Shown piece after piece: positions 1 to 64,000 of a stretch of DNA of 64,000 nt (position 1 is its first letter; the number at the start of each line of letters is the position of its first letter). The position numbers and the translations under genes were made by a program. Below the pieces are notes generated by a model, which worked only from the letters and a program-made list of their open reading frames with translations, was not told the origin of the DNA and searched no databases. This DNA comes from Devosia oryzisoli (GTDB taxonomy: Bacteria > Pseudomonadota > Alphaproteobacteria > Rhizobiales > Devosiaceae): positions 248,001 to 312,000 of the forward strand of contig NZ_JACYFU010000003.1 of the NCBI RefSeq assembly GCF_014837245.1, given 5' to 3'.

Positions 1-453
1 CCAGCCCAACTGGCGGAACAGCACATATTGCGGGATGAGCGTCACCTGATAGGGGAGCATCAGCGTCATCAGCATCAGTGCGAACCAGAACTTGCGGCCC
101 TTGAACTCCAGCCGGGCAAAGGCATAGGCGGCCAGAGAACAGGCCAGCACATTGCCCGCGACCGCCAGGAAGGCGATGATGAAGCTGTTCTTGAAGAACA
201 CCGAGAAGCTGGTGCGCAGTCCATTCCAGCCCCGGAAATAGGCGTCGATGCTCCACTCCGACGGCCAGATGCTCGCCGAGGTGAAGATCTCGGTTTCAGG
301 CCTGAACGATGCCGAGAGCATCCAGAGCAGCGGATAGAGCATCAGGATGGAGGCGGCGAGCAGGGCTACATGGCTCAACACCGAAACCAGGCGCTTGCGC
401 CAGAGCGGGGTTTCACCGGTCACGACGGTCATCTTCGCGGGCGCGTCAGTCAT
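1..453 (-). CDS. Carbohydrate ABC transporter permease (MalG type), partial
   Basis: Inner-membrane permease of a sugar importer, open at the left edge of the window, so only the N-terminal 151 residues are seen. Reading from the ATG at 453 gives a short cytosolic tail, a first membrane segment at about residues 27-47 (LLAASILMLYPLLWMLSASF), a periplasmic stretch with the family-typical FRP..EIF pattern, then further hydrophobic segments. The start overlaps the stop of the MalF-type gene (ATGACTGA at 453-446), so the two permeases are translationally coupled. The family pairs with a MalF subunit, an ATPase and a binding protein; the ATPase is not in the window and is expected beyond position 1 or elsewhere. 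Confidence 0.9.
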   Translation of the reverse strand, partial: MTDAPAKMTVVTGETPLWRKRLVSVLSHVALLAASILMLYPLLWMLSASFRPETEIFTSASIWPSEWSIDAYFRGWNGLRTSFSVFFKNSFIIAFLAVAGNVLACSLAAYAFARLEFKGRKFWFALMLMTLMLPYQVTLIPQYVLFRQLGW

Positions 454-1390
454 CGTAGTGCACCCAATACTTCGAGGTGAGGAAAGAGAAGGCGGTAAAG
501 AACGCCACCAGCGCCAGGAGCACCCAGGCCAGCGCGGATGCGTAACCCATGCGGAAGAAACCGAAGGCCTCCTGATAGAGGTAGAGGGTATAGAACAGGG
601 TGGAGTTGATGGGGTTACCCGTACCGCCCGAGATGATGAAGGCGGGGGTAAAGCTCTTAAAGGCCTCGATGGTCTGGATGATGGCGTTGAAGAAAACGAC
701 CGGCGTCAGAAGCGGGAGCGTGATTTTCCAGAACTGGCGCCACTTGCTGGCACCGTCCAGCGAGGCCGCCTCGTACATGTCCTGCGGGATCTGTCGAAGC
801 CCCGCCAGGAAGATGATCATGGGCGAACCGAACTGCCAGATCGATAGAATGATCAGCGTCCAGAGAGAATAGTTCGGGTTGGAAATCCAGCTTGGACCGA
901 CGATGCCAAAGAGCGCGAGCACCTTGTTGACGAGGCCGTCGCCAGCGAAGATTTGGCGCCAGAGGATGGCGATAGCCACGGACGCACCAAGCAGGCTCGG
1001 CAAGTAGAACAGGGCGCGGTAGAGCGGCAGTCCCTTCATGCCGCGATTGAGCAACAAGGCGACGCCCAGCGCGAACGCCAACTTGAGCGGCACAGAGAAA
1101 ATCACGAAGAACATCGTGACCCGCATCGAAGTGGAGAACTTCGGATCGGCGGTGAACATGCGGACATAGTTGGACGCGCCAACCCAGTCGGGCGACGTCA
1201 GCAGGTCGAAATCGGTGAAGCTCAGATAGAGCGAGGAGACCATCGGCCCGAGCGTCAGACCGAAAAAGCCGATCAGCCAGGGCAGCAGGAACATGTACCC
1301 GGCCCCGTTCTGCTGCCAGAATCGGGAAAAGGCCGATTGCTGCCGCGGCGCGGCGTCGATGCCTGTTGTTGTCTCGTGTGCGACGGCCAT
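446..1390 (-). CDS. Carbohydrate ABC transporter permease (MalF type)
   Basis: A 314-residue inner-membrane subunit that would form the translocation path of a binding-protein-dependent sugar importer together with the MalG-type partner downstream. About six hydrophobic segments are visible. The cytoplasmic EAA loop that docks on the ATPase is clear at residues 207-227 (YEAASLDGASKWRQFWKITL). Length is normal for the family. It lies 234 bases downstream of the binding-protein gene with a GC-rich hairpin between them, and overlaps the next permease by 8 bases. The substrate cannot be read from the sequence; the linked regulon suggests a sugar or sugar derivative. Confidence 0.92.
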   Translation of the reverse strand: MAVAHETTTGIDAAPRQQSAFSRFWQQNGAGYMFLLPWLIGFFGLTLGPMVSSLYLSFTDFDLLTSPDWVGASNYVRMFTADPKFSTSMRVTMFFVIFSVPLKLAFALGVALLLNRGMKGLPLYRALFYLPSLLGASVAIAILWRQIFAGDGLVNKVLALFGIVGPSWISNPNYSLWTLIILSIWQFGSPMIIFLAGLRQIPQDMYEAASLDGASKWRQFWKITLPLLTPVVFFNAIIQTIEAFKSFTPAFIISGGTGNPINSTLFYTLYLYQEAFGFFRMGYASALAWVLLALVAFFTAFSFLTSKYWVHYDD

Positions 1391-1586
1391 GCTTACCCCG
1401 CGCGCTCCAGAGTGGAAACCACTTGCTCAAAAGACGCCGGGCCGACCAGCCGCAAATCCGCCTGCTGCGCGAACGCCAAGCTCTGAGACGGCGCCACAAA
1501 GGCAGTCGGGGCAGGGCCGGAAAGGGGAAACTGGCGACAGGAAGGGGACATGGTCACAACGCGTTTGGGACTATCGGGATGAGAAG

Positions 1587-1616
1587 AGGCCGCGCGCCCG
1601 AGAGAACGCGCGGCCT
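1587..1616 (-). terminator. Hairpin between binding-protein and permease genes
   Basis: Perfect 10-bp stem AGGCCGCGCG (1587-1596) and CGCGCGGCCT (1607-1616) with a 10-base loop, just after the stop of the binding-protein gene on the minus strand. There is no U-run. Such intercistronic hairpins often protect the upstream message or partly terminate, giving more binding protein than permease; that role is inferred here. Confidence 0.5.
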
Positions 1617-1624
1617 CAAAGGGG

Positions 1625-2917
1625 CTAGGAAGCAGCGCGCGAAAGGATCGCGCTCGCGCCTTCCACCAGTTCCTTGCCAGCTTGCTCGGCGGTCTTGGCA
1701 CCAAAGCCGACTTCCTGGCCGAGAGTGCGGATCAGCGAGGAATCCACTTCACCGGCAGCGGCCGGCGGCGGGGGCGGCAGCGGGCCAAGCAGGTCGCCCA
1801 GGTTCGCGACGAAGTTAAGCGCGATCTGGTTCGGGCCATCGAGGGTGGGAGAAACGACGTCGCGGGTGGCCGGCAGACAGGGGATGCCTCGCTCGACGCC
1901 AAGCACCTTGGCCGCTTCCGGGTCGGAGACGAAGAAGTCGACGAAAGACGCCGCAGCTTCCTTGTCGGCCGCGGTGTTGCCGACCGAGAAGAACATCGAC
2001 GGCTTGCGGTAGTGCCCACCGCCAACACCTTCGGCAATACGCGGGTAGCCAACCATGTCGAGCTTGTCCGGCACAAGGCCCTGGAATGCGACGAGCTGGT
2101 TCGAGTTCGAGGGCATGAGGGCAGCCTTGCCGGTCACCAGCATGGTGGTTTCCAGCGGGCCAGTATCGAGCGCCTGGTTGTCCGGCGTGACGCAAACCTT
2201 GGCCTCGCGCAGCTTGCTCCAGAGCTGGTACCACTCCACCGCATCCTGCTCGTCAAAGCCGAGTTTGCCCTCGGCCGTGTAGAGCGCTTTGCCACGCTGG
2301 CGCAGCCAGTTGTCAAGCATGGGCTCGGAGTAGGACCCATCGGCGATGGCCCGCATCCCGCCCCGGATATTGGCGGAGTTGAAGGCCTCGCCGATTTCCA
2401 TCAAATCGTCGTAGGTCCAGGCATTGGTCGGCAGCTCGATACCAGCTTCTTCGAAGGCACCGGTATTGACCAGCGTCGCCACCGAGTTGGCGCCCAGGGA
2501 AATGCCGTAGAGCTTGCCGTCGACCTTGCCGCCTTCGAGCTGGTCTGCATCAAAGCCGGCTTCGGCCAACTTGGCGCCGAGATCATCGATGGGGGCAATC
2601 GCGTTGCGCTTGGCGTATTCGACAATATAGCGATAGTCCATCTGGATGACGTCGGGGGCGTTGCCACCGGCGGTCTGCGTAGCCAGCTTGGGCCAATAGT
2701 CGTTCCAGGCGAGGAACTCGGCCTCGATATCGTTGCCCTTGGCCGCGGTGAACATGTCCGCCACCTTGTAGGTGCGGTCGGCGCGATCCTGGCCACCCCA
2801 GAAGATGAGGCGCAGACTTGAAGCCTGTGCCCATGCCGGGCTAACGCCAGCTGCGCCTGCAGCAAGAAGCGCGGAAGATCCCATCAGGAACTGACGGCGA
2901 TCGAGCTTGATAGTCAT
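1625..2917 (-). CDS. ABC transporter sugar-binding protein, Tat-exported
   Basis: Periplasmic family-1 solute-binding protein of 430 residues that would deliver substrate to the two permeases downstream. The start at 2917 is chosen because GGGAGGAAA lies just upstream and it places a twin-arginine signal at the very N-terminus (DRRQFLMGSSALLAAGAA, then AWA-QA as a likely cleavage site near residue 30); a longer reading from 2950 has no such support. The mature part shows the lobes typical of this fold, including RLIFWGGQDRADR and a WNDYWPKLATQTAGGNAPDV stretch. A proline-rich PLPPPPPAAAGE segment near the C-terminus is a flexible loop. Two operator-like palindromes lie in its upstream region. 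Confidence 0.93.
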   Translation of the reverse strand: MTIKLDRRQFLMGSSALLAAGAAGVSPAWAQASSLRLIFWGGQDRADRTYKVADMFTAAKGNDIEAEFLAWNDYWPKLATQTAGGNAPDVIQMDYRYIVEYAKRNAIAPIDDLGAKLAEAGFDADQLEGGKVDGKLYGISLGANSVATLVNTGAFEEAGIELPTNAWTYDDLMEIGEAFNSANIRGGMRAIADGSYSEPMLDNWLRQRGKALYTAEGKLGFDEQDAVEWYQLWSKLREAKVCVTPDNQALDTGPLETTMLVTGKAALMPSNSNQLVAFQGLVPDKLDMVGYPRIAEGVGGGHYRKPSMFFSVGNTAADKEAAASFVDFFVSDPEAAKVLGVERGIPCLPATRDVVSPTLDGPNQIALNFVANLGDLLGPLPPPPPAAAGEVDSSLIRTLGQEVGFGAKTAEQAGKELVEGASAILSRAAS

Positions 2918-2988
2918 TATTTTCCTCCCAGGAACTGCCCGATGGTGCATCGGGAAAGCTGTGTTGGCAGTGGCCTCCCTGCCACTAA

Positions 2989-3004
2989 GTCACCAACTGG
3001 TTAC
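2989..3004. promoter_or_regulatory. Operator-like palindrome, copy 1 (ABC operon)
   Basis: GTCACCAACTGGTTAC, 6 of 8 positions symmetric, 72 bases upstream of the binding-protein start. It matches three other sites in the window at 3084, 12249 and 13171. The ACCA-NN-TGGT core resembles sites bound by TetR-family RutR (TTGACCANNTGGTCAA), and a TetR gene lies at 13289. Regulator assignment is inference. Confidence 0.55.
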
Positions 3005-3083
3005 AAAGTTATGCGGTCCGGCGATCCTGTCAATCGTCGTTTCAAACACGTTTGCCAGAGGGGCCATCTCCGAACCATCGCAA

Positions 3084-3099
3084 ATAACCAGCCGGTTAC
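3084..3099. promoter_or_regulatory. Operator-like palindrome, copy 2 (ABC operon)
   Basis: ATAACCAGCCGGTTAC, 6 of 8 positions symmetric, 95 bases (nine helical turns) centre to centre from copy 1. The spacing would place both sites on the same DNA face, which fits cooperative binding or looping; this is inference from distance alone. Confidence 0.55.
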
Positions 3100-3229
3100 G
3101 CCATACCACGTCAGCCGCAGACGGGGCAATGCACTTGTATGGAAGATTGATTCCACGGCGGACCGCCCGGCTGCGGCTGCCACAGTGGCGCAAAAGCTGA
3201 CGCTGGAAAACTACGAAACTCCTGCGTTA

Positions 3230-3248
3230 CTATAGATGGCATCTATAG
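3230..3248. promoter_or_regulatory. Perfect inverted repeat at the LysR gene start
   Basis: CTATAGATG-G-CATCTATAG, two perfect 9-bp arms around one base, ending inside the Shine-Dalgarno AGGAGG (3247-3252) of the LysR gene at 3258. It contains the T-N11-A geometry of LysR sites (T3233, A3245), so autorepression is likely. In RNA the arms could also pair and mask the ribosome binding site. Confidence 0.55.
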
Positions 3249-3257
3249 GAGGCCCGA

Positions 3258-4178
3258 ATGGACAAGTTACTGACGCAGTTTCTCGCGGTCGCCGATGCAG
3301 GAACGCTGAGTGGTGCCGCGACGGCGCTCTTCATCACGCAGCCGACACTGACCTTCAACATGCGCAAGCTGGAGCAGACAATCGGTGCGCCGCTGTTCGA
3401 GCGCTCGTCGCGCGGCGTGCGGCTGACCCGCTATGGAGAGACGCTCTACGAAAACGCCCGCCTCATGCAACGACTCTATGACAACACCCTAACCGCGATC
3501 GGCGACCAGCAAAGAGGCATAGACAAGGGCCTCTCCATCGGCACCGGCTATTCTTGGTGGACAATGTTCCTCAAGGACATGGTAATCGCCTATCAGGCGG
3601 AATTTCCTCGTGCTCCTGTTCAGGTCAGTTTGGGCAACCAGCTGCGACTGATGGACCAGTTGCTGTCGGGCGACATCTCGATGTTCCTGGCCCATCAGAT
3701 CGATGCCTTGAGTTCCGCCATAGGCGTCGACTTCGTCCCCCTGACGCGGGTCTACAATGCCTTCTTCGTGCGCGAAGGCCACCCGATCAGCGGCGAGCCG
3801 CGGCATCAGAGCGAGGTAGAAGCATTTCCCATCGTCATCTCCTCACTGGCCGAGAGTCGGCATGAGCGCTTCTTCGACCCCTCCCGCCGGCGTGCGCGCG
3901 TGGAGACGGTCTTCGACCGCGCAACCTATCTGTTCCGCTCCAACTCGCTGGCCGCGTGCATCGATTACACGCTGGCCACGGATGCGGTGCTGGTCCATAC
4001 CCACGTCATGCGTAACGAATTCGAGCGCCGCGGTCTCGTGGAGATCGAACAACTCGATGACCCACGGCGAGCCGTCACCGGGATCTATGTCCTGCAGGAG
4101 CGGCGAGGGGAACCGCGGGTCGAGGAACTGATCGAGCGCATAGCGGCGGCGGCCCACGCTGTGCTACCGCCGCTGTGA
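3258..4178 (+). CDS. LysR-family transcriptional regulator
   Basis: A 306-residue regulator of standard length. Residues 1-60 form the LysR winged helix-turn-helix (FLAVADAGTLSGAATALFIT, then QPTLTFNMRKLEQTIGAPLF), followed by a linker helix and a periplasmic-binding-protein-like effector domain from about residue 90. An AGGAGG ribosome site sits 5 bases before the ATG. It is divergent from the ABC operon and 48 bases ahead of the FAD/Fe-S dehydrogenase, so either or both could be its targets. A perfect inverted repeat over its own start suggests autoregulation. The effector is unknown. Confidence 0.92.
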   Translation: MDKLLTQFLAVADAGTLSGAATALFITQPTLTFNMRKLEQTIGAPLFERSSRGVRLTRYGETLYENARLMQRLYDNTLTAIGDQQRGIDKGLSIGTGYSWWTMFLKDMVIAYQAEFPRAPVQVSLGNQLRLMDQLLSGDISMFLAHQIDALSSAIGVDFVPLTRVYNAFFVREGHPISGEPRHQSEVEAFPIVISSLAESRHERFFDPSRRRARVETVFDRATYLFRSNSLAACIDYTLATDAVLVHTHVMRNEFERRGLVEIEQLDDPRRAVTGIYVLQERRGEPRVEELIERIAAAAHAVLPPL

Positions 4179-4204
4179 ACGAGAACACGCTTCCGCTGCG
4201 CCCG

Positions 4205-4218
4205 ACTAACATGTTAGT
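4205..4218. promoter_or_regulatory. Perfect 14-bp palindrome before the dehydrogenase gene
   Basis: ACTAACATGTTAGT, fully symmetric, 8 bases before the ATG at 4227. It has no T-run and no loop, so an operator is more likely than a terminator for the LysR gene. It does not resemble the TNACCANNTGGTTA sites. The cognate regulator is not evident. Confidence 0.45.
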
Positions 4219-4226
4219 GAAAGTCC

Positions 4227-7145
4227 ATGCAGCACGCCGTCTCCTTCTCGACCCAGCCCCGAGCGGCCACCAGTGACCGGCAAGCTGCCGGCGAGCGTGT
4301 GGCCAAGCGCCTCCGAGGCGCCATATCGGGCGCCGTTCACACTGACCCGTTGATGACCTATGCCTGGAGCGGCGACGCCAGTTCCTATCGGCTGATCCCG
4401 GCGGTCGTCGTGTTCATCAACAGCGAGGACGAGGTTCGCGCTGTGATGCAGGCGGCGCGCGCCGAAAGGCTGCCGCTTACTTTTCGTGCCGCCGGAACGT
4501 CTCTTTCCGGGCAAGCCGTCACCGATGGGGTGCTGGCGGTGCTTGGCGACGGCTGGCGCAAGCTCTCGGTTCATTCCGGCGCCGACCAAGTGACGCTGGG
4601 GCCTGCCGTCATCGTGGCGGAGGCCAACAGGGCGCTAAAGCCCTTCAACCGCAAGATCGGGCCGGATCCCGCCAGCCAGGCCACCTGCAAGATCGGCGGC
4701 GTGGTCAACAACAACTCGTCAGGCATGTGCTGTGGGGTCGCGCAGAACACGTACCACACCATGGCGCGCCTAAGGATCGTGCTGACCGACGGGACGACGC
4801 TGGACTCCGGCGATCCCGCCAGTTGCGAGGGTTTCCGCCGCAGTCACGCTCCGATGCTGGATGCCTTGCACCGGCTGCATCACGACGTCATGGCCGATGA
4901 CGAGCTTGTGGCTCTCATCCGGCACAAGTATCGCATCAAGAATACGGTGGGATATTCGCTTAACGCACTGGTCGATTTTCACGACCCGCTGGACATTCTC
5001 ACCCACCTGATGGTCGGGTCGGAAGGGACGCTCGGCTTCGTTTCCGAAGTCACCTACAACACCGTTCCGGAGCACCCGTTCAAGTCCACCGCTTTAGTGC
5101 CCTTCCCCGACCCGCAGTCGGCCGGCCGCGCCATTATCGAGATGGCGAATGGTGGGGTGCAGGTGACGACTGGCGTCACGGCCGCGGAATATATCGAGCG
5201 GCGCGCCCTGGCGACTGTGGAGCATCTCCCGCCAATGGCCCCGCTCCTGCCCTGGCTCACGGAAAACTCGCCCGCTGTCCTGATCGACGTCACCGCTCCC
5301 GATGCGGCAACGCTCGAGGCGGAGGTGACCAAGGCCGAGGGGTTGCTGCGCCGGCACGGCGCTACGCATGTCGACTTTTCCACCGACGAACACCGCAGCC
5401 ACGCGCTGTGGGACATCCGCAAGGGGTTTTTCGCCTCAGCAGGCGCCGCACGTCCTAAAGGCAGCATCATGCTGACCGAAGATGTTGCGGCGCCGATCGA
5501 GAGGCTGGCTGAATTCGTCGTCGACTTGCGCGCCATGCTGGACGATCACGGCTATGCCGACGCCGTGATCTTCGGCCACGCCCTCGCGGGCAATCTCCAC
5601 TTTCAGATGGGCGACGATTTCTCCCACCCGGATTCCGCTGCCAAGTTTGACGCATTCTCCAGGGCCCTGTCAGACCTTGTCTCGGTCCGATACGGGGGCT
5701 CCCTCAAGGCTGAACACGGCACTGGCCGAGCCATTGCGCCCTTCGTCGAGACCGAGTGGGGCCGCAAGGCCTACGAGATCATGCATCGGATCAAGGCGAT
5801 CTTCGATCCGGAGCGCCTGCTCAACCCCGACGTTCTCCTCAATGAGGACAAAAGCGTTCATATCCAAAATCTAAAGCTGATGCCGCTGGCCGACGAGTTG
5901 GTCGACCTTTGCATAGAGTGCGGGTTTTGCGAGCCGGCCTGTCCGAGCCACCACATGACCCTTACGCCGCGCCAGCGCATCGCCGTGACGCGTGAGCGAG
6001 CCAGGCTCGAGCAGACGGGGGAGGACCCGGTGCTTCTCGCGCGGTTGAATGCAGACTTCCAGTATGCAGGCCTCGACACATGCGCGGCCTGCAATCTGTG
6101 CTCGCTTCGGTGCCCCGTCGGGATCGAGACGGGAACCATGATCATGGGCGAGCGCGCCAGACGGCGCAGCGGCATGGCAAATGCCATAGCACAGTTCGCC
6201 GCAGATCATCGACATGGCATCGAAACGGCGATGCGCGGCGGCCTTGCCGTTGCCGATGCGGCGCGGACCCTCGTGCCTCCTCCAGTAGTTGAAGCGGTCA
6301 CGGAACATGCCCGCCGGCTGACAGGCAAGCATGTGCCGCGGATCGCCCGTACGCTGCACCGTGGCCCGGGTGCGCCCAAGGCCCTGGAAAATCGGCAGGA
6401 CCCGCGCCGGACTGGGTTTCCCGTGCCGATAACACAGGCGGGCCGGCCCTCAGTCGTCTATTTTTCTGCCTGCCCCAGCCGCATGTTCGGGGCACCGGCC
6501 ACGGAGCAGGCGCTGCTGCCAACCCCGGAGGCAATGGTCACGCTTCTTGAACGGGCAGGGTTCGATGTCATCGTGCCCGACCACCTCACTGGCCAATGCT
6601 GCGGCCAGCCCTTCCAGTCAAAGGGTTTCCCTGAACAGGCCATCGAGGTGGGGCGCTCGCTCAACAAGACATTGTCGGAGACTTCGGACGCCGGTCGGCT
6701 GCCGGTCGTGACCGATGCTTCGACCTGCGCCAAGCACCTTCGGGCGTTTCCGGGTGATGCGACGGTCGCCGATTCGGCAGAGTTCCTGCTCGCACATGTG
6801 CTCCCGCGTCTTGTGGTAACCAACCGCTTGCCGGTCGTCGCCGTGCATCACAACTGTTCAGCACAGCGCCTTGCAGAGCAGCCGACGACGGAGGCCCTTG
6901 CTGCCGCCTGTGCCGAGCGCGTGGCTGTCCTATCTTCGGTAACCTGCTGCGGTTATGCCGGCGACAAAGGGCTGTTTGTGCCCGAGCTCAATGCCCACGC
7001 TACACGCCGGGTGAAAGACGACATTCCGGAGGGTTGCACCTTGGGTGTGTCGACGGTATCGACCTGCGCCAGCGGCCTTAGCGAACACGCCGGCATTCCC
7101 TTTGTCAGCCTTCCGAGCCTTCTCGAATGGGCCAGCCGCCCCTGA
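4227..7145 (+). CDS. FAD/Fe-S D-2-hydroxyacid dehydrogenase (YdiJ/D-lactate DH type)
   Basis: A 972-residue fusion that oxidises a D-2-hydroxyacid (D-lactate or D-2-hydroxyglutarate in known relatives) and passes electrons through Fe-S clusters to the quinone pool. Order of domains: PCMH-type FAD binding (about 45-270, with FRAAGTSLSGQ and KIGGVVNNNSSGM), FAD-oxidase C-terminal domain to about 540, a 4Fe-4S region (CIECGFCEPACP near 561, CAACNLCSLRCP near 618), and two CCG-type cysteine motifs (CCGQPF near 790, CCGYAG near 907). All key cysteines are present. Length and layout match the YdiJ family. It follows a LysR gene by 48 bases; a palindrome lies just before its start. The true substrate is not readable. 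Confidence 0.88.
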   Translation: MQHAVSFSTQPRAATSDRQAAGERVAKRLRGAISGAVHTDPLMTYAWSGDASSYRLIPAVVVFINSEDEVRAVMQAARAERLPLTFRAAGTSLSGQAVTDGVLAVLGDGWRKLSVHSGADQVTLGPAVIVAEANRALKPFNRKIGPDPASQATCKIGGVVNNNSSGMCCGVAQNTYHTMARLRIVLTDGTTLDSGDPASCEGFRRSHAPMLDALHRLHHDVMADDELVALIRHKYRIKNTVGYSLNALVDFHDPLDILTHLMVGSEGTLGFVSEVTYNTVPEHPFKSTALVPFPDPQSAGRAIIEMANGGVQVTTGVTAAEYIERRALATVEHLPPMAPLLPWLTENSPAVLIDVTAPDAATLEAEVTKAEGLLRRHGATHVDFSTDEHRSHALWDIRKGFFASAGAARPKGSIMLTEDVAAPIERLAEFVVDLRAMLDDHGYADAVIFGHALAGNLHFQMGDDFSHPDSAAKFDAFSRALSDLVSVRYGGSLKAEHGTGRAIAPFVETEWGRKAYEIMHRIKAIFDPERLLNPDVLLNEDKSVHIQNLKLMPLADELVDLCIECGFCEPACPSHHMTLTPRQRIAVTRERARLEQTGEDPVLLARLNADFQYAGLDTCAACNLCSLRCPVGIETGTMIMGERARRRSGMANAIAQFAADHRHGIETAMRGGLAVADAARTLVPPPVVEAVTEHARRLTGKHVPRIARTLHRGPGAPKALENRQDPRRTGFPVPITQAGRPSVVYFSACPSRMFGAPATEQALLPTPEAMVTLLERAGFDVIVPDHLTGQCCGQPFQSKGFPEQAIEVGRSLNKTLSETSDAGRLPVVTDASTCAKHLRAFPGDATVADSAEFLLAHVLPRLVVTNRLPVVAVHHNCSAQRLAEQPTTEALAAACAERVAVLSSVTCCGYAGDKGLFVPELNAHATRRVKDDIPEGCTLGVSTVSTCASGLSEHAGIPFVSLPSLLEWASRP

Positions 7146-7213
7146 GCTGCCCAAGCTTGCCAAGGTGAGCCGGGGCGTATAGTCGCGGCCGCAGGTCGGC
7201 GGGGAAAACGACG

Positions 7214-8395
7214 ATGCAGACAATCACCATCGAAGGCCTTGGCCGCAAAGGCGAAGGCGTTGCGCATGTCGATGGGCAAGCCGTCTTCGTTCCCCTTGCC
7301 TTGCCGGGCGAGCAGGTATCTCTGGGCGAAGGTGTTGGCGATACGTGCGTGGTGGACCCATCACCTGATCGCGTGACGCCGCTCTGCCCCTATTTCGGCC
7401 AGTGTGGTGGCTGCCAGTTGCAGCACATGGGGCCGAACATCTACCGACGGTTCAAGACCGACCTCGTTGAAAGGCCGCTGCAGCAGGTCGGCATTGACGC
7501 AAGAGTGGAGCGGTTCATTGACGCCAGTGACTCAGGCCGGCGCCGCGCAACCCTCCATGCCCGCAACAATATGGCCGGCTATATGCGCGCCCGAAGCCAT
7601 GACCTGCTCGATATCGGTCGCTGTCCCATCCTGGTGCCGGCACTGGCCCAGGCGCCTGAGATCGCCCGCGCCATCGGCACGGAAGTCGGCGCCTGCGACG
7701 CCAGCTTCACGGCCAGCGATACCGGTATCGATGTGGAATTGCGAAACATCCAAAAAGGAGCGCGGCCGGATCGGCTTGTCCCGCTCGCGAACCGGTTCGG
7801 CCTAGCGCGGCTCTCCTATGGCCGCGAGATGCTGCTGCTCCGCCAGCAGCCCCGGGTGCGTATGGGCAAGGCCGAAGTGAACCTGCCCATGGGCAGCTTT
7901 CTTCAAGCCACAGCAGAAGCAGAAGAGGCGCTAGCGCGCTACGTACTCGAGAGTGTGGGCAAGGCCAGAAGTGTGGCCGACCTTTTCTGTGGCGTCGGGC
8001 CCTTCGCTCTGCGCTTGGCCGAGCGCGCCAAGGTCTATGCCGCCGACGCTGACAAGCCCGCTATCGCGGCTCTGGACGACGCCGTGCGCCACACGAAAGG
8101 ATTGAAGGCTGTGACGGCGCAGGCGCGCGACCTGTTCCGAGACCCGTTGACCCGGTTCGAACTGGGGTACGACTGCGTCGTGCTCGACCCGCCGCGCGCC
8201 GGCGCGGCCGCGCAGGTCAAGGAGATCGCGGCCTCCAAAGTGGGCCACGTCGTGATGATCGCCTGTGACCCCGGCACCTTCGCGCGAGATGCTGCGAGCC
8301 TTGTTCAGGCAGGGTTCATGCTGGAAGGCCTAGTGGCTGTGGATCAGTTCGCGTGGTCGGCGCACATCGAAGTTGCCGCCACGTTTCGCCGCTGA
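7214..8395 (+). CDS. SAM-dependent RNA m5U methyltransferase (TrmA/RlmCD family)
   Basis: A 393-residue class I methyltransferase predicted to make 5-methyluridine in tRNA or 23S rRNA. An N-terminal TRAM-like region (about 1-50) is followed by a cysteine cluster CPYFGQCGGCQ near residue 57 that would hold a 4Fe-4S centre. The SAM-binding motif VADLFCGVGPFALRLA lies near residue 255, DPPRAGA near 318, and the catalytic cysteine in IACDPGTFARD near 350. Which uridine it modifies cannot be decided. Length is near the lower end for the family, as is common in alphaproteobacteria. No operon with its neighbours is evident. Confidence 0.88.
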   Translation: MQTITIEGLGRKGEGVAHVDGQAVFVPLALPGEQVSLGEGVGDTCVVDPSPDRVTPLCPYFGQCGGCQLQHMGPNIYRRFKTDLVERPLQQVGIDARVERFIDASDSGRRRATLHARNNMAGYMRARSHDLLDIGRCPILVPALAQAPEIARAIGTEVGACDASFTASDTGIDVELRNIQKGARPDRLVPLANRFGLARLSYGREMLLLRQQPRVRMGKAEVNLPMGSFLQATAEAEEALARYVLESVGKARSVADLFCGVGPFALRLAERAKVYAADADKPAIAALDDAVRHTKGLKAVTAQARDLFRDPLTRFELGYDCVVLDPPRAGAAAQVKEIAASKVGHVVMIACDPGTFARDAASLVQAGFMLEGLVAVDQFAWSAHIEVAATFRR

Positions 8396-8520
8396 TTGGC
8401 CTGATCACGTTTGTTCCGGGCCTGCAACTGACCGCATTGCGCCACGTTTTGAGGTCATACCAACGAACCCAAAGATCGCACGGCCCCTATGCCGGGCGGA
8501 ACCTTTCGCGGAGAATAATC

Positions 8521-8904
8521 ATGTTCAAGGCCTTTGCAGCCACAACCCTCGCCCTGGCCGCTTTTGCGGCACCAGCCTTTGCCCAGTCGGCTGATCCCGA
8601 TGGCGTCTGGAAGGACAAGTGGGGCACCACGTTCACTTTCCAGACCTGCGGGGACGGCACACAGCTTTGCGGCACGCTCAACGACATCCAGGGTGATTCC
8701 CGGACCCCCGAAAACCTCAAATATGTCGACCAGCAGGTCGTTAAGGCCGAGCAGACAGCTCCAGGCAAGTGGGAAGGGAGTATCGCGCTCAACGGCGAAA
8801 ACGCCAAGGCGATCGTTGAACAGACCGGCCCGGACACCATCAAGATCACCGGCTGCAAGGCCGCGATCCTGTGCTCCAGCATCCAGTATGAGCGCGTTTC
8901 GTAA
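8521..8904 (+). CDS. DUF2147 family secreted protein
   Basis: A 127-residue exported protein. The ATG at 8521 is preceded by GGAG and opens with a Sec signal peptide (FAATTLALAAFAAPAFA, cleavage near residue 22). The mature part (DPDGVWKDKWGTTFTF, then LCGTLND) has the pattern of DUF2147, a small periplasmic beta-rich family of unknown function. The frame is open upstream to 8353 but that extension has no ribosome site. It is followed by a strong terminator. Confidence 0.85.
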   Translation: MFKAFAATTLALAAFAAPAFAQSADPDGVWKDKWGTTFTFQTCGDGTQLCGTLNDIQGDSRTPENLKYVDQQVVKAEQTAPGKWEGSIALNGENAKAIVEQTGPDTIKITGCKAAILCSSIQYERVS

Positions 8905-8922
8905 ATCAAGGTCCAGACGACG

Positions 8923-8950
8923 AAAGCCCCGGTCTATCCGGGGCTTTTTT
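8923..8950 (+). terminator. Rho-independent terminator after the DUF2147 gene
   Basis: Stem AAAGCCCCGG (8923-8932) and CCGGGGCTTT (8938-8947) with a 5-base loop and a run of six T on the plus strand. It also ends the opposite minus-strand gene, whose stop is at 8954, since an A-run flanks the stem on the left. Confidence 0.88.
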
Positions 8951-8953
8951 GTG

Positions 8954-9778
8954 TCAGCAGACCGCCGCTACCCGCTCCTTGATCACGGCCAGAACTTCGT
9001 CGCCCGGACGCTTCCACCAATTATCCTGGGAGAAGATTTCGACTTCCTGCGGCCCAAAAAAACCAGCGTTCTCGATCATCTCGCGAATGGCAGGGAGGTC
9101 AATGACACCGTCCCCCATCATGCCCCGATCGAGCAACATGTCCTTTGTCGGCACCAGCCAATCGCAGATATGGTGGGCGAAAATCCGCTTCATCCGGCCG
9201 GCACGCGCGATGGCCTTGGCCAGATTGGGGTCCCACCAGACGTGGTACACGTCGATGGCGACACCGACGGTCTCGCCCAGATCTTCGCAAATATCGAGCG
9301 CCTGATCGATGGTGTTCACGCAGGCCCGGTCGGCTGCGTACATCGGGTGGAGCGGTTCGATCGCAATTTTCACCCCCGAAGCTTTCGCATGAGGCAGCAT
9401 GGCCGCTATCCCGTCGCTGACCATCTGCCGGGCGGCCGGCAAGTCTTTTGAAGATCCTGGCAATCCGCCGACGACCAAAACAAGGCAATCGGCATTGAGC
9501 GCGGCGGCTTCGTCTATGGCGTGGAGATTGTCGTCGATCTGCTTCTGGCGCCCCTCACTGGTTTCGGCCGGAAACATGCCGCCCCGGCAGACACCTGTCA
9601 CCTGCAGCCTGTTGTCCCGCACGATCCGCGCGGCTTCATCAAGACCTATGGCAGCGATCTGGTCCCGCCACGGCGAAATGGCGGTAATGCCGGCGCGCAG
9701 ACACCCATCCACCGCTTCGGCAAAACCCCATTGCTGGCGTGTGGTCGCAAGATTGAGCGAGATCATTCGTTCGGTCAT
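8954..9778 (-). CDS. Sugar phosphate isomerase/epimerase family TIM barrel
   Basis: A 274-residue xylose-isomerase-like TIM barrel. The family isomerises, epimerises or eliminates on sugars using a bound divalent metal; candidate ligands are E141 (IEPLHP), D176 and H179 (AIDVYHVWWDPN), H202/H203 and E247 (EVEIFS). The start overlaps the stop of the DUF993 gene by 4 bases (ATGA), so the two are translationally coupled and very likely act in one pathway with the Gfo/Idh/MocA oxidoreductase upstream. Some relatives act after a 3-oxidase on keto-glycosides, a possible role here. The exact reaction is unknown. Confidence 0.88.
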   Translation of the reverse strand: MTERMISLNLATTRQQWGFAEAVDGCLRAGITAISPWRDQIAAIGLDEAARIVRDNRLQVTGVCRGGMFPAETSEGRQKQIDDNLHAIDEAAALNADCLVLVVGGLPGSSKDLPAARQMVSDGIAAMLPHAKASGVKIAIEPLHPMYAADRACVNTIDQALDICEDLGETVGVAIDVYHVWWDPNLAKAIARAGRMKRIFAHHICDWLVPTKDMLLDRGMMGDGVIDLPAIREMIENAGFFGPQEVEIFSQDNWWKRPGDEVLAVIKERVAAVC

Positions 9779-10944
9779 GCCGGCACTCCATAGACCTGCA
9801 AGACGGCCTTCATGCGGGACGTGGCCAGTTCCGGATCGGCGAGGACGCGGGCCTTGTCGGCGAGGCGGAAGAGTTCGGCGAGGTGCTGAATCGAGCGGGT
9901 CGACTGCTGCCCACCGATCATCTGGAAGTGGTCCTGGAGGCCATTGAGATAGGCGAGGAACACGACGCCAGTTTTGTAGAAGCGCGTTGGCGCTGCAAAG
10001 ATGTGGCGGCTGAGCGGTACGGTGGGCTCGAGGATGTCGAAGAACGTAGTGGTATTGCCGCGCCCAAGCGCGGCGAGGCCCGCTGACGCAGCCGGGGCGA
10101 TGGCATCGAATATGCCGAGCAGAGCGTGGGAATATCCCTGCTCATCCCCCGCGATGAGCTCGGCGTAATTGAAATCGTCGCCGGTATACATCTTTACGTT
10201 GACCGGCAGACTGCGGCGCATCTTGATCTCCTTTTCTGCCGAAAGCAGGGAAATCTTGATGCCGTCCACCTTCTCGGCATGGGCGGCGATGACATCAAGG
10301 CAGACATCCATGGCCGCGTCATGGTCGATGCTGCCCCAATAGCCTTGCAGGGCCGGATCGAACATTTCGCCCAGCCAGTGCATGATGACCGGCTGCTTTA
10401 CCTGGCTGAGGATATGGCCATAGACGCGGGCATAGTCATCGGGTGATTTTGCCGAGGCAGCGAGAGCGCGGCTCGCCATCAGGATGACACGGCCGCCTTC
10501 GCCTTCGACGAAGCCGACTTGCTCGTCATAGGCGCGGATGATGGCGTCGATCGTGACGTCCGGCCCGGGCGCGAGGTGGTCGGTGCCGGCGCCATAGGCG
10601 ATAAGACTATCGTCACGAGTCCGCGCTTCGGCCTGGGAGCGGCGGATCAATTCCTGCGCTTCCGGCCACCCCAGGCCCATGCCGCGCTGGGCGGTATCCA
10701 TGGCTTCGGCGACGCCGAGCCCAAGGTCCCAGAGGCGGTGGCGGAATTTGAGTGTCGTGTCCCAATCGATCGCCGGGGTCAGCCAGGGATCGTTGGCGGC
10801 AAGCGGGTCGGCGACCACATGGGCCGCGGCGAACGCGATGCGGGGGAAGTCGGTGGCGCGATACTTGACGAAGGGAATGGGATCGCCGGTCAGCGCGTAG
10901 GGGCTGATGGAGCGATCGGGATTGGGCAAGTTGATGGTGGGCAT
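9775..10944 (-). CDS. DUF993, dihydrodipicolinate-synthase-like protein
   Basis: A 389-residue protein of the DUF993 group, distantly related to class I aldolases of the DapA superfamily. The start at 10944 is chosen for AGAGGA upstream; the longer reading to 11001 runs into a palindromic repeat. A GIK motif (HAEKVDGIKISLL, K230) is a candidate Schiff-base lysine, as in DapA-type lyases, but this is inference. It is coupled by a 4-base overlap to the downstream isomerase and sits 122 bases after the oxidoreductase. A lyase/aldolase step in sugar breakdown is the simplest role. No member is assigned a reaction that I can name. Confidence 0.8.
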   Translation of the reverse strand: MPTINLPNPDRSISPYALTGDPIPFVKYRATDFPRIAFAAAHVVADPLAANDPWLTPAIDWDTTLKFRHRLWDLGLGVAEAMDTAQRGMGLGWPEAQELIRRSQAEARTRDDSLIAYGAGTDHLAPGPDVTIDAIIRAYDEQVGFVEGEGGRVILMASRALAASAKSPDDYARVYGHILSQVKQPVIMHWLGEMFDPALQGYWGSIDHDAAMDVCLDVIAAHAEKVDGIKISLLSAEKEIKMRRSLPVNVKMYTGDDFNYAELIAGDEQGYSHALLGIFDAIAPAASAGLAALGRGNTTTFFDILEPTVPLSRHIFAAPTRFYKTGVVFLAYLNGLQDHFQMIGGQQSTRSIQHLAELFRLADKARVLADPELATSRMKAVLQVYGVPA

Positions 10945-10975
10945 GGGCTTTTCCTCTCGCCGGAAGCGGCGGAAG

Positions 10976-11051
10976 CCCTCATGGTGAGCCTGTCGAACCA
11001 TAAGGGCGTTGCGCGCCGGACCTCGTCCCTCGACGGCTCAGGATGAGGTCC
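10976..11051. repeat. Tandem palindromic repeat (REP-like)
   Basis: Two hairpins in a row: CCCTCATGGT (10976-10985) with ACCATAAGGG (10997-11006), and GGACCTCGTCC (11018-11028) with GGATGAGGTCC (11041-11051). The GTGAGCCTGTCGA and TCGACGGCTCA loops are inverted copies of one motif, so this is a head-to-head REP doublet. It lies between two genes of one operon and may stabilise the message. Confidence 0.75.
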
Positions 11052-11066
11052 TTTTGATAGATCGGC

Positions 11067-12218
11067 TCAAAACTCGAGTTTCGGAACGTCCAGCCAGCGG
11101 CGTTCGGCCCAGCTTTTGAGACCCAGTTCGGCGAGTTGCACACCCTTGGCGCCGGCTTCCAGACCGTAATTCCATGGTGCGTCTTCGGCGACGTGGCGAA
11201 GGAACATCTCCCACTGCACCTTGAAGCCGTTGTCGGCGGGCCAGTTGTCCGGCACCTCTTCCCAGTCGTCGAAGAAGTTCATGGTCTGCGGCTGGTCGGG
11301 GTTCCATACCGGCTTGGGTGTGTTGACCCGGTGCTGGGTGAAGCACTTGTGGAGCCCTGCCACGGCCGAGCCGTGCGTACCATCGACATGGAAGGTAACA
11401 AGGTCGTCCCGCCGCACGCGCGTCGTCCAGCTCGAATTGATCTGGGCGATGACGCCGCCCTCGAGTTCGAAGGTGGCATAGGCCGCATCGTCCGTATCGG
11501 CCTTGAAGCGGTTGCCCTGTTCATCGACGCGATAGGGGATGTGCGTGGCGCCCAGGCATGACACTGCCTGCACTTCGCCGAACAGGTTGTCGAGCACGTA
11601 ACGCCAGTGGCAGAGCATGTCGAGAATGATGCCGCCGCCATCGTTCTTCCGGTAGTTCCAGGAGGGGCGCTGGGACTTCTGCCAGTCGCCCTCGAAGACC
11701 CAGTAGCCGAACTCACCGCGGACCGAGAGGATGTCACCAAAAAAACCGCTGTCGCGCAGCATCTTGATCTTCATCAGGCCGGGCAGGAACAGCTTGTCCT
11801 GAACCACGCCATGCTTGAGGCCGGATGCACGTGCTGTCTTGGCGAGATTCACCGCCACGTCGAGATCATCGGAAGTGGGCTTTTCACAATAGACGTTCTT
11901 GCCCGCCGCCAGCGCTTTCTCAAGCAGGCTTGCCCGCATCAGTGTGGTGCCGGCATCGAAGAATATCGTGTCGTCGGGATTGGCCAGCGCCTCGTCGAGG
12001 TCATGGCTCCAGCGGGCGATGTTGTGCTTTTTGGCCAGCGTTTCGATCTTGTCGCGGTTGCGCCCGACGATGATTGGGTCGACCTGGAGGCGATCACCAT
12101 TCTTGAGAGCAATGCCACCCTGGTCGCGGATCGCCAGGATCGAGCGCACCAGATGTTGATTGTAGCCCATGCGCCCGGTCACGCCATGCATGATGATGCC
12201 GATCCGTCGTTCCGCCAT
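11067..12218 (-). CDS. Gfo/Idh/MocA family oxidoreductase
   Basis: A 383-residue NAD(P)-dependent dehydrogenase. The Rossmann start is RIGIIMHGVTGRMGYN (residues 5-20); the EKP catalytic-lysine motif is at 112-114 (YCEKPTSDD); the C-terminal alpha/beta domain follows with PSWNYRKNDGGGIILDMLCHW, a conserved active-site region. It is the first gene of a minus-strand set with DUF993 and the TIM-barrel isomerase. An operator-like palindrome lies 31 bases before its start. Members oxidise sugars, inositols or glycosides at ring carbons. Substrate here is unknown. Confidence 0.9.
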   Translation of the reverse strand: MAERRIGIIMHGVTGRMGYNQHLVRSILAIRDQGGIALKNGDRLQVDPIIVGRNRDKIETLAKKHNIARWSHDLDEALANPDDTIFFDAGTTLMRASLLEKALAAGKNVYCEKPTSDDLDVAVNLAKTARASGLKHGVVQDKLFLPGLMKIKMLRDSGFFGDILSVRGEFGYWVFEGDWQKSQRPSWNYRKNDGGGIILDMLCHWRYVLDNLFGEVQAVSCLGATHIPYRVDEQGNRFKADTDDAAYATFELEGGVIAQINSSWTTRVRRDDLVTFHVDGTHGSAVAGLHKCFTQHRVNTPKPVWNPDQPQTMNFFDDWEEVPDNWPADNGFKVQWEMFLRHVAEDAPWNYGLEAGAKGVQLAELGLKSWAERRWLDVPKLEF

Positions 12219-12248
12219 TTACAAATCCTCCCGGGACGCCTGGCCAGT

Positions 12249-12264
12249 GTAACTGATTGGTTAC
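12249..12264. promoter_or_regulatory. Operator-like palindrome, copy 3 (oxidoreductase operon)
   Basis: GTAACTGATTGGTTAC, 6 of 8 positions symmetric, 31 bases upstream of the oxidoreductase start. The right arm TTGGTTAC matches the other three copies closely, which ties this operon to the ABC importer and to the TetR/exporter pair. Confidence 0.55.
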
Positions 12265-12313
12265 TTACATATCGGCGGCTAGCGGAGTCGTCAAGCGGTG
12301 ACCAATGGTGCTG

Positions 12314-13060
12314 TTACACGCCCAGCAGCAGCTTCACCCCGACAACGCCGAGAAAGATCAGGATCATGCGATCAAACGCTTCTCGACTGAGGCGGGCGGC
12401 AAGGCGCTGACCCAGGGGCATGAAGATCATCAAGGGGATGAGTGCAAGAAACCCTTCGACCATGATGGGAACCGTCATGACTCCCGCGATGGTCAGGAAA
12501 GCGAATTGGGTGATGGCAAAGAGGAGAAACATGGCCGAAATGGCAAAGACGAGCGCTCCTCGTCCAAGTGACATGGCATGGATGAAGGTGACACCGATTG
12601 GCGACGATACGCCTGTGGCTCCCTGCAAGGCACCAGCCCCGAACCCGGCCAGAGGGGCGAAGAGCCGCGCCGTCGCCGGACCAATCGTGCGATGTGGCGT
12701 AGCCAGCCGGAGTCCAACGTATGCCATCAGAAGTATCCCGAGGCAGACAAGAAGGGCACGCTCCGGCACATTTGTGAGGGCCCAGGTCCCAACCAGAACA
12801 CCGGCCACGCCACCCACCAGCAGAACCGGCAAAAAGCTCAGCCGCTGGTCTCGATAATGGTCTCGAAAGTTCCAGACCTGAAAGATGTTGGAGTAGAGCA
12901 TGGGCACCGTCATCAGCGCCACGGCGTGCTGCAATTCGACAAAGGTGGTCAGCACGGGTAGGGCGACCAGAGGCAGGCCCATGCCCGTAGCGCCTTTGGC
13001 GATCGCGCCGAGACCCAGCCCGAGGGTCATGATGGCGAGACGCCCGATATCGAAGTCCAT
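12314..13060 (-). CDS. TauE/SafE family membrane exporter
   Basis: A 248-residue integral membrane protein with about eight hydrophobic segments and the two glycine-rich family repeats (GAIAKGATGMGLP near residue 18, GAGALQGATGVSSP near 145). Known members export sulfite, sulfoacetate or other organosulfur anions; for most, the substrate is untested. GAGGGAAT precedes the ATG at 13060; upstream extension to 13135 has no such signal. It faces away from the TetR gene, and a TNACCANNTGGTTA-type site lies between them. It may export a by-product of the linked pathway. Confidence 0.88.
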   Translation of the reverse strand: MDFDIGRLAIMTLGLGLGAIAKGATGMGLPLVALPVLTTFVELQHAVALMTVPMLYSNIFQVWNFRDHYRDQRLSFLPVLLVGGVAGVLVGTWALTNVPERALLVCLGILLMAYVGLRLATPHRTIGPATARLFAPLAGFGAGALQGATGVSSPIGVTFIHAMSLGRGALVFAISAMFLLFAITQFAFLTIAGVMTVPIMVEGFLALIPLMIFMPLGQRLAARLSREAFDRMILIFLGVVGVKLLLGV

Positions 13061-13170
13061 ATTCCCTCGGCAAGTGCCCTTACCGGTTTCGCCCCGGCTC
13101 GGCAGGGACCCTAGCATTGATACACCTGTGCGCAAGCGGGGGGTTACCGCGACCCTCTGAGCATGCGCGC

Positions 13171-13186
13171 TTCACCAGCTGGTTAC
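13171..13186. promoter_or_regulatory. Operator-like palindrome, copy 4 (exporter/TetR)
   Basis: TTCACCAGCTGGTTAC, 6 of 8 positions symmetric with a perfect ACCAGCTGGT centre. It lies between the divergent exporter (start 13060) and TetR (start 13289) genes, the usual place for an autoregulatory TetR operator. Confidence 0.6.
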
Positions 13187-13288
13187 TTGTGCCTTGACAG
13201 TGACGGATGTTGAACCTCAACATGGAACAAGGTCCGGCGCACGTCATCGTGCTTACCATTCTCATGTCCACTCCGGCGGTATCCAGGC

Positions 13289-13978
13289 GTGTCCGATCCC
13301 TCTTCAGCCGCACTCGCGGCAAAACCGACTTCGAAAGCTGATGCGCCCAAGCGGACGCGCAATTCGGCCAAGACCAAGGCATCCATCCTGGCGGCAGCAC
13401 GGGTGGAGTTCGCCGACCGGGGCTTTGAGGGGGCGCGGGTGGATGCCATTGCCGAACGGGCGGGCGCCAACAAACGGCTGCTGTACCACTATTTCGGCAA
13501 CAAGGAGGACCTCTACCGGGCCGTGCTCCTGGACGCTTATCAGGAGATTCGTCGGGGCGAGCTTGCGCTGAGCCTTGATCAATACGATCCGGCGCAGGCG
13601 ATGGATCGGCTAGTGCGCTTCACTTTCCGGCACTTCCTTGCCAACCCGTGGTTCCCGCGGCTGCTGGGCACGGAGAACATCGAGAATGCCCGGTTCTTGA
13701 AGACATTGCCCAACATCGAGGCGCTCCACTCACCTCTGGTGGGTCAGATTGCGGCCATCATCGAGCGCGGCAACAGGGCCGGCATCTTTCGTCGCGATGT
13801 GGATCCGGTGCAGCTCTACATCTCGGTCGCGGCGCTAGGCTTCTTCTACGTTTCCAACACTGCCACGCTATCGGTGATCTTCAAGCGTGACCTTGCCAGC
13901 GTCGCGATGGTGCACGAACGCGAAGCGCATGCCGTGCAGATGGTACTCGATTATCTGAAGACCAAGCCCGTGGGATGA
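13289..13978 (+). CDS. TetR-family transcriptional regulator
   Basis: A 229-residue regulator starting at GTG (no early in-frame ATG exists). The TetR helix-turn-helix spans about residues 25-75 (ILAAARVEFADRGFEGARVD, then RLLYHYFGNKEDLY). The C-terminal ligand domain has LLGTENIENARFLKTLPNI. The RLLYHYF.NKEDLY helix is close to that of RutR-type members, which bind TTGACCANNTGGTCAA; the four local palindromes share the ACCA-NN-TGGT core. It probably represses itself, the exporter, the oxidoreductase set and the ABC importer. Inducer unknown. Confidence 0.9.
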   Translation: MSDPSSAALAAKPTSKADAPKRTRNSAKTKASILAAARVEFADRGFEGARVDAIAERAGANKRLLYHYFGNKEDLYRAVLLDAYQEIRRGELALSLDQYDPAQAMDRLVRFTFRHFLANPWFPRLLGTENIENARFLKTLPNIEALHSPLVGQIAAIIERGNRAGIFRRDVDPVQLYISVAALGFFYVSNTATLSVIFKRDLASVAMVHEREAHAVQMVLDYLKTKPVG

Positions 13979-13983
13979 GCGGC

Positions 13984-14004
13984 GGGGGCGCCAGCGGCGC
14001 CCCC
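13984..14004. terminator. Bidirectional hairpin between TetR and PadR genes
   Basis: Stem GGGGGCGCC (13984-13992) and GGCGCCCCC (13996-14004) with a 3-base loop, in the 38-base gap between two convergent stops. No T-run, so termination may be weak or factor-assisted. Confidence 0.5.
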
Positions 14005-14016
14005 AACGCGCGACTG

Positions 14017-14739
14017 TCAGAGATCGACGTCGTCTTCACCGAGCGCATCGACTTCGGCGGCCGCGCGGCGAAGAATTTCGGCAGCGCGCCGCTGTTGCTC
14101 CTGGGTGCCGCGACGCGACTTCTTGATGGCCTGCTTGAGCGCCTTGCGGGCCAGTTCGAGTTCGGGCACCGCGTCGTGGAGCGGACGGTCGTCCTCCTGG
14201 TCGTGGCCCGCACCATGATGACCGCGATGCGGGGGCCGGTTGCCTTCGGCGTCCGAGCCGGGGCCGGAGAAGGGCCAGTCGGCGCGGGCGAACTCGCGGA
14301 ACCGGTTCATCTGCTCGCCGGCCTTGGCCAGGAAGTCGAGCGTCGACGCCACGGCGTCGCGGTTGTCGGCGAGGTGGGCCAGGCCCTCATCGGTGATGGT
14401 GTAGAGCTTGCGGTTGCCTTCAGCCGCGGAGGTCACGTAGCCAGCCTCCTCGAGGAAGGTCAGCGCCGGATAGACGACGCCGGGGCTGGGCGAATAGAAG
14501 CCGCCGGAGCGCTCCTCGATGGCCTTGATGAGGTCGTAGCCGTGGCGCGGCTGCTGCTCGATGAAGAACAGGGCCACGAGCCGCACATCGCCGGCCGCGA
14601 GCATGCGGCCGATGCGGAAATTGCCGCCCCACTGGCCGAGGTCTTCATCGGCCATGGACTGGACGCGCCCCCAGCCGCGGCGGGCCATCTGCTCGAGACG
14701 CCGCCAGTTGGGTTCGCCGTTGCGCCAATAGGGTGCCAT
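14017..14739 (-). CDS. PadR-family transcriptional regulator
   Basis: A 240-residue repressor. The PadR winged helix covers about residues 45-125 (LVALFFIEQQPRHGYDLIKA, then FYSPSPGVVYPALTFLEEAG), with the typical beta-wing EGNRKLYTITDEG. The C-terminal part is longer than usual and ends in a charged helix (ELARKALKQAIKKSRR). The ATG at 14739 has GGGAG 8 bases before it; ATG at 14745 is the alternative. Two GATATATCG boxes lie upstream, which fits autorepression. Nothing downstream on this strand is close enough to be an operon partner, so remote targets are likely. Confidence 0.88.
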   Translation of the reverse strand: MAPYWRNGEPNWRRLEQMARRGWGRVQSMADEDLGQWGGNFRIGRMLAAGDVRLVALFFIEQQPRHGYDLIKAIEERSGGFYSPSPGVVYPALTFLEEAGYVTSAAEGNRKLYTITDEGLAHLADNRDAVASTLDFLAKAGEQMNRFREFARADWPFSGPGSDAEGNRPPHRGHHGAGHDQEDDRPLHDAVPELELARKALKQAIKKSRRGTQEQQRRAAEILRRAAAEVDALGEDDVDL

Positions 14740-14751
14740 GATCATATCTCC

Positions 14752-14818
14752 CGATATATCGCACGAGTTCATATCAAGGGGAGATCGGCGCGACCTGCCG
14801 TGCTTTCAAGATATATCG
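14752..14818. promoter_or_regulatory. Paired GATATATCG boxes upstream of the PadR gene
   Basis: A perfect CGATATATCG palindrome at 14752-14761 and AGATATATCG at 14809-14818, 57 bases apart. The first touches the ribosome site region of the PadR gene. PadR proteins typically bind AT-rich dyads at their own promoters; assignment is inferred from position. Confidence 0.5.
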
Positions 14819-14938
14819 CTCGAAATGTTTAGATGAGTATGGCGTCAAGCTGCGGTCAAAAAACATGTGCCGCCCGCCTGGAGCGGGAAAATCACCGTCA
14901 ACCGCGTGACGCGCGGCGTGTCACAGTAGGCCGAGGCC

Positions 14939-15955
14939 TCAGGCGACTATGCTGCCCGAACTGGCCGCCCCACCGGAACCGGACTTGTCGCTGTTGCGGC
15001 CGAACTGCCCGTTCTTGCGGAAGCGCCACATGTAGGAGGGCAGGATATCGTCCATGGATTCGGGCTTGATGCCAAACGCCGCAAGGGTCCGCTTTTCCCG
15101 GATCGCCTCGTCCGAGACGACATTGTCTACCGCCAGAAGCTCAACCTGGTCCTCGGTGATAAGGGGCTTAAACGGCAGGAAGGAGAAGACTGCCGCAGTA
15201 AATTTCGCAAGGCCCGCCGGCCAGGGCAAGAGCGGGCGCTTGCGACCGGCTTCGCGCAGGATGCGCTGCATCAGCGCCTTGTGCGTTTCAATCTCGGGCC
15301 CACCCAGCTCATAGACACGGCCGGTCTTGACCTTACCTTCGGCAGCAAGCAGCAGTGCTTCAGCGACGTCGCCCACGTAGATCGGCTGAAAGCGGGTTTC
15401 GCCATGGATCAGTGGCATGACCGGGAAGATGCGCGCCAACGCCCCCATGAGATTGAAGAAGCCGTCGTCCTGGCCGAAGATCAGAGAGGGGCGGACGACG
15501 ATGGCGGTCGGGAAGGTCTCGAGCACAGCAGCCTCAGCGTCGAGCCGGCTCTTGGCCCATGCGCTGGCTTCGGCGGCCTTGGCTACACCCAGCGCCGACA
15601 TCTGCACGAAAGTCTTGGCCCCTGCGGCCTTTGCAGCACGGGCTGCATTGGTCGAGCCTTCAACGTGAATGGCGCGGAAAGTCTGCTTGCCGGCCTCGGC
15701 GCCGATGCCCACGAGGTTGATGACGATCTCGGCGTCGCGCACGGCCCGCTCGACGGAAGCCCGGTCGCGCAAATTGGCCTGAATGGGCAGGACCTGCCCG
15801 ACGCTGCCAAACATGCGCACATGGCCGGCGAGGTCCGGCCGGCGCACCGCCACGCGGATCCGGTAGCCCTGGCGCGCCAGGAGCTGCACGAGCTGAGTGC
15901 CGACGAATCCCGAACCGCCGAAGACGGTGACGAGCTTGGGGGCAAAGCGATCCAT
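14939..15955 (-). CDS. NDUFA9-like NAD(P)-binding protein (atypical SDR)
   Basis: A 338-residue extended short-chain-dehydrogenase-like protein. The dinucleotide motif FGGSGFVGTQLV is at residues 13-24, followed by RRPDLAGHV and the VVRPSLIFGQDDGFFNLM stretch typical of the 39-kDa complex I subunit (NDUFA9) family. The C-terminal helix (LPSYMWRFRKNGQFG) is also seen in this group. The Tyr-Lys catalytic pair of true SDRs is not obvious, so it may bind rather than turn over NAD(P)H. In bacteria the family is linked to quinone or complex I function without a settled role. It stands alone here. Confidence 0.85.
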   Translation of the reverse strand: MDRFAPKLVTVFGGSGFVGTQLVQLLARQGYRIRVAVRRPDLAGHVRMFGSVGQVLPIQANLRDRASVERAVRDAEIVINLVGIGAEAGKQTFRAIHVEGSTNAARAAKAAGAKTFVQMSALGVAKAAEASAWAKSRLDAEAAVLETFPTAIVVRPSLIFGQDDGFFNLMGALARIFPVMPLIHGETRFQPIYVGDVAEALLLAAEGKVKTGRVYELGGPEIETHKALMQRILREAGRKRPLLPWPAGLAKFTAAVFSFLPFKPLITEDQVELLAVDNVVSDEAIREKRTLAAFGIKPESMDDILPSYMWRFRKNGQFGRNSDKSGSGGAASSGSIVA

Positions 15956-16109
15956 GGCGGGACTCCAGCGCGGCTTAGACGTGCGGTGCTTCTAGCGCAT
16001 GCGCCGCACCCCTGTCGAGGCTTGGGGAAGGCGGCAAAATGATTGCCGCAAACGATTGACTCCGGACAGATTTTGTTCTTCTTTTGTTCGATCACTATGG
16101 AGGATCTTG

Positions 16110-16472
16110 ATGAGCCAGGCGCGCGACTACCATGGCCAGTGCCACTGCGGCGCAGTGACGTTCACCGCCCATACCGACCTGGCGGCGCTGGGGGACTGCA
16201 ACTGCTCGCGCTGCCGCCGGCTGGGCTGGGTGATGCAGGCGGTGCCATCGAGCGATTTCACGCTGCTTTCGGGCGACGCCAACCTCACCCGCTACCGCTT
16301 CAACACCGAAAAGATCGAGCATCTGTTCTGCAAGACGTGCGGGATCGAATCGTTTGCCCGGGGCGTCGACGGCCAGGGCAACGAGACCGTCATGGTCAAC
16401 GTCAATTGCCTCGAGGACGCCCCGCCGGTGGACCGCAACGCCATTCATCATTGGGACGGGGCAAACTTCTAG
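16110..16472 (+). CDS. GFA-family zinc protein
   Basis: A 120-residue glutathione-dependent formaldehyde-activating (GFA)-like protein. The zinc-binding cysteines are in CHCGAV (near 11), CNCSRCRRLG (near 29) and CKTCGIESF (near 76), with the order and spacing of the family. The start has GGAGG 7 bases before the ATG. Most GFA members are of unknown reaction; true formaldehyde activity is not implied. It precedes tRNA-Leu by 57 bases and shares no evident operon. Confidence 0.88.
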   Translation: MSQARDYHGQCHCGAVTFTAHTDLAALGDCNCSRCRRLGWVMQAVPSSDFTLLSGDANLTRYRFNTEKIEHLFCKTCGIESFARGVDGQGNETVMVNVNCLEDAPPVDRNAIHHWDGANF

Positions 16473-16490
16473 TTTCCGCGCCAAAGCGCA

Positions 16491-16519
16491 TTGACAAGGG
16501 GGTGGCGTGGCCCTAGACA
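16491..16519 (+). promoter_or_regulatory. Housekeeping promoter of tRNA-Leu
   Basis: TTGACA at 16491-16496, a 17-base spacer, and TAGACA at 16514-16519; the mature tRNA begins 11 bases later. The -35 is perfect and the spacing optimal for the main sigma factor. It lies in the gap right after the GFA stop. Confidence 0.6.
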
Positions 16520-16529
16520 CACGCCCGTC

Positions 16530-16614
16530 GCCCAGATGGCGGAATTGGTAGACGCGCACGGTTCAGGTCCGTGTGCCGCAAGGCGTGAAGGTTCGAGTCC
16601 TTTTCTGGGCACCA
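16530..16614 (+). tRNA. tRNA-Leu (anticodon CAG)
   Basis: Acceptor arms GCCCAGA (16530-16536) and TCTGGGC (16604-16610) pair fully, followed by A and encoded CCA. The anticodon stem CACGG/CCGTG encloses TTCAGGT, giving CAG at 16564-16566. A long variable arm and the GGTTCGAGTCC T-arm mark a class II leucine tRNA. It reads CUG, the main leucine codon in a high-GC genome. Confidence 0.97.
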
Positions 16615-16623
16615 ATTTCATGA

Positions 16624-16660
16624 AGCGCCGGCTGCAGCTTGCAGCCGGCGCTTTTGTTTT
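16624..16660 (+). terminator. Strong terminator after tRNA-Leu
   Basis: A perfect 13-bp stem AGCGCCGGCTGCA (16624-16636) and TGCAGCCGGCGCT (16640-16652) with a 3-base loop, then TTTGTTTTT. It also lies just past the stop (16666) of the minus-strand receiver gene. Confidence 0.9.
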
Positions 16661-16665
16661 TGGAC

Positions 16666-17028
16666 CTAACCCAACATGCGCCGCATCGTCCCCACCAACT
16701 GGTCCGTGCGATACGGTTTGGGATGGAAGGCGCTGCCCTCAGGCAGGTTCATTTGGTCCAGGCCGTGATGCCCCGACACCACGATGATGCGGATCGGGGG
16801 CCACCGGTGAGCGACTGCCAAAGCGAGCGCCAGCCCATCCATGGTGCCGGGCATGTCCACATCGGTGATGATGATGTCTATGTCGTCGCGGCTCTCCAGC
16901 ACGCCCAGTGCTTCGGCGGCATTGGCCGCTTCGACGACCATGAAGCCGGCCCGCTCCAACTCATCAGACAGCGCCAAGCTGACCAAAGGCTCGTCTTCAA
17001 CGATCAAAACCAAAGCGTGCGTTGCCAT
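16666..17028 (-). CDS. Single-domain response regulator (CheY-like receiver)
   Basis: A 120-residue stand-alone receiver with no output domain. The acidic pair E11-D12 (VEDEPL), the phosphoacceptor D56 (IITDVDMPG) and the conserved lysine in FHPKPY are all present. The ATG at 17028 follows GGAG; an upstream extension to 17145 is unsupported. No histidine kinase is in the window, so its partner is elsewhere. The D.DMPG.MDG pattern is common in alphaproteobacterial stress or motility receivers; no more can be said. Confidence 0.9.
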   Translation of the reverse strand: MATHALVLIVEDEPLVSLALSDELERAGFMVVEAANAAEALGVLESRDDIDIIITDVDMPGTMDGLALALAVAHRWPPIRIIVVSGHHGLDQMNLPEGSAFHPKPYRTDQLVGTMRRMLG

Positions 17029-17171
17029 GGTGCGCTCCGGTGGGAATATCTTGCTGCCGGTGCAAGACACCCGCACAGTCTTCCGTTCCATCACAGTCCG
17101 GATCGAGACCAGTTGTGACTGGAAGCCCAATACGCATGAGCGCATTGCGCAAATCCGGCATTGTGCCCGGT

Positions 17172-18791
17172 TCAGCGGATGCGGCGGCGGGACCGTGCGG
17201 AACGAGACGAGACGAGACTGATGAGCAACCCAGCCACTATAGCGATCAGCAACGGCCAGTGGCGTAGCTGGGCGAACACTGTCGTCGGCAGGCGCTGAGC
17301 CGGGCGGACGTCAAGAGCGGCCATCTGCCGGGGCACGAGCTGGGCGGTGATGCGGCCCAGCGGATCGGTGGCGAAGGTAAGGCCGGTGTTGGCCGCTCGG
17401 ATCAGGCTCATGCCTTCTTCCACTGCCCGGAGGCGGGCGTGATGGGCGTGCTGGGCGGGGCCGATGGAACCATCGAACCAGGCATCGTTGGTGACGTTGA
17501 GCAGGTATTGCGCGCTTGTGACCGCGCCCAGATCGCCGGAAAACAACACTTCGTAGCAGATCAGCAGCAACGGCGGTGGCAGGTTGGGCAGGCTCAACAC
17601 GCGCCTGCTCGCCTCACCCGCAGACCAACCATCCGCGCCGGGCACGAACTGCTTGATCCCGAAACGGGCGAAGATTTCACCAAACGGCAGGTATTCCCCG
17701 AAAGGCACGAGGTGAGCCTTATCGTAGCTGGCGATGATCTCGCCATCCGAATCGATCGCCAGGACCGAATTGTAGGGCGCCTGGCGCGTCGCATCGGTAT
17801 TGGGCTGGAAGGGCTGTCGCGGTGCGCCGGCCAGCAGTACGGCCTGGTCAGGCAGGAGGCGGGCGATGCGCGCCAACGCCTCGGGATAAGTCGAGAGAAA
17901 GAACGGCAGGCTGGACTCAGGCCAGACGAGTTCAGTGATGTCGGCCAGTCCCTGATCAGCAGGGTCCATGCGCATGTCCGACAGCATCAGCAGGCGGTCA
18001 ACCAGTGCCACCGGATCGACATTGCCGAAGCTTGAATGCTCGTAGACGAGTGGCTGCACCAGACGCAGCGCCACGTCTGTCCGTTCGGTGGATGTGGTAC
18101 CACTGAGCCTGTTCCAGCCGTAGCCAAGTTGGCCCGCGATGACCGCCAGAGCGAGGAAAAAAGGCGCGAGGCGGGTGCTCCAGCTGCGTTCGTCGGCAGG
18201 CCAGATCAACGCCACCGTCATGGCGAGGAGCGGCGCCAGAAACGTCAGTCCATAGACACCGATGACCGATGCGAGTTGCATCATCTCGTCCGTACCGGTG
18301 AGCGAATAGCCCAGAAGGTCGAAGGGGAAGCCGGAGAAGAGGTGGCCACGCGCGAACTCTGCCACCGCCAGCCAGCTGGCGAGACCGACGATGCGCGCAG
18401 GACCGTGGCTCCAGGTCAGGTGCGCCAACGCACTGGCGAGGCCCCAGAACAGCGCGATCAACGCTGCCAGCGCCATGATCGCCGGCGGCATGGCGGCCAG
18501 CACCCAGCCGCCGTCCACGAAGAAAGCGGCCCCCAGCCAATGGAAGGCCACCAGGAAATACCCCCAGCCAAAGGCGAAGCCGATGGTGAAGGCAGGACCG
18601 AAAAGGCGCCGCCAGCCGCGCCGGATTTCGGCGCCGTCCAGCGCCCACACCCAGATGGGCATGGTCACGAACAGCGCCGGCAGAATGAAGAACGGCGGCA
18701 CCGACAGACCGGCTATGGCACCGGCCACGAGCAGCAGCAGGAAGCGCCGCCAGCCATGGCTCAGCATCGTGGTTTCTGCCAGCCAGGTCAT
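17172..18791 (-). CDS. lnt: Apolipoprotein N-acyltransferase
   Basis: A 539-residue inner-membrane enzyme that adds the third acyl chain to the N-terminal cysteine of lipoproteins. Several membrane segments occupy about residues 10-225. The nitrilase-fold domain follows with the catalytic triad in place: E near 292 (WPESSLPFF), K near 358 (YDKAHLVPFGEYLPF), C near 412 (LICYEVLFSG). A last membrane segment (WPLLIAIVAGLLISLV) ends the protein. It is divergent from tsaB. In many rhizobia lnt lies near metK; here metK is 44 kb away. ATG at 18767 is an alternative start. Confidence 0.95.
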   Translation of the reverse strand: MTWLAETTMLSHGWRRFLLLLVAGAIAGLSVPPFFILPALFVTMPIWVWALDGAEIRRGWRRLFGPAFTIGFAFGWGYFLVAFHWLGAAFFVDGGWVLAAMPPAIMALAALIALFWGLASALAHLTWSHGPARIVGLASWLAVAEFARGHLFSGFPFDLLGYSLTGTDEMMQLASVIGVYGLTFLAPLLAMTVALIWPADERSWSTRLAPFFLALAVIAGQLGYGWNRLSGTTSTERTDVALRLVQPLVYEHSSFGNVDPVALVDRLLMLSDMRMDPADQGLADITELVWPESSLPFFLSTYPEALARIARLLPDQAVLLAGAPRQPFQPNTDATRQAPYNSVLAIDSDGEIIASYDKAHLVPFGEYLPFGEIFARFGIKQFVPGADGWSAGEASRRVLSLPNLPPPLLLICYEVLFSGDLGAVTSAQYLLNVTNDAWFDGSIGPAQHAHHARLRAVEEGMSLIRAANTGLTFATDPLGRITAQLVPRQMAALDVRPAQRLPTTVFAQLRHWPLLIAIVAGLLISLVSSRSARSRRRIR

Positions 18792-18908
18792 GCGCGCAAC
18801 GGGCTCGAATCAATGGGCATGGCGCAAGGTTGCTGCGACGTTGGCGGCCGTCAAGGCGGTGGACTTGCACGATGTTGAGCGCTACGAGCCTTATCCGCTG
18901 GAGTGCCC

Positions 18909-19520
18909 ATGACCGAGTTGCCCGTCACCCTTGCCATCGACACAGCCGCGCCGCGGTTGAACCTGGGGGTGCTGCTGGCTTCCGGAGACGTGGATGTGCT
19001 GGTGGAAGACATTGCCAAGGGGCACGCTGAGATCCTCTTTGATCGCATCGCGGTGCTTCTTGGGCGCAACGGGCTTGGGCACGGCGACCTCAGGAGGATC
19101 GCCACCACCACTGGCCCCGGCTCATTTACGGGATTGCGGATCGGCCTTTCGGCAGCGCGTGGGCTTGGCCTGGCGCGCAGGCTGCCGGTCATCGGGGTGC
19201 CTAGCCTTGTGGCGCTGTCGCTTGGGGGATCGGGCGGGCCCGTGACCGTTTTGCTCGATGCACGGCGCGAAGAGGCCTATCTGCAACACTTTCTTGCACC
19301 GGGCCTGCCGAGCGATGCGGCGCGTCTCGTGCCACTGGCGAGGGCAAGGGCGCAGGTGAGGACTGACCAAGAGGTGATCAGTTCGCCCTTCGTCGATCCG
19401 GCACGACTGGTCCGGTTCGCCGCTCAGGCCGAACCCCAGAAGTTCTTGGCAAATGCCCATTATGTCCGCAGCGCCGACGCCAAGCCGCAGGACGCCAGCC
19501 GGGTTCCGCGGAGACTCTAG
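18909..19520 (+). CDS. tsaB: tRNA t6A37 threonylcarbamoyltransferase subunit TsaB
   Basis: A 203-residue ASKHA-fold partner of TsaD and TsaE in making threonylcarbamoyladenosine at tRNA position 37. The N-terminus LAIDTAAPRLNLGVLL matches the family's phosphate-1 loop, and TTTGPGSFTGLRIGLSAARG (about residues 67-86) is its signature. The ATG at 18909 follows GGAG by 5 bases; GTG 18903 is an alternative. It is directly followed by rimI (2-base gap), a common pairing. TsaD is not in the window. Confidence 0.93.
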   Translation: MTELPVTLAIDTAAPRLNLGVLLASGDVDVLVEDIAKGHAEILFDRIAVLLGRNGLGHGDLRRIATTTGPGSFTGLRIGLSAARGLGLARRLPVIGVPSLVALSLGGSGGPVTVLLDARREEAYLQHFLAPGLPSDAARLVPLARARAQVRTDQEVISSPFVDPARLVRFAAQAEPQKFLANAHYVRSADAKPQDASRVPRRL

Positions 19521-19522
19521 CC

Positions 19523-20002
19523 ATGGATAAGCTGTGGCTTGGGCCGCGCGGATTGCACATCGAGCCGGCGGAATTGGGGGATGCGCCTGAACTGGCGCGC
19601 ATCCATGCTGCAAGCTTCTACCGCGGTTGGCCCGTGGAAGATTTCGTCCGGTTCCTCGGGGACAAGACCACCCCAACCTATGTAGCCTGCGATGCGCAGC
19701 GCCGCATTGCAGGTTTTGCGCTCATCCGCCTTGTCGCGGACGAGGCGGAGCTTCTCAGCATTGCGGTCGATAGCCGCTGGCGCGGCAAGGGTGTGGGGAA
19801 CGCCCTGATGAAGGCCGTCTTCGGCGACCTCATGCTCAGCCCTGCCAAGCGGATGTTCCTTGAGGTAGACGAGCACAATGTGGCCGCTGTCGCGCTCTAC
19901 AAGCGGTTGGGCTTCAGCACGCTTTCGGTGCGCAAGGGCTACTACGCCAGGCCTGACGGCACTTCGTCCAGTGCGCTTGTCATGGCGCGCGATCTTGGAT
20001 AA
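19523..20002 (+). CDS. rimI: Ribosomal protein alanine N-acetyltransferase RimI-like
   Basis: A 159-residue GNAT acetyltransferase. The acetyl-CoA loop is LLSIAVDSRWRGKGVGNALM (about residues 74-93), followed by MFLEVDEHNVAAVALYKRLG, which is the RimI pattern. The family acetylates the N-terminus of ribosomal protein S18. Its place right after tsaB and before fur is conserved in related bacteria and supports the name. Confidence 0.88.
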   Translation: MDKLWLGPRGLHIEPAELGDAPELARIHAASFYRGWPVEDFVRFLGDKTTPTYVACDAQRRIAGFALIRLVADEAELLSIAVDSRWRGKGVGNALMKAVFGDLMLSPAKRMFLEVDEHNVAAVALYKRLGFSTLSVRKGYYARPDGTSSSALVMARDLG

Positions 20003-20040
20003 CCGAGGCGGGTGGAGCGTCAAAAGCAAGGAGCGCCGGC

Positions 20041-20496
20041 ATGAACAAGAGCCCCTCCGAGCCGACCCTTGAAGAGGCCTGCGTCGCCCATGGCATGCGC
20101 ATGACCGATCAACGGCGAACCATCGCACGCGTGATGCAGGACAGCGTCGATCATCCTGATGTGGAAGAGCTCTACCGCCGTGCGTCGAGCGTCGACGCGC
20201 GCATTTCGCTCTCCACGGTCTATCGCACCGTCAACCTCTTCGAGGAGGCGGGGCTGGTGACAAAGCACGACTTCAAGGATGGCCGCGCCCGCTTCGAGCC
20301 TATTCCCGACGAGCATCACGACCACCTCATCGACGTGCGCAGCGGCAAGGTCATCGAATTCCGCAACGAGGAGATCGAGGCCATCCAGGAACTGATCGCC
20401 AAGCGCCTCGGCTACCGGTTGGTCGACCACCGGCTCGAACTCTATGCCGTCCCAATCTCGCCGCGCGACCCGGACAAGGACGACACGGCCCGATGA
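20041..20496 (+). CDS. fur: Fur-family metal-responsive regulator (Fur/Mur)
   Basis: A 151-residue Fur-family repressor. The winged helix covers about residues 15-90 (RMTDQRRTIARVM, STVYRTVNLFEEAGLV). The metal-binding and dimer region has DEHHDHLIDVRSGKVIEF. No CXXC structural zinc pair is present at the C-terminus, as in alphaproteobacterial Fur/Mur. In rhizobia the orthologue in this position often senses manganese (Mur). Its stop overlaps the acyltransferase start by 4 bases (ATGA). Confidence 0.9.
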   Translation: MNKSPSEPTLEEACVAHGMRMTDQRRTIARVMQDSVDHPDVEELYRRASSVDARISLSTVYRTVNLFEEAGLVTKHDFKDGRARFEPIPDEHHDHLIDVRSGKVIEFRNEEIEAIQELIAKRLGYRLVDHRLELYAVPISPRDPDKDDTAR

Positions 20497-21299
20497 TCCT
20501 GCGCGCGCTTTTCTTTTTCCTGATTATCGTGCCCTTCCTGATCGTTGCCATTCCGCTCCAGGCGCTCATCGTGGCGCTGAAGCTGCCTTTCTGGACCGTC
20601 CTGCCGCGCGCCTTCCACCGGCTGGGGTGCCGCTTCCTTGGCCTGCGCGTCACAGTGATCGGAAGCCCTTCCACAGGCCGGCCGACGCTGCTGGTGTCCA
20701 ACCACATCTCGTGGACCGACATCGTCGCGATCGGTTCGGTGGCCGAGTTGGCGTTCGTGGCCAAGCAGGAAGTGAGCCGATGGTTCTTCGTGGGCCTGAT
20801 GGCGGACCTGCAGAAGACGATCTATGTCGACCGGACCCGCCGCTCGGATGCGGGGCGCACGGCGCGGCAGATGGGGCAACACATGGCGGACGGCAATGCC
20901 GTGCTGCTGTTCGCAGAAGGCCAATCCGACATTGGCACCCATGTCCTCCCCTTCCGTTCGGCCTTGGTGGGCGCGGCGCAGCACGCGATGGAGGCGGCAG
21001 GCGCGAGCGAAGTGGCGATCCAGCCGGTGACGGTAGCCTATACCCGGCTGCAGGGCCTGCCGGTGAGCCGCAACGAGCGCTCGATGATCGCCTGGATCAA
21101 GAGTAAATCTGTGGGGCAGAACATCCGTGACATATTGGGGGGCCCGGTCAAGGACGTGACAATAGCCTTCGGGACGCCGCTGCCCCTTACAGCCAACGAC
21201 AACCGCAAGCGCGTAACCAAGACTGCGGAGAATCAGGTGCGGGCCATGCTCGTGGCACTCAATCGCGGCCTACCCCTACCACATACGCAGGATAGGTAG
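20493..21299 (+). CDS. Lysophospholipid acyltransferase (PlsC family, OlsA-like)
   Basis: A 268-residue membrane-bound acyltransferase. An N-terminal membrane segment (residues 5-25) is followed by the NHxxxxD box (NHISWTDI near 70) and the substrate-binding region FAEGQSDIGTHVLPF near 144, where the usual FPEGTRS is changed but the EG pair kept. The family acylates 1-acylglycerol-3-phosphate. In Sinorhizobium a related gene near miaB is OlsA, which acylates lyso-ornithine lipid, so that role is possible. Coupled to fur by a 4-base overlap. Confidence 0.85.
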   Translation: MILRALFFFLIIVPFLIVAIPLQALIVALKLPFWTVLPRAFHRLGCRFLGLRVTVIGSPSTGRPTLLVSNHISWTDIVAIGSVAELAFVAKQEVSRWFFVGLMADLQKTIYVDRTRRSDAGRTARQMGQHMADGNAVLLFAEGQSDIGTHVLPFRSALVGAAQHAMEAAGASEVAIQPVTVAYTRLQGLPVSRNERSMIAWIKSKSVGQNIRDILGGPVKDVTIAFGTPLPLTANDNRKRVTKTAENQVRAMLVALNRGLPLPHTQDR

Positions 21300-21361
21300 A
21301 GCTTTAGACATTAAGCCTAATGGTCAAAGCGGCTTCGGTCCTAACGCCTTATTAGCTATAA

Positions 21362-21381
21362 AACTTCCGTAAACGGAGGTT
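21362..21381 (+). promoter_or_regulatory. Hairpin covering a ribosome binding site
   Basis: AACTTCCG (21362-21369) and CGGAGGTT (21374-21381) pair at 7 of 8 positions around TAAA. The right arm contains the GGAGG that serves the ATG at 21385, so the structure could limit translation of the small protein. An AT-rich TATTAGCTATAAAA just upstream could be part of its promoter. Confidence 0.4.
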
Positions 21382-21384
21382 GGC

Positions 21385-21648
21385 ATGGCTTGGGAAATCG
21401 TGGCTGTCTGGATCATCATCGCCGCAGCTGTGATCTTGTTCGTCCGCGACGAGCGTCGGGGCCGGGCACGCGATCTCGACGTCATGGCCCGCCACTTCGC
21501 AACAGCCGCCCAATGGCGGCACCGGTCGGGCCGTCAGGTGGACTTGCTGATCGAGCACACACCGACCGCCGGGCTCGCCACCGTGCCGGATGGTGCCCGA
21601 GCCGCCAGGACCCGCAAGCTGTTCAAGGAAAGCTTGGCGCAGGGGTGA
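21385..21648 (+). CDS. Small membrane-anchored protein of unknown function
   Basis: I do not recognise this 87-residue protein. It has one N-terminal membrane segment (WEIVAVWIIIAAAVILFV, residues 3-20) and then a short, basic, cytosolic-looking domain (DERRGRARDLDVMARHFATA, ending RAARTRKLFKESLAQG). The ATG has GGAGG 5 bases upstream, good evidence that it is translated. It is convergent with the next small gene, with only 3 bases between their stops. Confidence 0.6.
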   Translation: MAWEIVAVWIIIAAAVILFVRDERRGRARDLDVMARHFATAAQWRHRSGRQVDLLIEHTPTAGLATVPDGARAARTRKLFKESLAQG

Positions 21649-21651
21649 GCA

Positions 21652-21900
21652 TCAAACGGACAGGCGTCGACGCACGCGCTTGACGATATCGGCTGCCTTG
21701 ACCATCAGGGCCAGCTCTACGTCCTCGTCGGACATGCCGCTGCTGAGCTCCGTCCAGGCCGGCACGACAATCTCATGAAGCTGCTCGCGCCCGTCGATAG
21801 TTTCACTGAGGACGGCCCGCACCTTGCCCTGCACCCGGTTGGGAAACCTCGGATGGGCGTGGCGCTCTTGCAAGCCGATGTCGATCAGTTCCAGGCTCAT
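21652..21900 (-). CDS. Small conserved-looking protein of unknown function
   Basis: I do not recognise this 82-residue protein. The ATG at 21900 has GGAG 6 bases upstream; a longer start at 21927 is possible. It is soluble, with a central stretch VQGKVRAVLSETIDGREQLHEI and an acidic-then-basic C-terminal helix (SDEDVELALMVKAADIVKRVRRRL). It is convergent with the small membrane protein at 21385. No function is proposed. Confidence 0.5.
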   Translation of the reverse strand: MSLELIDIGLQERHAHPRFPNRVQGKVRAVLSETIDGREQLHEIVVPAWTELSSGMSDEDVELALMVKAADIVKRVRRRLSV

Positions 21901-22016
21901 TACCGGCTCCGTGGAGCTCATCCCCACACGCCCGACAGTGGTCCTGTCTGGTTTATGAACGGTTAATGGGCCGGTAACGTTTCATGCGCGTCTGCGGCGG
22001 CGTATGCCAAGCGTCC

Positions 22017-23324
22017 TCAAACCCGGACGGCGTGCTCGACCCGACCCTTCTCGCCAAACACCCGGAGGTACCGCCCGATCTCACCCGGCTCACCGGTGGC
22101 CTTGGCCGGATTGTCGGAGAGTTTGACAGCGGGCCGGCCGTTGGCGGAACTGACCTTTGCCACGATGGAGATTGGCGAGAGGCCCGGATTGTCGTCCGGC
22201 GCGCAGCCTTCGAAATCATTGGTGAGATTGGTGCCCCAGCCGAAGCTCATTCGTACCCTGCCGTCGAAATGGAGGTAAGCCTCCTCGATCATGTCCACGT
22301 CGAGACCATCGGAGAAGATGAGGAGCTTGTCCTTGGGGTCCCGGCCGCGGGATGTCCAGAAGTCGATGATGCGCTCGCCGCCCTCGATGGCGGGGGCGCT
22401 GTCGGGCCGAAAGCCGGTCCAGTCGGCGACCCAATCGGGTGCATCGCGCAGAAAAGCCTCGGTGCCGAAGGCATCGGGCAGAACGATGAGAAGGTTGCCG
22501 CCGTAGTAGCTCTTCCAATCCTGGAGGACCCGGTAGGGCGCCTCGCGGAGTTCCTCATCGGAGCGGGCCAGCGCCGCCAGCACCATGGGCAGTTCGTGCG
22601 CATTGGTGCCCAGTGCCTCGAGGTCGTTGTCCATGGCCAGCATGACATTGGAGGTACCGGTCATGTTGGCGCCGATGCCCTCCTTGAGCGCCTCGACGCA
22701 CCAGCGCTGCCAGAGGAAGGAGTGGCGGCGGCGGGTGCCGAAATCGGAGATCTTGAGGTCGGGCAGCTTTTGCAGGCGCTCCACCTTTTCCCACATCTTG
22801 GCCTTGGCGCGGGCGTAGAGCACGTCGAGCGTGAACGGCCCGTAGCGCTTCATTGCGGCGCGCGAGCGCAACTCGTTGATGATGGCTAGGGCCGGGATTT
22901 CCCACATCGTGGTTTCGAGCCAGAGGCCGGGGAACTCCAGCACGAACTGTCCGTCGCGCTTTTCCAGCCGGTATTCGGGGAGGCGGAAATTTTCCAGCCA
23001 GCGCAGGAAGCCGGGCTGGAAGATCTGCTTGGAGCCGTAGAAGGTGTTGCCGGCAAGCCAGATCATCTCCTTCTTGGAGAGTTTCAACGTCCGGCAGTGG
23101 TCGAGCTGAGCGCGCAATTCCTCGATGTCGATCTCTTCCGTAAGGCGGACCGATTTGGTCCGGTTGATCAGCGAGAAGGTGGCCTCGACTTTCGGGTAGA
23201 GCCCCCAGATCATCTGCAGCATCAGGAGCTTGTAGAAATCGGTGTCGAGGAGACTGCGCACGATCGGGTCGAGCTTCCAGGTGTGGTTGTAAACCCGGCG
23301 CGCGATATCGGTATAGGTGGCCAT
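22017..23324 (-). CDS. pncB: Nicotinate phosphoribosyltransferase
   Basis: A 435-residue enzyme that joins nicotinate to PRPP in the NAD salvage pathway. It has the family's N-terminal [14 protein letters not shown] block, [14 protein letters not shown], the active-site [10 protein letters not shown]-like segment ([18 protein letters not shown] near 215) and the phosphate-binding GTSNVMLA. The ATG at 23324 has GAGGAC upstream. Length is normal. It stands alone between an unknown small gene and the AlkX-like gene. Confidence 0.95.
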
Positions 23325-23383
23325 CAAACGTCCTCAACTGCGGCAGCCCTTGTAGCGCGGGGGAAAGGAGGAGGAAAGGCGGG

Positions 23384-24568
23384 TTACGGCGCAGACGTTC
23401 GGGCCGCTTCCCCCGGGGTGTCCTCGGTGGCAAACTGGAAACCCTCGAAGCGGGCGAGTTTGGTATCGATGGCGGCTTTGTCCTCATGGGCTGCGTCGAC
23501 CAGCCACGTCCAGTTCTGCACCTGGAGCCGGCCGGCCGCGCGGTCGGCCTTGAGGTCGATGGCGGCCACGATGCGATCGTCGACCAGCACCGGCAGGGCG
23601 AAATAGCCGAGGCGGCGCTTGTGCGCCGGCACATAGGCCTCGAACAGGTGGTCGTAACCAAAGAACAGTTTGAGGCGCTTGCGCTGGATGATCAGCGGAT
23701 CGAAGGGGGAGAGAATGTGGACGCGGCCGGCCAGTCCCGGGAGCGCCGCCTCGAGCGCTGCCGGTTCGGCCCAATGCTCGAGCTTTCCGGCGCCCTCGAG
23801 GGTTACCGGGACGAGCTGGCGACGCCGGACGCGCGCTTCGATCACGGCGGCGACGCCCTTCTTTGCAGCAGCGTTGAGGTGGCAAATGGAATCGAGGCTG
23901 ACGAGGCCCTGGCTACGCAGCGCCCGGTCGAGGAGATAGGCCGCCACCTGCCGCTCGGTGGCCGGGCGCGGCGGCCGATCCCAGCCGAAATGGTGGTCGA
24001 GAAGGTCGTAAGTCTTGACCATCCCCGCGCGTGCCGAGATGGCGACGCGGCCCTGATAGAACATGAGCTGAAGCACGCGCTTGGACGGTTTGCGGCTGGC
24101 CCAAGGGTGGTGTTTTTCCACCAGTTCGTCGTCGCCGATGTCGCGAATGGAGAGCGGCCCCTGATCGCGCAGACGACGCGTCATGGCGCGCACTTCCGCA
24201 GGCGTCACGCTGCCGAACCAGGCGCTGGCGTTCTTGCGATAGGCCTGCATGGCCGGGACAAAGAACCGGAAATCCTCCACCGGCACGTAGCTCAGCGCAT
24301 GCGTCCAGTATTCGAAGATGGATTTTTCGACCGACTGGAGATGGGCCAGATCCGCCCGGCGGTAGGCGGGAATGCGGGAATAGAGGATGTGGTGGTGACA
24401 GCGCTCGATGACGTTGATCGTGTCGATCTGCACGTAGCCCAGATGCGCAATGGCGTCTCGCACGGCTTCCGGTCCCTCCCCGAACGGCGCGTCCCGGTCG
24501 AGACGCTGCGCCGCCATCCAGAGGGCGCGGCCGCGGGCGGCATCGATGGCAACGGGTTTTCGTGTCAC
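23384..24568 (-). CDS. AlkX/YcaQ-type winged-helix DNA glycosylase
   Basis: A 394-residue HTH_42 (DUF1006) protein related to AlkZ and YcaQ (AlkX), DNA glycosylases that remove alkylated bases or unhook interstrand crosslinks. Recognisable blocks: LGYVQIDTINVIERCHHHIL near 55, FEYWTHALSYVP near 95, and WTWLVDAAHEDKAAI near the C-terminus. The GTG at 24568 is preferred: GAGG lies 5 bases upstream and it gives the family's normal N-terminus; the frame is open to 24775 inside the preceding gene. The YcaQ-type QID motif (YVQIDT) is present, which supports a glycosylase role. Confidence 0.85.
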   Translation of the reverse strand: MTRKPVAIDAARGRALWMAAQRLDRDAPFGEGPEAVRDAIAHLGYVQIDTINVIERCHHHILYSRIPAYRRADLAHLQSVEKSIFEYWTHALSYVPVEDFRFFVPAMQAYRKNASAWFGSVTPAEVRAMTRRLRDQGPLSIRDIGDDELVEKHHPWASRKPSKRVLQLMFYQGRVAISARAGMVKTYDLLDHHFGWDRPPRPATERQVAAYLLDRALRSQGLVSLDSICHLNAAAKKGVAAVIEARVRRRQLVPVTLEGAGKLEHWAEPAALEAALPGLAGRVHILSPFDPLIIQRKRLKLFFGYDHLFEAYVPAHKRRLGYFALPVLVDDRIVAAIDLKADRAAGRLQVQNWTWLVDAAHEDKAAIDTKLARFEGFQFATEDTPGEAARTSAP

Positions 24569-24633
24569 GGGCGCCTCATGGGGGAAATGAAAACACAGTG
24601 CCAGAGGCGATGGCCGACTCCAACCCGGTTCCT

Positions 24634-26361
24634 TCATGGGGCTCCGGGAGACGAAATGGCCGGGCGGAACCAGCCTCCGCCGATGGCATCGCGATCGCCG
24701 CTGCGCGAAAGGGTTTCGCGCAGGCGGGACAGGCCGGCCGTGGTCCAGCCGGGCGGCTGGGTGATCGCGAGCCAAGCATCGAAATAGTCCTGCGGTGCAT
24801 AGTTGTGGCCAAAGCCGATCGGGGCGGTCTGGGCCAGCGCCATGTCGAGCGCCACCTGCAGGAAGGTGATCACCGGGTACCAGTTAAGGAGGGGCGATAC
24901 CGATGGCGCCCGCGGCCCCAGCAGCCACGCCGGCTCGCGGTAGAGCATGGCGTAGTCGAAAAAAACGATCGGGTCCGAGGGATATTGCAGGAAGCCGATG
25001 CGCATGGGCCCCCAGCGCCCACCGGTGAGGAAACCCTCGCCGCGATTGGCGAAGCGCAGCGCCGAACCGTCACCGATCTCGGGGTGCCAGACCGGCGAGC
25101 CGGGGTTGCGGTTGGCGGTGGCAGTGCGCCATGCAGCGCTAGCAAAGGGCGGACCGACCCAGAGGGCGCCATCAAACGGATCGCTCAGCACGTCGTAGAG
25201 CGAGGTCGAGGCGGCGGACGAATAGGCGCCAAGGCTGAGGCCGTGCAGGTAAAGTCGCGGGCGCGTCTGCTTGGGCATGCCGGTCCAGCGCTGGTAGACG
25301 GCGCTGAACAGTGCTCGTGCCGTTTCCACGCCAACATCGGGCTCCGAGACGAGGGAAAGCCAGCTGGTGAGGTAGGAATATTGTACCGCGACGCTGGCGA
25401 TATCGCCATGGTGGAGAATTTCCAGTGTGTCGATGGCCGCAGGCTCGACCCAACCGGTGCCCACGGGCATCACCAGAACCAGCACCGAGCGGTCGAAGGC
25501 ACCGATGCGATCCATTTCAGCCAGAGCCAGGGCGGCGCGCGCCTCTGCCGTGTCAGCCGATCGCAGGCCGACATAGACGCGCAGCGGCGCCTGGGCCGGT
25601 GCATGGGTCAGGGTTTCGATGTCCTCCGCCGTCGGGCCGGACTGCACATAGGTGCGCGCATCGAGCCCGATGCTGTCCCAGGGGATGAACGAGGCCTCGC
25701 TGCCCGAGCGGAGCGGGTCCTGCGGGGCGCTGTCATAGATGCCGGCCAGCCGGTCGATGCTGCCGTAGAAGCGATCGGCGGCAAACAGGAGGCCGCGGGC
25801 GATGACGCCGTCGCCGATGGTGGCGGTGGCGAGGCCCACCAGCACCATGGCCCCCAGAAGGGCGACCCGCCTTGGCAGGCGGCGAGAAAGCCACCCCGAG
25901 ACCGTGCGCACGCCATGCACGATGACCGTGCCGATGCCGATGAGGATCGCCGCCGGCACGATGGCGATGCCGGCGACGAACCAGGGCTGGCGCGCCGCGA
26001 CCGGGGCGATGCCCATGCCGGCGCGGATGGAGTTCTGCCAGCCGGTGGAGAACCAGAGGAAGCTGATGGCCAGCAGCAGGCACGCGGCCGCGCAGAGCCG
26101 CCCCGCCCAGCGCGCTACCCGGCGGTTGGGCCAGCGCAGCTCAAGGAAATTCCACAACCACTCAAGGAACACCCCGATGGCGTAGCCGGCGGCGAAGGCG
26201 CAGCCGCACAAAATGCCCTGGACCGTGAAGTGCCGGGGAATAAGGGACGGGGTTAGTGAGAGCGAAAAGAACAGGAGGCCGAATAGCCACCCACCGGTGG
26301 ACAAAATATCCAGTCGCCTGCCCAGCCAGCGCCGGAGCACAATCCAGTTAACCGATGTCAT
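24634..26361 (-). CDS. Membrane alpha/beta hydrolase (Abhydrolase_9 family)
   Basis: A protein of about 575 residues. The N-terminal third carries four or five membrane segments (for example WLFGLLFFSLSLTPSLIP, LLGAMVLVGLATATIGDGVI). The C-terminal half is an alpha/beta hydrolase with nucleophile elbow GLSLGAY (Ser near 376). This two-part layout matches the Abhydrolase_9 group, membrane esterases of unknown substrate. The ATG at 26361 lacks a clear ribosome site; GTG at 26385 is an alternative. A dyad lies 47 bases upstream. Confidence 0.82.
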   Translation of the reverse strand: MTSVNWIVLRRWLGRRLDILSTGGWLFGLLFFSLSLTPSLIPRHFTVQGILCGCAFAAGYAIGVFLEWLWNFLELRWPNRRVARWAGRLCAAACLLLAISFLWFSTGWQNSIRAGMGIAPVAARQPWFVAGIAIVPAAILIGIGTVIVHGVRTVSGWLSRRLPRRVALLGAMVLVGLATATIGDGVIARGLLFAADRFYGSIDRLAGIYDSAPQDPLRSGSEASFIPWDSIGLDARTYVQSGPTAEDIETLTHAPAQAPLRVYVGLRSADTAEARAALALAEMDRIGAFDRSVLVLVMPVGTGWVEPAAIDTLEILHHGDIASVAVQYSYLTSWLSLVSEPDVGVETARALFSAVYQRWTGMPKQTRPRLYLHGLSLGAYSSAASTSLYDVLSDPFDGALWVGPPFASAAWRTATANRNPGSPVWHPEIGDGSALRFANRGEGFLTGGRWGPMRIGFLQYPSDPIVFFDYAMLYREPAWLLGPRAPSVSPLLNWYPVITFLQVALDMALAQTAPIGFGHNYAPQDYFDAWLAITQPPGWTTAGLSRLRETLSRSGDRDAIGGGWFRPAISSPGAP

Positions 26362-26407
26362 GGGCAAGGCAGGTATAGCCGGCACCCCGGGAACGAATGG
26401 TGGGGAT

Positions 26408-26427
26408 GATCACTATAGAGAGTGATC
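26408..26427. promoter_or_regulatory. Dyad upstream of the membrane hydrolase gene
   Basis: GATCACT (26408-26414) and AGTGATC (26421-26427), perfect 7-bp arms around ATAGAG. It sits 47 bases before the hydrolase start and 60 bases from the end of tRNA-Ala. Either an operator or a weak hairpin; no regulator is evident. Confidence 0.35.
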
Positions 26428-26486
26428 CGGCTGGCACAACCGCGCCGCCACGATGCGGGTACTTCACGGTTATGGGGGGGAAGGTT

Positions 26487-26562
<76 letters not shown>

Positions 26563-26758
26563 ATCCGTTCAGGGTTACTGGGAGAACAGCACGTTCCCCG
26601 TTGCCCCTGCGACAGTCATTTCTTGGGTTCGTCAGGGTCCAGGCCCGTCCGAAGCGAGGCGGAACCTAGTGGAACAATCCCGCGGGTGCAAGTGCCTAAA
26701 TGACACTTTTTCGAACCGCCGGGCCAGTTCGGAGCCCAGCGGTAAAAACTGTTACAAA

Positions 26759-27160
26759 TCAGCGGTCTTCGTCATCGCCAACGTCGAAGCCGATGTCGCT
26801 GTCCTCGTCATCTTCGTCTTCGAGGAACACGTCTTCCTCGTCGTCGCCGAGTTCTTCGTCGACCTCGACGTCCTCGACATCAGGAATGTCCTCACCGCCG
26901 CTTTCCTCTTCGTCGGCTTCCTCGAGGCTGACGATCTCGGGACCGCTTGCGGTCTCCTCCGCCTCTTCCTCTTCCTCGGTCTCGTCCTCATCATCGACCT
27001 TGCGGGCGGTGGCGGGGCTGGCCTTGCCGGTCAGTTGCTCGAAGAAGGACCGCGGATAGCTCTTGCCGGTATAGGGCGAGACGATGGGGTCCATGTTGAG
27101 GTCGTAGAACTTCTTGCCCGTATCGGGGTCGGTCCGCTTGGTACCGCGCTCGTTGGCCAT
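26759..27160 (-). CDS. TIGR02300 family FYDLN acid protein
   Basis: A 133-residue protein with a short basic head (ERGTKRTDPDTGKKFYDLN) and a long, extremely acidic tail (runs of E and D from about residue 55). This is the FYDLN acid family, seen almost only in alphaproteobacteria, of unknown function. The head resembles a degenerate zinc ribbon. It is divergent from cmk across a 207-base gap; in related genomes aroA often lies between them, but here there is none. Confidence 0.92.
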   Translation of the reverse strand: MANERGTKRTDPDTGKKFYDLNMDPIVSPYTGKSYPRSFFEQLTGKASPATARKVDDEDETEEEEEAEETASGPEIVSLEEADEEESGGEDIPDVEDVEVDEELGDDEEDVFLEDEDDEDSDIGFDVGDDEDR

Positions 27161-27367
27161 CTCTCATGCCTCGTCTTGGGAAATAGTGGGCGCACTTGTG
27201 CCGCGGCGCCCGTTTCGGTCCGTTCGGTTATGGGACAAGCCCTGCCCTGTCAAACGCAAAATGCGCGGCGCCGGCCTCCCCGGCGGCGCCCTCCGGCAGC
27301 GGTGGCCCCTTGCCGACCGCGGGTCCGAACGCTATCGCCTGCGGGTACCCTGCCGAAAGGACATGCC

Positions 27368-28021
27368 ATGATCATCGCCGTCGATGGACCCGCCGCCTCC
27401 GGCAAGGGGACGCTGGCAACAGGACTGGCGCAGCATTATGGCCTGCCGCACCTCGACACCGGGCTTCTCTACCGCGCCGTCGGCCGGGCCGTGGGGGACT
27501 ATGAAGACTTGCCCGAGTTCGAGGCCCGGGCAATCGCAGCGGCGGAGGCCCTCGATGCCGGGCATTTGACCGATATCGCGGAACTGACTTCGGCCCGTTC
27601 GGGCGTGCTTGCGAGCAAGGTGGCGGTGATCGGCCCGGTGCGGCAGGCGCTGTTCGAATTCCAGCGCAGCTTTGCCACGCAAGCTGGCGGCGCGGTGCTC
27701 GACGGGCGCGACATCGGCACGAAAATCTGCCCGGACGCGGACGTGAAGCTCTTCATCCAGGCCGACAGCAAGGCGCGCATGGAGCGCCGAGCCCGGCAGC
27801 TCGAGGCGCGCGGCGTGGTGGTGGATCGCTACGCGCTGTTCCACCAGATCGAGGAGCGCGACGCGCGCGACATGCTCAACCCGCATGGCGGCTTCTATAA
27901 AGCCGCCGACGCGCACTTGCTCGAGACGACGCACTTGGGTATAGAAGCCGCACTCCGCGCAGCCATCGCGATCGTCGAGAAGGTCATGGCGCTCAAGGCA
28001 GGGGGACGGACGTCCTCCTAA
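27368..28021 (+). CDS. cmk: Cytidylate kinase
   Basis: A 217-residue kinase that phosphorylates CMP and dCMP. The P-loop is DGPAASGKGT at residues 5-14; the CMP-binding DGRDIGT is near 116 and ARQLEARG near 140. The ATG at 27368 follows AAAGGAC; the same frame is open back to 26555 but that is antisense to the acidic FYDLN gene. It is 181 bases ahead of rpsA, the usual neighbour. Confidence 0.95.
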   Translation: MIIAVDGPAASGKGTLATGLAQHYGLPHLDTGLLYRAVGRAVGDYEDLPEFEARAIAAAEALDAGHLTDIAELTSARSGVLASKVAVIGPVRQALFEFQRSFATQAGGAVLDGRDIGTKICPDADVKLFIQADSKARMERRARQLEARGVVVDRYALFHQIEERDARDMLNPHGGFYKAADAHLLETTHLGIEAALRAAIAIVEKVMALKAGGRTSS

Positions 28022-28202
28022 TTTCCTCCCTGAGCTCCGGTTTCTCAGACCATCAGCCCATGCGAACGGCGCGGACCGACTAGTTGAAATCGTCCTTGTT
28101 CCGCTGCGGTGCTCCGTGCGCCGGCTCCGGCTATTCGCCAGAGCGGACCCGCTGCGCCAAGGATTGCAAACCCCGAACCACCGGCGCCCTGGAGAGACGA
28201 AT

Positions 28203-29909
28203 TTGGCACAGCAGACTGTGACGAAAGAAGACTTTGAATCGATGCTGCTCGACAGCTTTGTCGACAACGATGCCGCCGAAGGCACCGTGGTCAAGGGCAA
28301 GGTCGTCGCCATCGAAAAGGACCTCGCGATCATCGACGTGGGTCTCAAGACCGAAGGCCGCGTGCCGCTGAAGGAATTCGGCCAGGCTGGCCGCGACGGC
28401 ACCATCACCGTCGGCTCCGACGTGGAAGTGTATGTCGACCGCGTCGAAAACGCCATGGGCGAGGCCGTCCTCTCCCGTGAGAAGGCCCGCCGCGAAGAGA
28501 GCTGGGTCAAGCTCGAAGAGAAGTACAACGCCAACGAGCGCGTCGAAGGCACCATCTTCAACCAGGTCAAGGGTGGCTTCACCGTCGACCTCGAAGGCGC
28601 GGTGGCCTTCCTGCCGCGGTCGCAGGTCGACATCCGTCCGATCCGCGACATCGCGCCGCTCATGAACGTGCCGCAGCCGTTCCAGATCCTCAAGATGGAC
28701 AAGCGTCGCGGCAATATCGTCGTGTCGCGTCGCGCCATCCTCGAGGAATCGCGCGCCGAACAGCGTTCGGAAATCGTCCAGCAGCTCGAAGAGGGCCAGG
28801 TGGTCGACGGCGTGGTCAAGAACATCACCGACTACGGTGCGTTCGTCGACCTCGGTGGCATCGATGGCCTCCTGCACGTCACCGACATCGCATGGCGCCG
28901 CGTCAACCATCCGTCCGAAGTCCTCACCATCGGTGAGACCATCAAGGTGCAGATCATCCGCATCAACCATGAGTCGCACCGCATCAGCCTGGGCATGAAG
29001 CAGCTCCAGGCCGATCCGTGGGAAGGCATCGAGGCCAAGTACCCGATCCAGGCCAAGTTCACCGGCCGCGTGACCAACATCACCGACTACGGTGCGTTCG
29101 TCGAGCTCGAGCCGGGCATCGAAGGCCTGATCCACGTCTCGGAAATGAGCTGGACCAAGAAGAACGTGCATCCGGGCAAGATCGTCTCGACCTCCCAGGA
29201 AGTCGAAGTGGTCGTGCTCGAAGTCGATCCGGAAAAGCGCCGCATCTCGCTGGGCCTCAAGCAGACCCTGCAAAACCCGTGGGAAGCCTTTGCCGAGAAG
29301 TTCCCGATCGGCTCCACCATCGAAGGCGAAGTCAAGAACAAGACCGAATTTGGCCTGTTCGTTGGCCTCGAGGGCGATGTGGACGGCATGGTTCACCTGT
29401 CCGACCTCGATTGGCAGAAGTCCGGCGAAATCGCGCTCGACGACTACAATCGCGGCGACATGGTCAAGGCCAAGGTGCTCGACGTCGATGTCGAGAAGGA
29501 ACGCATCAGCCTCGGCATCAAGCAGCTCGCTGCCGATGACCTGGCCGATACCGGCTCTTCCGACGGCACGGGCCTGCGCAAGAACGCCGTGGTGACCACG
29601 GAAGTGACCGAAGTCAACGATGGCGGCATCGAAGTGCGCATCGCCGACAGCGACGTCACCGCGTTCATCCGCCGCTCGGACCTGAGCCGCGACCGCAACG
29701 ACCAGCGCCCCGAGCGCTTCGCCAAGGGCGACAAGGTCGATGCCCGCGTGACCCAGTACGACCGCAAGACCGGCCGCATCCAGCTTTCGATCAAGGCGCT
29801 CGAAATCGCCGAGGAAAAGGAAGCCGTGGCGCAGTACGGTTCGTCCGACTCGGGCGCGTCGCTCGGTGACATCCTGGGCGCTGCCCTCAAGGGCCGCGAC
29901 GACAAGTAA
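28203..29909 (+). CDS. rpsA: 30S ribosomal protein S1
   Basis: A 568-residue mRNA-binding ribosomal protein with six S1 (OB-fold) repeats; ITDYGAFVDLGGIDGLLHVTD and ITDYGAFVELEPGIEGLIHV mark repeats 3 and 4. The start is a TTG at 28203: GGAGAG lies 6 bases upstream and it gives the family N-terminus (AQQTVTKEDFESML). No ATG or GTG fits. A rare start on so abundant a protein hints at translational control, as S1 represses its own mRNA in other bacteria. Followed by a strong terminator. Confidence 0.95.
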   Translation: MAQQTVTKEDFESMLLDSFVDNDAAEGTVVKGKVVAIEKDLAIIDVGLKTEGRVPLKEFGQAGRDGTITVGSDVEVYVDRVENAMGEAVLSREKARREESWVKLEEKYNANERVEGTIFNQVKGGFTVDLEGAVAFLPRSQVDIRPIRDIAPLMNVPQPFQILKMDKRRGNIVVSRRAILEESRAEQRSEIVQQLEEGQVVDGVVKNITDYGAFVDLGGIDGLLHVTDIAWRRVNHPSEVLTIGETIKVQIIRINHESHRISLGMKQLQADPWEGIEAKYPIQAKFTGRVTNITDYGAFVELEPGIEGLIHVSEMSWTKKNVHPGKIVSTSQEVEVVVLEVDPEKRRISLGLKQTLQNPWEAFAEKFPIGSTIEGEVKNKTEFGLFVGLEGDVDGMVHLSDLDWQKSGEIALDDYNRGDMVKAKVLDVDVEKERISLGIKQLAADDLADTGSSDGTGLRKNAVVTTEVTEVNDGGIEVRIADSDVTAFIRRSDLSRDRNDQRPERFAKGDKVDARVTQYDRKTGRIQLSIKALEIAEEKEAVAQYGSSDSGASLGDILGAALKGRDDK

Positions 29910-29932
29910 GTCTGCTCGCACGCCATGATCAG

Positions 29933-29964
29933 AGGGCTCGCATCAGCCGATGCGGGCCCTTTTT
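29933..29964 (+). terminator. Terminator after rpsA
   Basis: Stem AGGGCTCGCATC (29933-29944) and GATGCGGGCCCT (29949-29960), 11 of 12 pairs plus one wobble, loop AGCC, then TTTT. Confidence 0.85.
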
Positions 29965-29980
29965 GCAGAGGATAAAAGAA

Positions 29981-30487
29981 GTGCTCAAGGACGTCGCCTG
30001 GCGCGCCATGACCGGATATGACATCGCCGAGGTCTTCGCCATCGCTAACCGTGTGCATCCGGAACTGTTCGAGAGCCAAGCGGTGCTGGCGGAAAAGCAG
30101 GCGCTGTACCGCAATGGTTGCTATGTTCTGGAAGTGTCGGAACGACCTGCCGGCTACGTTCTCAGTCACCCTTGGCGCTTTGGCGAAGTTCCGGCGCTCG
30201 ATGGGCTGATCGGCGCCCTGACCGACGACGCAGATACCTACTACATCCACGACCTTGCCTTGCTGCCGCTGACCCGAGGCATCGGAGCGGCCGGCAAGAT
30301 CGTCGAGGCGCTGGCCAAACATGCGCGCGTGCTGGGCCTGGACAGCATGACGCTGGTAGCGGTCAACAGCTCGCGCCCCTTCTGGGAACGCCACGGCTTT
30401 GCCTCCGAAACGGCGCCACAACTGGACGCCGACCTCGCGGGCTATGGCCCAGATGCGCGCTACATGGTGCGTCGCCTGGCTGACTGA
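29981..30487 (+). CDS. GNAT-family N-acetyltransferase
   Basis: A 168-residue acetyltransferase of unknown substrate. The GNAT core is YYIHDLALLPLTRGIGAAGKIVEALAKHA, where the usual RGxGxG/A acetyl-CoA loop is RGIGAAG, and the end has LVAVNSSRPFWERHGF, typical of the fold. The GTG at 29981 is chosen because AGAGGA lies 8 bases upstream; TTG at 29963 is in the terminator of rpsA. It sits between rpsA and sppA. Confidence 0.82.
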   Translation: MLKDVAWRAMTGYDIAEVFAIANRVHPELFESQAVLAEKQALYRNGCYVLEVSERPAGYVLSHPWRFGEVPALDGLIGALTDDADTYYIHDLALLPLTRGIGAAGKIVEALAKHARVLGLDSMTLVAVNSSRPFWERHGFASETAPQLDADLAGYGPDARYMVRRLAD

Positions 30488-30546
30488 TCTCTTGCGTCGG
30501 CGCGCAGGCAAGGCTACCTCCGTGAAACTGCGCAAAGGAGCCAGCC

Positions 30547-31506
30547 GTGACCGAGACCAGCGGCGACAGCCCATCCACCTCTCCGCATGTCCTCATTGCC
30601 GGCGAGACGTTTCGCCGCTCCCGCGGGCGCTGGCGGCTGGTCGCGCTGCTCTTGGCCGCCATTGCCATCCTGGCACTGGTTGGCCGCTTTGCCTTGGCCG
30701 ATCGCGCCGTGGGACCTCATGTGGCGCGGATCACCATCGACGGCACCATCTCGACAGATGCGCAGCGCAATGCGCTGATCGAGCGCCTGATCGACGACGA
30801 GAGTGTCCAGGCCGTTATCGTGGCGATCAATTCGCCCGGCGGAACCACTGCCGGCGGCGAAGAGCTCTACGAAGGGCTGCGGCGCCTCGCACAGAAAAAG
30901 CCGACCATTTCGGTGATCCGTGAATTGGGCGCATCGGCCGCCTACATGACTGCGATCGCAACCGACCGCATCTTCGCGCGGCGCCTTTCGATCATCGGCT
31001 CCATTGGTGTGCTTTACCAGCACTTGAATGCCCGCAAGCTGCTCGACACCATTGGCATCGATCTCGACAAGGTTGCTTCCGGCCCGCTCAAGGCCGAACC
31101 GGACTATGACGAACCGCTTGATGGCGAGGTGCGCCAATCGATCTCTTCGCTGGTGGAAAACAGCTTTGGCTGGTTCGTGGATATCGTGGCGGAGCGGCGC
31201 GGCCTGCAGCGTCCGGCCGTCCTTGCGCTTGCCGATGGTCGCATCATGACCGGCAGACAGGGCGTCGAAGCCAGGCTCATCGACGACATTGGCGGCGAGT
31301 TCGAGGCTATGGCCTGGCTTGCCGCCGAAAAAGGCATCGAAGAAGACACACCGGTGGTTTCGGTGTGGCCGGAGCCGGAGAGCCAACTGGGCTGGCTTGG
31401 CCAGTTGATCGGCGGATCGGCCCGCAGCGCACTCGGACTACCAGCGGAAGGTCCTGTTTTGCTTGACGGTTTGGTCTCGCTTTGGCAGGTTGACCGGACG
31501 CCCTGA
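30547..31506 (+). CDS. sppA: Signal peptide peptidase SppA
   Basis: A 319-residue inner-membrane serine protease that digests cleaved signal peptides. One membrane segment at about residues 30-48 anchors it. The catalytic serine is S130 (LGASAAYMTAIATD) and the base is K182 (SGPLKAEPDY), the Ser-Lys dyad of the half-length SppA type; INSPGGT at 95 and GSIGVLYQ at 151 are also present. It is 36 bases ahead of ihfB, a usual order in this group. Confidence 0.94.
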   Translation: MTETSGDSPSTSPHVLIAGETFRRSRGRWRLVALLLAAIAILALVGRFALADRAVGPHVARITIDGTISTDAQRNALIERLIDDESVQAVIVAINSPGGTTAGGEELYEGLRRLAQKKPTISVIRELGASAAYMTAIATDRIFARRLSIIGSIGVLYQHLNARKLLDTIGIDLDKVASGPLKAEPDYDEPLDGEVRQSISSLVENSFGWFVDIVAERRGLQRPAVLALADGRIMTGRQGVEARLIDDIGGEFEAMAWLAAEKGIEEDTPVVSVWPEPESQLGWLGQLIGGSARSALGLPAEGPVLLDGLVSLWQVDRTP

Positions 31507-31542
31507 GATGCCTGCCAAGGCGTCCGGAAACCGGAGTTTTTG

Positions 31543-31827
31543 ATGATCAAGTCCGAACTCGTCGAAAAGCTTGCCGCGGAAAATCCGCATCTCTTCCAGC
31601 GTGATATCGAGAACATCGTCAATGCCATCCTGGACGAGGTCGGCGACGCCATGGCGCGCGGCGACCGCGTGGAACTGCGCGGCTTCGGGGCCTTTTCCGT
31701 TAAGAACCGTCCGGCCCGGGTCGGGCGCAATCCCCGAACTGGCGAGCAGGTCGAAGTGGGCGAAAAATACGTGCCGCAGTTCAAGGCGGGCAAGGAAATC
31801 CGCGAGCGCCTCAACCGCTCCTCGTAA
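31543..31827 (+). CDS. ihfB: Integration host factor subunit beta
   Basis: A 94-residue DNA-bending protein that pairs with IhfA. The conserved arm is [48 protein letters not shown] is the DNA-binding beta ribbon. The ATG at 31543 follows GGAG by 6 bases. In bacteria with RpoN, such as this one, IHF bends sigma-54 promoters. Confidence 0.95.
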
Positions 31828-31852
31828 GCGACAGGCCGCCGCACGACAGGGA

Positions 31853-31868
31853 CGGAGCCTAGGCTCCG
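31853..31868. promoter_or_regulatory. Perfect 16-bp palindrome between ihfB and lapA
   Basis: CGGAGCCTAGGCTCCG is fully symmetric with no loop and no T-run, 14 bases before the lapA start. It could be an operator or, as RNA, a short hairpin limiting read-through; nothing more can be decided. Confidence 0.35.
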
Positions 31869-31881
31869 GCAGTATCGACCC

Positions 31882-32244
31882 ATGGTCAACAAAATCGTCG
31901 GCTGGCTGGTTCTAGTCCCGCTCTGTGCGCTGCTCGTGGCCTTCGCGCTGGCCAACCGCCACCTGGTGGCGGTCAACCTCAACCCATTCGTTGGCCCGGC
32001 GCCCGAGACCGCAGATGGGTACGGCATTCCGCTGTTCGTCATTCTCTATGTGGTGCTGCTGATTGGCGTCTTGCTGGGCGGCATCGCGACCTGGTTCGCC
32101 CAAGGGCCACACCGCAAGCGTGAGCGCCACTGGCGCAAGGAAGCGCGCATGCTCCAGGAGGAGCTTGAGACGCTGCGGCGCCAGCAAGCTGTCAGCCCCG
32201 GCGTCCCCCTGACCGAAGTTGACGATCTCCTGGATGTGCGCTGA
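31882..32244 (+). CDS. LapA-family membrane protein (DUF1049)
   Basis: A 120-residue protein with two membrane segments (residues 5-24 and 45-68) around a loop containing NLNPF, then a charged coiled coil (RKRERHWRKEARMLQEELET). This is the LapA/DUF1049 layout; LapA helps control lipopolysaccharide assembly in gamma-proteobacteria, and the alphaproteobacterial members keep the place between ihfB and trpF. Its partner LapB is not in the window. Confidence 0.88.
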   Translation: MVNKIVGWLVLVPLCALLVAFALANRHLVAVNLNPFVGPAPETADGYGIPLFVILYVVLLIGVLLGGIATWFAQGPHRKRERHWRKEARMLQEELETLRRQQAVSPGVPLTEVDDLLDVR

Positions 32245-32290
32245 TGGTCGGCGCTACCCTTCCTCCCTCACCCCCGGTTGAGCTTTCCCG

Positions 32291-32938
32291 ATGGCCGATC
32301 CCCTGATCATCAAAATCTGCGGCATCAAGACTGACGAATTGCTTGAAGCCACCATCGCGGCCGGCGCCGACATGGTGGGATTCATGCATTTTTCCCGTTC
32401 ACCCCGACACGTGTCGATTGAGGATCTGGCCGGGCTGATTTCAGCGGCCCGCGGGCGGATCGAAAGCTGCGTCGTGCTCGTCAATCCGGACAATAGCTGC
32501 GTGGCCGAAGTAGCGGCGCTGGGGCCGGACTGGATACAGTTGCATGGGCCGGAAACACCGCATCGCGTGGAGTCGATCCGCGCCGAAGCCGGCGTCGAGA
32601 TCATCAAGGCGCTGCCCATCGGCGGCGCCGAAGACGTGACCCATGTAAACGGCTTCGCCGAGGTCGCCGACCGCATCCTGCTCGACGCCAAACCGCCCAA
32701 AGGCGCCGAACGTCCGGGCGGGCTGGGCGAGAGTTTCGACTGGAGCCTGCTCGAAGCGCTTGACCGGTCGATCCCGTTCATGCTTTCCGGTGGCCTGACG
32801 CCAGACACGGTGGCCGCGGCGGTTCGGACGGTCAGGCCCATGGGCATAGACGTATCCTCGGGCGTGGAGACGGCACCCGGCGTCAAGAGCCCGAAGCTGA
32901 TCGAGGCCTTCATCCGAAACGCCCGGGCGGCCGTATAG
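32291..32938 (+). CDS. trpF: Phosphoribosylanthranilate isomerase
   Basis: A 215-residue TIM barrel that makes the Amadori rearrangement in tryptophan synthesis. The catalytic cysteine is in KICGIKTDE (C11-like position) and the phosphate site at the end in [28 protein letters not shown] and FMLSGGLTP match the family. It is followed by trpB and trpA. Confidence 0.95.
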
Positions 32939-33057
32939 CGATTTTCGACCGGCCTCACGGTGTGTCTCTCAGGCCCCGCGGGTGCCGGGCACTCTACCAG
33001 CGTTCTCGACGGCTGCAGCAAGGCCCAGAGAACGGCGAGAAAGTTAGGACCTCCATA

Positions 33058-34275
33058 ATGGACGGCATCAATTCCCTGCGCAACGGCCCCGACGAGCATG
33101 GCCGTTTCGGCATCTATGGCGGCCGGTTCGTGGCCGAAACGCTGATGCCCCTGATCCTCGATTTGGAACGGCACTATCGCGCCGCCAAGACCGATCCCGC
33201 CTATCAGGCCGAGCTACAGAACCTTGCCACGCACTACACAGGCCGGCCCAGCCCGCTCTACTTTGCCGAGCGGCTGACGCAGCATCTGGGAGGAGCCAAG
33301 GTATGGCTCAAGCGCGAGGAGCTCAATCACACCGGCTCGCACAAGATCAACAATTGCCTGGGGCAGATTCTCCTGGCCAAGCGCATGGGCAAGACGCGCG
33401 TCATCGCCGAGACCGGCGCCGGACAGCATGGCGTCGCCACGGCCACCGTCTGCGCCAAGTTCGACCTGCCCTGCACCATCTTCATGGGCGCGACAGACGT
33501 CGAGCGGCAGGCGCCGAACGTGCTGCGCATGAAGATGCTCGGCGCCGAAGTGCGGCCGGTGACCGCGGGGGCCGGAACGCTCAAGGACGCCATGAACGAG
33601 GCGCTGCGCGACTGGGTGACCAATGTGGAGAGCACCTATTACCTCATCGGCACCGCGGCGGGTCCTCACCCCTATCCGGAGATGGTGCGCGACTTCCAGA
33701 GCGTCATCGGTACGGAGCTCAAGGCTCAATTCCAAGAGGCAGAGGGCCGACTGCCGGACGCGGTCGTTGCCTGCGTCGGGGGCGGCTCGAACGCCATTGG
33801 CACGTTCCACGCCTTCCTCGACGACGCTGATGTCGCCCTTTATGGCGCCGAGGCGGGCGGACACGGCATCGACGTGGAAAACGGCCACGCCGCGTCCATG
33901 ACGGGCGGGCGGCCGGGCGTGCTGCACGGCAATCGCACCTATCTGCTGCAGGACGCGGACGGGCAGATTCTCGAGGGTCACTCCATCTCGGCCGGCCTCG
34001 ACTATCCCGGCGTCGGCCCGGAGCACTCGTGGCTGCACGACACGCAGCGCGTGACCTATGTGCCGATCACCGACAAGGAAGCGCTCGAGGCGTTCCAGTT
34101 GTTGACCCGCACCGAAGGCATCATCCCGGCGCTGGAATCGGCGCACGGCCTGGCCCAGGTGATGAAGCTGGCGCCAACGCTGGACAAGGACCAGTCGGTG
34201 GTGCTGTGTCTTTCGGGCCGCGGCGACAAGGACGTCGAAAGCGTCGGCAAATATCTGGGACTGCTCAACTCATGA
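33058..34275 (+). CDS. trpB: Tryptophan synthase beta chain
   Basis: A 405-residue PLP enzyme joining indole and serine. The PLP lysine is K96 (HTGSHKINN), the phosphate-binding loop GGGSNAIG near 242. ATG at 33058 gives the standard N-terminus ([16 protein letters not shown]); the frame is open to 32962 without a start signal. It overlaps trpA by 4 bases. Confidence 0.97.
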
Positions 34276-35096
34276 CTACCCGTATCGACCGGCGCTTCGC
34301 CGCGCTCAAGGCCGAAAATCGCCCCGCGCTCGTCACCTTCGTCATGGCGGGTGATCCCGACCTGCCGACCGGCCAAGCCATTCTCAACGCCCTGCCGCAG
34401 GCGGGTGCGGACGTCATCGAGCTGGGCATGCCGTTTTCTGACCCGATGGCCGATGGCGTCGCCATCCAGCTAGGCGGACAACGGGCTCTGGCCAGCGGAC
34501 AGACGCTGACGGGCGTGCTGGGGATGGTGGAGGAATTTCGCCGCAAGGACGAGACGACCCCGATCGTGCTCATGGGCTATTACAACCCCATCTATATCTA
34601 TGGCGTGGACCGCTTTCTGGCCGATGCCACGCAAGCGGGGGTGGACGGCCTCATTGTGGTGGACCTGCCGCCTGAGGAAGACGAGGAATTGTGCCTGCCC
34701 GCGCTCAAGGCCGGCATCAACTTCATCCGCCTCACGACGCCGACCACGGACGACAGGCGCCTGCCCACGGTTCTCGCGAACACCTCGGGGTTCGTCTACT
34801 ACGTCTCCATGACGGGCGTGACCGGGGCGGCGATCAAGTCGCGCGGCGCCGTGGGCGAGGCGGTCGACCGGATCAAGGCGCATACCGACCTTCCGGTCGC
34901 CGTGGGCTTCGGCATCAAGACGGCCGACGACGCGGCCGATATCGGGCGGCATGCGGACGGGATCGTGGTGGGCTCGGTGCTGGTCGATGCGGTGGGCAAG
35001 TCTCTCGATGAGGGCAGGGCAACCGAGCGGACCGTGGCAGCGGTGCGCGACATCGTCGCCGACCTGGCGCAGGGCGTGCGGCGGGCGCGGCAATAA
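34272..35096 (+). CDS. trpA: Tryptophan synthase alpha chain
   Basis: A 274-residue TIM barrel that releases indole from indole-3-glycerol phosphate and tunnels it to Trp[14 protein letters not shown] (about 52-64) holds the catalytic Glu and Asp; the phosphate site lies in [14 protein letters not shown]. The ATG overlaps the trpB stop (ATGA), which fixes the start, although the frame is open back to 34029 within trpB. Confidence 0.96.
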
Positions 35097-35107
35097 CTGT
35101 CCACAGC

Positions 35108-35126
35108 AGCCGGTGCAACCGGCTTT
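35108..35126 (+). terminator. Weak hairpin between trpA and accD
   Basis: AGCCGGT (35108-35114) and ACCGGCT (35118-35124) with a 3-base loop and only TT after it. Probably at most partial termination, so accD may be co-transcribed with trp genes. Confidence 0.4.
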
Positions 35127-35205
35127 GCCCTCGGCGGTTCCCCCTGATAAGAAATGCCACAATTGACGACTAGGTGACCGAAAGCTCACCGCGAAAGGCC
35201 GCGCC

Positions 35206-36189
35206 ATGAACTGGATCGACAATTTCGTCCGCCCCAAAATCCGCTCCTTCCTCACCAACAAGCGGGAAACGCCGGAAAATCTCTGGGTCAAGGACCCGGA
35301 GTCGGGCGAGATGGTGTTCTATCGCGATCTCGAAGCGAACCAGTGGGTGGTGCCCAATTCGGGCTACCATATGAAGATCAAGCCGGCGGACCGGCTGGCC
35401 AATTTCCTCGACGAGGGCAAATACGACCTGGTCCCGGTCGGCTCGGTGCCGGTGGATCCGCTGAAATTCCGCGATCAGAAGCGCTACACCGACCGCCTCA
35501 AGGAAAATCGCGCCAAGACCGGCCACGAGGATAGCGTGCTGGTGGCGACGGGGAAGCTCTATGAGCGCGACGTCACCGTCGCGGTGCAGGACTTCGACTT
35601 CATGGGTGGTTCGCTGGGCATGGCGGCCGGCCAGGGCATCATCACCGGCCTCGAGACCGCCGTGGAGCGGAAGACCCCCTTTATTCTTTTCGTCTCCTCG
35701 GGCGGCGCGCGCATGCAGGAAGGCGTGCTGAGCCTGATGCAGATGCCGCGTACCACTGTCGCGGTTCTGCGCCTGCGCGAGGCTGGCCTGCCGTTTTTCG
35801 TGGTCATCACCAACCCCACCACCGGTGGCGTGACGGCGTCTTATGCCATGCTGGGGGACGTGCACATCGCCGAACCCGGCGCGCTGATCGGGTTTGCTGG
35901 CCAGCGGGTGATCGAGCAGACCATCCGCGAAAAACTGCCCAAGGGCTTCCAGCGGTCGGAATATCTCTATGAGCACGGCATGATCGACATGGTGGTGCAC
36001 CGGCATAATCTTCGCTCGACCATCGGCTCACTGGCCTCCATCCTCACCAAGGGACCGGCCAACGACGCAATCACCACGGCAGGAAGTAAGGCGGCAACCG
36101 CCCAGGCCAGTCTCCGGGAGGCTGCCCTGGCTGCCGAGGGCGACGACGATGACGCCAATCTGCCTGCGTTGGCCGCCCACGCCGAGTAG
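35206..36189 (+). CDS. accD: Acetyl-CoA carboxylase carboxyltransferase beta subunit
   Basis: A 327-residue subunit that, with AccA, moves carboxyl from biotin to acetyl-CoA in fatty-acid synthesis. The crotonase-fold core is intact ([44 protein letters not shown]). The N-terminal zinc ribbon is not: the four cysteines of the E. coli protein are replaced by D30, S33, V49 and S52 ([19 protein letters not shown]), and residues 1-60 hold no cysteine. The fold outline ([10 protein letters not shown]) remains. An acidic tail ([10 protein letters not shown]) ends the protein. In relatives folC follows; here it is 13 kb away. Confidence 0.96.
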
Positions 36190-36200
36190 GGAGAGCAAGG

Positions 36201-36752
36201 CTAGTCCCGCTCCTCGGCGTCCTTGATGCGGTCCAGCACCTTTTCGGGAGCCACGTCGCGCTTGAGTTCTTCGAGCTCAGCGTCGGCCTCGGAATGTACA
36301 TCGAGCCGTTCGGCAATCGCTTCCACCAAGGCAATAAGGCGCGTGGTTTCGTGCTCGTTGAGAAGACCGATCTGAAGGTCGAGCTCGGCCCGCGCGTTGT
36401 CCTCGCCGGCCATGCGATTCTGGTTTATGAGTACGAAGGTGGAGAGGAAAATGGCTTCCACCGAAGCCACCATGGCCAACGCCACCAGAGATGGATCCCA
36501 CGCCGGCAATGCCGGCACGAGGCGTGTGTTGATGGCGATCCACCCGCCGAAAATCAGCAGATGCAAATAGACGAAAGGCATGCTGCCGGCGAAGGCGCTG
36601 ATAGCGATGGCGACCTTGTCCTGCAGTGACGCCTTCTGGGCCTCCCTCCGCCGCCTCTCCAGAACCGCGTCGATATTGCGCTCCAGAGCGGGATTGAGCG
36701 CGGGCGCACTTTCCGTACTAGGGCTTTGGGAATGAGACTTGGTGCCGGCCAT
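36201..36752 (-). CDS. DUF1003 family membrane protein
   Basis: A 183-residue protein with two membrane segments (about 52-72 and 86-110: FVYLHLLIFGGWIAINT, LVALAMVASVEAIFLSTFVL) followed by a long amphipathic helix (NQNRMAGEDNARAELDLQI). This is the DUF1003 pattern; function unknown. GAGGAA lies before the ATG at 36752. It is convergent with accD (11-base gap), so it separates accD from its former neighbours. Confidence 0.85.
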   Translation of the reverse strand: MAGTKSHSQSPSTESAPALNPALERNIDAVLERRRREAQKASLQDKVAIAISAFAGSMPFVYLHLLIFGGWIAINTRLVPALPAWDPSLVALAMVASVEAIFLSTFVLINQNRMAGEDNARAELDLQIGLLNEHETTRLIALVEAIAERLDVHSEADAELEELKRDVAPEKVLDRIKDAEERD

Positions 36753-36904
36753 CCGTGTTCCTCAAGACGACCGACCAAACCTGCAGCCGGCCCTTTCGCT
36801 CCCGCTTCTAACGCACGGCATGCCACCACACGGGGGGAGTTTTACCGGCAGTTAAACACAACGGGCGTACCTATGCGTGACCGGATGCGCGATGGGGGAC
36901 CCTG

Positions 36905-39412
36905 ATGCGTCGCTTTTCCTTGCCTATTGCCCGCAAACTGCCACTAGCCCTGCTTGGGTCCGCCTTGCTGGTAAGCCTTGGCGTTGGCACGGCCAGCTAC
37001 ATGATCGGCTCGGAAGCGTTGCGCAGCTCTGCCGAGAACACTCTGGTTACTCTGGCAAGCGAACGTGCCGATGCCGTCTCGACCTATCTCAAGGCGGTGG
37101 AAGACGACCTCGTGGCGACCTCCCGCTCCGAAGCCACTGTTCAGGCACTGCGCGATTTTGGTGGCGCCTGGCTTCAGTTCAAGACCGATCCCACCGCCGA
37201 AGTCCGCAAGGTTTACGTCGACGATAACCCCAACAAGGATGATCTGTCGGCGCTCGAGACCTTGGGCACCACCGGCAATTATGACGTGACGCATACGCGG
37301 TTCCACAAGGGATTCCGCAGCCAGATCGGGGCGCGCGGCTATCGCGATCTCTATCTCTTCGATCCCAAGGGCGTGTTGATGTATTCGGTGAGTAAGGGCG
37401 CCGACTTCGGCACCAGCTTCGCCGAGGGCGGGCCGATGGCTGATAGCGGGCTAGGTGAGGCATTCCGCGCTGCGGTGGCCATCGAGGACCCCGATGGCAT
37501 CGCCTTCACCGATTTCGCGCCGTATGAGGCAGCCGCCGACAAGCCGGCCAGCTTCTTTGCCAAGCCTGTCTTCAACGCTCAGGGCCGTAAGGTCGGAGTA
37601 CTGGCCATACAATTGCCCCCGGAGCGCCTCGACGACGTCATCGGCAGCCGAACCGGTCTGGGCGAGAGCGGCGAGGTCGTGGTGGTGGGCCCTGATGGCC
37701 TCCTGCGCTCGAACTCGATCTTCACCGAGGGCAATGATGCGCTGGCCACAAGCTTCAGTGCACCCGTTGTCGAGGAGGCTCTCTCCGGCACGGCAAGCAA
37801 TGGCGAAAGCACAAACTACCGCGCGACTGACATGCTGTTGGCCGCAGCGCCGATTACCACGCCGGGTAAACCCTGGGCGGGGGTGGCAGTTATGGCGACC
37901 GACGAAGTGTTGGCGCCCGTCACCAACATGCGCAACATGATGCTGCTGATCGGTGCCGCTCTCCTTGTGGTGGTGGCCGCCGCAGGTCTCCTGTTCTCGC
38001 GCACTATCACTCGCCCCATCAGCCGGCTCACCGATACAATGAAGTTGGTGGCGGACGGCAATCTGGACGTGACGGTTCCGGCCGGCGACCGCACCGACGA
38101 ATTGGGCGCCATGGCCAAGGCGGTAGAGGTGTTCCGCGAGAACGGCCGGCGCGTGCACCAGCTCACCGAGGCGGAAGCGGCTCAGGCATTAGCCAGCCAG
38201 CAAGAGCGCGCGCGCATGATGACCACGTTGCAGCGCGCCTTTGGCGACGTCGTTGACGCGGCCGTGGCCGGTGACTTCACCAAGCGCGTCGAGGCGCAGT
38301 TTTCCGATGCCGAGCTCAACGCATTGGCGGGATCGGTCAATCGTCTCGTGGAAACGGTGGAGCGTGGTCTCGATGAAACCGGCTCTGTCCTGTCGGCCCT
38401 CGCCGACGCCAATCTCACGCGGCGCGTTGAAGGGCAGTATCAGGGAGCGTTCGCGCGCCTCAAGGCGGACACCAATGCGGTGGCCGAGAAGCTTGGGGAG
38501 ATCGTGGGGCAATTGCGCGCAACGTCCGGCGCCCTCAAGCGAGCCACTGGCGAAATCCTCTCGGGTGCCAATGATCTTTCCGAACGGACCACTAAGCAGG
38601 CCGCGACCATCGAGGAAACCTCGGCCACCATGGAGCAACTGGCGCAAACGGTTTTGGACAATGCGGGCCGAGCCGAAGACGCCAGCCAAAAGGCACATGA
38701 CGTCTCACGGGCAGCCGAGGATGGTGGCCAGGTGATGGCACAGGCGACCGCGGCCATGGACCGCATCACCGCGTCGTCGGCCAAGATTTCCAACATCATC
38801 GGCCTGATCGACGACATCGCATTCCAGACCAATCTTCTGGCGCTTAACGCCTCTGTGGAGGCCGCCCGTGCCGGAGACGCGGGCAAGGGTTTCGCGGTGG
38901 TCGCAGTGGAAGTGCGGCGGCTGGCGCAGAGTGCCGCCAGCGCTTCGGCAGACGTCAAGGCGCTGATCGAGCAGAGCGGTGCGGAGGTCTCTGGCGGCAC
39001 CAAGCTGGTCGCAGAGGCGGCCGGCAAGCTCACCAGCATGCTCGAAGCCATCCGCGGCAACACCGTGGCGCTGCAGACCATCGCGCAAGACAGCAAGGCG
39101 CAGGCCTCGGCGATCGAGGAAGTGACCGTCGCCGTCCGCACCATGGACGAGATGACGCAGCACAATGCTGCGCTCGTGGAACAGACGAATGCAGCGATCG
39201 AGCAGACCGAGGCGCAGGCCAGCGAGCTCGATCGGATCGTGGATATCTTCACCGTCGCGGTCCCGTCAGCCACAAAGCCCGCGCCCGCAGCTGCCGTGAC
39301 GCCGGTATCCGGCATCCGCGGCATCCAGGATAAACTCAAGACCGCCGCCACCACCTACCTGAAGCGTGGCAATACCGCGCTCAAGGCAGAAGTCGATTGG
39401 CCGGAGTTTTGA
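36905..39412 (+). CDS. Methyl-accepting chemotaxis protein
   Basis: An 835-residue chemoreceptor. TM1 is at about 13-34, a large periplasmic sensor (dCache-like, with [20 protein letters not shown]) runs to about 340, TM2 at 345-367, then a HAMP domain and at least one more HAMP-like repeat ([20 protein letters not shown]). The signalling hairpin has its tip at [20 protein letters not shown] (near 652). The last five residues, DWPEF, fit the aromatic-x-x-aromatic tether that CheR binds. No che or flagellar genes are in the window. The ligand cannot be predicted. Confidence 0.93.
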
Positions 39413-39429
39413 GGCTCTGACAACTGGAC

Positions 39430-39451
39430 AAGAGCGGTTCGCGCCGCTCTT
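39430..39451 (+). terminator. Hairpin between chemoreceptor and MurU-like genes
   Basis: AAGAGCGG (39430-39437) and CCGCTCTT (39444-39451), perfect 8-bp stem with a 6-base loop, followed by TATCCC. No T-run; weak terminator at best. Confidence 0.45.
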
Positions 39452-39460
39452 ATCCCGGGC

Positions 39461-40150
39461 ATGGACATGCCCAGCCGATTCCCCGATATCATGCTGCTGG
39501 CCGCCGGTCTGGGGCGGCGCCTCAGGCCACTAACGGACTCGACGCCCAAACCTTTGATCCGCGTAGGCGGTATCCCACTGATCGAACGTGTCATGGCGAG
39601 TGCCCGGGCGGAAGGTGCCACGCGGTTCACCGCAAACGCGCACCACCACGCCGACCAGGTGCTGGCGCACTTTGCGGGACTGCTCAAGGTCAACCGTGAA
39701 GACGTGCTGCTCGATACGGGCGGGGGCGTGAAGGCCGCCCTGACCATGGTCCATTCGGATCCGTTTTTTGTGATGAACACGGACGCCTTCTGGCCTGCCG
39801 GCATCGACCGGCCGCTGGCGCGGATGATCGAGCGCCATGAGCCGGGCAGTATAACGCTTCTCTGTGTGCAGCCGCATCGCGCCACCGGATTTGGGCGCAG
39901 CCATGATTTCTGTCTGGCGCCCAGTGGTGAAATCACGCCGGACTACGGCGCCCCGGTGATCTATGCGGGTGTCGTTCTGATGGGCAAGTCCGCCTTTGCC
40001 AACACGCCGGAGGGACCCTTTTCGCTGCTCACGCTGTTCGAGGCGGCGCAGGCGCGCGAGACCCTGCGGGGCGTCATGCTGGATGCGCCGTGGTATCATG
40101 TGGGTGACCCCAAGGCTCTGACCGAAGCCGAGCAGGCCCTTTCCGCATGA
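39461..40150 (+). CDS. MurU-like sugar-1-phosphate nucleotidyltransferase
   Basis: A 229-residue nucleotidyltransferase. The signature LLAAGLGRRLRPLTDSTPKP (about 11-30) binds the nucleotide, and MNTDAFWP near 104 holds a metal ligand. It is closest to MurNAc-1-phosphate uridylyltransferase (MurU), which makes UDP-MurNAc in cell-wall recycling. In many alphaproteobacteria it follows the kinase AmgK and precedes addB; here addB follows (4-base overlap) but no AmgK is upstream, a chemoreceptor is. Substrate assignment therefore rests on sequence and one neighbour. ATG 39467 is an alternative start. Confidence 0.82.
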   Translation: MDMPSRFPDIMLLAAGLGRRLRPLTDSTPKPLIRVGGIPLIERVMASARAEGATRFTANAHHHADQVLAHFAGLLKVNREDVLLDTGGGVKAALTMVHSDPFFVMNTDAFWPAGIDRPLARMIERHEPGSITLLCVQPHRATGFGRSHDFCLAPSGEITPDYGAPVIYAGVVLMGKSAFANTPEGPFSLLTLFEAAQARETLRGVMLDAPWYHVGDPKALTEAEQALSA

Positions 40151-43100
40151 GCCTTTTCTCCATTCCGCCGCACGTCCCGTTTCTGCCGGCGCTGGTCGAG
40201 GGCGTGATGGATGGGCGGCTTCTGGGCGGTTGGGCGCAGAGCGGGCCGTTCTGGCTGAGCGATGTGACCATAATCCTGCCCACGCAGCGGGCACGACAGG
40301 CACTGGCCACCGCCTTTTCCAACCATCCGGGCTTCGTCGGCCTCCTGCCCGATATCCGAACTTTTGGCGGTGACGAAGCGGACGAGGAACCGTTCCTGCC
40401 CCCGTTTGAGGCGCCACCCCTGCCCAAAGCGACCAGCCGGCTCGAGCGGCGCATGACGCTCTCTCACCTCGTGGCGGGGTGGGCCGGGACCGAAGCAGGC
40501 CGACAAGCGTTTGCTACCCCCCCAACGGCCGCCGAGATTTTCGGCATGGCCGAGGCCCTTGGCACCCTCATTGACGATCTCCTGATCGAGGAACGTAGCG
40601 CCGGCGACATTCGGGCCGTGGGCGCCGAAATGGGACCCGAACTGGGCAATTATTGGCAGCAGACGCTGACCTTCCTCGATATTGCGCTTCGTGCGTGGCC
40701 AGATCAGCAAGGGGAAGGCCGGGCCGATGCGGCTGCACTGCGGCGGCTGCGGCTCGACCGGCAGGCCATGGCCGCGCCGCTGCTGTTCGGTGACCGGCCC
40801 GTGATCGCGGCAGGATCGACGGGTTCGATCCCCGCGACGGCGCGCCTTCTGGCCGCCATTGCCCGCCTGCCGCGCGGCGTTGTCGTGCTGCCGGGGCTGG
40901 ATACGACGCTCGATGGGGACGCTCATGCCGCACTGCTGGACCCCAGCAACAATCCGCAGGGGCATCCGCAATATGGGCTGGCGCATCTCCTGCGCGATCT
41001 GGGCGCAGGGCCGGCGCAAGTGGAGACGCTGGGGCCCGCCACACATCCGCGTACTCAACTTGTCAGGCTCGCTCTTGCCTTGACTGCCGACACGGCCGAT
41101 TGGGCGCGCCACCGCTTCGCACCAGAAGGCCTCGATGCCGCGCTCGATGGCGTCAGCATCATCGCTGCGCGCACCGAAGACGAGGAGGCGCGAGCGATTG
41201 CTCTTTTGGCGCGAGCGGCGCTGGAGGAGAGCAAAACTGTCGGCATCGTTACCCCCGACCGCAATCTTGCGCGCCGAATTGCCGCCGAACTCGCACGCTT
41301 CGACATTTTTGTGGACGACGCTGCCGGCGTGCCGCTCTTTCACTCCCCAGCTGGCCGCCTCGCGCGTCAAATCCTCCAGGTCGCAGCCGGAGGGTGCGCC
41401 GCCGTGGACGTCATGGCGCTGCTCCGCAACCGCGGCGCTCTGGTCGGGCGCGACCGAAGCACGATAGCCAAGCTGGCGGACGACATCGAGCTCGGCCTGC
41501 TGCGCGGACAGCGGCTCGCGCCGGGTCTCGAAGGGTTGCGGCGCAGTCTGGAGGCGAATCTTTCCAGGAGCACAGAACGCGTCGCCCGGCGCCTGTCCGC
41601 AGACGATGGGGCGGCGATCGGGGCACTGCTCGACGAGCTCTCGGCGGCCCTCGCACCGCTTCTGACCCTCGTCAAAGCAGCGGATCTCGATGGGCCGGCG
41701 CTCGCGGAGGGGCTATGGGCCGCCATGGAAGCGATCAGTGACGGCGCGCCGTTGCGAGGCAAAGACGAGTTGCGCGACTGGGCGAAGGCCGTGGCAGACC
41801 TTGCCAATCGCGGACATCGCTTCGTCCCTGTCGCCATGGACGCTGTGCTGAACGCACTGATGGAGGGGGTTTCCGTCCGCAATCGGCTGGAGCGGCGGCA
41901 AGACATCGCCATCTGGGGACAACTCGAGGCCCGTCTCATGAGCCCGGACGTGATGATCCTCGCGGCGCTCAACGAGGACAAATGGCCGGGGCCGGCCGAC
42001 CCGGGGCCGTGGCTCAGCCGCGGCATGCGGATCAAAGCAGGTCTGGAGCCGCCCGAACGGCAGCAGGGGCTCGCGGCCCACGATTTTGCCCAGGCCATGG
42101 GAAACGCCACGGTGATTCTGGCTTACGCACAGCGGCTCGGCGGAAGCCCCGCCCTGCCCTCGCGTTTGCTGCAGCGACTCGATGCGTTCATCGGCGAGGA
42201 AGCTGCGAAGCTAATGCGGCAACACGGACAGCGGTGGCTGTCCGATGCGCAGCGGATCGACGCCGTCGATAGGGTTGCAAGCGCAGGCCGGCCCGCGCCC
42301 AATCCGCCGGCAGCCCAGCGCCCGCGCCGCATTTCCGTCACCGAGGTCGAGACGCTGATGCGCTCGCCGTACGATCTCTACGCCAAGTATGTGTTGGGGC
42401 TGCGGCCGCTCGATGCACTGGGCGAAGAGCCCGACGCCCGGGAGCGGGGGACGGTGGTACATGCCATTTTCGCCCGCTTCGTCGCTGAAGGGCACGATCC
42501 GGCTGGCGTGGATGCCCTTGATCGCCTGATGGAGATCGCGCGGGCCGAATTTGCGGCGCTGGAGGCGGTCGGCGAGCGTAAGGAACTGTGGCTCAGGCGC
42601 TTCTCGAGCGCCGCAGAGCAATTCCTGGCCTTCGAGACGGAACGGGCGCAGCGGGTGCGCCATCGGCATGCGGAGGTGAACGGATCGTGGTTACTGCCCA
42701 TGGCCGAGCCGGTCAGGATCGAAGGACGGGCGGATCGCGTGGATGAGCTCATCGACGGCACGCTCGAAATCATGGACTTCAAGACCGGATCGCCACCCGC
42801 GCCCGCGGCCATGCGCGCCTTCGAGGCACCGCAGATGCCGGTGGAGGCGCTGATTGCCCAGGCGGGAGGCATGGCAGGCGTTGCCGCCGCACCGTCCAGC
42901 GCCCTCACCTACGTCAAGATTGCGCTCGGCCCTGATGCCTTCCGGCCAAGCCGGTTCGCGACGCCTGACGCCATGGACCTGATGGACGCCGCCGAAGAAA
43001 TCGGGCGGCGGCTGCAGGGCCATGTGGAGCTGTTCCTCTTGCGCGACACGCCTATGCCGGCGCGGCTGCTACCCCTTCGCACGCAACGTTTTGCCGGAGC

Positions 43101-43164
43101 ATATGACCATCTCGCGCGGGTCGCCGAGTGGACGAGCGTCGACGACGGCGAGGATCCATCATGA
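40147..43164 (+). CDS. addB: Double-strand break repair protein AddB
   Basis: A 1005-residue partner of AddA in the helicase-nuclease that resects DNA ends for RecA. The N-terminal part is an inactivated helicase fold (IILPTQRARQAL replaces a P-loop). Near residue 720 the nuclease region begins (RISVTEVETLMRSPYDLYAK) with the RecB-nuclease residues in RADRVDELIDGTLEIMDFKT. It overlaps the genes on both sides by 4 bases, so expression is coupled to addA. Confidence 0.94.
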   Translation: MSLFSIPPHVPFLPALVEGVMDGRLLGGWAQSGPFWLSDVTIILPTQRARQALATAFSNHPGFVGLLPDIRTFGGDEADEEPFLPPFEAPPLPKATSRLERRMTLSHLVAGWAGTEAGRQAFATPPTAAEIFGMAEALGTLIDDLLIEERSAGDIRAVGAEMGPELGNYWQQTLTFLDIALRAWPDQQGEGRADAAALRRLRLDRQAMAAPLLFGDRPVIAAGSTGSIPATARLLAAIARLPRGVVVLPGLDTTLDGDAHAALLDPSNNPQGHPQYGLAHLLRDLGAGPAQVETLGPATHPRTQLVRLALALTADTADWARHRFAPEGLDAALDGVSIIAARTEDEEARAIALLARAALEESKTVGIVTPDRNLARRIAAELARFDIFVDDAAGVPLFHSPAGRLARQILQVAAGGCAAVDVMALLRNRGALVGRDRSTIAKLADDIELGLLRGQRLAPGLEGLRRSLEANLSRSTERVARRLSADDGAAIGALLDELSAALAPLLTLVKAADLDGPALAEGLWAAMEAISDGAPLRGKDELRDWAKAVADLANRGHRFVPVAMDAVLNALMEGVSVRNRLERRQDIAIWGQLEARLMSPDVMILAALNEDKWPGPADPGPWLSRGMRIKAGLEPPERQQGLAAHDFAQAMGNATVILAYAQRLGGSPALPSRLLQRLDAFIGEEAAKLMRQHGQRWLSDAQRIDAVDRVASAGRPAPNPPAAQRPRRISVTEVETLMRSPYDLYAKYVLGLRPLDALGEEPDARERGTVVHAIFARFVAEGHDPAGVDALDRLMEIARAEFAALEAVGERKELWLRRFSSAAEQFLAFETERAQRVRHRHAEVNGSWLLPMAEPVRIEGRADRVDELIDGTLEIMDFKTGSPPAPAAMRAFEAPQMPVEALIAQAGGMAGVAAAPSSALTYVKIALGPDAFRPSRFATPDAMDLMDAAEEIGRRLQGHVELFLLRDTPMPARLLPLRTQRFAGAYDHLARVAEWTSVDDGEDPS

Positions 43165-46100
43165 GCGCAGAGCGCGGACCGCTCCAGGTTCCTTTCGACA
43201 CCAGCCTCACCCAGGCCAAGGCCAGCCATCCCCACCATTCGGTGTGGGTGGAGGCCAATGCCGGTTCAGGCAAGACGTTTGTGCTTACCCAGCGGGTGCT
43301 GCGCCTGCTGCTGGCTGGGGTAGAGCCGCAAACGGTCCTCTGCCTGACCTACACAAAGGCGGCGGCAGCCGAGATGCGTCAGCGTGTCGGGGCGCAACTG
43401 GCCGCGTGGGCAGTGGCCGGCGACGCGGAACTGCACGATAGGCTCGAAGCACTGACGGGCCAACCGCCACAGCCTGGGCTTGCCGGCTTGGCGCGCACAC
43501 TTTTCGCCAAGGCGCTGGAAACGCCAGGAGGCCTCCGCATCCAGACGATCCACGCCTTTTGCGAGGCGGTGCTGCATCGCTTCCCTATCGAGGCGGGCGT
43601 GCCCTTCGACTTTTCCGTGATCGAGGACGATCAGCGCGAGGGCATGATCCTAGCCGCCCGCGAGGCAGTGCTGGCGGAAGGGCTGCGTGGCGGGGAACAT
43701 GCGGCGGCCGTTGAAAGCCTGTTCGGCCTTATGAGCGACGATGCCATTACCAAGGCCATTAATGTCGCGCTGGCGGAAGGGGCTCGACTGCGCGCCGTGC
43801 TGGATGATGTACAGGGCGCCAAGGAAAGGCTGGCGCAACTGCTCGGCGGCACCGACCGGCCTGCTGCAGCAATCAATGCGGCCACGCTCGCCGAAAGCCT
43901 CCTCACGCCGCAACTCCTGCGCGAGATCGTGCTCAACTGCGGCGGCGACCCGACCGGCAACAGCAAGTGCGCCGATCTCCTCGCCCGCCTCGATCCGGAC
44001 CGGCCCCACCTTGAGGGGCTGCGCGCCGCCTTTTTCAACGGAAAAGGTGAGCCGCGAACGCGGCTGATGGTCAAAAAGGAAATCGAGGCTTTTCCCCACC
44101 TGCACGCGGTGCTCCAAGCCGAGCAGCAAAGGCTCGATGCGCTCAGGCTTGAGCTGCAGGCGGCGGAGATGATGGAGCGCAGCGGGGCGGTCCTGGATAT
44201 GATCGCCGCGATACACCAGCGCTACACGGGCGAAAAGCGGCATCACTCAATGCTCGACTTCGATGACCTTGTGGAGCGGCTGGGCGACCTTCTCACCGAG
44301 CGCTCGATGGGTCCCTGGGTCCGTTACAAGCTCGATGCCGGAATCGATCATATTCTGGTGGACGAAAGCCAGGATACCAATGACCGGCAATGGCGGGTCG
44401 TGAGGGCCTTGGCGGAAGAATTCTTCGCTGGCGAAGGCGCTGTGCAACGCCCTCGTTCGCTGTTTGCCGTGGGCGATCAGAAGCAGTCGATCTATTCGTT
44501 TCAGGGCGCGGAGCCGGTGCTGTTTGCACAGACGGGGCGAGAGTTCGCGCGGCGTGCGAAACAGGCCGAGCGGCATTTCGAAGCGGTCAAGCTTCACACC
44601 AGTTTCCGGACGCTGCCTGGCATCCTGGCGGCGGTCGACGCGGTGTGCTCGCGCGAAGACATTCGGCTGGCCCTTCTTTCAGAAGACCGCGTCGGACATG
44701 CGCCGGCGCGAACACAATCGGGAGGCACGGTGACGCTGTGGCCACCCATAGCGGAGGTCAAACTCGGCCGGGACGATACCCAGTGGCCCGAAGTGCCACT
44801 GGACGCCGAACAGAGTGCGGCGCGTCAGGTGGCCCTGCGGATCGCCCGGGAGATCAGGGGTTGGCTGAGCAATGGCCGGCTTCTGGGCGAGCGGGGCCGT
44901 CCGGTTGCCGCCGACGACGTTCTGGTGCTCGTGCAATCGCGCAGCGTGCTGTTCCATGAGATCATCCGGGCGCTGCGGGCAGAAGGCGTACCAACGCCGG
45001 GGGCGGACCGGCTCGGCGTGACCAGCCACATTGCCGTGCTCGATCTGCTCGCACTGATCGATGTTCTCCTCAATCCCGCCGACAGCCTGCAGCTGGCGGC
45101 CTTGTTGCGCTCGCCGCTGTTCGACGTCACCGAAGAGGCGTTGTTCGAGATCGCCCACGACAGGGCAGGTCAAAGCCTTTGGCAGGCCCTCTGTGCCTCT
45201 CCCCACCCCGCTGCACGTGAAGCGGCGGAACGGCTGAACCACTGGCGCGCCAGCCTCGATTTCGAGCGCCCCTATGAGTTTCTTGCTGCCGTGCTCTATG
45301 CTCAGGGGGGCCTCAAGCGCTTTCACGCGCGTCTTGGGCCAGAGGTCGACGAGGTGCTCTCGGAACTGTTGGCGCTGGCACTGGCGCACGAGCAAGACAG
45401 CCAGCCCTCGCTACAGGGCTTTGCCCATGCCATCCGACGTCGGCGCAACCTGACCATAAAGCGTGAATTGGCAGATGCAGGCGCTGGCGTGCGGGTGATG
45501 ACCGTGCACGGAGCCAAGGGGCTGGAAGCGCCCATCGTCATTCTGGCCGACGCAGCGTCCAAGCCGAACGGACAACAAACGGGCAAACCGGTCTACATCG
45601 TGACCGACAGACCACCAGGACCGCTGCTGATCCATGCTTCGCGTGCCGATCAGCACGTTCCGGCGACACTTTCCATCAAAGCCGAGATCGATAACAATCA
45701 GGCGCAGGAATACTGGCGCCGCCTCTATGTAGGCATGACGCGGGCGGAAGATGAGCTTTATGTGACGGGCACGCTGACCCAGAAAGGGTCTCTGGACGGC
45801 ACGTGGTTTGAGGCCATCGAGCAAGCGCTGCGCGCCGAATGCGAAACGGTCGAAGACGGCGATGGCGTTGTCCAGGCGCTGGTCTACCCGCAGCGCTTGC
45901 CCGATGCGGGCCAGCCCTGGGGCCGAATCACAGCGCCGCACCGCATCGAACCGCTCACGGTTGCTGCAGTCGCCGAACCCAAGCGCGCCGCCATAGTCTT
46001 TCCCTCCCGCACCGATGACCATGCCGGCCCCGAGGTGGTGCTGCAAAGCCTGGCGGAGCAGGCGCGCGACGCAGAAGCCGCCCGAAAGTCGGGATTGGCG

Positions 46101-46595
46101 CTGCATGCCCTGCTACAGCACTTGGGGCGAGTACCGCGTCAGGCGTGGGCTCAAGTCGCGCCGCGTGCGCTGGAGGCATTAATGCCGGAGTATCCAGAGG
46201 AGCATGGGCGTATCGCCGGCAAGGCAATTGCCATCCTGAGCCAGCCGGCACTGGGCCCCCTGTTCGGCCCCAACAGCCGCGCCGAAGTGCCGTTTCTTAT
46301 CGCGGCAAGGCGACGCGAGGAACCGGTGCGGCTTTCTGGGCGTATAGATCGGCTGGTGGTTGACGACTCCAAGGTGTTGGTGGTCGATTACAAGTCCGAC
46401 GCGACAGTACCCTCAGAGGTCGCTGACGTGCCGGAGCGATATCGGAGGCAGCTCGGGATATATGCATTGGTCGCAGGTCAGCTTTTCCCCGGCCGGACTA
46501 TCCAGGCCGCCATCCTTTGGACGGAGCTGGGATCATTGATGAATTTGCCGCCTGAACTTCTATCGGAGGCCACAGGCGACTTCACCTTGCGGTGA
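43161..46595 (+). CDS. addA: Double-strand break repair helicase AddA
   Basis: A 1144-residue UvrD/Rep-type helicase with a C-terminal RecB-family nuclease. Visible motifs in order: Walker A EANAGSGKTFVLTQRV (near 30), ILVDESQDTNDRQWR (near 397), VGDQKQSIYSFQGAEP (near 436), MTVHGAKGLEAPIVILAD (near 780), YVGMTRAEDELYV (near 857), and the nuclease VLVVDYKSDATVP (near 1072). All are intact. The ATG at 43161 overlaps the addB stop; a reading from 43128 is inside addB. Confidence 0.96.
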   Translation: MSAERGPLQVPFDTSLTQAKASHPHHSVWVEANAGSGKTFVLTQRVLRLLLAGVEPQTVLCLTYTKAAAAEMRQRVGAQLAAWAVAGDAELHDRLEALTGQPPQPGLAGLARTLFAKALETPGGLRIQTIHAFCEAVLHRFPIEAGVPFDFSVIEDDQREGMILAAREAVLAEGLRGGEHAAAVESLFGLMSDDAITKAINVALAEGARLRAVLDDVQGAKERLAQLLGGTDRPAAAINAATLAESLLTPQLLREIVLNCGGDPTGNSKCADLLARLDPDRPHLEGLRAAFFNGKGEPRTRLMVKKEIEAFPHLHAVLQAEQQRLDALRLELQAAEMMERSGAVLDMIAAIHQRYTGEKRHHSMLDFDDLVERLGDLLTERSMGPWVRYKLDAGIDHILVDESQDTNDRQWRVVRALAEEFFAGEGAVQRPRSLFAVGDQKQSIYSFQGAEPVLFAQTGREFARRAKQAERHFEAVKLHTSFRTLPGILAAVDAVCSREDIRLALLSEDRVGHAPARTQSGGTVTLWPPIAEVKLGRDDTQWPEVPLDAEQSAARQVALRIAREIRGWLSNGRLLGERGRPVAADDVLVLVQSRSVLFHEIIRALRAEGVPTPGADRLGVTSHIAVLDLLALIDVLLNPADSLQLAALLRSPLFDVTEEALFEIAHDRAGQSLWQALCASPHPAAREAAERLNHWRASLDFERPYEFLAAVLYAQGGLKRFHARLGPEVDEVLSELLALALAHEQDSQPSLQGFAHAIRRRRNLTIKRELADAGAGVRVMTVHGAKGLEAPIVILADAASKPNGQQTGKPVYIVTDRPPGPLLIHASRADQHVPATLSIKAEIDNNQAQEYWRRLYVGMTRAEDELYVTGTLTQKGSLDGTWFEAIEQALRAECETVEDGDGVVQALVYPQRLPDAGQPWGRITAPHRIEPLTVAAVAEPKRAAIVFPSRTDDHAGPEVVLQSLAEQARDAEAARKSGLALHALLQHLGRVPRQAWAQVAPRALEALMPEYPEEHGRIAGKAIAILSQPALGPLFGPNSRAEVPFLIAARRREEPVRLSGRIDRLVVDDSKVLVVDYKSDATVPSEVADVPERYRRQLGIYALVAGQLFPGRTIQAAILWTELGSLMNLPPELLSEATGDFTLR

Positions 46596-46597
46596 CA

Positions 46598-46643
46598 GTG
46601 CTTGCCCGAAGGCTGGACTCTTCCCAGCTTTGAGGGCAAACAC
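46598..46643 (+). terminator. Nested inverted repeat after addA
   Basis: Outer arms GTGCTTGCCC (46598-46607) and GGGCAAACAC (46634-46643) and inner arms AAGGCTGG and CCCAGCTTT form a long stem. There is no T-run after it. It separates addA from the trxA promoter region. Confidence 0.45.
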
Positions 46644-46731
46644 GCCACCGCTTTCGTAGAACTCTAGTCGCGCTTCGTGCCGCGGGGCGATCTGTCGTCT
46701 CAGCGAAGCGCTCAACAAAAGGCACTAACCC

Positions 46732-47055
46732 ATGACGAAGCAAGTTTCCGATGCCAATTTCGGCGAGGAAGTCCTCAACTCTAAAGAGCCTGTCCTGGTG
46801 GACTTCTGGGCGGAATGGTGCGGGCCCTGCCGGGCGATCGCCCCTGTCCTGGACGAACTCTCAAGCGAGCTCGACGGCAAGGTGAAGATCGTCAAGCTTA
46901 ATGTCGACGAAAACCCCTCGACCATGACCAAGTATGGCGTGCGCTCGATCCCCACCATGATCCTGTTCAAGGGCGGGGAAGCGGTCGACATGAAGATCGG
47001 TGCTGGCACCCCCAAGGCAGGCCTTTCCAAATGGCTCGAGGGCCACGCCGCCTAA
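46732..47055 (+). CDS. trxA: Thioredoxin
   Basis: A 107-residue thioredoxin. The redox CGPC is at residues 30-33 ([14 protein letters not shown]); the cis-proline is in [14 protein letters not shown]. Length and sequence are standard. It keeps its usual place after addA, with a 136-base gap that should hold its own promoter, and ends in a strong terminator. Confidence 0.97.
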
Positions 47056-47077
47056 GCGGCGCCACTTTCCGTTTCAG

Positions 47078-47110
47078 CACCGCCGGAGCAATCCGGCGGT
47101 GTTTTTGTTT
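47078..47110 (+). terminator. Terminator after trxA
   Basis: Perfect 10-bp stem CACCGCCGGA (47078-47087) and TCCGGCGGTG (47092-47101), loop GCAA, then TTTTTGTTT. Confidence 0.92.
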
Positions 47111-47195
47111 GAGCCCGTCCGCCTAAGCGGCTGTTCCTTCCGGCTCTGCACGCTGGTAGACATCGATAACTGATATTGACAGCAAGGAGCGCCCC

Positions 47196-48869
47196 GTGGC
47201 CGCCATCGATCTGACCGCTGCTCCGTTCCACCTCGATCAAGCGGCGCTGGACTGGGTCAGTGCCACGCGCGACAGCCTGAGCCCCCGTGACAAACTCGCC
47301 CAGCTCCTCGTGCTGATTTCGCGCGAGCCGGCAGCCGAGGCAGTCGAACCGCTTCGCAGCTTCAAGCCCGGAGGGGTAACGCGCCTCTTCACGGCCGACC
47401 TGGAGGGGGAGCTCGCCCTCATGGAGCAGATCGACAAGGTCGGGCCAGTCCCCATGCTGGTGAGCGCCGACCTTGAAGGCAGCCGCATGAGCCTGCCCTT
47501 CGGCACGGAGGTGCCCAACCCGCTTGGGCTGGCAGCGGTCGACGAAGTGGAAGCAACCACGGCCATTTCGACCATCATGGCGCGCGAGGCGCGGGCGGTG
47601 GGGCTCAACTGGAGCTTTACGCCGGTGATCGACCTCAATGCCACCTGGCAGAGCGCGATCGTGGCCACGCGTTCTTTCGGCGATGACCAGGCCCGCGCAG
47701 AACGCCATGCCTTGGCGCAGATCGCTGCATTCCAGAGCAACGGTGTGGCCGCAACAGTTAAGCATTGGCCGGGCGAAGGCTATGACGACCGCGACCAGCA
47801 CCTGGTGACCACGGTCAACCCGCTCTCCCTTGAGGCTTGGGAACACGCCTTCGGTCGCACCTATCGCGCAGCCATCGACGCGGGAGTGCTCAGCGTCATG
47901 TCGGCGCATATCGCCTTTCCCGCCTTCGTCCGCGAGATCGATCCTGAGGCCGGGGCCGAGGCTTTCCGCCCGGCGTCTCTTTCTCCCATCCTGACGAGGA
48001 CGCTGCTGCGCGAGGGGCTCGGCTTCAACGGCCTAGTGGTTTCCGACGCCACGCCGATGGCCGGGTTTGGTGACTGGGGCCCGCGGGAAGAGACGATTCC
48101 GGCCTGCGTCAATGCGGGATGCGACGTCATCCTGTTCTCGGACGATCCCGCTGCGGATCTCATGTATCTGGTCAAGGCGGTTGCCGACGGGCGGTTGAGT
48201 CAGGAGCGCGTCGACGAAGCGGTGACGCGCGTGCTCGCGCTCAAGGCCAGGCTGGGCCTGCACATTCCTGACCGACAGGCCCCGAGCCTCGAGCGGGCCA
48301 GAACGCGGGTTCGCACGGCGGAAAACCTGGCGACGGCGCGGGCGGTGACGGCTCGGGTACCTACGCTGGTCAAGGACCTTCCGGGCCTCTTGCCGCTCTC
48401 ACTGGCCAGGCACAAGCGCGTGCTCGTCTTTTCGACCGGGGTAGTGCTGCCGTTCGCGCCCGCTCCTCTACCGCTTTCGATTCCCCAACTTCTGCGCGGG
48501 GAGGGATTTGACGTCACCGAATATGCGCCGGGGATGAGCATCGATCCCAATCAGTTCGATCTCGTGCTGTATCTGCTGGCGGAAGAGACGCTGCTGACGC
48601 GGCAGCGCATATTCCTCAATTGGAAGAGCCTGACGGGCTCCGTGTTCGGGGCGATGAAGCGCTACTGGCACGATGTACCGACGCTCATGGTGTCGCTGGG
48701 CTTCCCCTACTACCTGCACGACGCGCCGCGCGTCCCCACCTATGTCAACGCCTACGGATCGAACGAGGACATGCAGGCGGCCGTGGTTTCCTGCCTGCTC
48801 GGCCGAACGCCGTTCGCCGGAAAAAGTCCGCTCGACCCGTTCTGCGGCAGCGATCAGGCGCGGTACTAG
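47196..48869 (+). CDS. Glycoside hydrolase family 3 protein (NagZ-like)
   Basis: A 557-residue GH3 enzyme starting at GTG 47196 (AAGGAG 7 bases upstream). The N-terminal barrel has VSADLEGSRMSLPFG, KHWPGEGYDDRDQHL near 189, where the Asp and His could be the NagZ-type acid/base dyad, and the nucleophile in LVVSDATPMAGFGDWG near 283. A second domain from about 370 makes it longer than NagZ (about 340) and resembles C-terminal GH3 domains. Activity on beta-N-acetylhexosamine or cell-wall sugars is likely but unproven. No signal peptide, so it is cytosolic. Confidence 0.85.
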   Translation: MAAIDLTAAPFHLDQAALDWVSATRDSLSPRDKLAQLLVLISREPAAEAVEPLRSFKPGGVTRLFTADLEGELALMEQIDKVGPVPMLVSADLEGSRMSLPFGTEVPNPLGLAAVDEVEATTAISTIMAREARAVGLNWSFTPVIDLNATWQSAIVATRSFGDDQARAERHALAQIAAFQSNGVAATVKHWPGEGYDDRDQHLVTTVNPLSLEAWEHAFGRTYRAAIDAGVLSVMSAHIAFPAFVREIDPEAGAEAFRPASLSPILTRTLLREGLGFNGLVVSDATPMAGFGDWGPREETIPACVNAGCDVILFSDDPAADLMYLVKAVADGRLSQERVDEAVTRVLALKARLGLHIPDRQAPSLERARTRVRTAENLATARAVTARVPTLVKDLPGLLPLSLARHKRVLVFSTGVVLPFAPAPLPLSIPQLLRGEGFDVTEYAPGMSIDPNQFDLVLYLLAEETLLTRQRIFLNWKSLTGSVFGAMKRYWHDVPTLMVSLGFPYYLHDAPRVPTYVNAYGSNEDMQAAVVSCLLGRTPFAGKSPLDPFCGSDQARY

Positions 48870-48892
48870 AGCGAAGGACGGGCTGCGTTTTT

Positions 48893-48967
48893 GTCGTCAT
48901 TGCCGGGCTTGTCCCGGCAATCCATCCCGGGAGGCGTGGAGCACCGGGACACGCCGGTGGTGACGAT
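48893..48967. repeat. Palindromic interspersed repeat, copy A
   Basis: Two hairpins: ATTGCCGGG/CCCGGCAAT around CTTGT (48899-48921) and CACCGG/CCGGTG (48942-48959), enclosed by GTCGTCA and TGACGAT. It shares the CCGGGCTTGTCCCGG core with copies at 50407 and 54161. Confidence 0.8.
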
Positions 48968-49042
48968 AGACTAAGTCACTGGTGCTGCAGCCGCCCCCAT
49001 CCGGCGCTCCGCCCCACCCTCCGATCAGGTCGGGGGCAGGCT

Positions 49043-49063
49043 CTTCTCCCCGAGGGGGAGAAG
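49043..49063. repeat. Short hairpin repeat CTTCTCCCC/GGGGGAGAAG
   Basis: CTTCTCCCC (49043-49051), GA, GGGGGAGAAG (49054-49063), right after the GC-rich run beginning near 49001. This form is a frequent intergenic element in Hyphomicrobiales genomes. It lies 8 bases past the folC stop on the minus strand and may act as its transcript end. Confidence 0.65.
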
Positions 49064-49070
49064 AACAGAC

Positions 49071-50360
49071 TTAATCGGGCAGGGTGCCGTTTTTGGCCAG
49101 CACGTCGCCGGCGAGATAAAGCGAGCCACAGATGAGGACGCGCGCGTCCGCGAGGGCTGCGGCATCGGTGAGGGCTTCCGTCACGTCCCGCCGGGCATGG
49201 GCCGAAAACCCCATGGCCCGCGCGTGCGCGGCGATGTACTCGCCATCGTGGGCGTTGGCCTCTCCCGGGATGGTGACGGGATAGACCAGCGCTGGATGCA
49301 GATCGCGGAACGGGGCGAGGAAATCCTCGGGTTGCCGCGTTTTCATCATGCCCATGATCATCACCAGGGGCTTGTGCGGCATGGCGGCGATGGTGCGGGC
49401 GAGGGCAGCGGCGCCATGGGCGTTGTGGCCGCCATCGAGCCAGAGCTCGTGGCCGGGCGGCAGGACATCGCGCAGCCGTCCCGTCCGGAGGGGCTGCATG
49501 CGCGCGGGCCAGCTAACGCGACGCAGCCCTTCGGCCAGGGCCGGCTCATTAACGGGCAGCTCGAAGTGGCGAGCCGCGGCAATGGCCAGCGCGGCATTGT
49601 CGAACTGGTGCGGCCCGGCGAGCGCCGGGGGCGGCAGGTCGAGAAGACCGGTTTCGTCTTGATAGACGAGGCGCCCGTCCTGTTCGCCGCCATGGAAATC
49701 CTCGCCCTGCCAGAGGGGCGTGATGCCAAGGCGGTGCGCCTGGCGTGCCAGAACCTTCCGCGCTTCGTCCTGTTGTAGCCCCATCACGGCCCTGGCCCCG
49801 CGCTTGAGAATGCCGGCCTTGTTGGAGGCTATTTCGCCCAGCGTGTTGCCGAGAAACCCCTGATGATCGTAGTCGATGGGGGTGATGATGGTGCCGAGCG
49901 GGTGCTTGACCACATTGGTGGTGTCGTAGGTGCCGCCCATGCCGGTTTCGAGCAGCAGGAAATCGGCCGGCGTCTCGGCAAAGAGCTTGAAGGCCGTGAC
50001 CGTGGTCACCTCGAAAAAGGTGATGCCGGCGCCGGCATTCATCGCCTCGGTTTCCTCCAGCGCCGCATCGAGCCGCTTTGTGTCGACCAGCGTGCCGGCG
50101 AGGCGGATGCGCTCGTTGAAACGAACAAGGTGCGGGGAATTGTAGACGTGTACCGTCTTTCCCGCGGCCTCAAGGAAGGCGCGCAGATACGCGATCGTGG
50201 ACCCCTTGGCATTGGTGCCGGCGACGTGGATCACCGGCGGCAGGTGGTCCTGCGGATTGCCGAATTTTTCCAGCAGCGGCAGCATGCGATCGAGGCTGAG
50301 ATCGATCAGCTTGGGATGGAGCCGGGACAAGCGGGCCAGAATGGCGTCGGTGCGGGACAT
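49071..50360 (-). CDS. folC: Dihydrofolate synthase/folylpolyglutamate synthase
   Basis: A 429-residue Mur-ligase-like enzyme that adds glutamate to dihydropteroate and to folates. The P-loop is HVAGTNAKGSTIAYL near 46; LLETGMGGTYDTTNV near 137 binds folate and metal; WLDGGHNAHGAAALA near 309 is the C-terminal signature. Usually it follows accD; here it lies after a GH3 gene and beside pheT, with repeat elements on both sides, consistent with rearrangement. Confidence 0.95.
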   Translation of the reverse strand: MSRTDAILARLSRLHPKLIDLSLDRMLPLLEKFGNPQDHLPPVIHVAGTNAKGSTIAYLRAFLEAAGKTVHVYNSPHLVRFNERIRLAGTLVDTKRLDAALEETEAMNAGAGITFFEVTTVTAFKLFAETPADFLLLETGMGGTYDTTNVVKHPLGTIITPIDYDHQGFLGNTLGEIASNKAGILKRGARAVMGLQQDEARKVLARQAHRLGITPLWQGEDFHGGEQDGRLVYQDETGLLDLPPPALAGPHQFDNAALAIAAARHFELPVNEPALAEGLRRVSWPARMQPLRTGRLRDVLPPGHELWLDGGHNAHGAAALARTIAAMPHKPLVMIMGMMKTRQPEDFLAPFRDLHPALVYPVTIPGEANAHDGEYIAAHARAMGFSAHARRDVTEALTDAAALADARVLICGSLYLAGDVLAKNGTLPD

Positions 50361-50406
50361 GATGTCTCCGAAGATCGGCGATGAACACCGCCATCAATAC
50401 AGCGTC

Positions 50407-50470
50407 ACCACCGGGCTTGTCCCGGTGGTCCATGCTTGCGCCGCTGGATTGCCCGGACAAGCCGGGCAAT
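50407..50470. repeat. Palindromic interspersed repeat, copy B
   Basis: Two inverted hairpins: ACCACCGGG/CCCGGTGGT around CTTGT (50407-50429) and ATTGCCCGG/CCGGGCAAT around ACAAG (50448-50470). The loops are complementary to each other, so the halves are head-to-head. The second half is identical to that of copy C. Confidence 0.85.
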
Positions 50471-50495
50471 GATGATGGACCAGAAGGGAGAAGCC

Positions 50496-52919
50496 TTACT
50501 TCCTGAGCTCGCCGCCGGTCGTCTTGGTCACGGCCGCGACCACCGCTGCCGAAACCCTTTCGATTTCTTCGTCGGTCAGGGTCTTGTCCCTGGGCTGCAA
50601 GGTTACCTCGATGGCGACGGACTTCTTGCCTTCGCCCACATGGGCGCCTTCGAAGACGTCGAAAATGTCGACCTGCCTGATCAGCCCTTTGTCGGCACCC
50701 TTGGCCGCCTTGAGGATCGAGGCGGCAGACACGCCGCGGTCCATGACGAACGCAAAATCGCGGAAGACCGGCTGGAACGGCGACAGCTCCAACCCCGGCT
50801 TGGTCCGGGTCGGCTTGCGGCGCGGCTCGGGCAAGGCATCGAGGTCGATTTCGAATGCAGCGACGGCACCCGAGATGTCGAGTTCGGCAGCCAGCGCCGG
50901 ATGCAGTTCGCCGAACCATCCGAGCGTCACCTTGGGACCCAGGGCAATACGGCCGCCGCGGCCCGGATGGCTCCAGGACGCCGCCTCGGGCAGCACCTGG
51001 ACCTTATCGATATCGACGCCGAGTGCGTCGAGCACGGCGGCAAGGTCGGCCTTGGCGTCCCAGACGCCCACAGCTTCGGCTTTGCCCGACCAGTGTCGCC
51101 CGGAGCCGCTGGGTTTCGCGGTGCCGGTGCGGACGCCCGAGGCATAGGTGTGCTGGCCCTCGGGCTTGTCGGAAAGGAACACCTGCCCCACCTCGAACAG
51201 CGCCACGTCGGCAAAGCCGCGATTGGCGTTGCGGCCGGCGGCGGCAAGCAGGCCCGGCAGCAGCGAGGGGCGCATGTCGGTCATGTCCGACGCGATGGCA
51301 TTGGCCAGCTGGCGGTCCTCGGTGCCGCCGCCGAAGCGGGTGGCGTCATCGTGGCTGATGAAGCTCCAGGTGACCGCCTCATCCAGCCCGCGCGTCGCCA
51401 GCGCCCGGCGCGCGATGCGGCGGCGGTTCTGGATGGTGGTGAGGATGCGCGGGGCGACATGGTTGAGGCGGGGGAGCGGCTCGACGGGCACGTTGTCGAC
51501 GCCCACCATGCGCATCACTTCCTCGACGAGATCGGCCTTCTGCGTCACGTCGGGACGCCAGCTGGGCACCTTGACCGAGCGAACGTCGCCCGGGCCATCC
51601 GCGACAAAACCGAGCCGCGAAAGGATGGCTTCGATCTCTGAGGGAGACACGTCGAGGCCGGTGAGGCGCTTGACCTCGGAGAGCGGGAAATCGACGACGG
51701 TGCCGGGGAACACGTCCTCACCCGAGATGGCCGGCTCCTTAGGCGTGCCGCCGCACAGGTCCAGAACGAGACGCGTCGCCAGCTCCATGCCCGGCTCGGT
51801 CAGAGCCGGATCGACCGACCGCTCGAGCCGATAGCGGGCATCGGAGACGATGCCGGTCTTGCGGCCGGATTGGGCTATGAGATCGGGGTCCCAGGAGGCG
51901 CATTCGATAAAGACATTGGTGGTCGCCTCGGTTACTCCGGACCGGACGCCGCCCATGATGCCGCCGAGGCAGAGCGGCCCCTTGTCGTCGGCGATCACCG
52001 TCATGGTGTCATCGAGCGTATAGACCTTGTTGTCGAGCGCATCGAAATTTTCGCCGTGCGCATTGCGCAACACCATCTGTCCCTCGACCTTGTCCGCGTC
52101 ATAGGCATGGAGCGGCCGGCCCCAGCCAAGCGAAACGAGGTTGGTGATGTCGACGATGGTGTTGATGGGGCGAAGACCTACGGCGCGGAGGCGTGCCTGC
52201 AGCCAGTCCGGCGACGGGCCGTTCCGGACGCCGGCGATGTAGCGGCCGGCGAATTTGCGGATCGCCTTGGGCTGGCCTGGCTCGAACTGATGCGGCAGCG
52301 GCGGAACAGGGCTGGCGCCCTGCGAGGGCACCGGGCTCATGTCGGTCTTCTTCAGCGTGCCAAGGCCAAAGGCCGCCAGATCGCGCGCCACGCCATAGAC
52401 GCCGGTCGCATCGCCGCGGTTGGGGGTGATGGAGATGTCGAACACGACGCCATTGATGCCGGCATAATCGACATATTTCTCGCCCACCGGCGCATCGGCC
52501 GGCAAGGAGATGATGCCGTCGTGGTCGTTGGAGAGTTCAAGCTCGGCGGCCGAGCACAGCATGCCGTTGGAGGGAGCGCCGCGAATGACGACGCCGCCCT
52601 TCAGTTCAAAATCCTTGCCCGGAATGTAGGTGCCGGGGAAGGCGAAGACGCTTTTCATGCCCGTGACGACATTGGGGGCACCGCAGACGACGTCGATGAG
52701 TTCGCCTGTTCCGGCATCCACCTTGCAGATATTGAGGTGGTCGGAATTGGGATGGGGCGCGGCCTGCACCACCTGCGCGACGACGAATTTTTCCAGCGCC
52801 TTGCCCTGGGCCTCGATGCCTTCGACCTCGAGGCCGATCATGGTCAGCGCCTTGCCGATCTCTTCGACGGTTGCCGTGGTCTCGAGGTGTTCCTTGAGCC
52901 AGTCGAGCGTGAATTTCAT
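50496..52919 (-). CDS. pheT: Phenylalanine-tRNA ligase beta subunit
   Basis: An 807-residue subunit. The N-terminal tRNA-binding OB domain covers about 38-150 (HPNSDHLNICKVDAG), followed by the B3/B4 editing region, the B5 domain and the inactive synthetase-like core, and ends with the anticodon-binding FDX-ACB domain (LSPFQPVFRDFAFVMDRGV to TGGELRK). Length is normal. It is 12 bases downstream of pheS. Confidence 0.97.
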   Translation of the reverse strand: MKFTLDWLKEHLETTATVEEIGKALTMIGLEVEGIEAQGKALEKFVVAQVVQAAPHPNSDHLNICKVDAGTGELIDVVCGAPNVVTGMKSVFAFPGTYIPGKDFELKGGVVIRGAPSNGMLCSAAELELSNDHDGIISLPADAPVGEKYVDYAGINGVVFDISITPNRGDATGVYGVARDLAAFGLGTLKKTDMSPVPSQGASPVPPLPHQFEPGQPKAIRKFAGRYIAGVRNGPSPDWLQARLRAVGLRPINTIVDITNLVSLGWGRPLHAYDADKVEGQMVLRNAHGENFDALDNKVYTLDDTMTVIADDKGPLCLGGIMGGVRSGVTEATTNVFIECASWDPDLIAQSGRKTGIVSDARYRLERSVDPALTEPGMELATRLVLDLCGGTPKEPAISGEDVFPGTVVDFPLSEVKRLTGLDVSPSEIEAILSRLGFVADGPGDVRSVKVPSWRPDVTQKADLVEEVMRMVGVDNVPVEPLPRLNHVAPRILTTIQNRRRIARRALATRGLDEAVTWSFISHDDATRFGGGTEDRQLANAIASDMTDMRPSLLPGLLAAAGRNANRGFADVALFEVGQVFLSDKPEGQHTYASGVRTGTAKPSGSGRHWSGKAEAVGVWDAKADLAAVLDALGVDIDKVQVLPEAASWSHPGRGGRIALGPKVTLGWFGELHPALAAELDISGAVAAFEIDLDALPEPRRKPTRTKPGLELSPFQPVFRDFAFVMDRGVSAASILKAAKGADKGLIRQVDIFDVFEGAHVGEGKKSVAIEVTLQPRDKTLTDEEIERVSAAVVAAVTKTTGGELRK

Positions 52920-52931
52920 GTGTCTGGTTCC

Positions 52932-54062
52932 TTAGCTCGAAAGGCCGCCGAAAAGCGTGGGGAGATCTAGCGGGCGGAAACCGTAATGGTCGAGCCAGCG
53001 CTGATCGGCGTCGAAGAAGGCGCGCAGGTCCGGCATGCCGTATTTGAGCATGGCGATGCGGTCTATGCCGACCCCGAACGCAAAGCCCTGATAGACGTCC
53101 GGATCGAGCCCGGCATTCCGGATGACGTTGGGATGGACCATGCCGCAGCCGAGGATTTCGAGCCAGTCCGAGCCTTCGCCGATCTTGACCTCATTGCCCG
53201 AGCGGTCGCACTGCACGTCCACTTCCATGGACGGCTCGGTGAAGGGGAAGAAGCTGGGGCGGAAGCGCAGCGTGACGTTCGGCACCTCGAAGAAGGCCTT
53301 GAGGAATTCTTCGAGCACCCAGCGCAACTGGCCGATATGGCTCGACTTGTCGATGACGAGCCCCTCCACCTGATGGAACATCGGGGTGTGGGTCTGGTCT
53401 GAATCGTTGCGGTAGGTGCGGCCGGGCATGACGACGCGGATCGGCGGATCCATGGCGGGCGTGAGGTAGGAGGCCGCCGGCTTCTGGCTGGTTTTTTGCA
53501 TGACGCGGACCTGCACCGGGGAGGTGTGGGTGCGCAGCACTTTTTTCACGCCGTCCGCGCCGGGCTTCATGAAGAAGGTGTCGTGCATCTCGCGCGCCGG
53601 ATGGCCCTCGGGGAAGTTGAGCGCGGTGAAATTGTAGTAGTCGGTCTCGATGTCGGGGCCTTCGGCGATGGAAAAGCCCATGTCCGAGAAGATGGCGGTG
53701 ATTTCATCGATAGTCTGGCTGATGGGGTGGATGCGGCCGCGTGCCGTCGGCGCGGGCTGCAGCGGCAGCGTGACATCGACGCTCTCTGCCTTGAGGCGGG
53801 CGTCGAGGGCCGCAGCCTTTAGCGCCGAGTTGCGCGCCTCGATCAGGCCGGCGATCTCGGTCTTGAGCCCATTGATGGCCGGGCCGGCGGATCTGCGATC
53901 CTCCGGCGCCATGGAGCCAAGCGTCGCGAGGAGCGCGGACACGCTGCCCTTCTTGCCGAGGGCGGACACGCGCACGGCGTCGAGAGCGGCTTCGGTGTCC
54001 GCTGCGGCGATGGCGGCGGCAAGCTCGGTTCGCAGGGTCTGGATCTGGGCGGAGAGGGACAT
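52932..54062 (-). CDS. pheS: Phenylalanine-tRNA ligase alpha subunit
   Basis: A 376-residue class II catalytic subunit. The coiled-coil N-terminus is followed by motif 2 ([20 protein letters not shown]), the phenylalanine pocket and motif 3 ([14 protein letters not shown]). The ATG at 54062 gives the family N-terminus; the frame stays open to 54284 through a palindromic repeat and has no ribosome site there. Confidence 0.96.
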
Positions 54063-54160
54063 GAGCGTGCTCGTTGGTCTATTTGCGGCGGTTAGAGCAT
54101 TTTGGGCCGGCGAAGTCAGCGGGTTTTTGCCTGGGGTAGCCCAAACTCTCCACGCCGTCG

Positions 54161-54241
54161 CCACCCGGCCACCTCGGGCTTGACCCGGGACCGGGTGGTC
54201 CATGCGTCCGCAGGGTGGATTGCCCGGACAAGCCGGGCAAT
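54161..54241. repeat. Palindromic interspersed repeat, copy C
   Basis: First hairpin CCACCCGG (54161-54168) with CCGGGTGG (54191-54198), containing a nested CGGG-CTTGA-CCCG; second hairpin ATTGCCCGG/CCGGGCAAT around ACAAG (54219-54241), identical to the second half of copy B. Between rplT and pheS. Confidence 0.85.
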
Positions 54242-54276
54242 GACGCAGGAGTGGAGAGCGCACCGACCGAAGTCTG

Positions 54277-54322
54277 AAAAACAAAACGCCCTGCGCCAGC
54301 CCTTTCGGGGCGGCGCAAGGCG
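54277..54322 (-). terminator. Strong terminator after rplT
   Basis: On the minus strand a long GC-rich stem (CGCC-TGCGCC-GGGC arms, loop CGAAA) is followed by TTTTGTTTTT. It ends the rpmI-rplT transcript and insulates pheS. Confidence 0.9.
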
Positions 54323-54351
54323 CGATTTTGACCTCAGCGAGGTGGGTATGC

Positions 54352-54753
54352 CTAGGCGGTGACGCGGGCGTGGGTGACGGTGTCCACGCTTTCCAGATAC
54401 GCCAGCGCTGCCTTGGCCTTGGCGACCAGGGCGGCGAACGCTTCGGGCTGGGTGATCGCGAGATCGCTCAGCACCTTGCGGTCGACGGCAACCTCAGCCT
54501 TGCTGAGGCCGTCGATAAATCGGTTGTAGGTCAGGCCGTGGTCGCGAACCGCAGCGTTGATACGCTGGATCCACAGGGCGCGGAAATTGCGCTTCTTGAC
54601 GCGACGATCGCGGTAAGCGTACTGACCGGCCTTTTCGACGGCCTGCTTGGCGATACGGATCGTGGATTTACGACGGCCATAGTAGCCCTCGGCGGCCTTC
54701 AAGACCTTCTTGTGACGAGCGTGGGCGGTTACGCCCCTCTTAACGCGTGCCAT
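54352..54753 (-). CDS. rplT: 50S ribosomal protein L20
   Basis: A 133-residue 23S rRNA-binding protein needed early in large-subunit assembly. The basic N-terminus ([20 protein letters not shown]) and globular C-terminus ([20 protein letters not shown]) are standard. It is 20 bases downstream of rpmI. Confidence 0.97.
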
Positions 54754-54773
54754 GTTCTAAAAGTCCTTCCAGC

Positions 54774-54974
54774 TTAGCGGTTGTACGGCATGTACCACTT
54801 CACCAGACCCTCGTCGCCCTTGGACAGGATCTTGGTGCCGCGGTTGGTGCGGATGTACTTGGCGTTGTGGCTGATCAGGCGGTGGCGCTTGCCGGCGACG
54901 CCGGCCTTCACCTTGCCCGAGGCGGTGAAGCTGAACCGCTTCTTGGCGCCGGACTTGGTCTTCATCTTGGGCAT
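54774..54974 (-). CDS. rpmI: 50S ribosomal protein L35
   Basis: A 66-residue ribosomal protein ([20 protein letters not shown]). The start at 54974 is set by the family's length; the frame runs open to 55190. infC, often upstream of rpmI, is not here; a glycosyltransferase gene lies there instead. Confidence 0.96.
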
Positions 54975-55025
54975 TTTGCGGGTCCTTGGTGTTCTTGGAT
55001 AGGTTAAGGGCCTATCGCGTTCAAA

Positions 55026-55058
55026 GACCGCCACGGCATGCCTTTTGGCCGGGCGGTC
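55026..55058 (-). terminator. Hairpin between glycosyltransferase and rpmI
   Basis: On the minus strand GACCGCC-CGGC pairs with GCCG-T-GGCGGTC (one bulge) around a 10-base loop, then TTTGA. It could end the glycosyltransferase message or be part of the rpmI leader, where L20 acts as a translational repressor in other bacteria. Confidence 0.4.
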
Positions 55059-55110
55059 CGGAGATGGCGCTCTATAGGAGGAAAGATCGGCCATGGCAAG
55101 AGCGGGTTGC

Positions 55111-55974
55111 CTAGCGCCGCGCGGCCGCCAGGCGCGGTTCGAGATGATCCTCGAACAACAAGCCAGGCCGTGCAGCCAGAGCCGCCCCATAGGCAGTCTC
55201 GGCCTCGAGGGACGTTTTCAGGAAGCTCGAAAGTCCACGCACGTCGCTCTCGGCAACACCATACTGGCCAGCCTCGAGCCGCCGGAGGATTTCCTGTTTT
55301 GAGGCGATCATGCCGGCGGCGACATCCTTGCCATTGCTCATGGAGCCATCGCGCTTGATGTAATCGTGCAAGGGCTCGCCGATATGGAATGAGGTGGGAT
55401 TGGTGCGGTAGAGCTGGAGCAGGAACTCGAGGTCGGTCATGTTGCTCATTGTCGGATCGTAACGCCCGTCGCCGCGGCGCCGATCCCAAACCACCATCGA
55501 GTCCATGGACAGGCTCACCCATTTATGCTCACCGGGCGTCAGCACCCGGTCTTCTCCCTCGCCGACGTAGCGCAGATGCTCGAACTGCATCGTCATCACG
55601 TCGAGCGCAGTGGTCACCACACCATGGGTTTCGAGCGCGGCCACGGCCCGTTCGAGCTTGAGCGGCTTCAGGCGGTCATCGGCATCGAGGATGGCCGCAA
55701 GAGGCACGCCGATCCTGTCGAGCGCGACATTGCGGGTGGTGGACGCGCCCCGGCCGATCCCGCCGCTCTCGAGGAAACGTTGCCGCGGATCGGCGACACC
55801 GTGTGTGGCCAGGAAGCGCTCGTAGTCCCCGCCATCGTCGGCAATGATCCAGTGCTCCCAGTGCGGGTAAGTCTGCGCGAGAACGCTGCGGACCGTCTCC
55901 ACCAGGGTCTGCTCAGCCCGAAAGGCGGGGGTGATGATGGCTACCGCTTCCACGGTTGTTGTCTCCTTGGCCAA
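55111..55974 (-). CDS. Glycosyltransferase family 2 protein
   Basis: A 287-residue GT-A fold transferase. [20 protein letters not shown] (about 12-31) is the nucleotide-sugar start; the metal-binding DADD is near 97 ([12 protein letters not shown]). No membrane segment is evident. The usual C-terminal catalytic ED motif is not obvious. Donor and acceptor are unknown; no polysaccharide genes are near. Confidence 0.87.
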
Positions 55975-55976
55975 GG

Positions 55977-56006
55977 CTTGAATGCAAACGCGCGCTCACC
56001 CATATC
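55977..56006 (+). promoter_or_regulatory. Heat-shock (RpoH-type) promoter before hsp20
   Basis: CTTGAA at 55977-55982 and CCCATATC from 55999, with 15-17 bases between, close to the sigma-32 pattern CTTGAAA-N11-16-CCCCATNT. It is about 75 bases before the hsp20 start, in the 105-base gap after the divergent glycosyltransferase. Confidence 0.5.
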
Positions 56007-56079
56007 TGGATCACGCTGGCGATGCCACTCGCTCGGGTCGCTGGCGGAGACGTTGCTTGATCAATCAAGGACGAACCGT

Positions 56080-56499
56080 ATGTCGCGTATCTCGGTGTTC
56101 TCTGCACCTTTCCTCCTCGGCTTCGACAGTTTCGAGGAGCGGATCGACCGGCTGGCCCGATCGGCCGATGGCTATCCTCCCTACAACATCGAACGTCATG
56201 TTGCCGACGATGGCAGCGAGCGCTTCCTGATCTCGATCGCGGTAGCCGGTTTTGCTGCCCCGGAGCTCGACGTGACGGCGGAGGATAACCAGTTGACGGT
56301 GCGCGGCAGACAGAAAGACGAGCCGGGCCGCGAGTACCTGCACCGGGGAATTGCAGCGCGCCAGTTCCAGCGTACTTTCCTCCTCGCCGATGGCATGGAG
56401 GTGAAAGATGCAACTTTGGGGCATGGGATGCTCGTTATTACCCTTGAGCGGCCCAAGGCCGCCAAGATCGCCCGTCGAATTGACATTCGCTCATTGTGA
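56080..56499 (+). CDS. Hsp20-family small heat-shock protein
   Basis: A 139-residue chaperone that holds unfolded proteins. The alpha-crystallin domain runs from about 35 to 130 (YNIERHVADDGSERFLISIA, VAGFAAPELDVTAEDNQLTV, GMEVKDATLGHGMLVITLER). In the last motif the usual A-x-x-x-N-G-x-L is AT-LGHGML. ATG at 56080 follows AGGA. It is followed by DUF1150 (18-base gap), a linked pair in this order. Confidence 0.93.
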   Translation: MSRISVFSAPFLLGFDSFEERIDRLARSADGYPPYNIERHVADDGSERFLISIAVAGFAAPELDVTAEDNQLTVRGRQKDEPGREYLHRGIAARQFQRTFLLADGMEVKDATLGHGMLVITLERPKAAKIARRIDIRSL

Positions 56500-56517
56500 G
56501 GAAGAAAGGGCCTGAAC

Positions 56518-56802
56518 ATGATGGACAAGCGTAATTCCGAAACTGCAGTCGAGGCCGTACATCCTCTCAAGTTGCTGACGCGCGCCGAATTTGCCGCGCT
56601 TGGCGGCGACGCGGTGGCCTATATCAAACCCGTCTCCGGTCTGGTCCTGTCGCACATGATCGCGGATGCCGAATTCGACGCGAACGTGGAATACCAGCTG
56701 GTGATGTCGGCTGATGGCACGCCACTGATGGTGGCAGACACGCAAGACGCGGTTACCGACTGGCTAGGCGACAAGAGCCTTGGCCTTGCGACGCTCCACT
56801 GA
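56518..56802 (+). CDS. DUF1150 family protein
   Basis: A 94-residue protein with the DUF1150 pattern (LTRAEFAALGGDAVAYIKPV, ADGTPLMVADTQDAV). Function unknown; it is found mostly in alphaproteobacteria next to a small heat-shock gene, as here, which suggests co-expression under stress. ATG 56521 is an equal alternative. Confidence 0.88.
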   Translation: MMDKRNSETAVEAVHPLKLLTRAEFAALGGDAVAYIKPVSGLVLSHMIADAEFDANVEYQLVMSADGTPLMVADTQDAVTDWLGDKSLGLATLH

Positions 56803-56815
56803 TCCACGAACAGAA

Positions 56816-56838
56816 AGCCCCGGCGTTAAACCGGGGCT
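56816..56838. terminator. Bidirectional hairpin between DUF1150 and ptsN
   Basis: AGCCCCGG (56816-56823) and CCGGGGCT (56831-56838), perfect, with short T-rich flanks on both strands. It lies in the gap between convergent stops. Confidence 0.65.
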
Positions 56839-56856
56839 CTCGTATTTCTGCGGGGG

Positions 56857-57324
56857 TTAGGCGGCGTAAGTGCCTTCCACCGGCGCGGTAAGGACCGCAT
56901 GAAGCCTCGCCGGATCCGTGTAGGTCCTCAGGTCCTCCACCACCGATTCGGTCCGCAAAAGCCTCGCGACGCGCGAGAGCGCCTTAAGATGATCAGCACC
57001 TGCCCCGACGGGGGCCAGCAGCATCATCACCAGATCCACCGGCAGGTCATCAACCGCGTCGAACTCGATCGGTTCGGCCAAGCGAGCAAAAACGGCGGTC
57101 ACACCGGCCAAGCCACGAATCTTGCCGTGAGGGATGGCGATGCCGTTACCCAAGCCAGTCGAGCCCAGTTCTTCGCGAGCGTTGATGGCTGCCAGAATGG
57201 TTGTCTGGGCTATTTCGGTAGTTTCTGACGCTTCATGGGAGAGTCTTTCGAAAAGCTGGGGCTTGTTCGAGACGTCCTTGAAGTACAGCACGCTACGCGC
57301 CGCCAGGATGTCGGCCAATTCCAT
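56857..57324 (-). CDS. ptsN: PTS IIA-Ntr nitrogen-regulatory protein
   Basis: A 155-residue phosphoryl acceptor of the nitrogen PTS. The phosphorylated histidine is H66 (GLGNGIAIPHGKI). GADHLKALSRVARLLR matches the family. It regulates rather than transports, linking nitrogen/carbon state to potassium and other targets. The ATG at 57324 has AAGG upstream. Its place after hpf and rpoN is conserved. Confidence 0.95.
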   Translation of the reverse strand: MELADILAARSVLYFKDVSNKPQLFERLSHEASETTEIAQTTILAAINAREELGSTGLGNGIAIPHGKIRGLAGVTAVFARLAEPIEFDAVDDLPVDLVMMLLAPVGAGADHLKALSRVARLLRTESVVEDLRTYTDPARLHAVLTAPVEGTYAA

Positions 57325-57369
57325 CAATGTGCCTTGAGATGTTCTTGTTCAGCCTACGGCGCCACCATG

Positions 57370-57948
57370 TTAATTGGGGCTTCGGGCCGGATCGATCCAA
57401 CCAATATTGCCGTCTGCGCGGCGATAGACCACATTCAGGCCGCCGTGTCCAGCATGACGGAACATCACGACTTGGCTACCGGAGAAATCCAGCTCCATCA
57501 CCGCTTCTTCTACACTGAGCACACGGAGGCTCTTGGTGGTCTCGGCCACCACCGGCGGCGCATAGTCCTCGTCGAGTTCGTCAAGTTCGTCGGAGGCACC
57601 AAAGACGGTGTACTGGGCGGTGATGCCGTCCACACCATTGGCGCCGTTGCCCTTGCGGTGCTGCTTGAGCTTGCGGTTGTAGCGCCGCAAGCGCTTCTCG
57701 ATGTTAAGGGCCATGGCTTCGAAGGCAGAAGTGGCATCGCCGGCCTGAGCGCTCGCCTGCAGCGTTGCACCTGAATCAAGATGCACGACGCAGTCGGCGC
57801 GATAGCCAATCCCGTCCGGGCTCAACGTCAGGTGACCATCATAGCCGCCATCGAAATACTTCCCGACAACGGTGGCAAAATGGTCCTCCGCCTTGCCCCT
57901 CAGGGCATCGCCGACGTCCATGTTTTTTCCCGAAACGCGTAGAGTCAT
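57370..57948 (-). CDS. hpf: Ribosome hibernation promoting factor, long form
   Basis: A 192-residue protein. The N-terminal S30AE domain (MTLRVSGKNMDVGDALRGKA) blocks the decoding site of idle ribosomes; the C-terminal domain (LSVEEAVMELDFSGSQVVMF to ADGNIGWIDP) drives 100S dimer formation. Both halves are complete, so this is the long form. The ATG at 57948 follows AGGAAG. Confidence 0.95.
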   Translation of the reverse strand: MTLRVSGKNMDVGDALRGKAEDHFATVVGKYFDGGYDGHLTLSPDGIGYRADCVVHLDSGATLQASAQAGDATSAFEAMALNIEKRLRRYNRKLKQHRKGNGANGVDGITAQYTVFGASDELDELDEDYAPPVVAETTKSLRVLSVEEAVMELDFSGSQVVMFRHAGHGGLNVVYRRADGNIGWIDPARSPN

Positions 57949-58184
57949 GGCTTTTCTTCCTTTCGGTCGCTGGCACGACGCGAAGTCCCCAAAGCCGCTT
58001 CCAGGCTCCACGGGATCACGCCTGCTGCCTTCCTTATGTGGGAGCGCAGCGTGAGGAATGCTAGCGCTCGCAGCTCAAACCTGTCCATGCCGATCTGCGT
58101 TCCATGCAGGCGATAATCGCGGCACGCGTCATGGTTTGGCCATCACTGGCGCAGTGGCGGCTGATTTGCCCCCCGGGGGACGCC

Positions 58185-59702
58185 TCACCCGGCGCGCGCC
58201 AGTTCCTTTTTCTGGCGGCGACGAATAACCGAGGACGGGATGTTCATAGCTTCGCGATATTTTGCGACGGTGCGGCGCGCAACATCCATGCCCTGCTCTT
58301 TGCGCAGGATTTCGGCGATCGTGTCGTCGGAGAGAACCGCGCTCGCCGGCTCCGCGTCGATCAACTGGCGAATGCGGTGCCGCACCGCTTCGGCCGAATG
58401 CTCCGCGCTGCCATCGGCCGAGGCGATGGCGGTGGTGAAGAAGTATTTGAGATCGAAGATCCCACGCGGCGTGGCCATGTACTTGTTGGCCGTGACCCGC
58501 GACACGGTCGATTCATGCATCTCGATCGCTTCGGCGACCATGCGCAGCGTCATCGGGCGCAAATGGGCCACCCCGTGCACCAGGAAGCCGTCCTGCTGCC
58601 TGACTATTTCAGCCGCCACCCGCATGATCGTCTGGGCCCTTTGATCCAGACTTTTGGTCAACCAGTTGGCGCTGGCGAGGCAATCGGCGAGGAAGCCTTT
58701 GCCACTTGCGTCTCTGGTCTGGCGCGACACCCTGGCGTGATAGCGGCGGTTGACGAGAACGCGGGGGAGGATGTCGCTGTTAAGATCGATGAGCCAAGCG
58801 CCATCCGGGCCGGACCGGACGAACACGTCAGGAACCACGGCTTCCACCGGCTCCGTGTCGAACGCCAGGCCGGGCTTGGGATCGAGTTGACGCAGCTCGG
58901 CCAGCATATCTGCGAGGTCTTCCCGGTCGCAGCCCACAGCCCGCAAAAGGGCGGGCATGTCGTGGCTCGCCAGGAGGTCCAGATTGGCCAGTAACCGCTG
59001 CATGATCGGATCGAGCCGATCGCGTTCGCGGAGTTGAAGGGCGAGACACTCGGCGACGTCGCGGGCAAAAATGCCGGTGGGTTCGCAGGTCTGCAGCACC
59101 CCCAGCACCGCCTCGACATCGGCCAGTTCTGCGCCCAGCGTTTCTGCTACTGTTTCGAGCGATATCGCAAGATAACCCGCCTGATTGAGACCATCGATGA
59201 GATACCGGGCGATCAGGCGGTCCGCCGGCGTGCGGAGCAGGAACTGTGCCTGCGCTTCCAGATGGTCCGACAGGCGCGGGCGGGCCGCGACATACTGGTC
59301 AAGGTCGGGGGCCTCACCCGCGTCGAAGCTGCCGTTCCGATCACCACCGGAATAAGTGGGCGTTTCAACGTCCTGCTCCTGGCGGGATTGGTCGGGGAAA
59401 AGGTTGTCCACCGGTGTATCGAAGTCGGACGCCAGTTCAGCGGCGGAATATTGCAGCGTCTCCGCCGATTGCAGAGGCTTGGCCTCATCCCGCATCTCGC
59501 GCTGCTCATTACCCTCGTCGGATGCCGCCCCCTCCCCGTCGCCCTCTTCGCGTTCAAGCAGCGGATTGCGCAGGAGTTCGGCTTCCACGAAGGCGTTGAG
59601 TTCGAGGTGACCGAGTTGGAGCAGCCGGATGGACTGCATCAGTTGCGGCGTCAGCGTCAGGCTTTGCGACTGGCGGAATTCTAGCCGTGCCGATAGTGCC
59701 AT
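58185..59702 (-). CDS. rpoN: RNA polymerase sigma-54 factor
   Basis: A 505-residue sigma-54. Region I is glutamine/leucine rich (LEFRQSQSLTLTPQLMQSIRLLQ), an acidic stretch follows (about 55-115), and the RpoN box near the C-terminus is ARRTVAKYRE. It directs nitrogen, motility or other activator-dependent genes; ptsN and hpf nearby are its usual company. Gaps of 236 and 121 bases flank it and hold no genes. Confidence 0.97.
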   Translation of the reverse strand: MALSARLEFRQSQSLTLTPQLMQSIRLLQLGHLELNAFVEAELLRNPLLEREEGDGEGAASDEGNEQREMRDEAKPLQSAETLQYSAAELASDFDTPVDNLFPDQSRQEQDVETPTYSGGDRNGSFDAGEAPDLDQYVAARPRLSDHLEAQAQFLLRTPADRLIARYLIDGLNQAGYLAISLETVAETLGAELADVEAVLGVLQTCEPTGIFARDVAECLALQLRERDRLDPIMQRLLANLDLLASHDMPALLRAVGCDREDLADMLAELRQLDPKPGLAFDTEPVEAVVPDVFVRSGPDGAWLIDLNSDILPRVLVNRRYHARVSRQTRDASGKGFLADCLASANWLTKSLDQRAQTIMRVAAEIVRQQDGFLVHGVAHLRPMTLRMVAEAIEMHESTVSRVTANKYMATPRGIFDLKYFFTTAIASADGSAEHSAEAVRHRIRQLIDAEPASAVLSDDTIAEILRKEQGMDVARRTVAKYREAMNIPSSVIRRRQKKELARAG

Positions 59703-59823
59703 GCCTTGAGGGCCTTCAAAACGCGTCTACTGGTCGGTTGGCGACCACTTTCCGCGCGGAACATGCCTCAAAAGGCCAGGCTCGGCAAGTTTTGTGCCAC
59801 TTTGATTTCGCAGTATCGGCGGC

Positions 59824-60585
59824 CTAGATCGAGAAGCTCTCTCCCAAATAGACCCGTCGCGCCTCCGGGTCGGCGCTGATCGTCTCGGGCTTGCCCTGGA
59901 TCATCACTTTGCCGCCATGGATAAGGTAGGCTCTGTCGACGAGGCCAAGCGTCTCCCGTACGGCGTGGTCGGTGATCAACACGCCGATACCGCGCTGCGT
60001 GAGCTGCCGCACGAGACCCTTGACCTCGGCCACGGCGATGGGGTCGACGCCGGCGAAGGGCTCGTCAAGCAGCATGAAGATCGGATCTGCCGCCAAAGCG
60101 CGAGCAATTTCGACGCGCCGGCGTTCCCCTCCCGAAAGGGAGAGGGCATTGGATTTGGCGAGGTGGCCGATAGAGAATTCCTCGAGCAGAGAAGCAAGCC
60201 GCCGCCTCCGTTCCGCACGGTCCCGCACATGGTTTTCGAGCACGGCCAGGATGTTGCCGGCCACGCTGAGGCCCCGAAAGATCGAGGGCTCCTGCGGCAG
60301 ATAGCCTATTCCCAGCTGCCCGCGTTGAAACAGTGGCAGGTGTGTGATCGCGTGGCCGTCGAGAAGAATATGGCCCGCATCCGGCCGCACCAACCCCATG
60401 ATCATGGTGAACACGGTCGTCTTGCCTGCCCCGTTCGGACCCAGCAGTCCGACCGCTTCACCACGCCGCACGGCCAGGGAAACGTCGTGCACGACGCTTC
60501 TCTTGCCGAAACTCTTGGCCAAAGCGTGCGCGACGAGCCAGCCGGTCTGGTCGATCCGGTGCCGCAAAGGCGTCTCGTCTGTCAT
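59824..60585 (-). CDS. lptB: LPS export ABC transporter ATP-binding protein
   Basis: A 253-residue ATPase of the LptB2FG machine that pulls lipopolysaccharide from the inner membrane. Walker A is GPNGAGKTTVF, signature LSGGERRRVEIARAL, Walker B FMLLDEPFAGVDP, and the switch histidine is in ITDHAVRETL. It overlaps lptA by 4 bases. Confidence 0.96.
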   Translation of the reverse strand: MTDETPLRHRIDQTGWLVAHALAKSFGKRSVVHDVSLAVRRGEAVGLLGPNGAGKTTVFTMIMGLVRPDAGHILLDGHAITHLPLFQRGQLGIGYLPQEPSIFRGLSVAGNILAVLENHVRDRAERRRRLASLLEEFSIGHLAKSNALSLSGGERRRVEIARALAADPIFMLLDEPFAGVDPIAVAEVKGLVRQLTQRGIGVLITDHAVRETLGLVDRAYLIHGGKVMIQGKPETISADPEARRVYLGESFSI

Positions 60586-61034
60586 TGCGTCGTGAAGACC
60601 CCCGTCACCCGGCCGCCCTTGCCGCCCGTGAAGGTGGAGACGTTGGTCTCGAGGTTCACCACCAACTCGCTGGCGTTGACCGTGCCGCCTGAGTTGGTGA
60701 CCTTCACATTGCCGGTAAGGCGCAGGAGCTGGTCGGCAGGGGTGAATACTGCACGCTCGCCGGTGGCGTCCTGCTCATCCGTCTTGAGGCGGACCGCCCC
60801 GGTCGCCTCGAACGTTTCGATGTCCGAAGTGCCGCCCTCGCCGTAGGTCGCGACGACCTTATCGGCCCAGACGGTCACCGTGGGATGCTTGACGAGGACA
60901 TTGCCCGTGAACACGGCCTCGTGTGCGGTATCCTGCACCGTGAAGGTGTCGGCGGTGATCTCCACAGGCTGCTGGGCGAACGCCGGCCCCACCGAGACAG
61001 CGAAAAAAAGAACGGCGAAAGCGGCACGCAACAT
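60582..61034 (-). CDS. lptA: LPS transport periplasmic protein
   Basis: A 150-residue periplasmic bridge protein. A signal peptide (AAFAVLFFAVSVGPAFA) ends near residue 20. The OstA-like beta-jellyroll repeats follow (VEITADTFTVQDTAHEAVFT, GNVKVTNSGGTVNASELVVN). It overlaps lptC by one base (TGATG) and lptB by four. Confidence 0.93.
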   Translation of the reverse strand: MLRAAFAVLFFAVSVGPAFAQQPVEITADTFTVQDTAHEAVFTGNVLVKHPTVTVWADKVVATYGEGGTSDIETFEATGAVRLKTDEQDATGERAVFTPADQLLRLTGNVKVTNSGGTVNASELVVNLETNVSTFTGGKGGRVTGVFTTQ

Positions 61035-61699
61035 CAGTCGGAAGCTCCGGGCGTAGCGGGATCACCGACAGGCCCCTCGGCCTTCGGTGTGTCTGGCAAG
61101 GTGACTGTCGCCCGGTTAAAAGTCCAGATGGCCGTTTTTGCGTCGTAGACCAGACCCTCGGCGCGCACAGCGGCGCCATCGGCATAGTCTATGGCTACGG
61201 GGCCCTCGGTCGTTAGAACCTGCGACGACCAGTCGAACACGGAATCGGTCAGCGTTCCTTCGGTTCCCGTGGAGTCGCCGATTTGCGCGGTGCCTGGCAC
61301 TTGCACGGTCTGGTTCACGGTATCGAGCCGGGCGCGGGGCGCGTCGGCTGTCATTTCGACCCCGTCCACATTGGTAACAGAGAGACTCGCCTCGGAAAGA
61401 TCGATGATTTCCGTCTGACTGGTTGCAGCGCGGGCCACTGCAGCAGACACCCGATAGCTCGACCCGTCTTCGAGCAGGCCCGTATATTCCGGCGCATCGA
61501 CATCGATGCTCACGGGCGTGACGGTGAGGTGATCGATACCGAAGCGACTTCCCAAGCTGGAGAGGTAGATCTGCGCGGAGAGCGCCAGAAGGACCACGAA
61601 CCCAAGCGCCGGGACCGCCAGCCGTAAAACCGAAACGGTCCTGTTGCGGCGCTGGAGCCGCCGATACACTGATGCTCGATCGGCCGCCGGCATCCTCAT
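61034..61699 (-). CDS. lptC: LPS export system protein LptC
   Basis: A 221-residue protein with one N-terminal membrane segment (VLRLAVPALGFVVLLALSAQ, about 24-43) and a periplasmic jellyroll that takes LPS from LptBFG to LptA. It is the first of lptC-lptA-lptB. Conservation is low in this family, so the call rests largely on order, anchor and fold pattern. Confidence 0.9.
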   Translation of the reverse strand: MRMPAADRASVYRRLQRRNRTVSVLRLAVPALGFVVLLALSAQIYLSSLGSRFGIDHLTVTPVSIDVDAPEYTGLLEDGSSYRVSAAVARAATSQTEIIDLSEASLSVTNVDGVEMTADAPRARLDTVNQTVQVPGTAQIGDSTGTEGTLTDSVFDWSSQVLTTEGPVAIDYADGAAVRAEGLVYDAKTAIWTFNRATVTLPDTPKAEGPVGDPATPGASD

Positions 61700-61717
61700 C
61701 CGGGTCCCCGTCGCGCC

Positions 61718-62332
61718 CTAGCTGTGCGCGAAGATGTCGGTTTCTTCCCAGCCCATAAGATCGAGCGCACAGCGGGTCTTGAGGAATTCGAAGCAGGCTT
61801 TGGCGATCTCCGTGCGCCCTTCGCGCGCCAGCATGCGATCGAGGTGACGCTTGAGATCGTGCAGGTAGAGCACGTCCGAGGCTGCGTAATCGAGCTGTGC
61901 GTCGCTCAGCTTGTCCTGGCCCCAGTCCGAGCTCTGCTGTTGCTTGGACATGTCCACGTTCAGCAGTTCGCGCACCAGGTCCTTGAGGCCGTGGCGGTCG
62001 GTGTAGGTGCGGACCAGCTTGGAAGCGATCTTGGTGCAATAGATGGGCCCGGTGACGACACCAAAGCGATTCTGCAACACGGCCACGTCGAACCGGGCAT
62101 AGTGGAAGATCTTGGTGACGCCGGGGTCCGTGAGCAGTTTGACGAGGTTCGGAGCCTCCGTAGCGTCCTGCGGGATCTGAACAATATCGGCGCTGCCATC
62201 GCCAGGGGAGAGCTGGACGACACAGAGCCGGTCGCGATGGGGATGCAGGCCCATGGTCTCGGTATCGATTGCCACCTCGCGACTATAGTTGGAGAGGTTG
62301 GGAAGGTCGCCGCGGTGGACTCGAATAGCCAT
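61718..62332 (-). CDS. rnd: Ribonuclease D-type 3'-5' exonuclease
   Basis: A 204-residue DEDD exonuclease. Exo I is [15 protein letters not shown] (D and E near 26-28), Exo [18 protein letters not shown], Exo [15 protein letters not shown] with the Tyr/Asp. The HRDC domains of full RNase D are absent, as in the short alphaproteobacterial type. It lies 18 bases before lptC and is usual there. The start at 62332 has no strong ribosome site; 62428 is a weaker alternative. Confidence 0.9.
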
Positions 62333-62432
62333 CAGATCAATATCCAGAATTTGCCTGTCCTGCTTCCTTGGCACAGACCTATGGCCAAGGGAAGGCGTGG
62401 GCCCTGTGCACCGTGCAGGAGCGGCCATTTAC

Positions 62433-62456
62433 CGATATAAAGCTTTCTTTATATCG
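62433..62456. promoter_or_regulatory. Perfect inverted repeat upstream of metK
   Basis: CGATATAAAG (62433-62442) and CTTTATATCG (62447-62456) around CTTT, 111 bases before the metK start. The ATATAAAG/CTTTATAT dyad is AT-rich in a GC-rich genome and resembles sites proposed for ArsR-family SAH/SAM-responsive regulators (SahR/SamR) at methionine-cycle genes; I recall this from comparative genomics and cannot check it. No known SAM riboswitch fold was found. Confidence 0.5.
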
Positions 62457-62567
62457 TTGTTGCATTCGATTGCGGGACCTGCGAGAACCCGAGGCGAAAG
62501 TATCGGGGAATGTGTCCCCATACGCGCACCTGCCCGTGCGCCCTCGCCACTTGCTATGAGGTTTAAC

Positions 62568-63824
62568 GTGGCCCGATCGTCTTATCTGTTCACCTCGGAA
62601 TCCGTTTCCGAAGGTCACCCCGACAAAGTCTGCGACCGGATCTCCGACGAGATTGTCGACATGGTGTTCAAGGAGGCCAAGAAGGCCGGCATGGACCCAG
62701 CCAAAGTCCGCATTGCCTGCGAGACCCTGGCCACGACCAACCGCGTCGTCATCGCCGGCGAAGTCCGCGTCCCGGAGTCTCTGCTCAAGCGCGACAAGCA
62801 GGGCAATGTCATGCACGACGCTGCAGGGGCGCCGCTGGTCAACCCCTCCAAGTTCAAGTCGGTTGCCCGCCGGGCGATCCGCGCGATCGGCTATGAGCAG
62901 TCCGGATTCCACTGGAAGACCTGCCGCATCGACGTGCTGTTGCACGGCCAGTCGGCGGACATTGCTCAAGGTGTGGATGAAAGCGGCAACAAGGACGTGG
63001 GCGCGGGCGACCAGGGCATCATGTTCGGCTACGCTGCGCGGGAGACGCCCGAGCTGCTGCCAGCGCCGATCTATTATGCGCACAAGATTCTCGAGACTCT
63101 CACCGCAGCCCGCAAATCGGGTGAAGGCCCGGCGGCCGTTCTGGGCCCCGATGCCAAGAGCCAGGTGACCGTGCGTTACGAAAACGGCAAGCCTGTCGGC
63201 GTCACGCAAATCGTGCTCTCGACCCAGCACATGGATGACAAACTGACCTCGTCCGACGTGCGCAAGATCGTCGAGCCCTACATCCGCCAGGCGCTGCCCG
63301 AGGGCTGGATCTCCGAAGACACCGTCTGGCACATCAATCCGACCGGCAAGTTCGTTGTCGGCGGTCCAGATGGCGACGCGGGCCTCACCGGCCGCAAGAT
63401 CATCGTGGACACCTATGGCGGGGCCGCACCTCATGGGGGTGGCGCGTTCTCGGGCAAGGACCCCACCAAGGTTGACCGCTCGGCCGCCTATGCCGCGCGC
63501 TACCTCGCCAAGAACGTCGTTGCCGCCGGACTTGCCGACCGGGCGACCATCCAGCTCAGCTACGCCATCGGGGTGGCAAAGCCCCTCTCGATCTATGTGG
63601 ACCTTCATGACACCGGCAAGGTCGAGGAAGGAAAGCTGGAAAAGGCCTTGGCCGAAGTGATGGACCTGACGCCGCGTGGCATCCGCACCCATCTCGATCT
63701 CAACAAGCCGATCTACGCCAAGACCTCTGCCTATGGCCATTTCGGCCGCAAGGCGGGCCGGGATGGCTCTTTCTCCTGGGAAAAGACCGATCTGGTCAAA
63801 GCCCTCAAGGCTGCCGTGGCCTGA
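62568..63824 (+). CDS. metK: S-adenosylmethionine synthase
   Basis: A 418-residue enzyme making SAM from methionine and ATP. The N-terminal [20 protein letters not shown], the DQGIMFGYA block near 148 and the [16 protein letters not shown] phosphate loop near 289 are intact. The GTG at 62568 is chosen: GAGG lies 6 bases upstream and it gives the standard [11 protein letters not shown] start; ATG 62556 is an alternative. trmB follows. Confidence 0.96.
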
Positions 63825-63852
63825 GCCGCGGCGCCGCCACTGGTTGACACAA

Positions 63853-63885
63853 GGGCCTCTTTTCCGCGAAGGCGGGAGGAGGCCC
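63853..63885 (+). terminator. Hairpin between metK and trmB
   Basis: GGGCCTC (63853-63859) and GAGGCCC (63879-63885) with an inner CCGC/GCGG stem, followed by CTTCATTTC. A partial terminator or processing site. Confidence 0.5.
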
Positions 63886-63904
63886 CTTCATTTCCGGCGA
63901 CCCC

Positions 63905-64000
63905 ATGTCCGACGACCATCAGCTCCCCAAGACTCGCACAGGGGAACCGCGCGCCTTTTTTGGCCGGCGTTCCGGAAAAACCTTGCATGGTGGCCAAAAG
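63905..64000 (+). CDS. trmB: tRNA (guanine-N7)-methyltransferase TrmB, partial
   Basis: Only the first 32 codons are in the window. The RAFFGRRSGKTLHGGQK end matches the TrmB N-terminus (AFFGRRKG...L...Q) of alphaproteobacteria, and trmB after metK is the usual order in this group. The enzyme would make m7G46 in tRNA. The open frame runs off the right edge. Confidence 0.78.
   Translation, partial: MSDDHQLPKTRTGEPRAFFGRRSGKTLHGGQK

Follow-up and report, generated by a model that had tools for sequence, protein, structure and literature searches.

The window analysed here, a stretch of 64,000 nucleotides from Devosia oryzisoli (contig NZ_JACYFU010000003.1, positions 248,001 to 312,000), contains three neighbouring minus-strand open reading frames coding for a Gfo/Idh/MocA oxidoreductase, a DUF993 protein and a xylose-isomerase-like TIM barrel (Table 1). 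The last two share four bases (9775-9778), as a sequence-only reading of this DNA had described, and the families it had named were borne out by Pfam. The oxidoreductase matched PF01408 (26.4 bits, cut-off 24), PF02894 and PF22725, DUF993 matched PF06187 with 622 bits against a gathering score of 24 and with the whole profile covered (1-382 of 382), and the TIM barrel matched PF01261 with 137 bits. Each of the three proteins has a relative of solved structure but no assigned function (3oqb, 4dnh and 3ju2).

Table 1 Features of the gene set and its surroundings in the window
Feature	Position	Strand	Evidence or remark
CUT1 permease 2, incomplete at the window edge	1..453	-	
CUT1 permease 1	446..1390	-	83% to permease cluster representative
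CUT1 sugar ABC transporter substrate-binding protein	1625..2950	-	YesO 5z6b, 4r6k, 2uvg
Second copy of the palindrome, lying between the genes of the ABC binding protein and the LysR regulator	3085..3098	.	
LysR-family regulator beside the ABC transporter	3258..4178	+	Pfam; same neighbour in Devosia L030, L031, L034
PF01261 xylose-isomerase-like TIM barrel	8954..9778	-	Pfam; 3ju2, 3qc0, IolI 1i60
DUF993, DapA-fold protein	9775..10944 (ORF to 11001)	-	PF06187; 4dnh; structure model; hhalign
Gfo/Idh/MocA oxidoreductase, leading the trio	11067..12218	-	Pfam; solved relative 3oqb
Palindrome TAACCAATCAGTTA (minus strand), starts 45 bases before the Gfo gene	12250..12263	.	Proposed TetR operator
TauE/SafE-family permease, next gene upstream of Gfo	12314..13135	-	PF01925 90 bits
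TetR-family regulator, proposed to bind the palindrome	13289..13978	+	Pfam TetR_N, TetR_C_29

The DUF993 frame has an upstream ATG at 11001 and an alternative one at 10944. The first 19 codons of the long frame overlap a dispersed 21-base repeat (10977-10997, found at six places in the genome), many alignments to relatives start at residues 20-23 of the long frame and GAGAGGA precedes the ATG at 10944, so that the latter is probably the start. The lysine of the GIK motif is then K230, in agreement with the number it had been given before, and this numbering is used throughout (K230 and His189 are K249 and H208 of the long frame).

The closest solved relatives of the substrate-binding protein encoded at the left end of the window were YesO 5z6b (E 1e-56), 4r6k (E 2e-56) and, at a larger distance, 2uvg (E 2e-24). 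Beyond the window edge, after the second permease, there are two more Gfo-type oxidoreductases and an ATPase (G000:C7, about 244344-247510). The TauE/SafE permease has an equally placed homologue in two Devosia loci (L032 and L033) and might possibly be a transporter of the pathway. At least four types of transporter (CUT1, TTT, NitT/TauT and TRAP) were found near the same core. We therefore rejected reading the substrate from the transporter, since the binding proteins also disagree: besides the YesO-like one, that of L148, in a sister cluster, is related to sugar and glucose binders (2b3b, E 8e-40) and one NitT binding protein is weakly related to pyrimidine-precursor binders. PADLOC gave no match to anti-phage defence.

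Recurrence of the gene set and a common palindrome

The order Gfo-DUF993-TIM is found again in Gemmatimonadota and in Alpha-, Beta- and Gammaproteobacteria, and the gene set is present in many plant- and soil-associated bacteria. We compared 107 loci with an anchored DUF993, using genes from our own caller; one of these loci, L001, is the window again, and a few short ones have a genome in common. DUF993 is immediately preceded by a member of the Gfo cluster in 88 of them, and in 87 a member of the TIM cluster comes one to six genes after it, indicating that the arrangement is not due to chance. The proposal that these genes form a catabolic set is supported as far as a functional set is concerned, and this widely conserved trio probably works with a transporter of its own to degrade a sugar-like compound.

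This arrangement belongs to one part of the DUF993 tree, which extends to the Gemmatimonadota. The companions of DUF993 in sister clusters are SDR or GMC enzymes, glycerate kinase and enzymes that handle CoA. A gene labelled Gfo, SDR or GMC lies within 3 kb of DUF993 in 92 of 105 loci; in the remaining 13, further evidence revealed an oxidoreductase in eight, two are cut at a contig end, and in three none was found by label or further evidence. Another oxidoreductase thus usually stands near DUF993 in loci that lack the trio-type Gfo enzyme. Of the two PF01261 proteins for elimination and hydration that a levoglucosan-type pathway would have, the trio contains one; a second PF01261 protein, ketose-epimerase-like, occurs in 17 loci. 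No TIM-labelled gene was found beside DUF993 in the 20-kb stretches of L144-L155, so DUF993 is not bound to a TIM partner.

The window contains two copies of a palindrome, TAACYNNNNRGTTA, where 0.04 would be expected, one before the Gfo oxidoreductase and the other before the sugar ABC transporter at 1-2950. The whole genome contains three copies; the third (C1:584151) adjoins what by eye are nusG- and ribosomal-protein-like genes and was treated as chance. Among the 78 Gfo-type loci longer than 12 kb the palindrome was found at such genes in 45 and was absent from 33, including all 11 named Bradyrhizobium loci. Genome-wide counts showed no excess over the backwards control in most genomes, so only the placement of the palindrome counts as evidence. 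Since it is common to these genes, the trio, the transporter, the two further oxidoreductases and the TetR gene look like one regulon, which would mean that the trio does not stand as three genes alone. A member of the TetR cluster lies within eight genes of DUF993 in 58 loci, and it is from this co-occurrence that we infer TetR control of the palindrome. A scan for promoters and terminators returned no more than shuffled sequences did. In the literature, the retrieved part of PMC11387232 names SMc04134 as a transcription factor, and a table on S. meliloti PhaR in PMC12542648, likewise retrieved in part, matched our search with locus tags and PDB codes.

Folds and active sites of the three proteins

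DUF993 is closely related to the solved protein 4dnh (E 8e-194, 74-75% identity, Z 55). Its predicted structure (pLDDT 87) has the DapA fold (Foldseek E 9e-9; best DapA match VIA with Z 28.8, rmsd 2.3 and 289 residues aligned), and K230 sits within the strand 226-232, strand 6 of the barrel. One-to-one comparison with hhalign against the profile of 27 DapA-family proteins gave E 6e-6 and a probability of 85, placing K230 on the DapA lysine and His189 on the DapA tyrosine. With six other profiles the E values ranged from 0.015 to 0.58, and a DHDPS-type cluster of six sequences that matches DapA (E 2e-16) reached only E 0.18 with DUF993. The profile match being moderate, it is the fold match that carries the relationship. 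The sequence-only reading had taken DUF993 as DapA-like with a lysine that may form a Schiff base, and as to fold and lysine position both the model, with its lysine in the barrel centre, and the alignment agree with it. All 104 sequences compared carry this lysine, the histidine and the residues of M-D-T-x-Q-R.

The GTTGE motif of DapA holds the carboxylate of the substrate. At this position all 104 DUF993 sequences read DTAQR, DTSQR or DTGQR, and all have histidine instead of the strand 5 tyrosine, which makes a 2-keto-acid substrate unlikely. Dehydratases and synthases of the DapA fold use this lysine too, so it does not by itself imply a retro-aldol step. DUF993 looks like a C-C-bond-splitting enzyme with an altered active site.

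The solved relative of the Gfo enzyme is 3oqb (E 6e-183). Residues E112-K113-P114, D200 and H204, which we take to be its catalytic positions (the K-D-H active-site pattern), are kept in at least 97% of 88 relatives, and the enzyme probably uses NAD(P) to dehydrogenate a polyhydroxylated compound. The TIM barrel is related to 3ju2 (SMc04130, E 7e-133), 3qc0 (E 6e-133) and IolI 1i60 (E 6e-7). Its residues E141, D176, H203 and E247, presumably four metal ligands, are kept in at least 97% of 86 relatives, and the protein is a probable metal-dependent isomerase or epimerase.

Candidate reactions and comparison with known systems

We found no mention of DUF993, PF06187 or IPR009334 in the open-licence PMC literature, nor, searching this literature by locus tags, PDB codes and enzyme sets, a published function for the family or its relatives, related to sugars or not; within this scope the earlier remark that no reaction is known for DUF993 was borne out. 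The retrieved part of PMC12904279 lists a 'dihydrodipicolinate synthase family protein' in a pSymB variant group of S. meliloti. Our preferred reading, held with about as much confidence as doubt, is that the three enzymes form the core of a regulon serving uptake and retro-aldol breakdown of a small polyhydroxylated compound, which may be a sugar, a polyol or a sugar acid. In the first step the Gfo/Idh/MocA enzyme would oxidise a hydroxyl of the substrate to a ketone, K230 of DUF993 would form a Schiff base with it, and DUF993 would split the adjacent C-C bond, His189 taking the place of the DapA tyrosine. The metal-dependent TIM barrel would isomerise or epimerise the substrate or one fragment, and the TetR repressor would control core and transporter at the TAACYNNNNRGTTA sites. 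Glycerate kinases close to DUF993 in several lineages suggest that one product has three carbons. If the retro-aldol step is true, DUF993 would be an aldolase in which the DapA pocket has been rebuilt, useful in synthesis, and the gene set would be explained. The proposed regulon links DUF993 to a regulator site, to transporters and to partner enzymes and offers an active site that can be tested, so that the substrate can be searched for by induction and binding.

A more specific version of retro-aldol cleavage, which we regard as unlikely, is that DUF993 acts as an aldolase on keto-sugars or keto-sugar acids that bear no phosphate, lacking the DapA carboxylate pocket and splitting a C6 compound into two C3 fragments, one of them interconverted by the TIM barrel, with a reductase or aldehyde dehydrogenase and glycerate kinase finishing the route. 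On paper, a 5-keto-aldonate could give dihydroxyacetone and tartronate semialdehyde. The system would then mirror fructose-bisphosphate aldolase and triose-phosphate isomerase, but without phosphate. In favour of this version, glycerate kinases of two kinds lie no farther than about 6 kb from DUF993 in Rhodococcus, Arthrobacter, Marinobacterium, two Paracoccus, Qingshengfaniella, Octadecabacter, S. meliloti pSymA and one further lineage (classes of glycerate kinase are described in the retrieved part of PMC2063504). Against it, the searched stretch of 98 of 106 loci has no glycerate kinase, and the copy in the Devosia genome lies about 175 kb from the set. Genome presence was rejected as evidence and only adjacency counts, since all 24 genomes that carry DUF993 have MOFRL, as do 19 of 20 that lack it; PF02595 was found in none of the 24. 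On the supporting side, tartronate-semialdehyde-reductase-type genes occur in five of 106 loci, and dihydroxyacetone kinase (Dak1) is absent from nine of the 24 DUF993 genomes, including that of the window. A threonate pathway considered for the L107-type loci was rejected, one gene being an SDR and another amidohydrolase-like by eye.

Among the alternatives to bond splitting by retro-aldol, it is possible, if rather doubtful, that DUF993 is a Schiff-base dehydratase or hydratase in an operon related to the oxidation-elimination-hydration-reduction pathways of glycosides (levoglucosan Lgd, AtOGE, DgpABC). The Gfo enzyme would produce a 3-keto-glycoside, TIM barrel and DUF993 would eliminate and hydrate, and a second Gfo enzyme would reduce. 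The enzyme classes are the same (Gfo, PF01261, further Gfo genes and a sugar ABC transporter), and DgpA is among the solved relatives of the neighbouring GFOb (E 5e-25). The retrieved parts of two papers describe comparable operons, with two oxidoreductases and two sugar phosphate isomerases in Agrobacterium (PMC10628242) and with lgdA, lgdB1, lgdB2, lgdC and ABC transporter genes in Bacillus smithii (PMC7676230), but in these parts neither pathway has a DapA-fold enzyme. Besides, most TTT and NitT loci have the core without GFOb and GFOc, and the levoglucosan dehydrogenase equivalog model scored 54.6 bits against a cut-off of 650.

A cyclitol route, in which the Gfo enzyme would give an inosose, the TIM barrel would shift the ketone like IolI and DUF993 would open the ring by an intramolecular retro-aldol reaction, seems to us improbable. 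The nearest relatives with an assigned function and a structure are indeed scyllo-inositol dehydrogenase 5ya8 (E 3e-13) and IolI 1i60, and the best NCBIfam models are IolG and IolO; yet the scores stayed far below the equivalog cut-offs (60.6 bits against 355 and 33 against 300), and the SDR and GMC oxidoreductases and the glucose-binder relative in one sister cluster give no hint of inositols. We give as little credit to DUF993 being an ordinary 2-keto-acid aldolase or dehydratase, acting for instance on a 2-keto-3-deoxy sugar acid: fold, lysine and the enolase-superfamily gene found in 37 loci would fit, but the invariable loss of GTTGE and of the tyrosine argues against it, and so does PF00701, which in the Pfam search did not match at E 0.01. 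That DUF993 cleaves no bond, and is instead an isomerase or assists the other two enzymes in a regulatory or structural role, is very improbable. No member of the family has a reaction known to us, but a sample of 20 sequences has more than 100 invariant residues, some at strand ends of the barrel, and in the 20-kb stretches of L144-L155 the protein stands without a TIM-labelled gene.

Compared with known systems, DUF993 has in common with the DapA/N-acetylneuraminate lyase superfamily (PF00701) the (beta/alpha)8 barrel and the lysine position, and differs in the histidine, the DTAQR-like motif and the missing PF00701 match. At 389 residues it is also about 90 longer than the listed DapA chains (roughly 290-300). 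The solved relative 4dnh (SMc04132, S. meliloti; structure released in 2012) was deposited as hypothetical. Non-phosphorylative Entner-Doudoroff and glycerate routes pair a DapA-fold enzyme with glycerate kinase, and in some DUF993 lineages a DapA-fold protein likewise has glycerate kinase and aldehyde dehydrogenase nearby; in contrast to these routes, DUF993 lacks the 2-keto-acid binding motif and is preceded by an oxidoreductase. The glycoside pathways (LgdA-C of B. smithii, the AtOGE operon and DgpABC), which in the retrieved parts of their descriptions have no DUF993, have Gfo-type oxidoreductases and sugar-phosphate-isomerase-type proteins in common with the set, and the Lgd operon, as far as the retrieved part describes it, also has sugar ABC transporter genes as found in the window.

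Three genes and the putative DUF993 active site

The sequence-only reading had proposed that an oxidoreductase, a DUF993 protein and a TIM barrel protein form a catabolic set. Their positions and common strand were confirmed, as was the 4-base overlap (ATGA) joining the DUF993 and TIM barrel genes, and Pfam assigned the trio to Gfo/Idh/MocA, PF06187 (DUF993, 622 bits) and PF01261. The DUF993 reading frame has a second possible start further upstream. A 21-base repeat, present at six places in the genome, lies in the gap before DUF993, overlaps the first 19 codons of the long frame and probably makes a spurious N-terminal extension. Many alignments of the long frame to its relatives start at residues 20-23, and a ribosome-binding-like GAGAGGA is found 5' of the ATG at 10944. 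The lysine of the GIK motif is indeed K230 with this start (K249 in the 408-residue frame). The best eight matches of this DUF993 were all in Devosia contigs (85-89% identical). A 972-residue FAD-linked oxidase with Fe-S domains, similar to GlcD and D-2-hydroxyglutarate dehydrogenase, is located between the transporter and the trio, and a relative (81% identity) appears downstream of the trio in the Devosia locus L032.

All three proteins have solved relatives without assigned function: 3oqb (Gfo), 4dnh (DUF993, titled hypothetical protein SMc04132) and 3ju2 (TIM, SMc04130). An AlphaFold2 model of DUF993 from 20 sequences (mean pLDDT 87) has the strand order of a TIM barrel, and after 4dnh its best structural matches were dihydrodipicolinate synthases (Foldseek E 9e-9; Z 28.8 over 289 residues). 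Compared one-to-one, a profile of 103 DUF993 proteins matched that of 27 genome-derived DapA-family proteins with E 6e-6 and probability 85 (E 3.5e-6 and 74 over the full length); against six other profiles E ranged from 0.015 to 0.58. Among these six, a six-sequence DHDPS-type cluster matched DapA (E 2e-16) but not the DUF993 profile (E 0.18), making DUF993 a remote DapA relative. With this fold match and K249 (K230) aligned on the DapA lysine, the suggestion that DUF993 is DapA-like held.

In DapA the lysine, a tyrosine and the GTTGE motif have active-site roles, the lysine forming the Schiff base and GTTGE holding the 2-keto-acid carboxylate. The profile alignment places H208 (H189) of DUF993 on the tyrosine and DTAQR on GTTGE. 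K, H, D, T, Q and R at those positions were identical in 104 of 104 aligned DUF993 sequences, while the A of DTAQR was A in 96, S in seven and G in one. From this alignment we infer that DUF993 would keep the Schiff base and lose the 2-keto-acid carboxylate pocket.

Features of the window, its genome (G000) and other DUF993 loci (L numbers)
Feature	Location	Strand	Found by
Gfo/Idh/MocA oxidoreductase	window 11067-12218	minus	
DUF993	window 9775-10944	minus	
TIM barrel	window 8954-9778	minus	
Possible start of long DUF993 frame	window 11001		
21-base repeat	window 10977-10997		
FAD-linked oxidase	window 4227-7145		
TetR gene	window 13289-13978		
Palindrome site 1	starts 45 bases before Gfo gene		pattern search
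Palindrome site 2	between ABC substrate-binding gene (1625-2950) and LysR gene		pattern search
Third palindrome copy	G000:C1:584151-584164		
Protein in place of Gfo	L058:8419-9492		
Enolase-superfamily protein	L042:11172-12593		
PF00701-type protein	L064:7735-8808		
CoA-transferase type set	L142 1-10768; also L138, L164, L166		
Frame after DUF993	L137:11063-12232		
Glycerate kinase, MOFRL type	L142-L146		phmmer
Glycerate kinase, other kind	L136, L137, L052		phmmer

Conservation and other DUF993 clusters

DUF993 was found in 24 of 299 genomes sampled across the phylum and in none of 14 control genomes, and a scan of named genomes gave at least 80 loci. Our own gene calls on 109 sequences anchored DUF993 in 107, counts not all independent because L001 is the window again and some of the short loci come from the same genome. 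The Gfo cluster immediately precedes DUF993 in 88 of these and the TIM cluster lies one to six genes behind it in 87. When the loci were enlarged, plasmid records included, Gfo and TIM were both present within 3 and 7 kb of DUF993 in 77 of 105. A gene labelled Gfo, SDR or GMC lies within 3 kb in 92 of the 105. Further evidence gave an oxidoreductase in eight of the other 13 (L101, L106, L136, L148, L149, L151, L152, L153): the Gfo of L101, absent from our gene calls, was found by blastp, and L149, L151, L152 and L153 carry a 338-residue gene of the same size and place as the oxidoreductase gene of L148. A contig end truncates two more (L036, L074), and in L058, L140 and L150 neither labels nor further evidence gave an oxidoreductase within 3 kb. 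The protein replacing Gfo directly before DUF993 in L058 resembles, by eye, tartrate/isopropylmalate-type dehydrogenases. In the FastTree topology (midpoint root) loci of the Gfo-DUF993-TIM type group together in one part of the tree, which extends to Marinobacterium, Burkholderiales and Gemmatirosa.

A divergent member of the enolase superfamily, about 470 residues long (MR_MLE_C 32.6 bits), accompanies the trio in L042 and 36 other loci; solved structures gave it no match below E 0.3. Near the trio of L064 there is a protein of PF00701 type, about 355 residues long, with relatives in five other loci and a palindrome (see below) before it in four.

DUF993 and TIM of S. meliloti pSymA, Sagittula, Paracoccus kondratievae and Octadecabacter are accompanied by an SDR oxidoreductase, a CoA transferase, an aldo/keto reductase and an aldehyde dehydrogenase. 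The first three also have acyl-CoA dehydrogenase and enoyl-CoA hydratase, which the Octadecabacter stretch lacks; glycerate kinase is missing from Sagittula only. This CoA-transferase type is a second DUF993 gene set, of rhizobial and rhodobacterial plasmids, for which no paper was found among the open-licence literature searched. The neighbours of DUF993 in the lineage of L144-L147 and L154 are an SDR, a pair of GMC-type genes and a sugar ABC transporter. Those in L148-L153, L155 and L106 are LacI, CoA transferase, enoyl-CoA hydratase and aldehyde dehydrogenase, joined in most cases by a Gfo-type gene.

In Paracoccus yeei and Qingshengfaniella an annotated glycerate kinase follows Gfo-DUF993-TIM at distances of 1 and 4 kb. 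By phmmer, glycerate kinases of either of two kinds, without mutual match at E 1e-15, were found in eight of 106 loci and in none of the other 98; four of six further plasmid records have one by annotation. This sample is not random: those plasmid records were picked because they are annotated and varied, one S. meliloti region appears as both L142 and L143, and a single lineage supplies L144-L146. In the Arthrobacter plasmid L137 the frame directly after DUF993, where the record has only short hypothetical proteins, is a relative of the L136 glycerate kinase from Rhodococcus (E 7e-49). The MOFRL type occurs about once per genome with or without DUF993 (26 genes in 24 DUF993 genomes; 19 of 20 genomes lacking DUF993), so that only adjacency is informative; the copy in the window genome lies about 175 kb from DUF993. 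Five of 106 loci (L091, L092, L096, L101, L107) have genes like 6-phosphogluconate dehydrogenase, and two more matches were weak. Genes of this kind scored highest with the NCBIfam models for L-threonate dehydrogenase (153 bits) and for tartronate semialdehyde reductase (145 bits), below cut-off in both cases. Dak1 is absent from nine of the 24 DUF993 genomes, the window genome included.

A palindrome shared with a sugar transporter

Upstream of the Gfo gene we found TAACCAATCAGTTA. The pattern TAACNNNNNNGTTA has two matches in the window against 0.04 expected, a number reached by none of 100 shuffles. In the whole 3.68-Mb genome TAACYNNNNRGTTA occurs at three places and the backwards-read control at ten; the third copy, beside nusG- and ribosomal-protein-like genes, is probably due to chance. 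Among 78 Gfo-type loci longer than 12 kb (window included; 1.58 Mb), 45 have at least one site. All 75 sites lie close to a called gene start, no more than 350 bases upstream of it or 60 bases inside the gene. Thirty-one loci have Gfo among the adjoining genes and 19 have the CUT1 binding-protein gene; other sites adjoin TetR, Bug (TTT receptor), NitT permease, DHDPS-type and second TIM genes, with a few at unlabelled genes. The palindrome is absent from 33 of the 78, including 11 of 11 named Bradyrhizobium and nearly all Burkholderiales. In five of 17 genomes searched the sites are exclusively at this locus (G016, 3 of 3; by position against contig ranges, G316, 2 of 2, G317 and G320, 1 of 1 each) or all but one (G000, 2 of 3). 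Each of the 12 remaining genomes carries one or more sites outside the locus, with totals up to 15 (G319), and in the majority of genomes the site total is no higher than that of the backwards control. The evidence is site placement and not site number.

The TetR gene, whose cluster lies within eight genes of DUF993 in 58 loci, is the natural candidate regulator and may bind the palindrome. To the left of the window the ABC cluster continues with two further Gfo-type oxidoreductases and an ATPase, an arrangement common to three other Devosia loci (L030, L031, L034). One table of a PhaR study (PMC12542648) has S. meliloti SMc04132, SMc04133, SMc04135, SMc04138 and SMc04139 together with values all negative, a weak co-occurrence because other genes in the same passage are also negative. 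The shared palindrome probably widens the trio to a regulon.

Proposed chemistry and known pathways

The proposed catabolic interpretation is partly supported. The oxidoreductase would form a ketone, which DUF993 would hold as a Schiff base on K230 while splitting the neighbouring C-C bond; isomerisation would fall to the TIM barrel. A catabolic core with a DUF993 of Schiff-base type is highly probable, and we give the retro-aldol reading of DUF993 an even chance. Its C3 version, a further step, is rather unlikely; on paper, a 5-keto-aldonate would be split to dihydroxyacetone and tartronate semialdehyde. The main rival is a role in elimination, because the levoglucosan (PMC7676230) and AtOGE (PMC10628242) pathways draw on oxidoreductases and isomerase-type proteins of the classes found in the trio. 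The score with the levoglucosan dehydrogenase model lies below its cut-off.

For two of the three proteins the closest relatives with an assigned function are inositol enzymes, but the scores are far below model cut-offs. Although its PF00701 score and motifs do not place DUF993 in the DapA family, as far as fold and lysine tell it would work like a DapA enzyme. New here are the shared palindrome, the altered DapA pocket and the sister DUF993 clusters.
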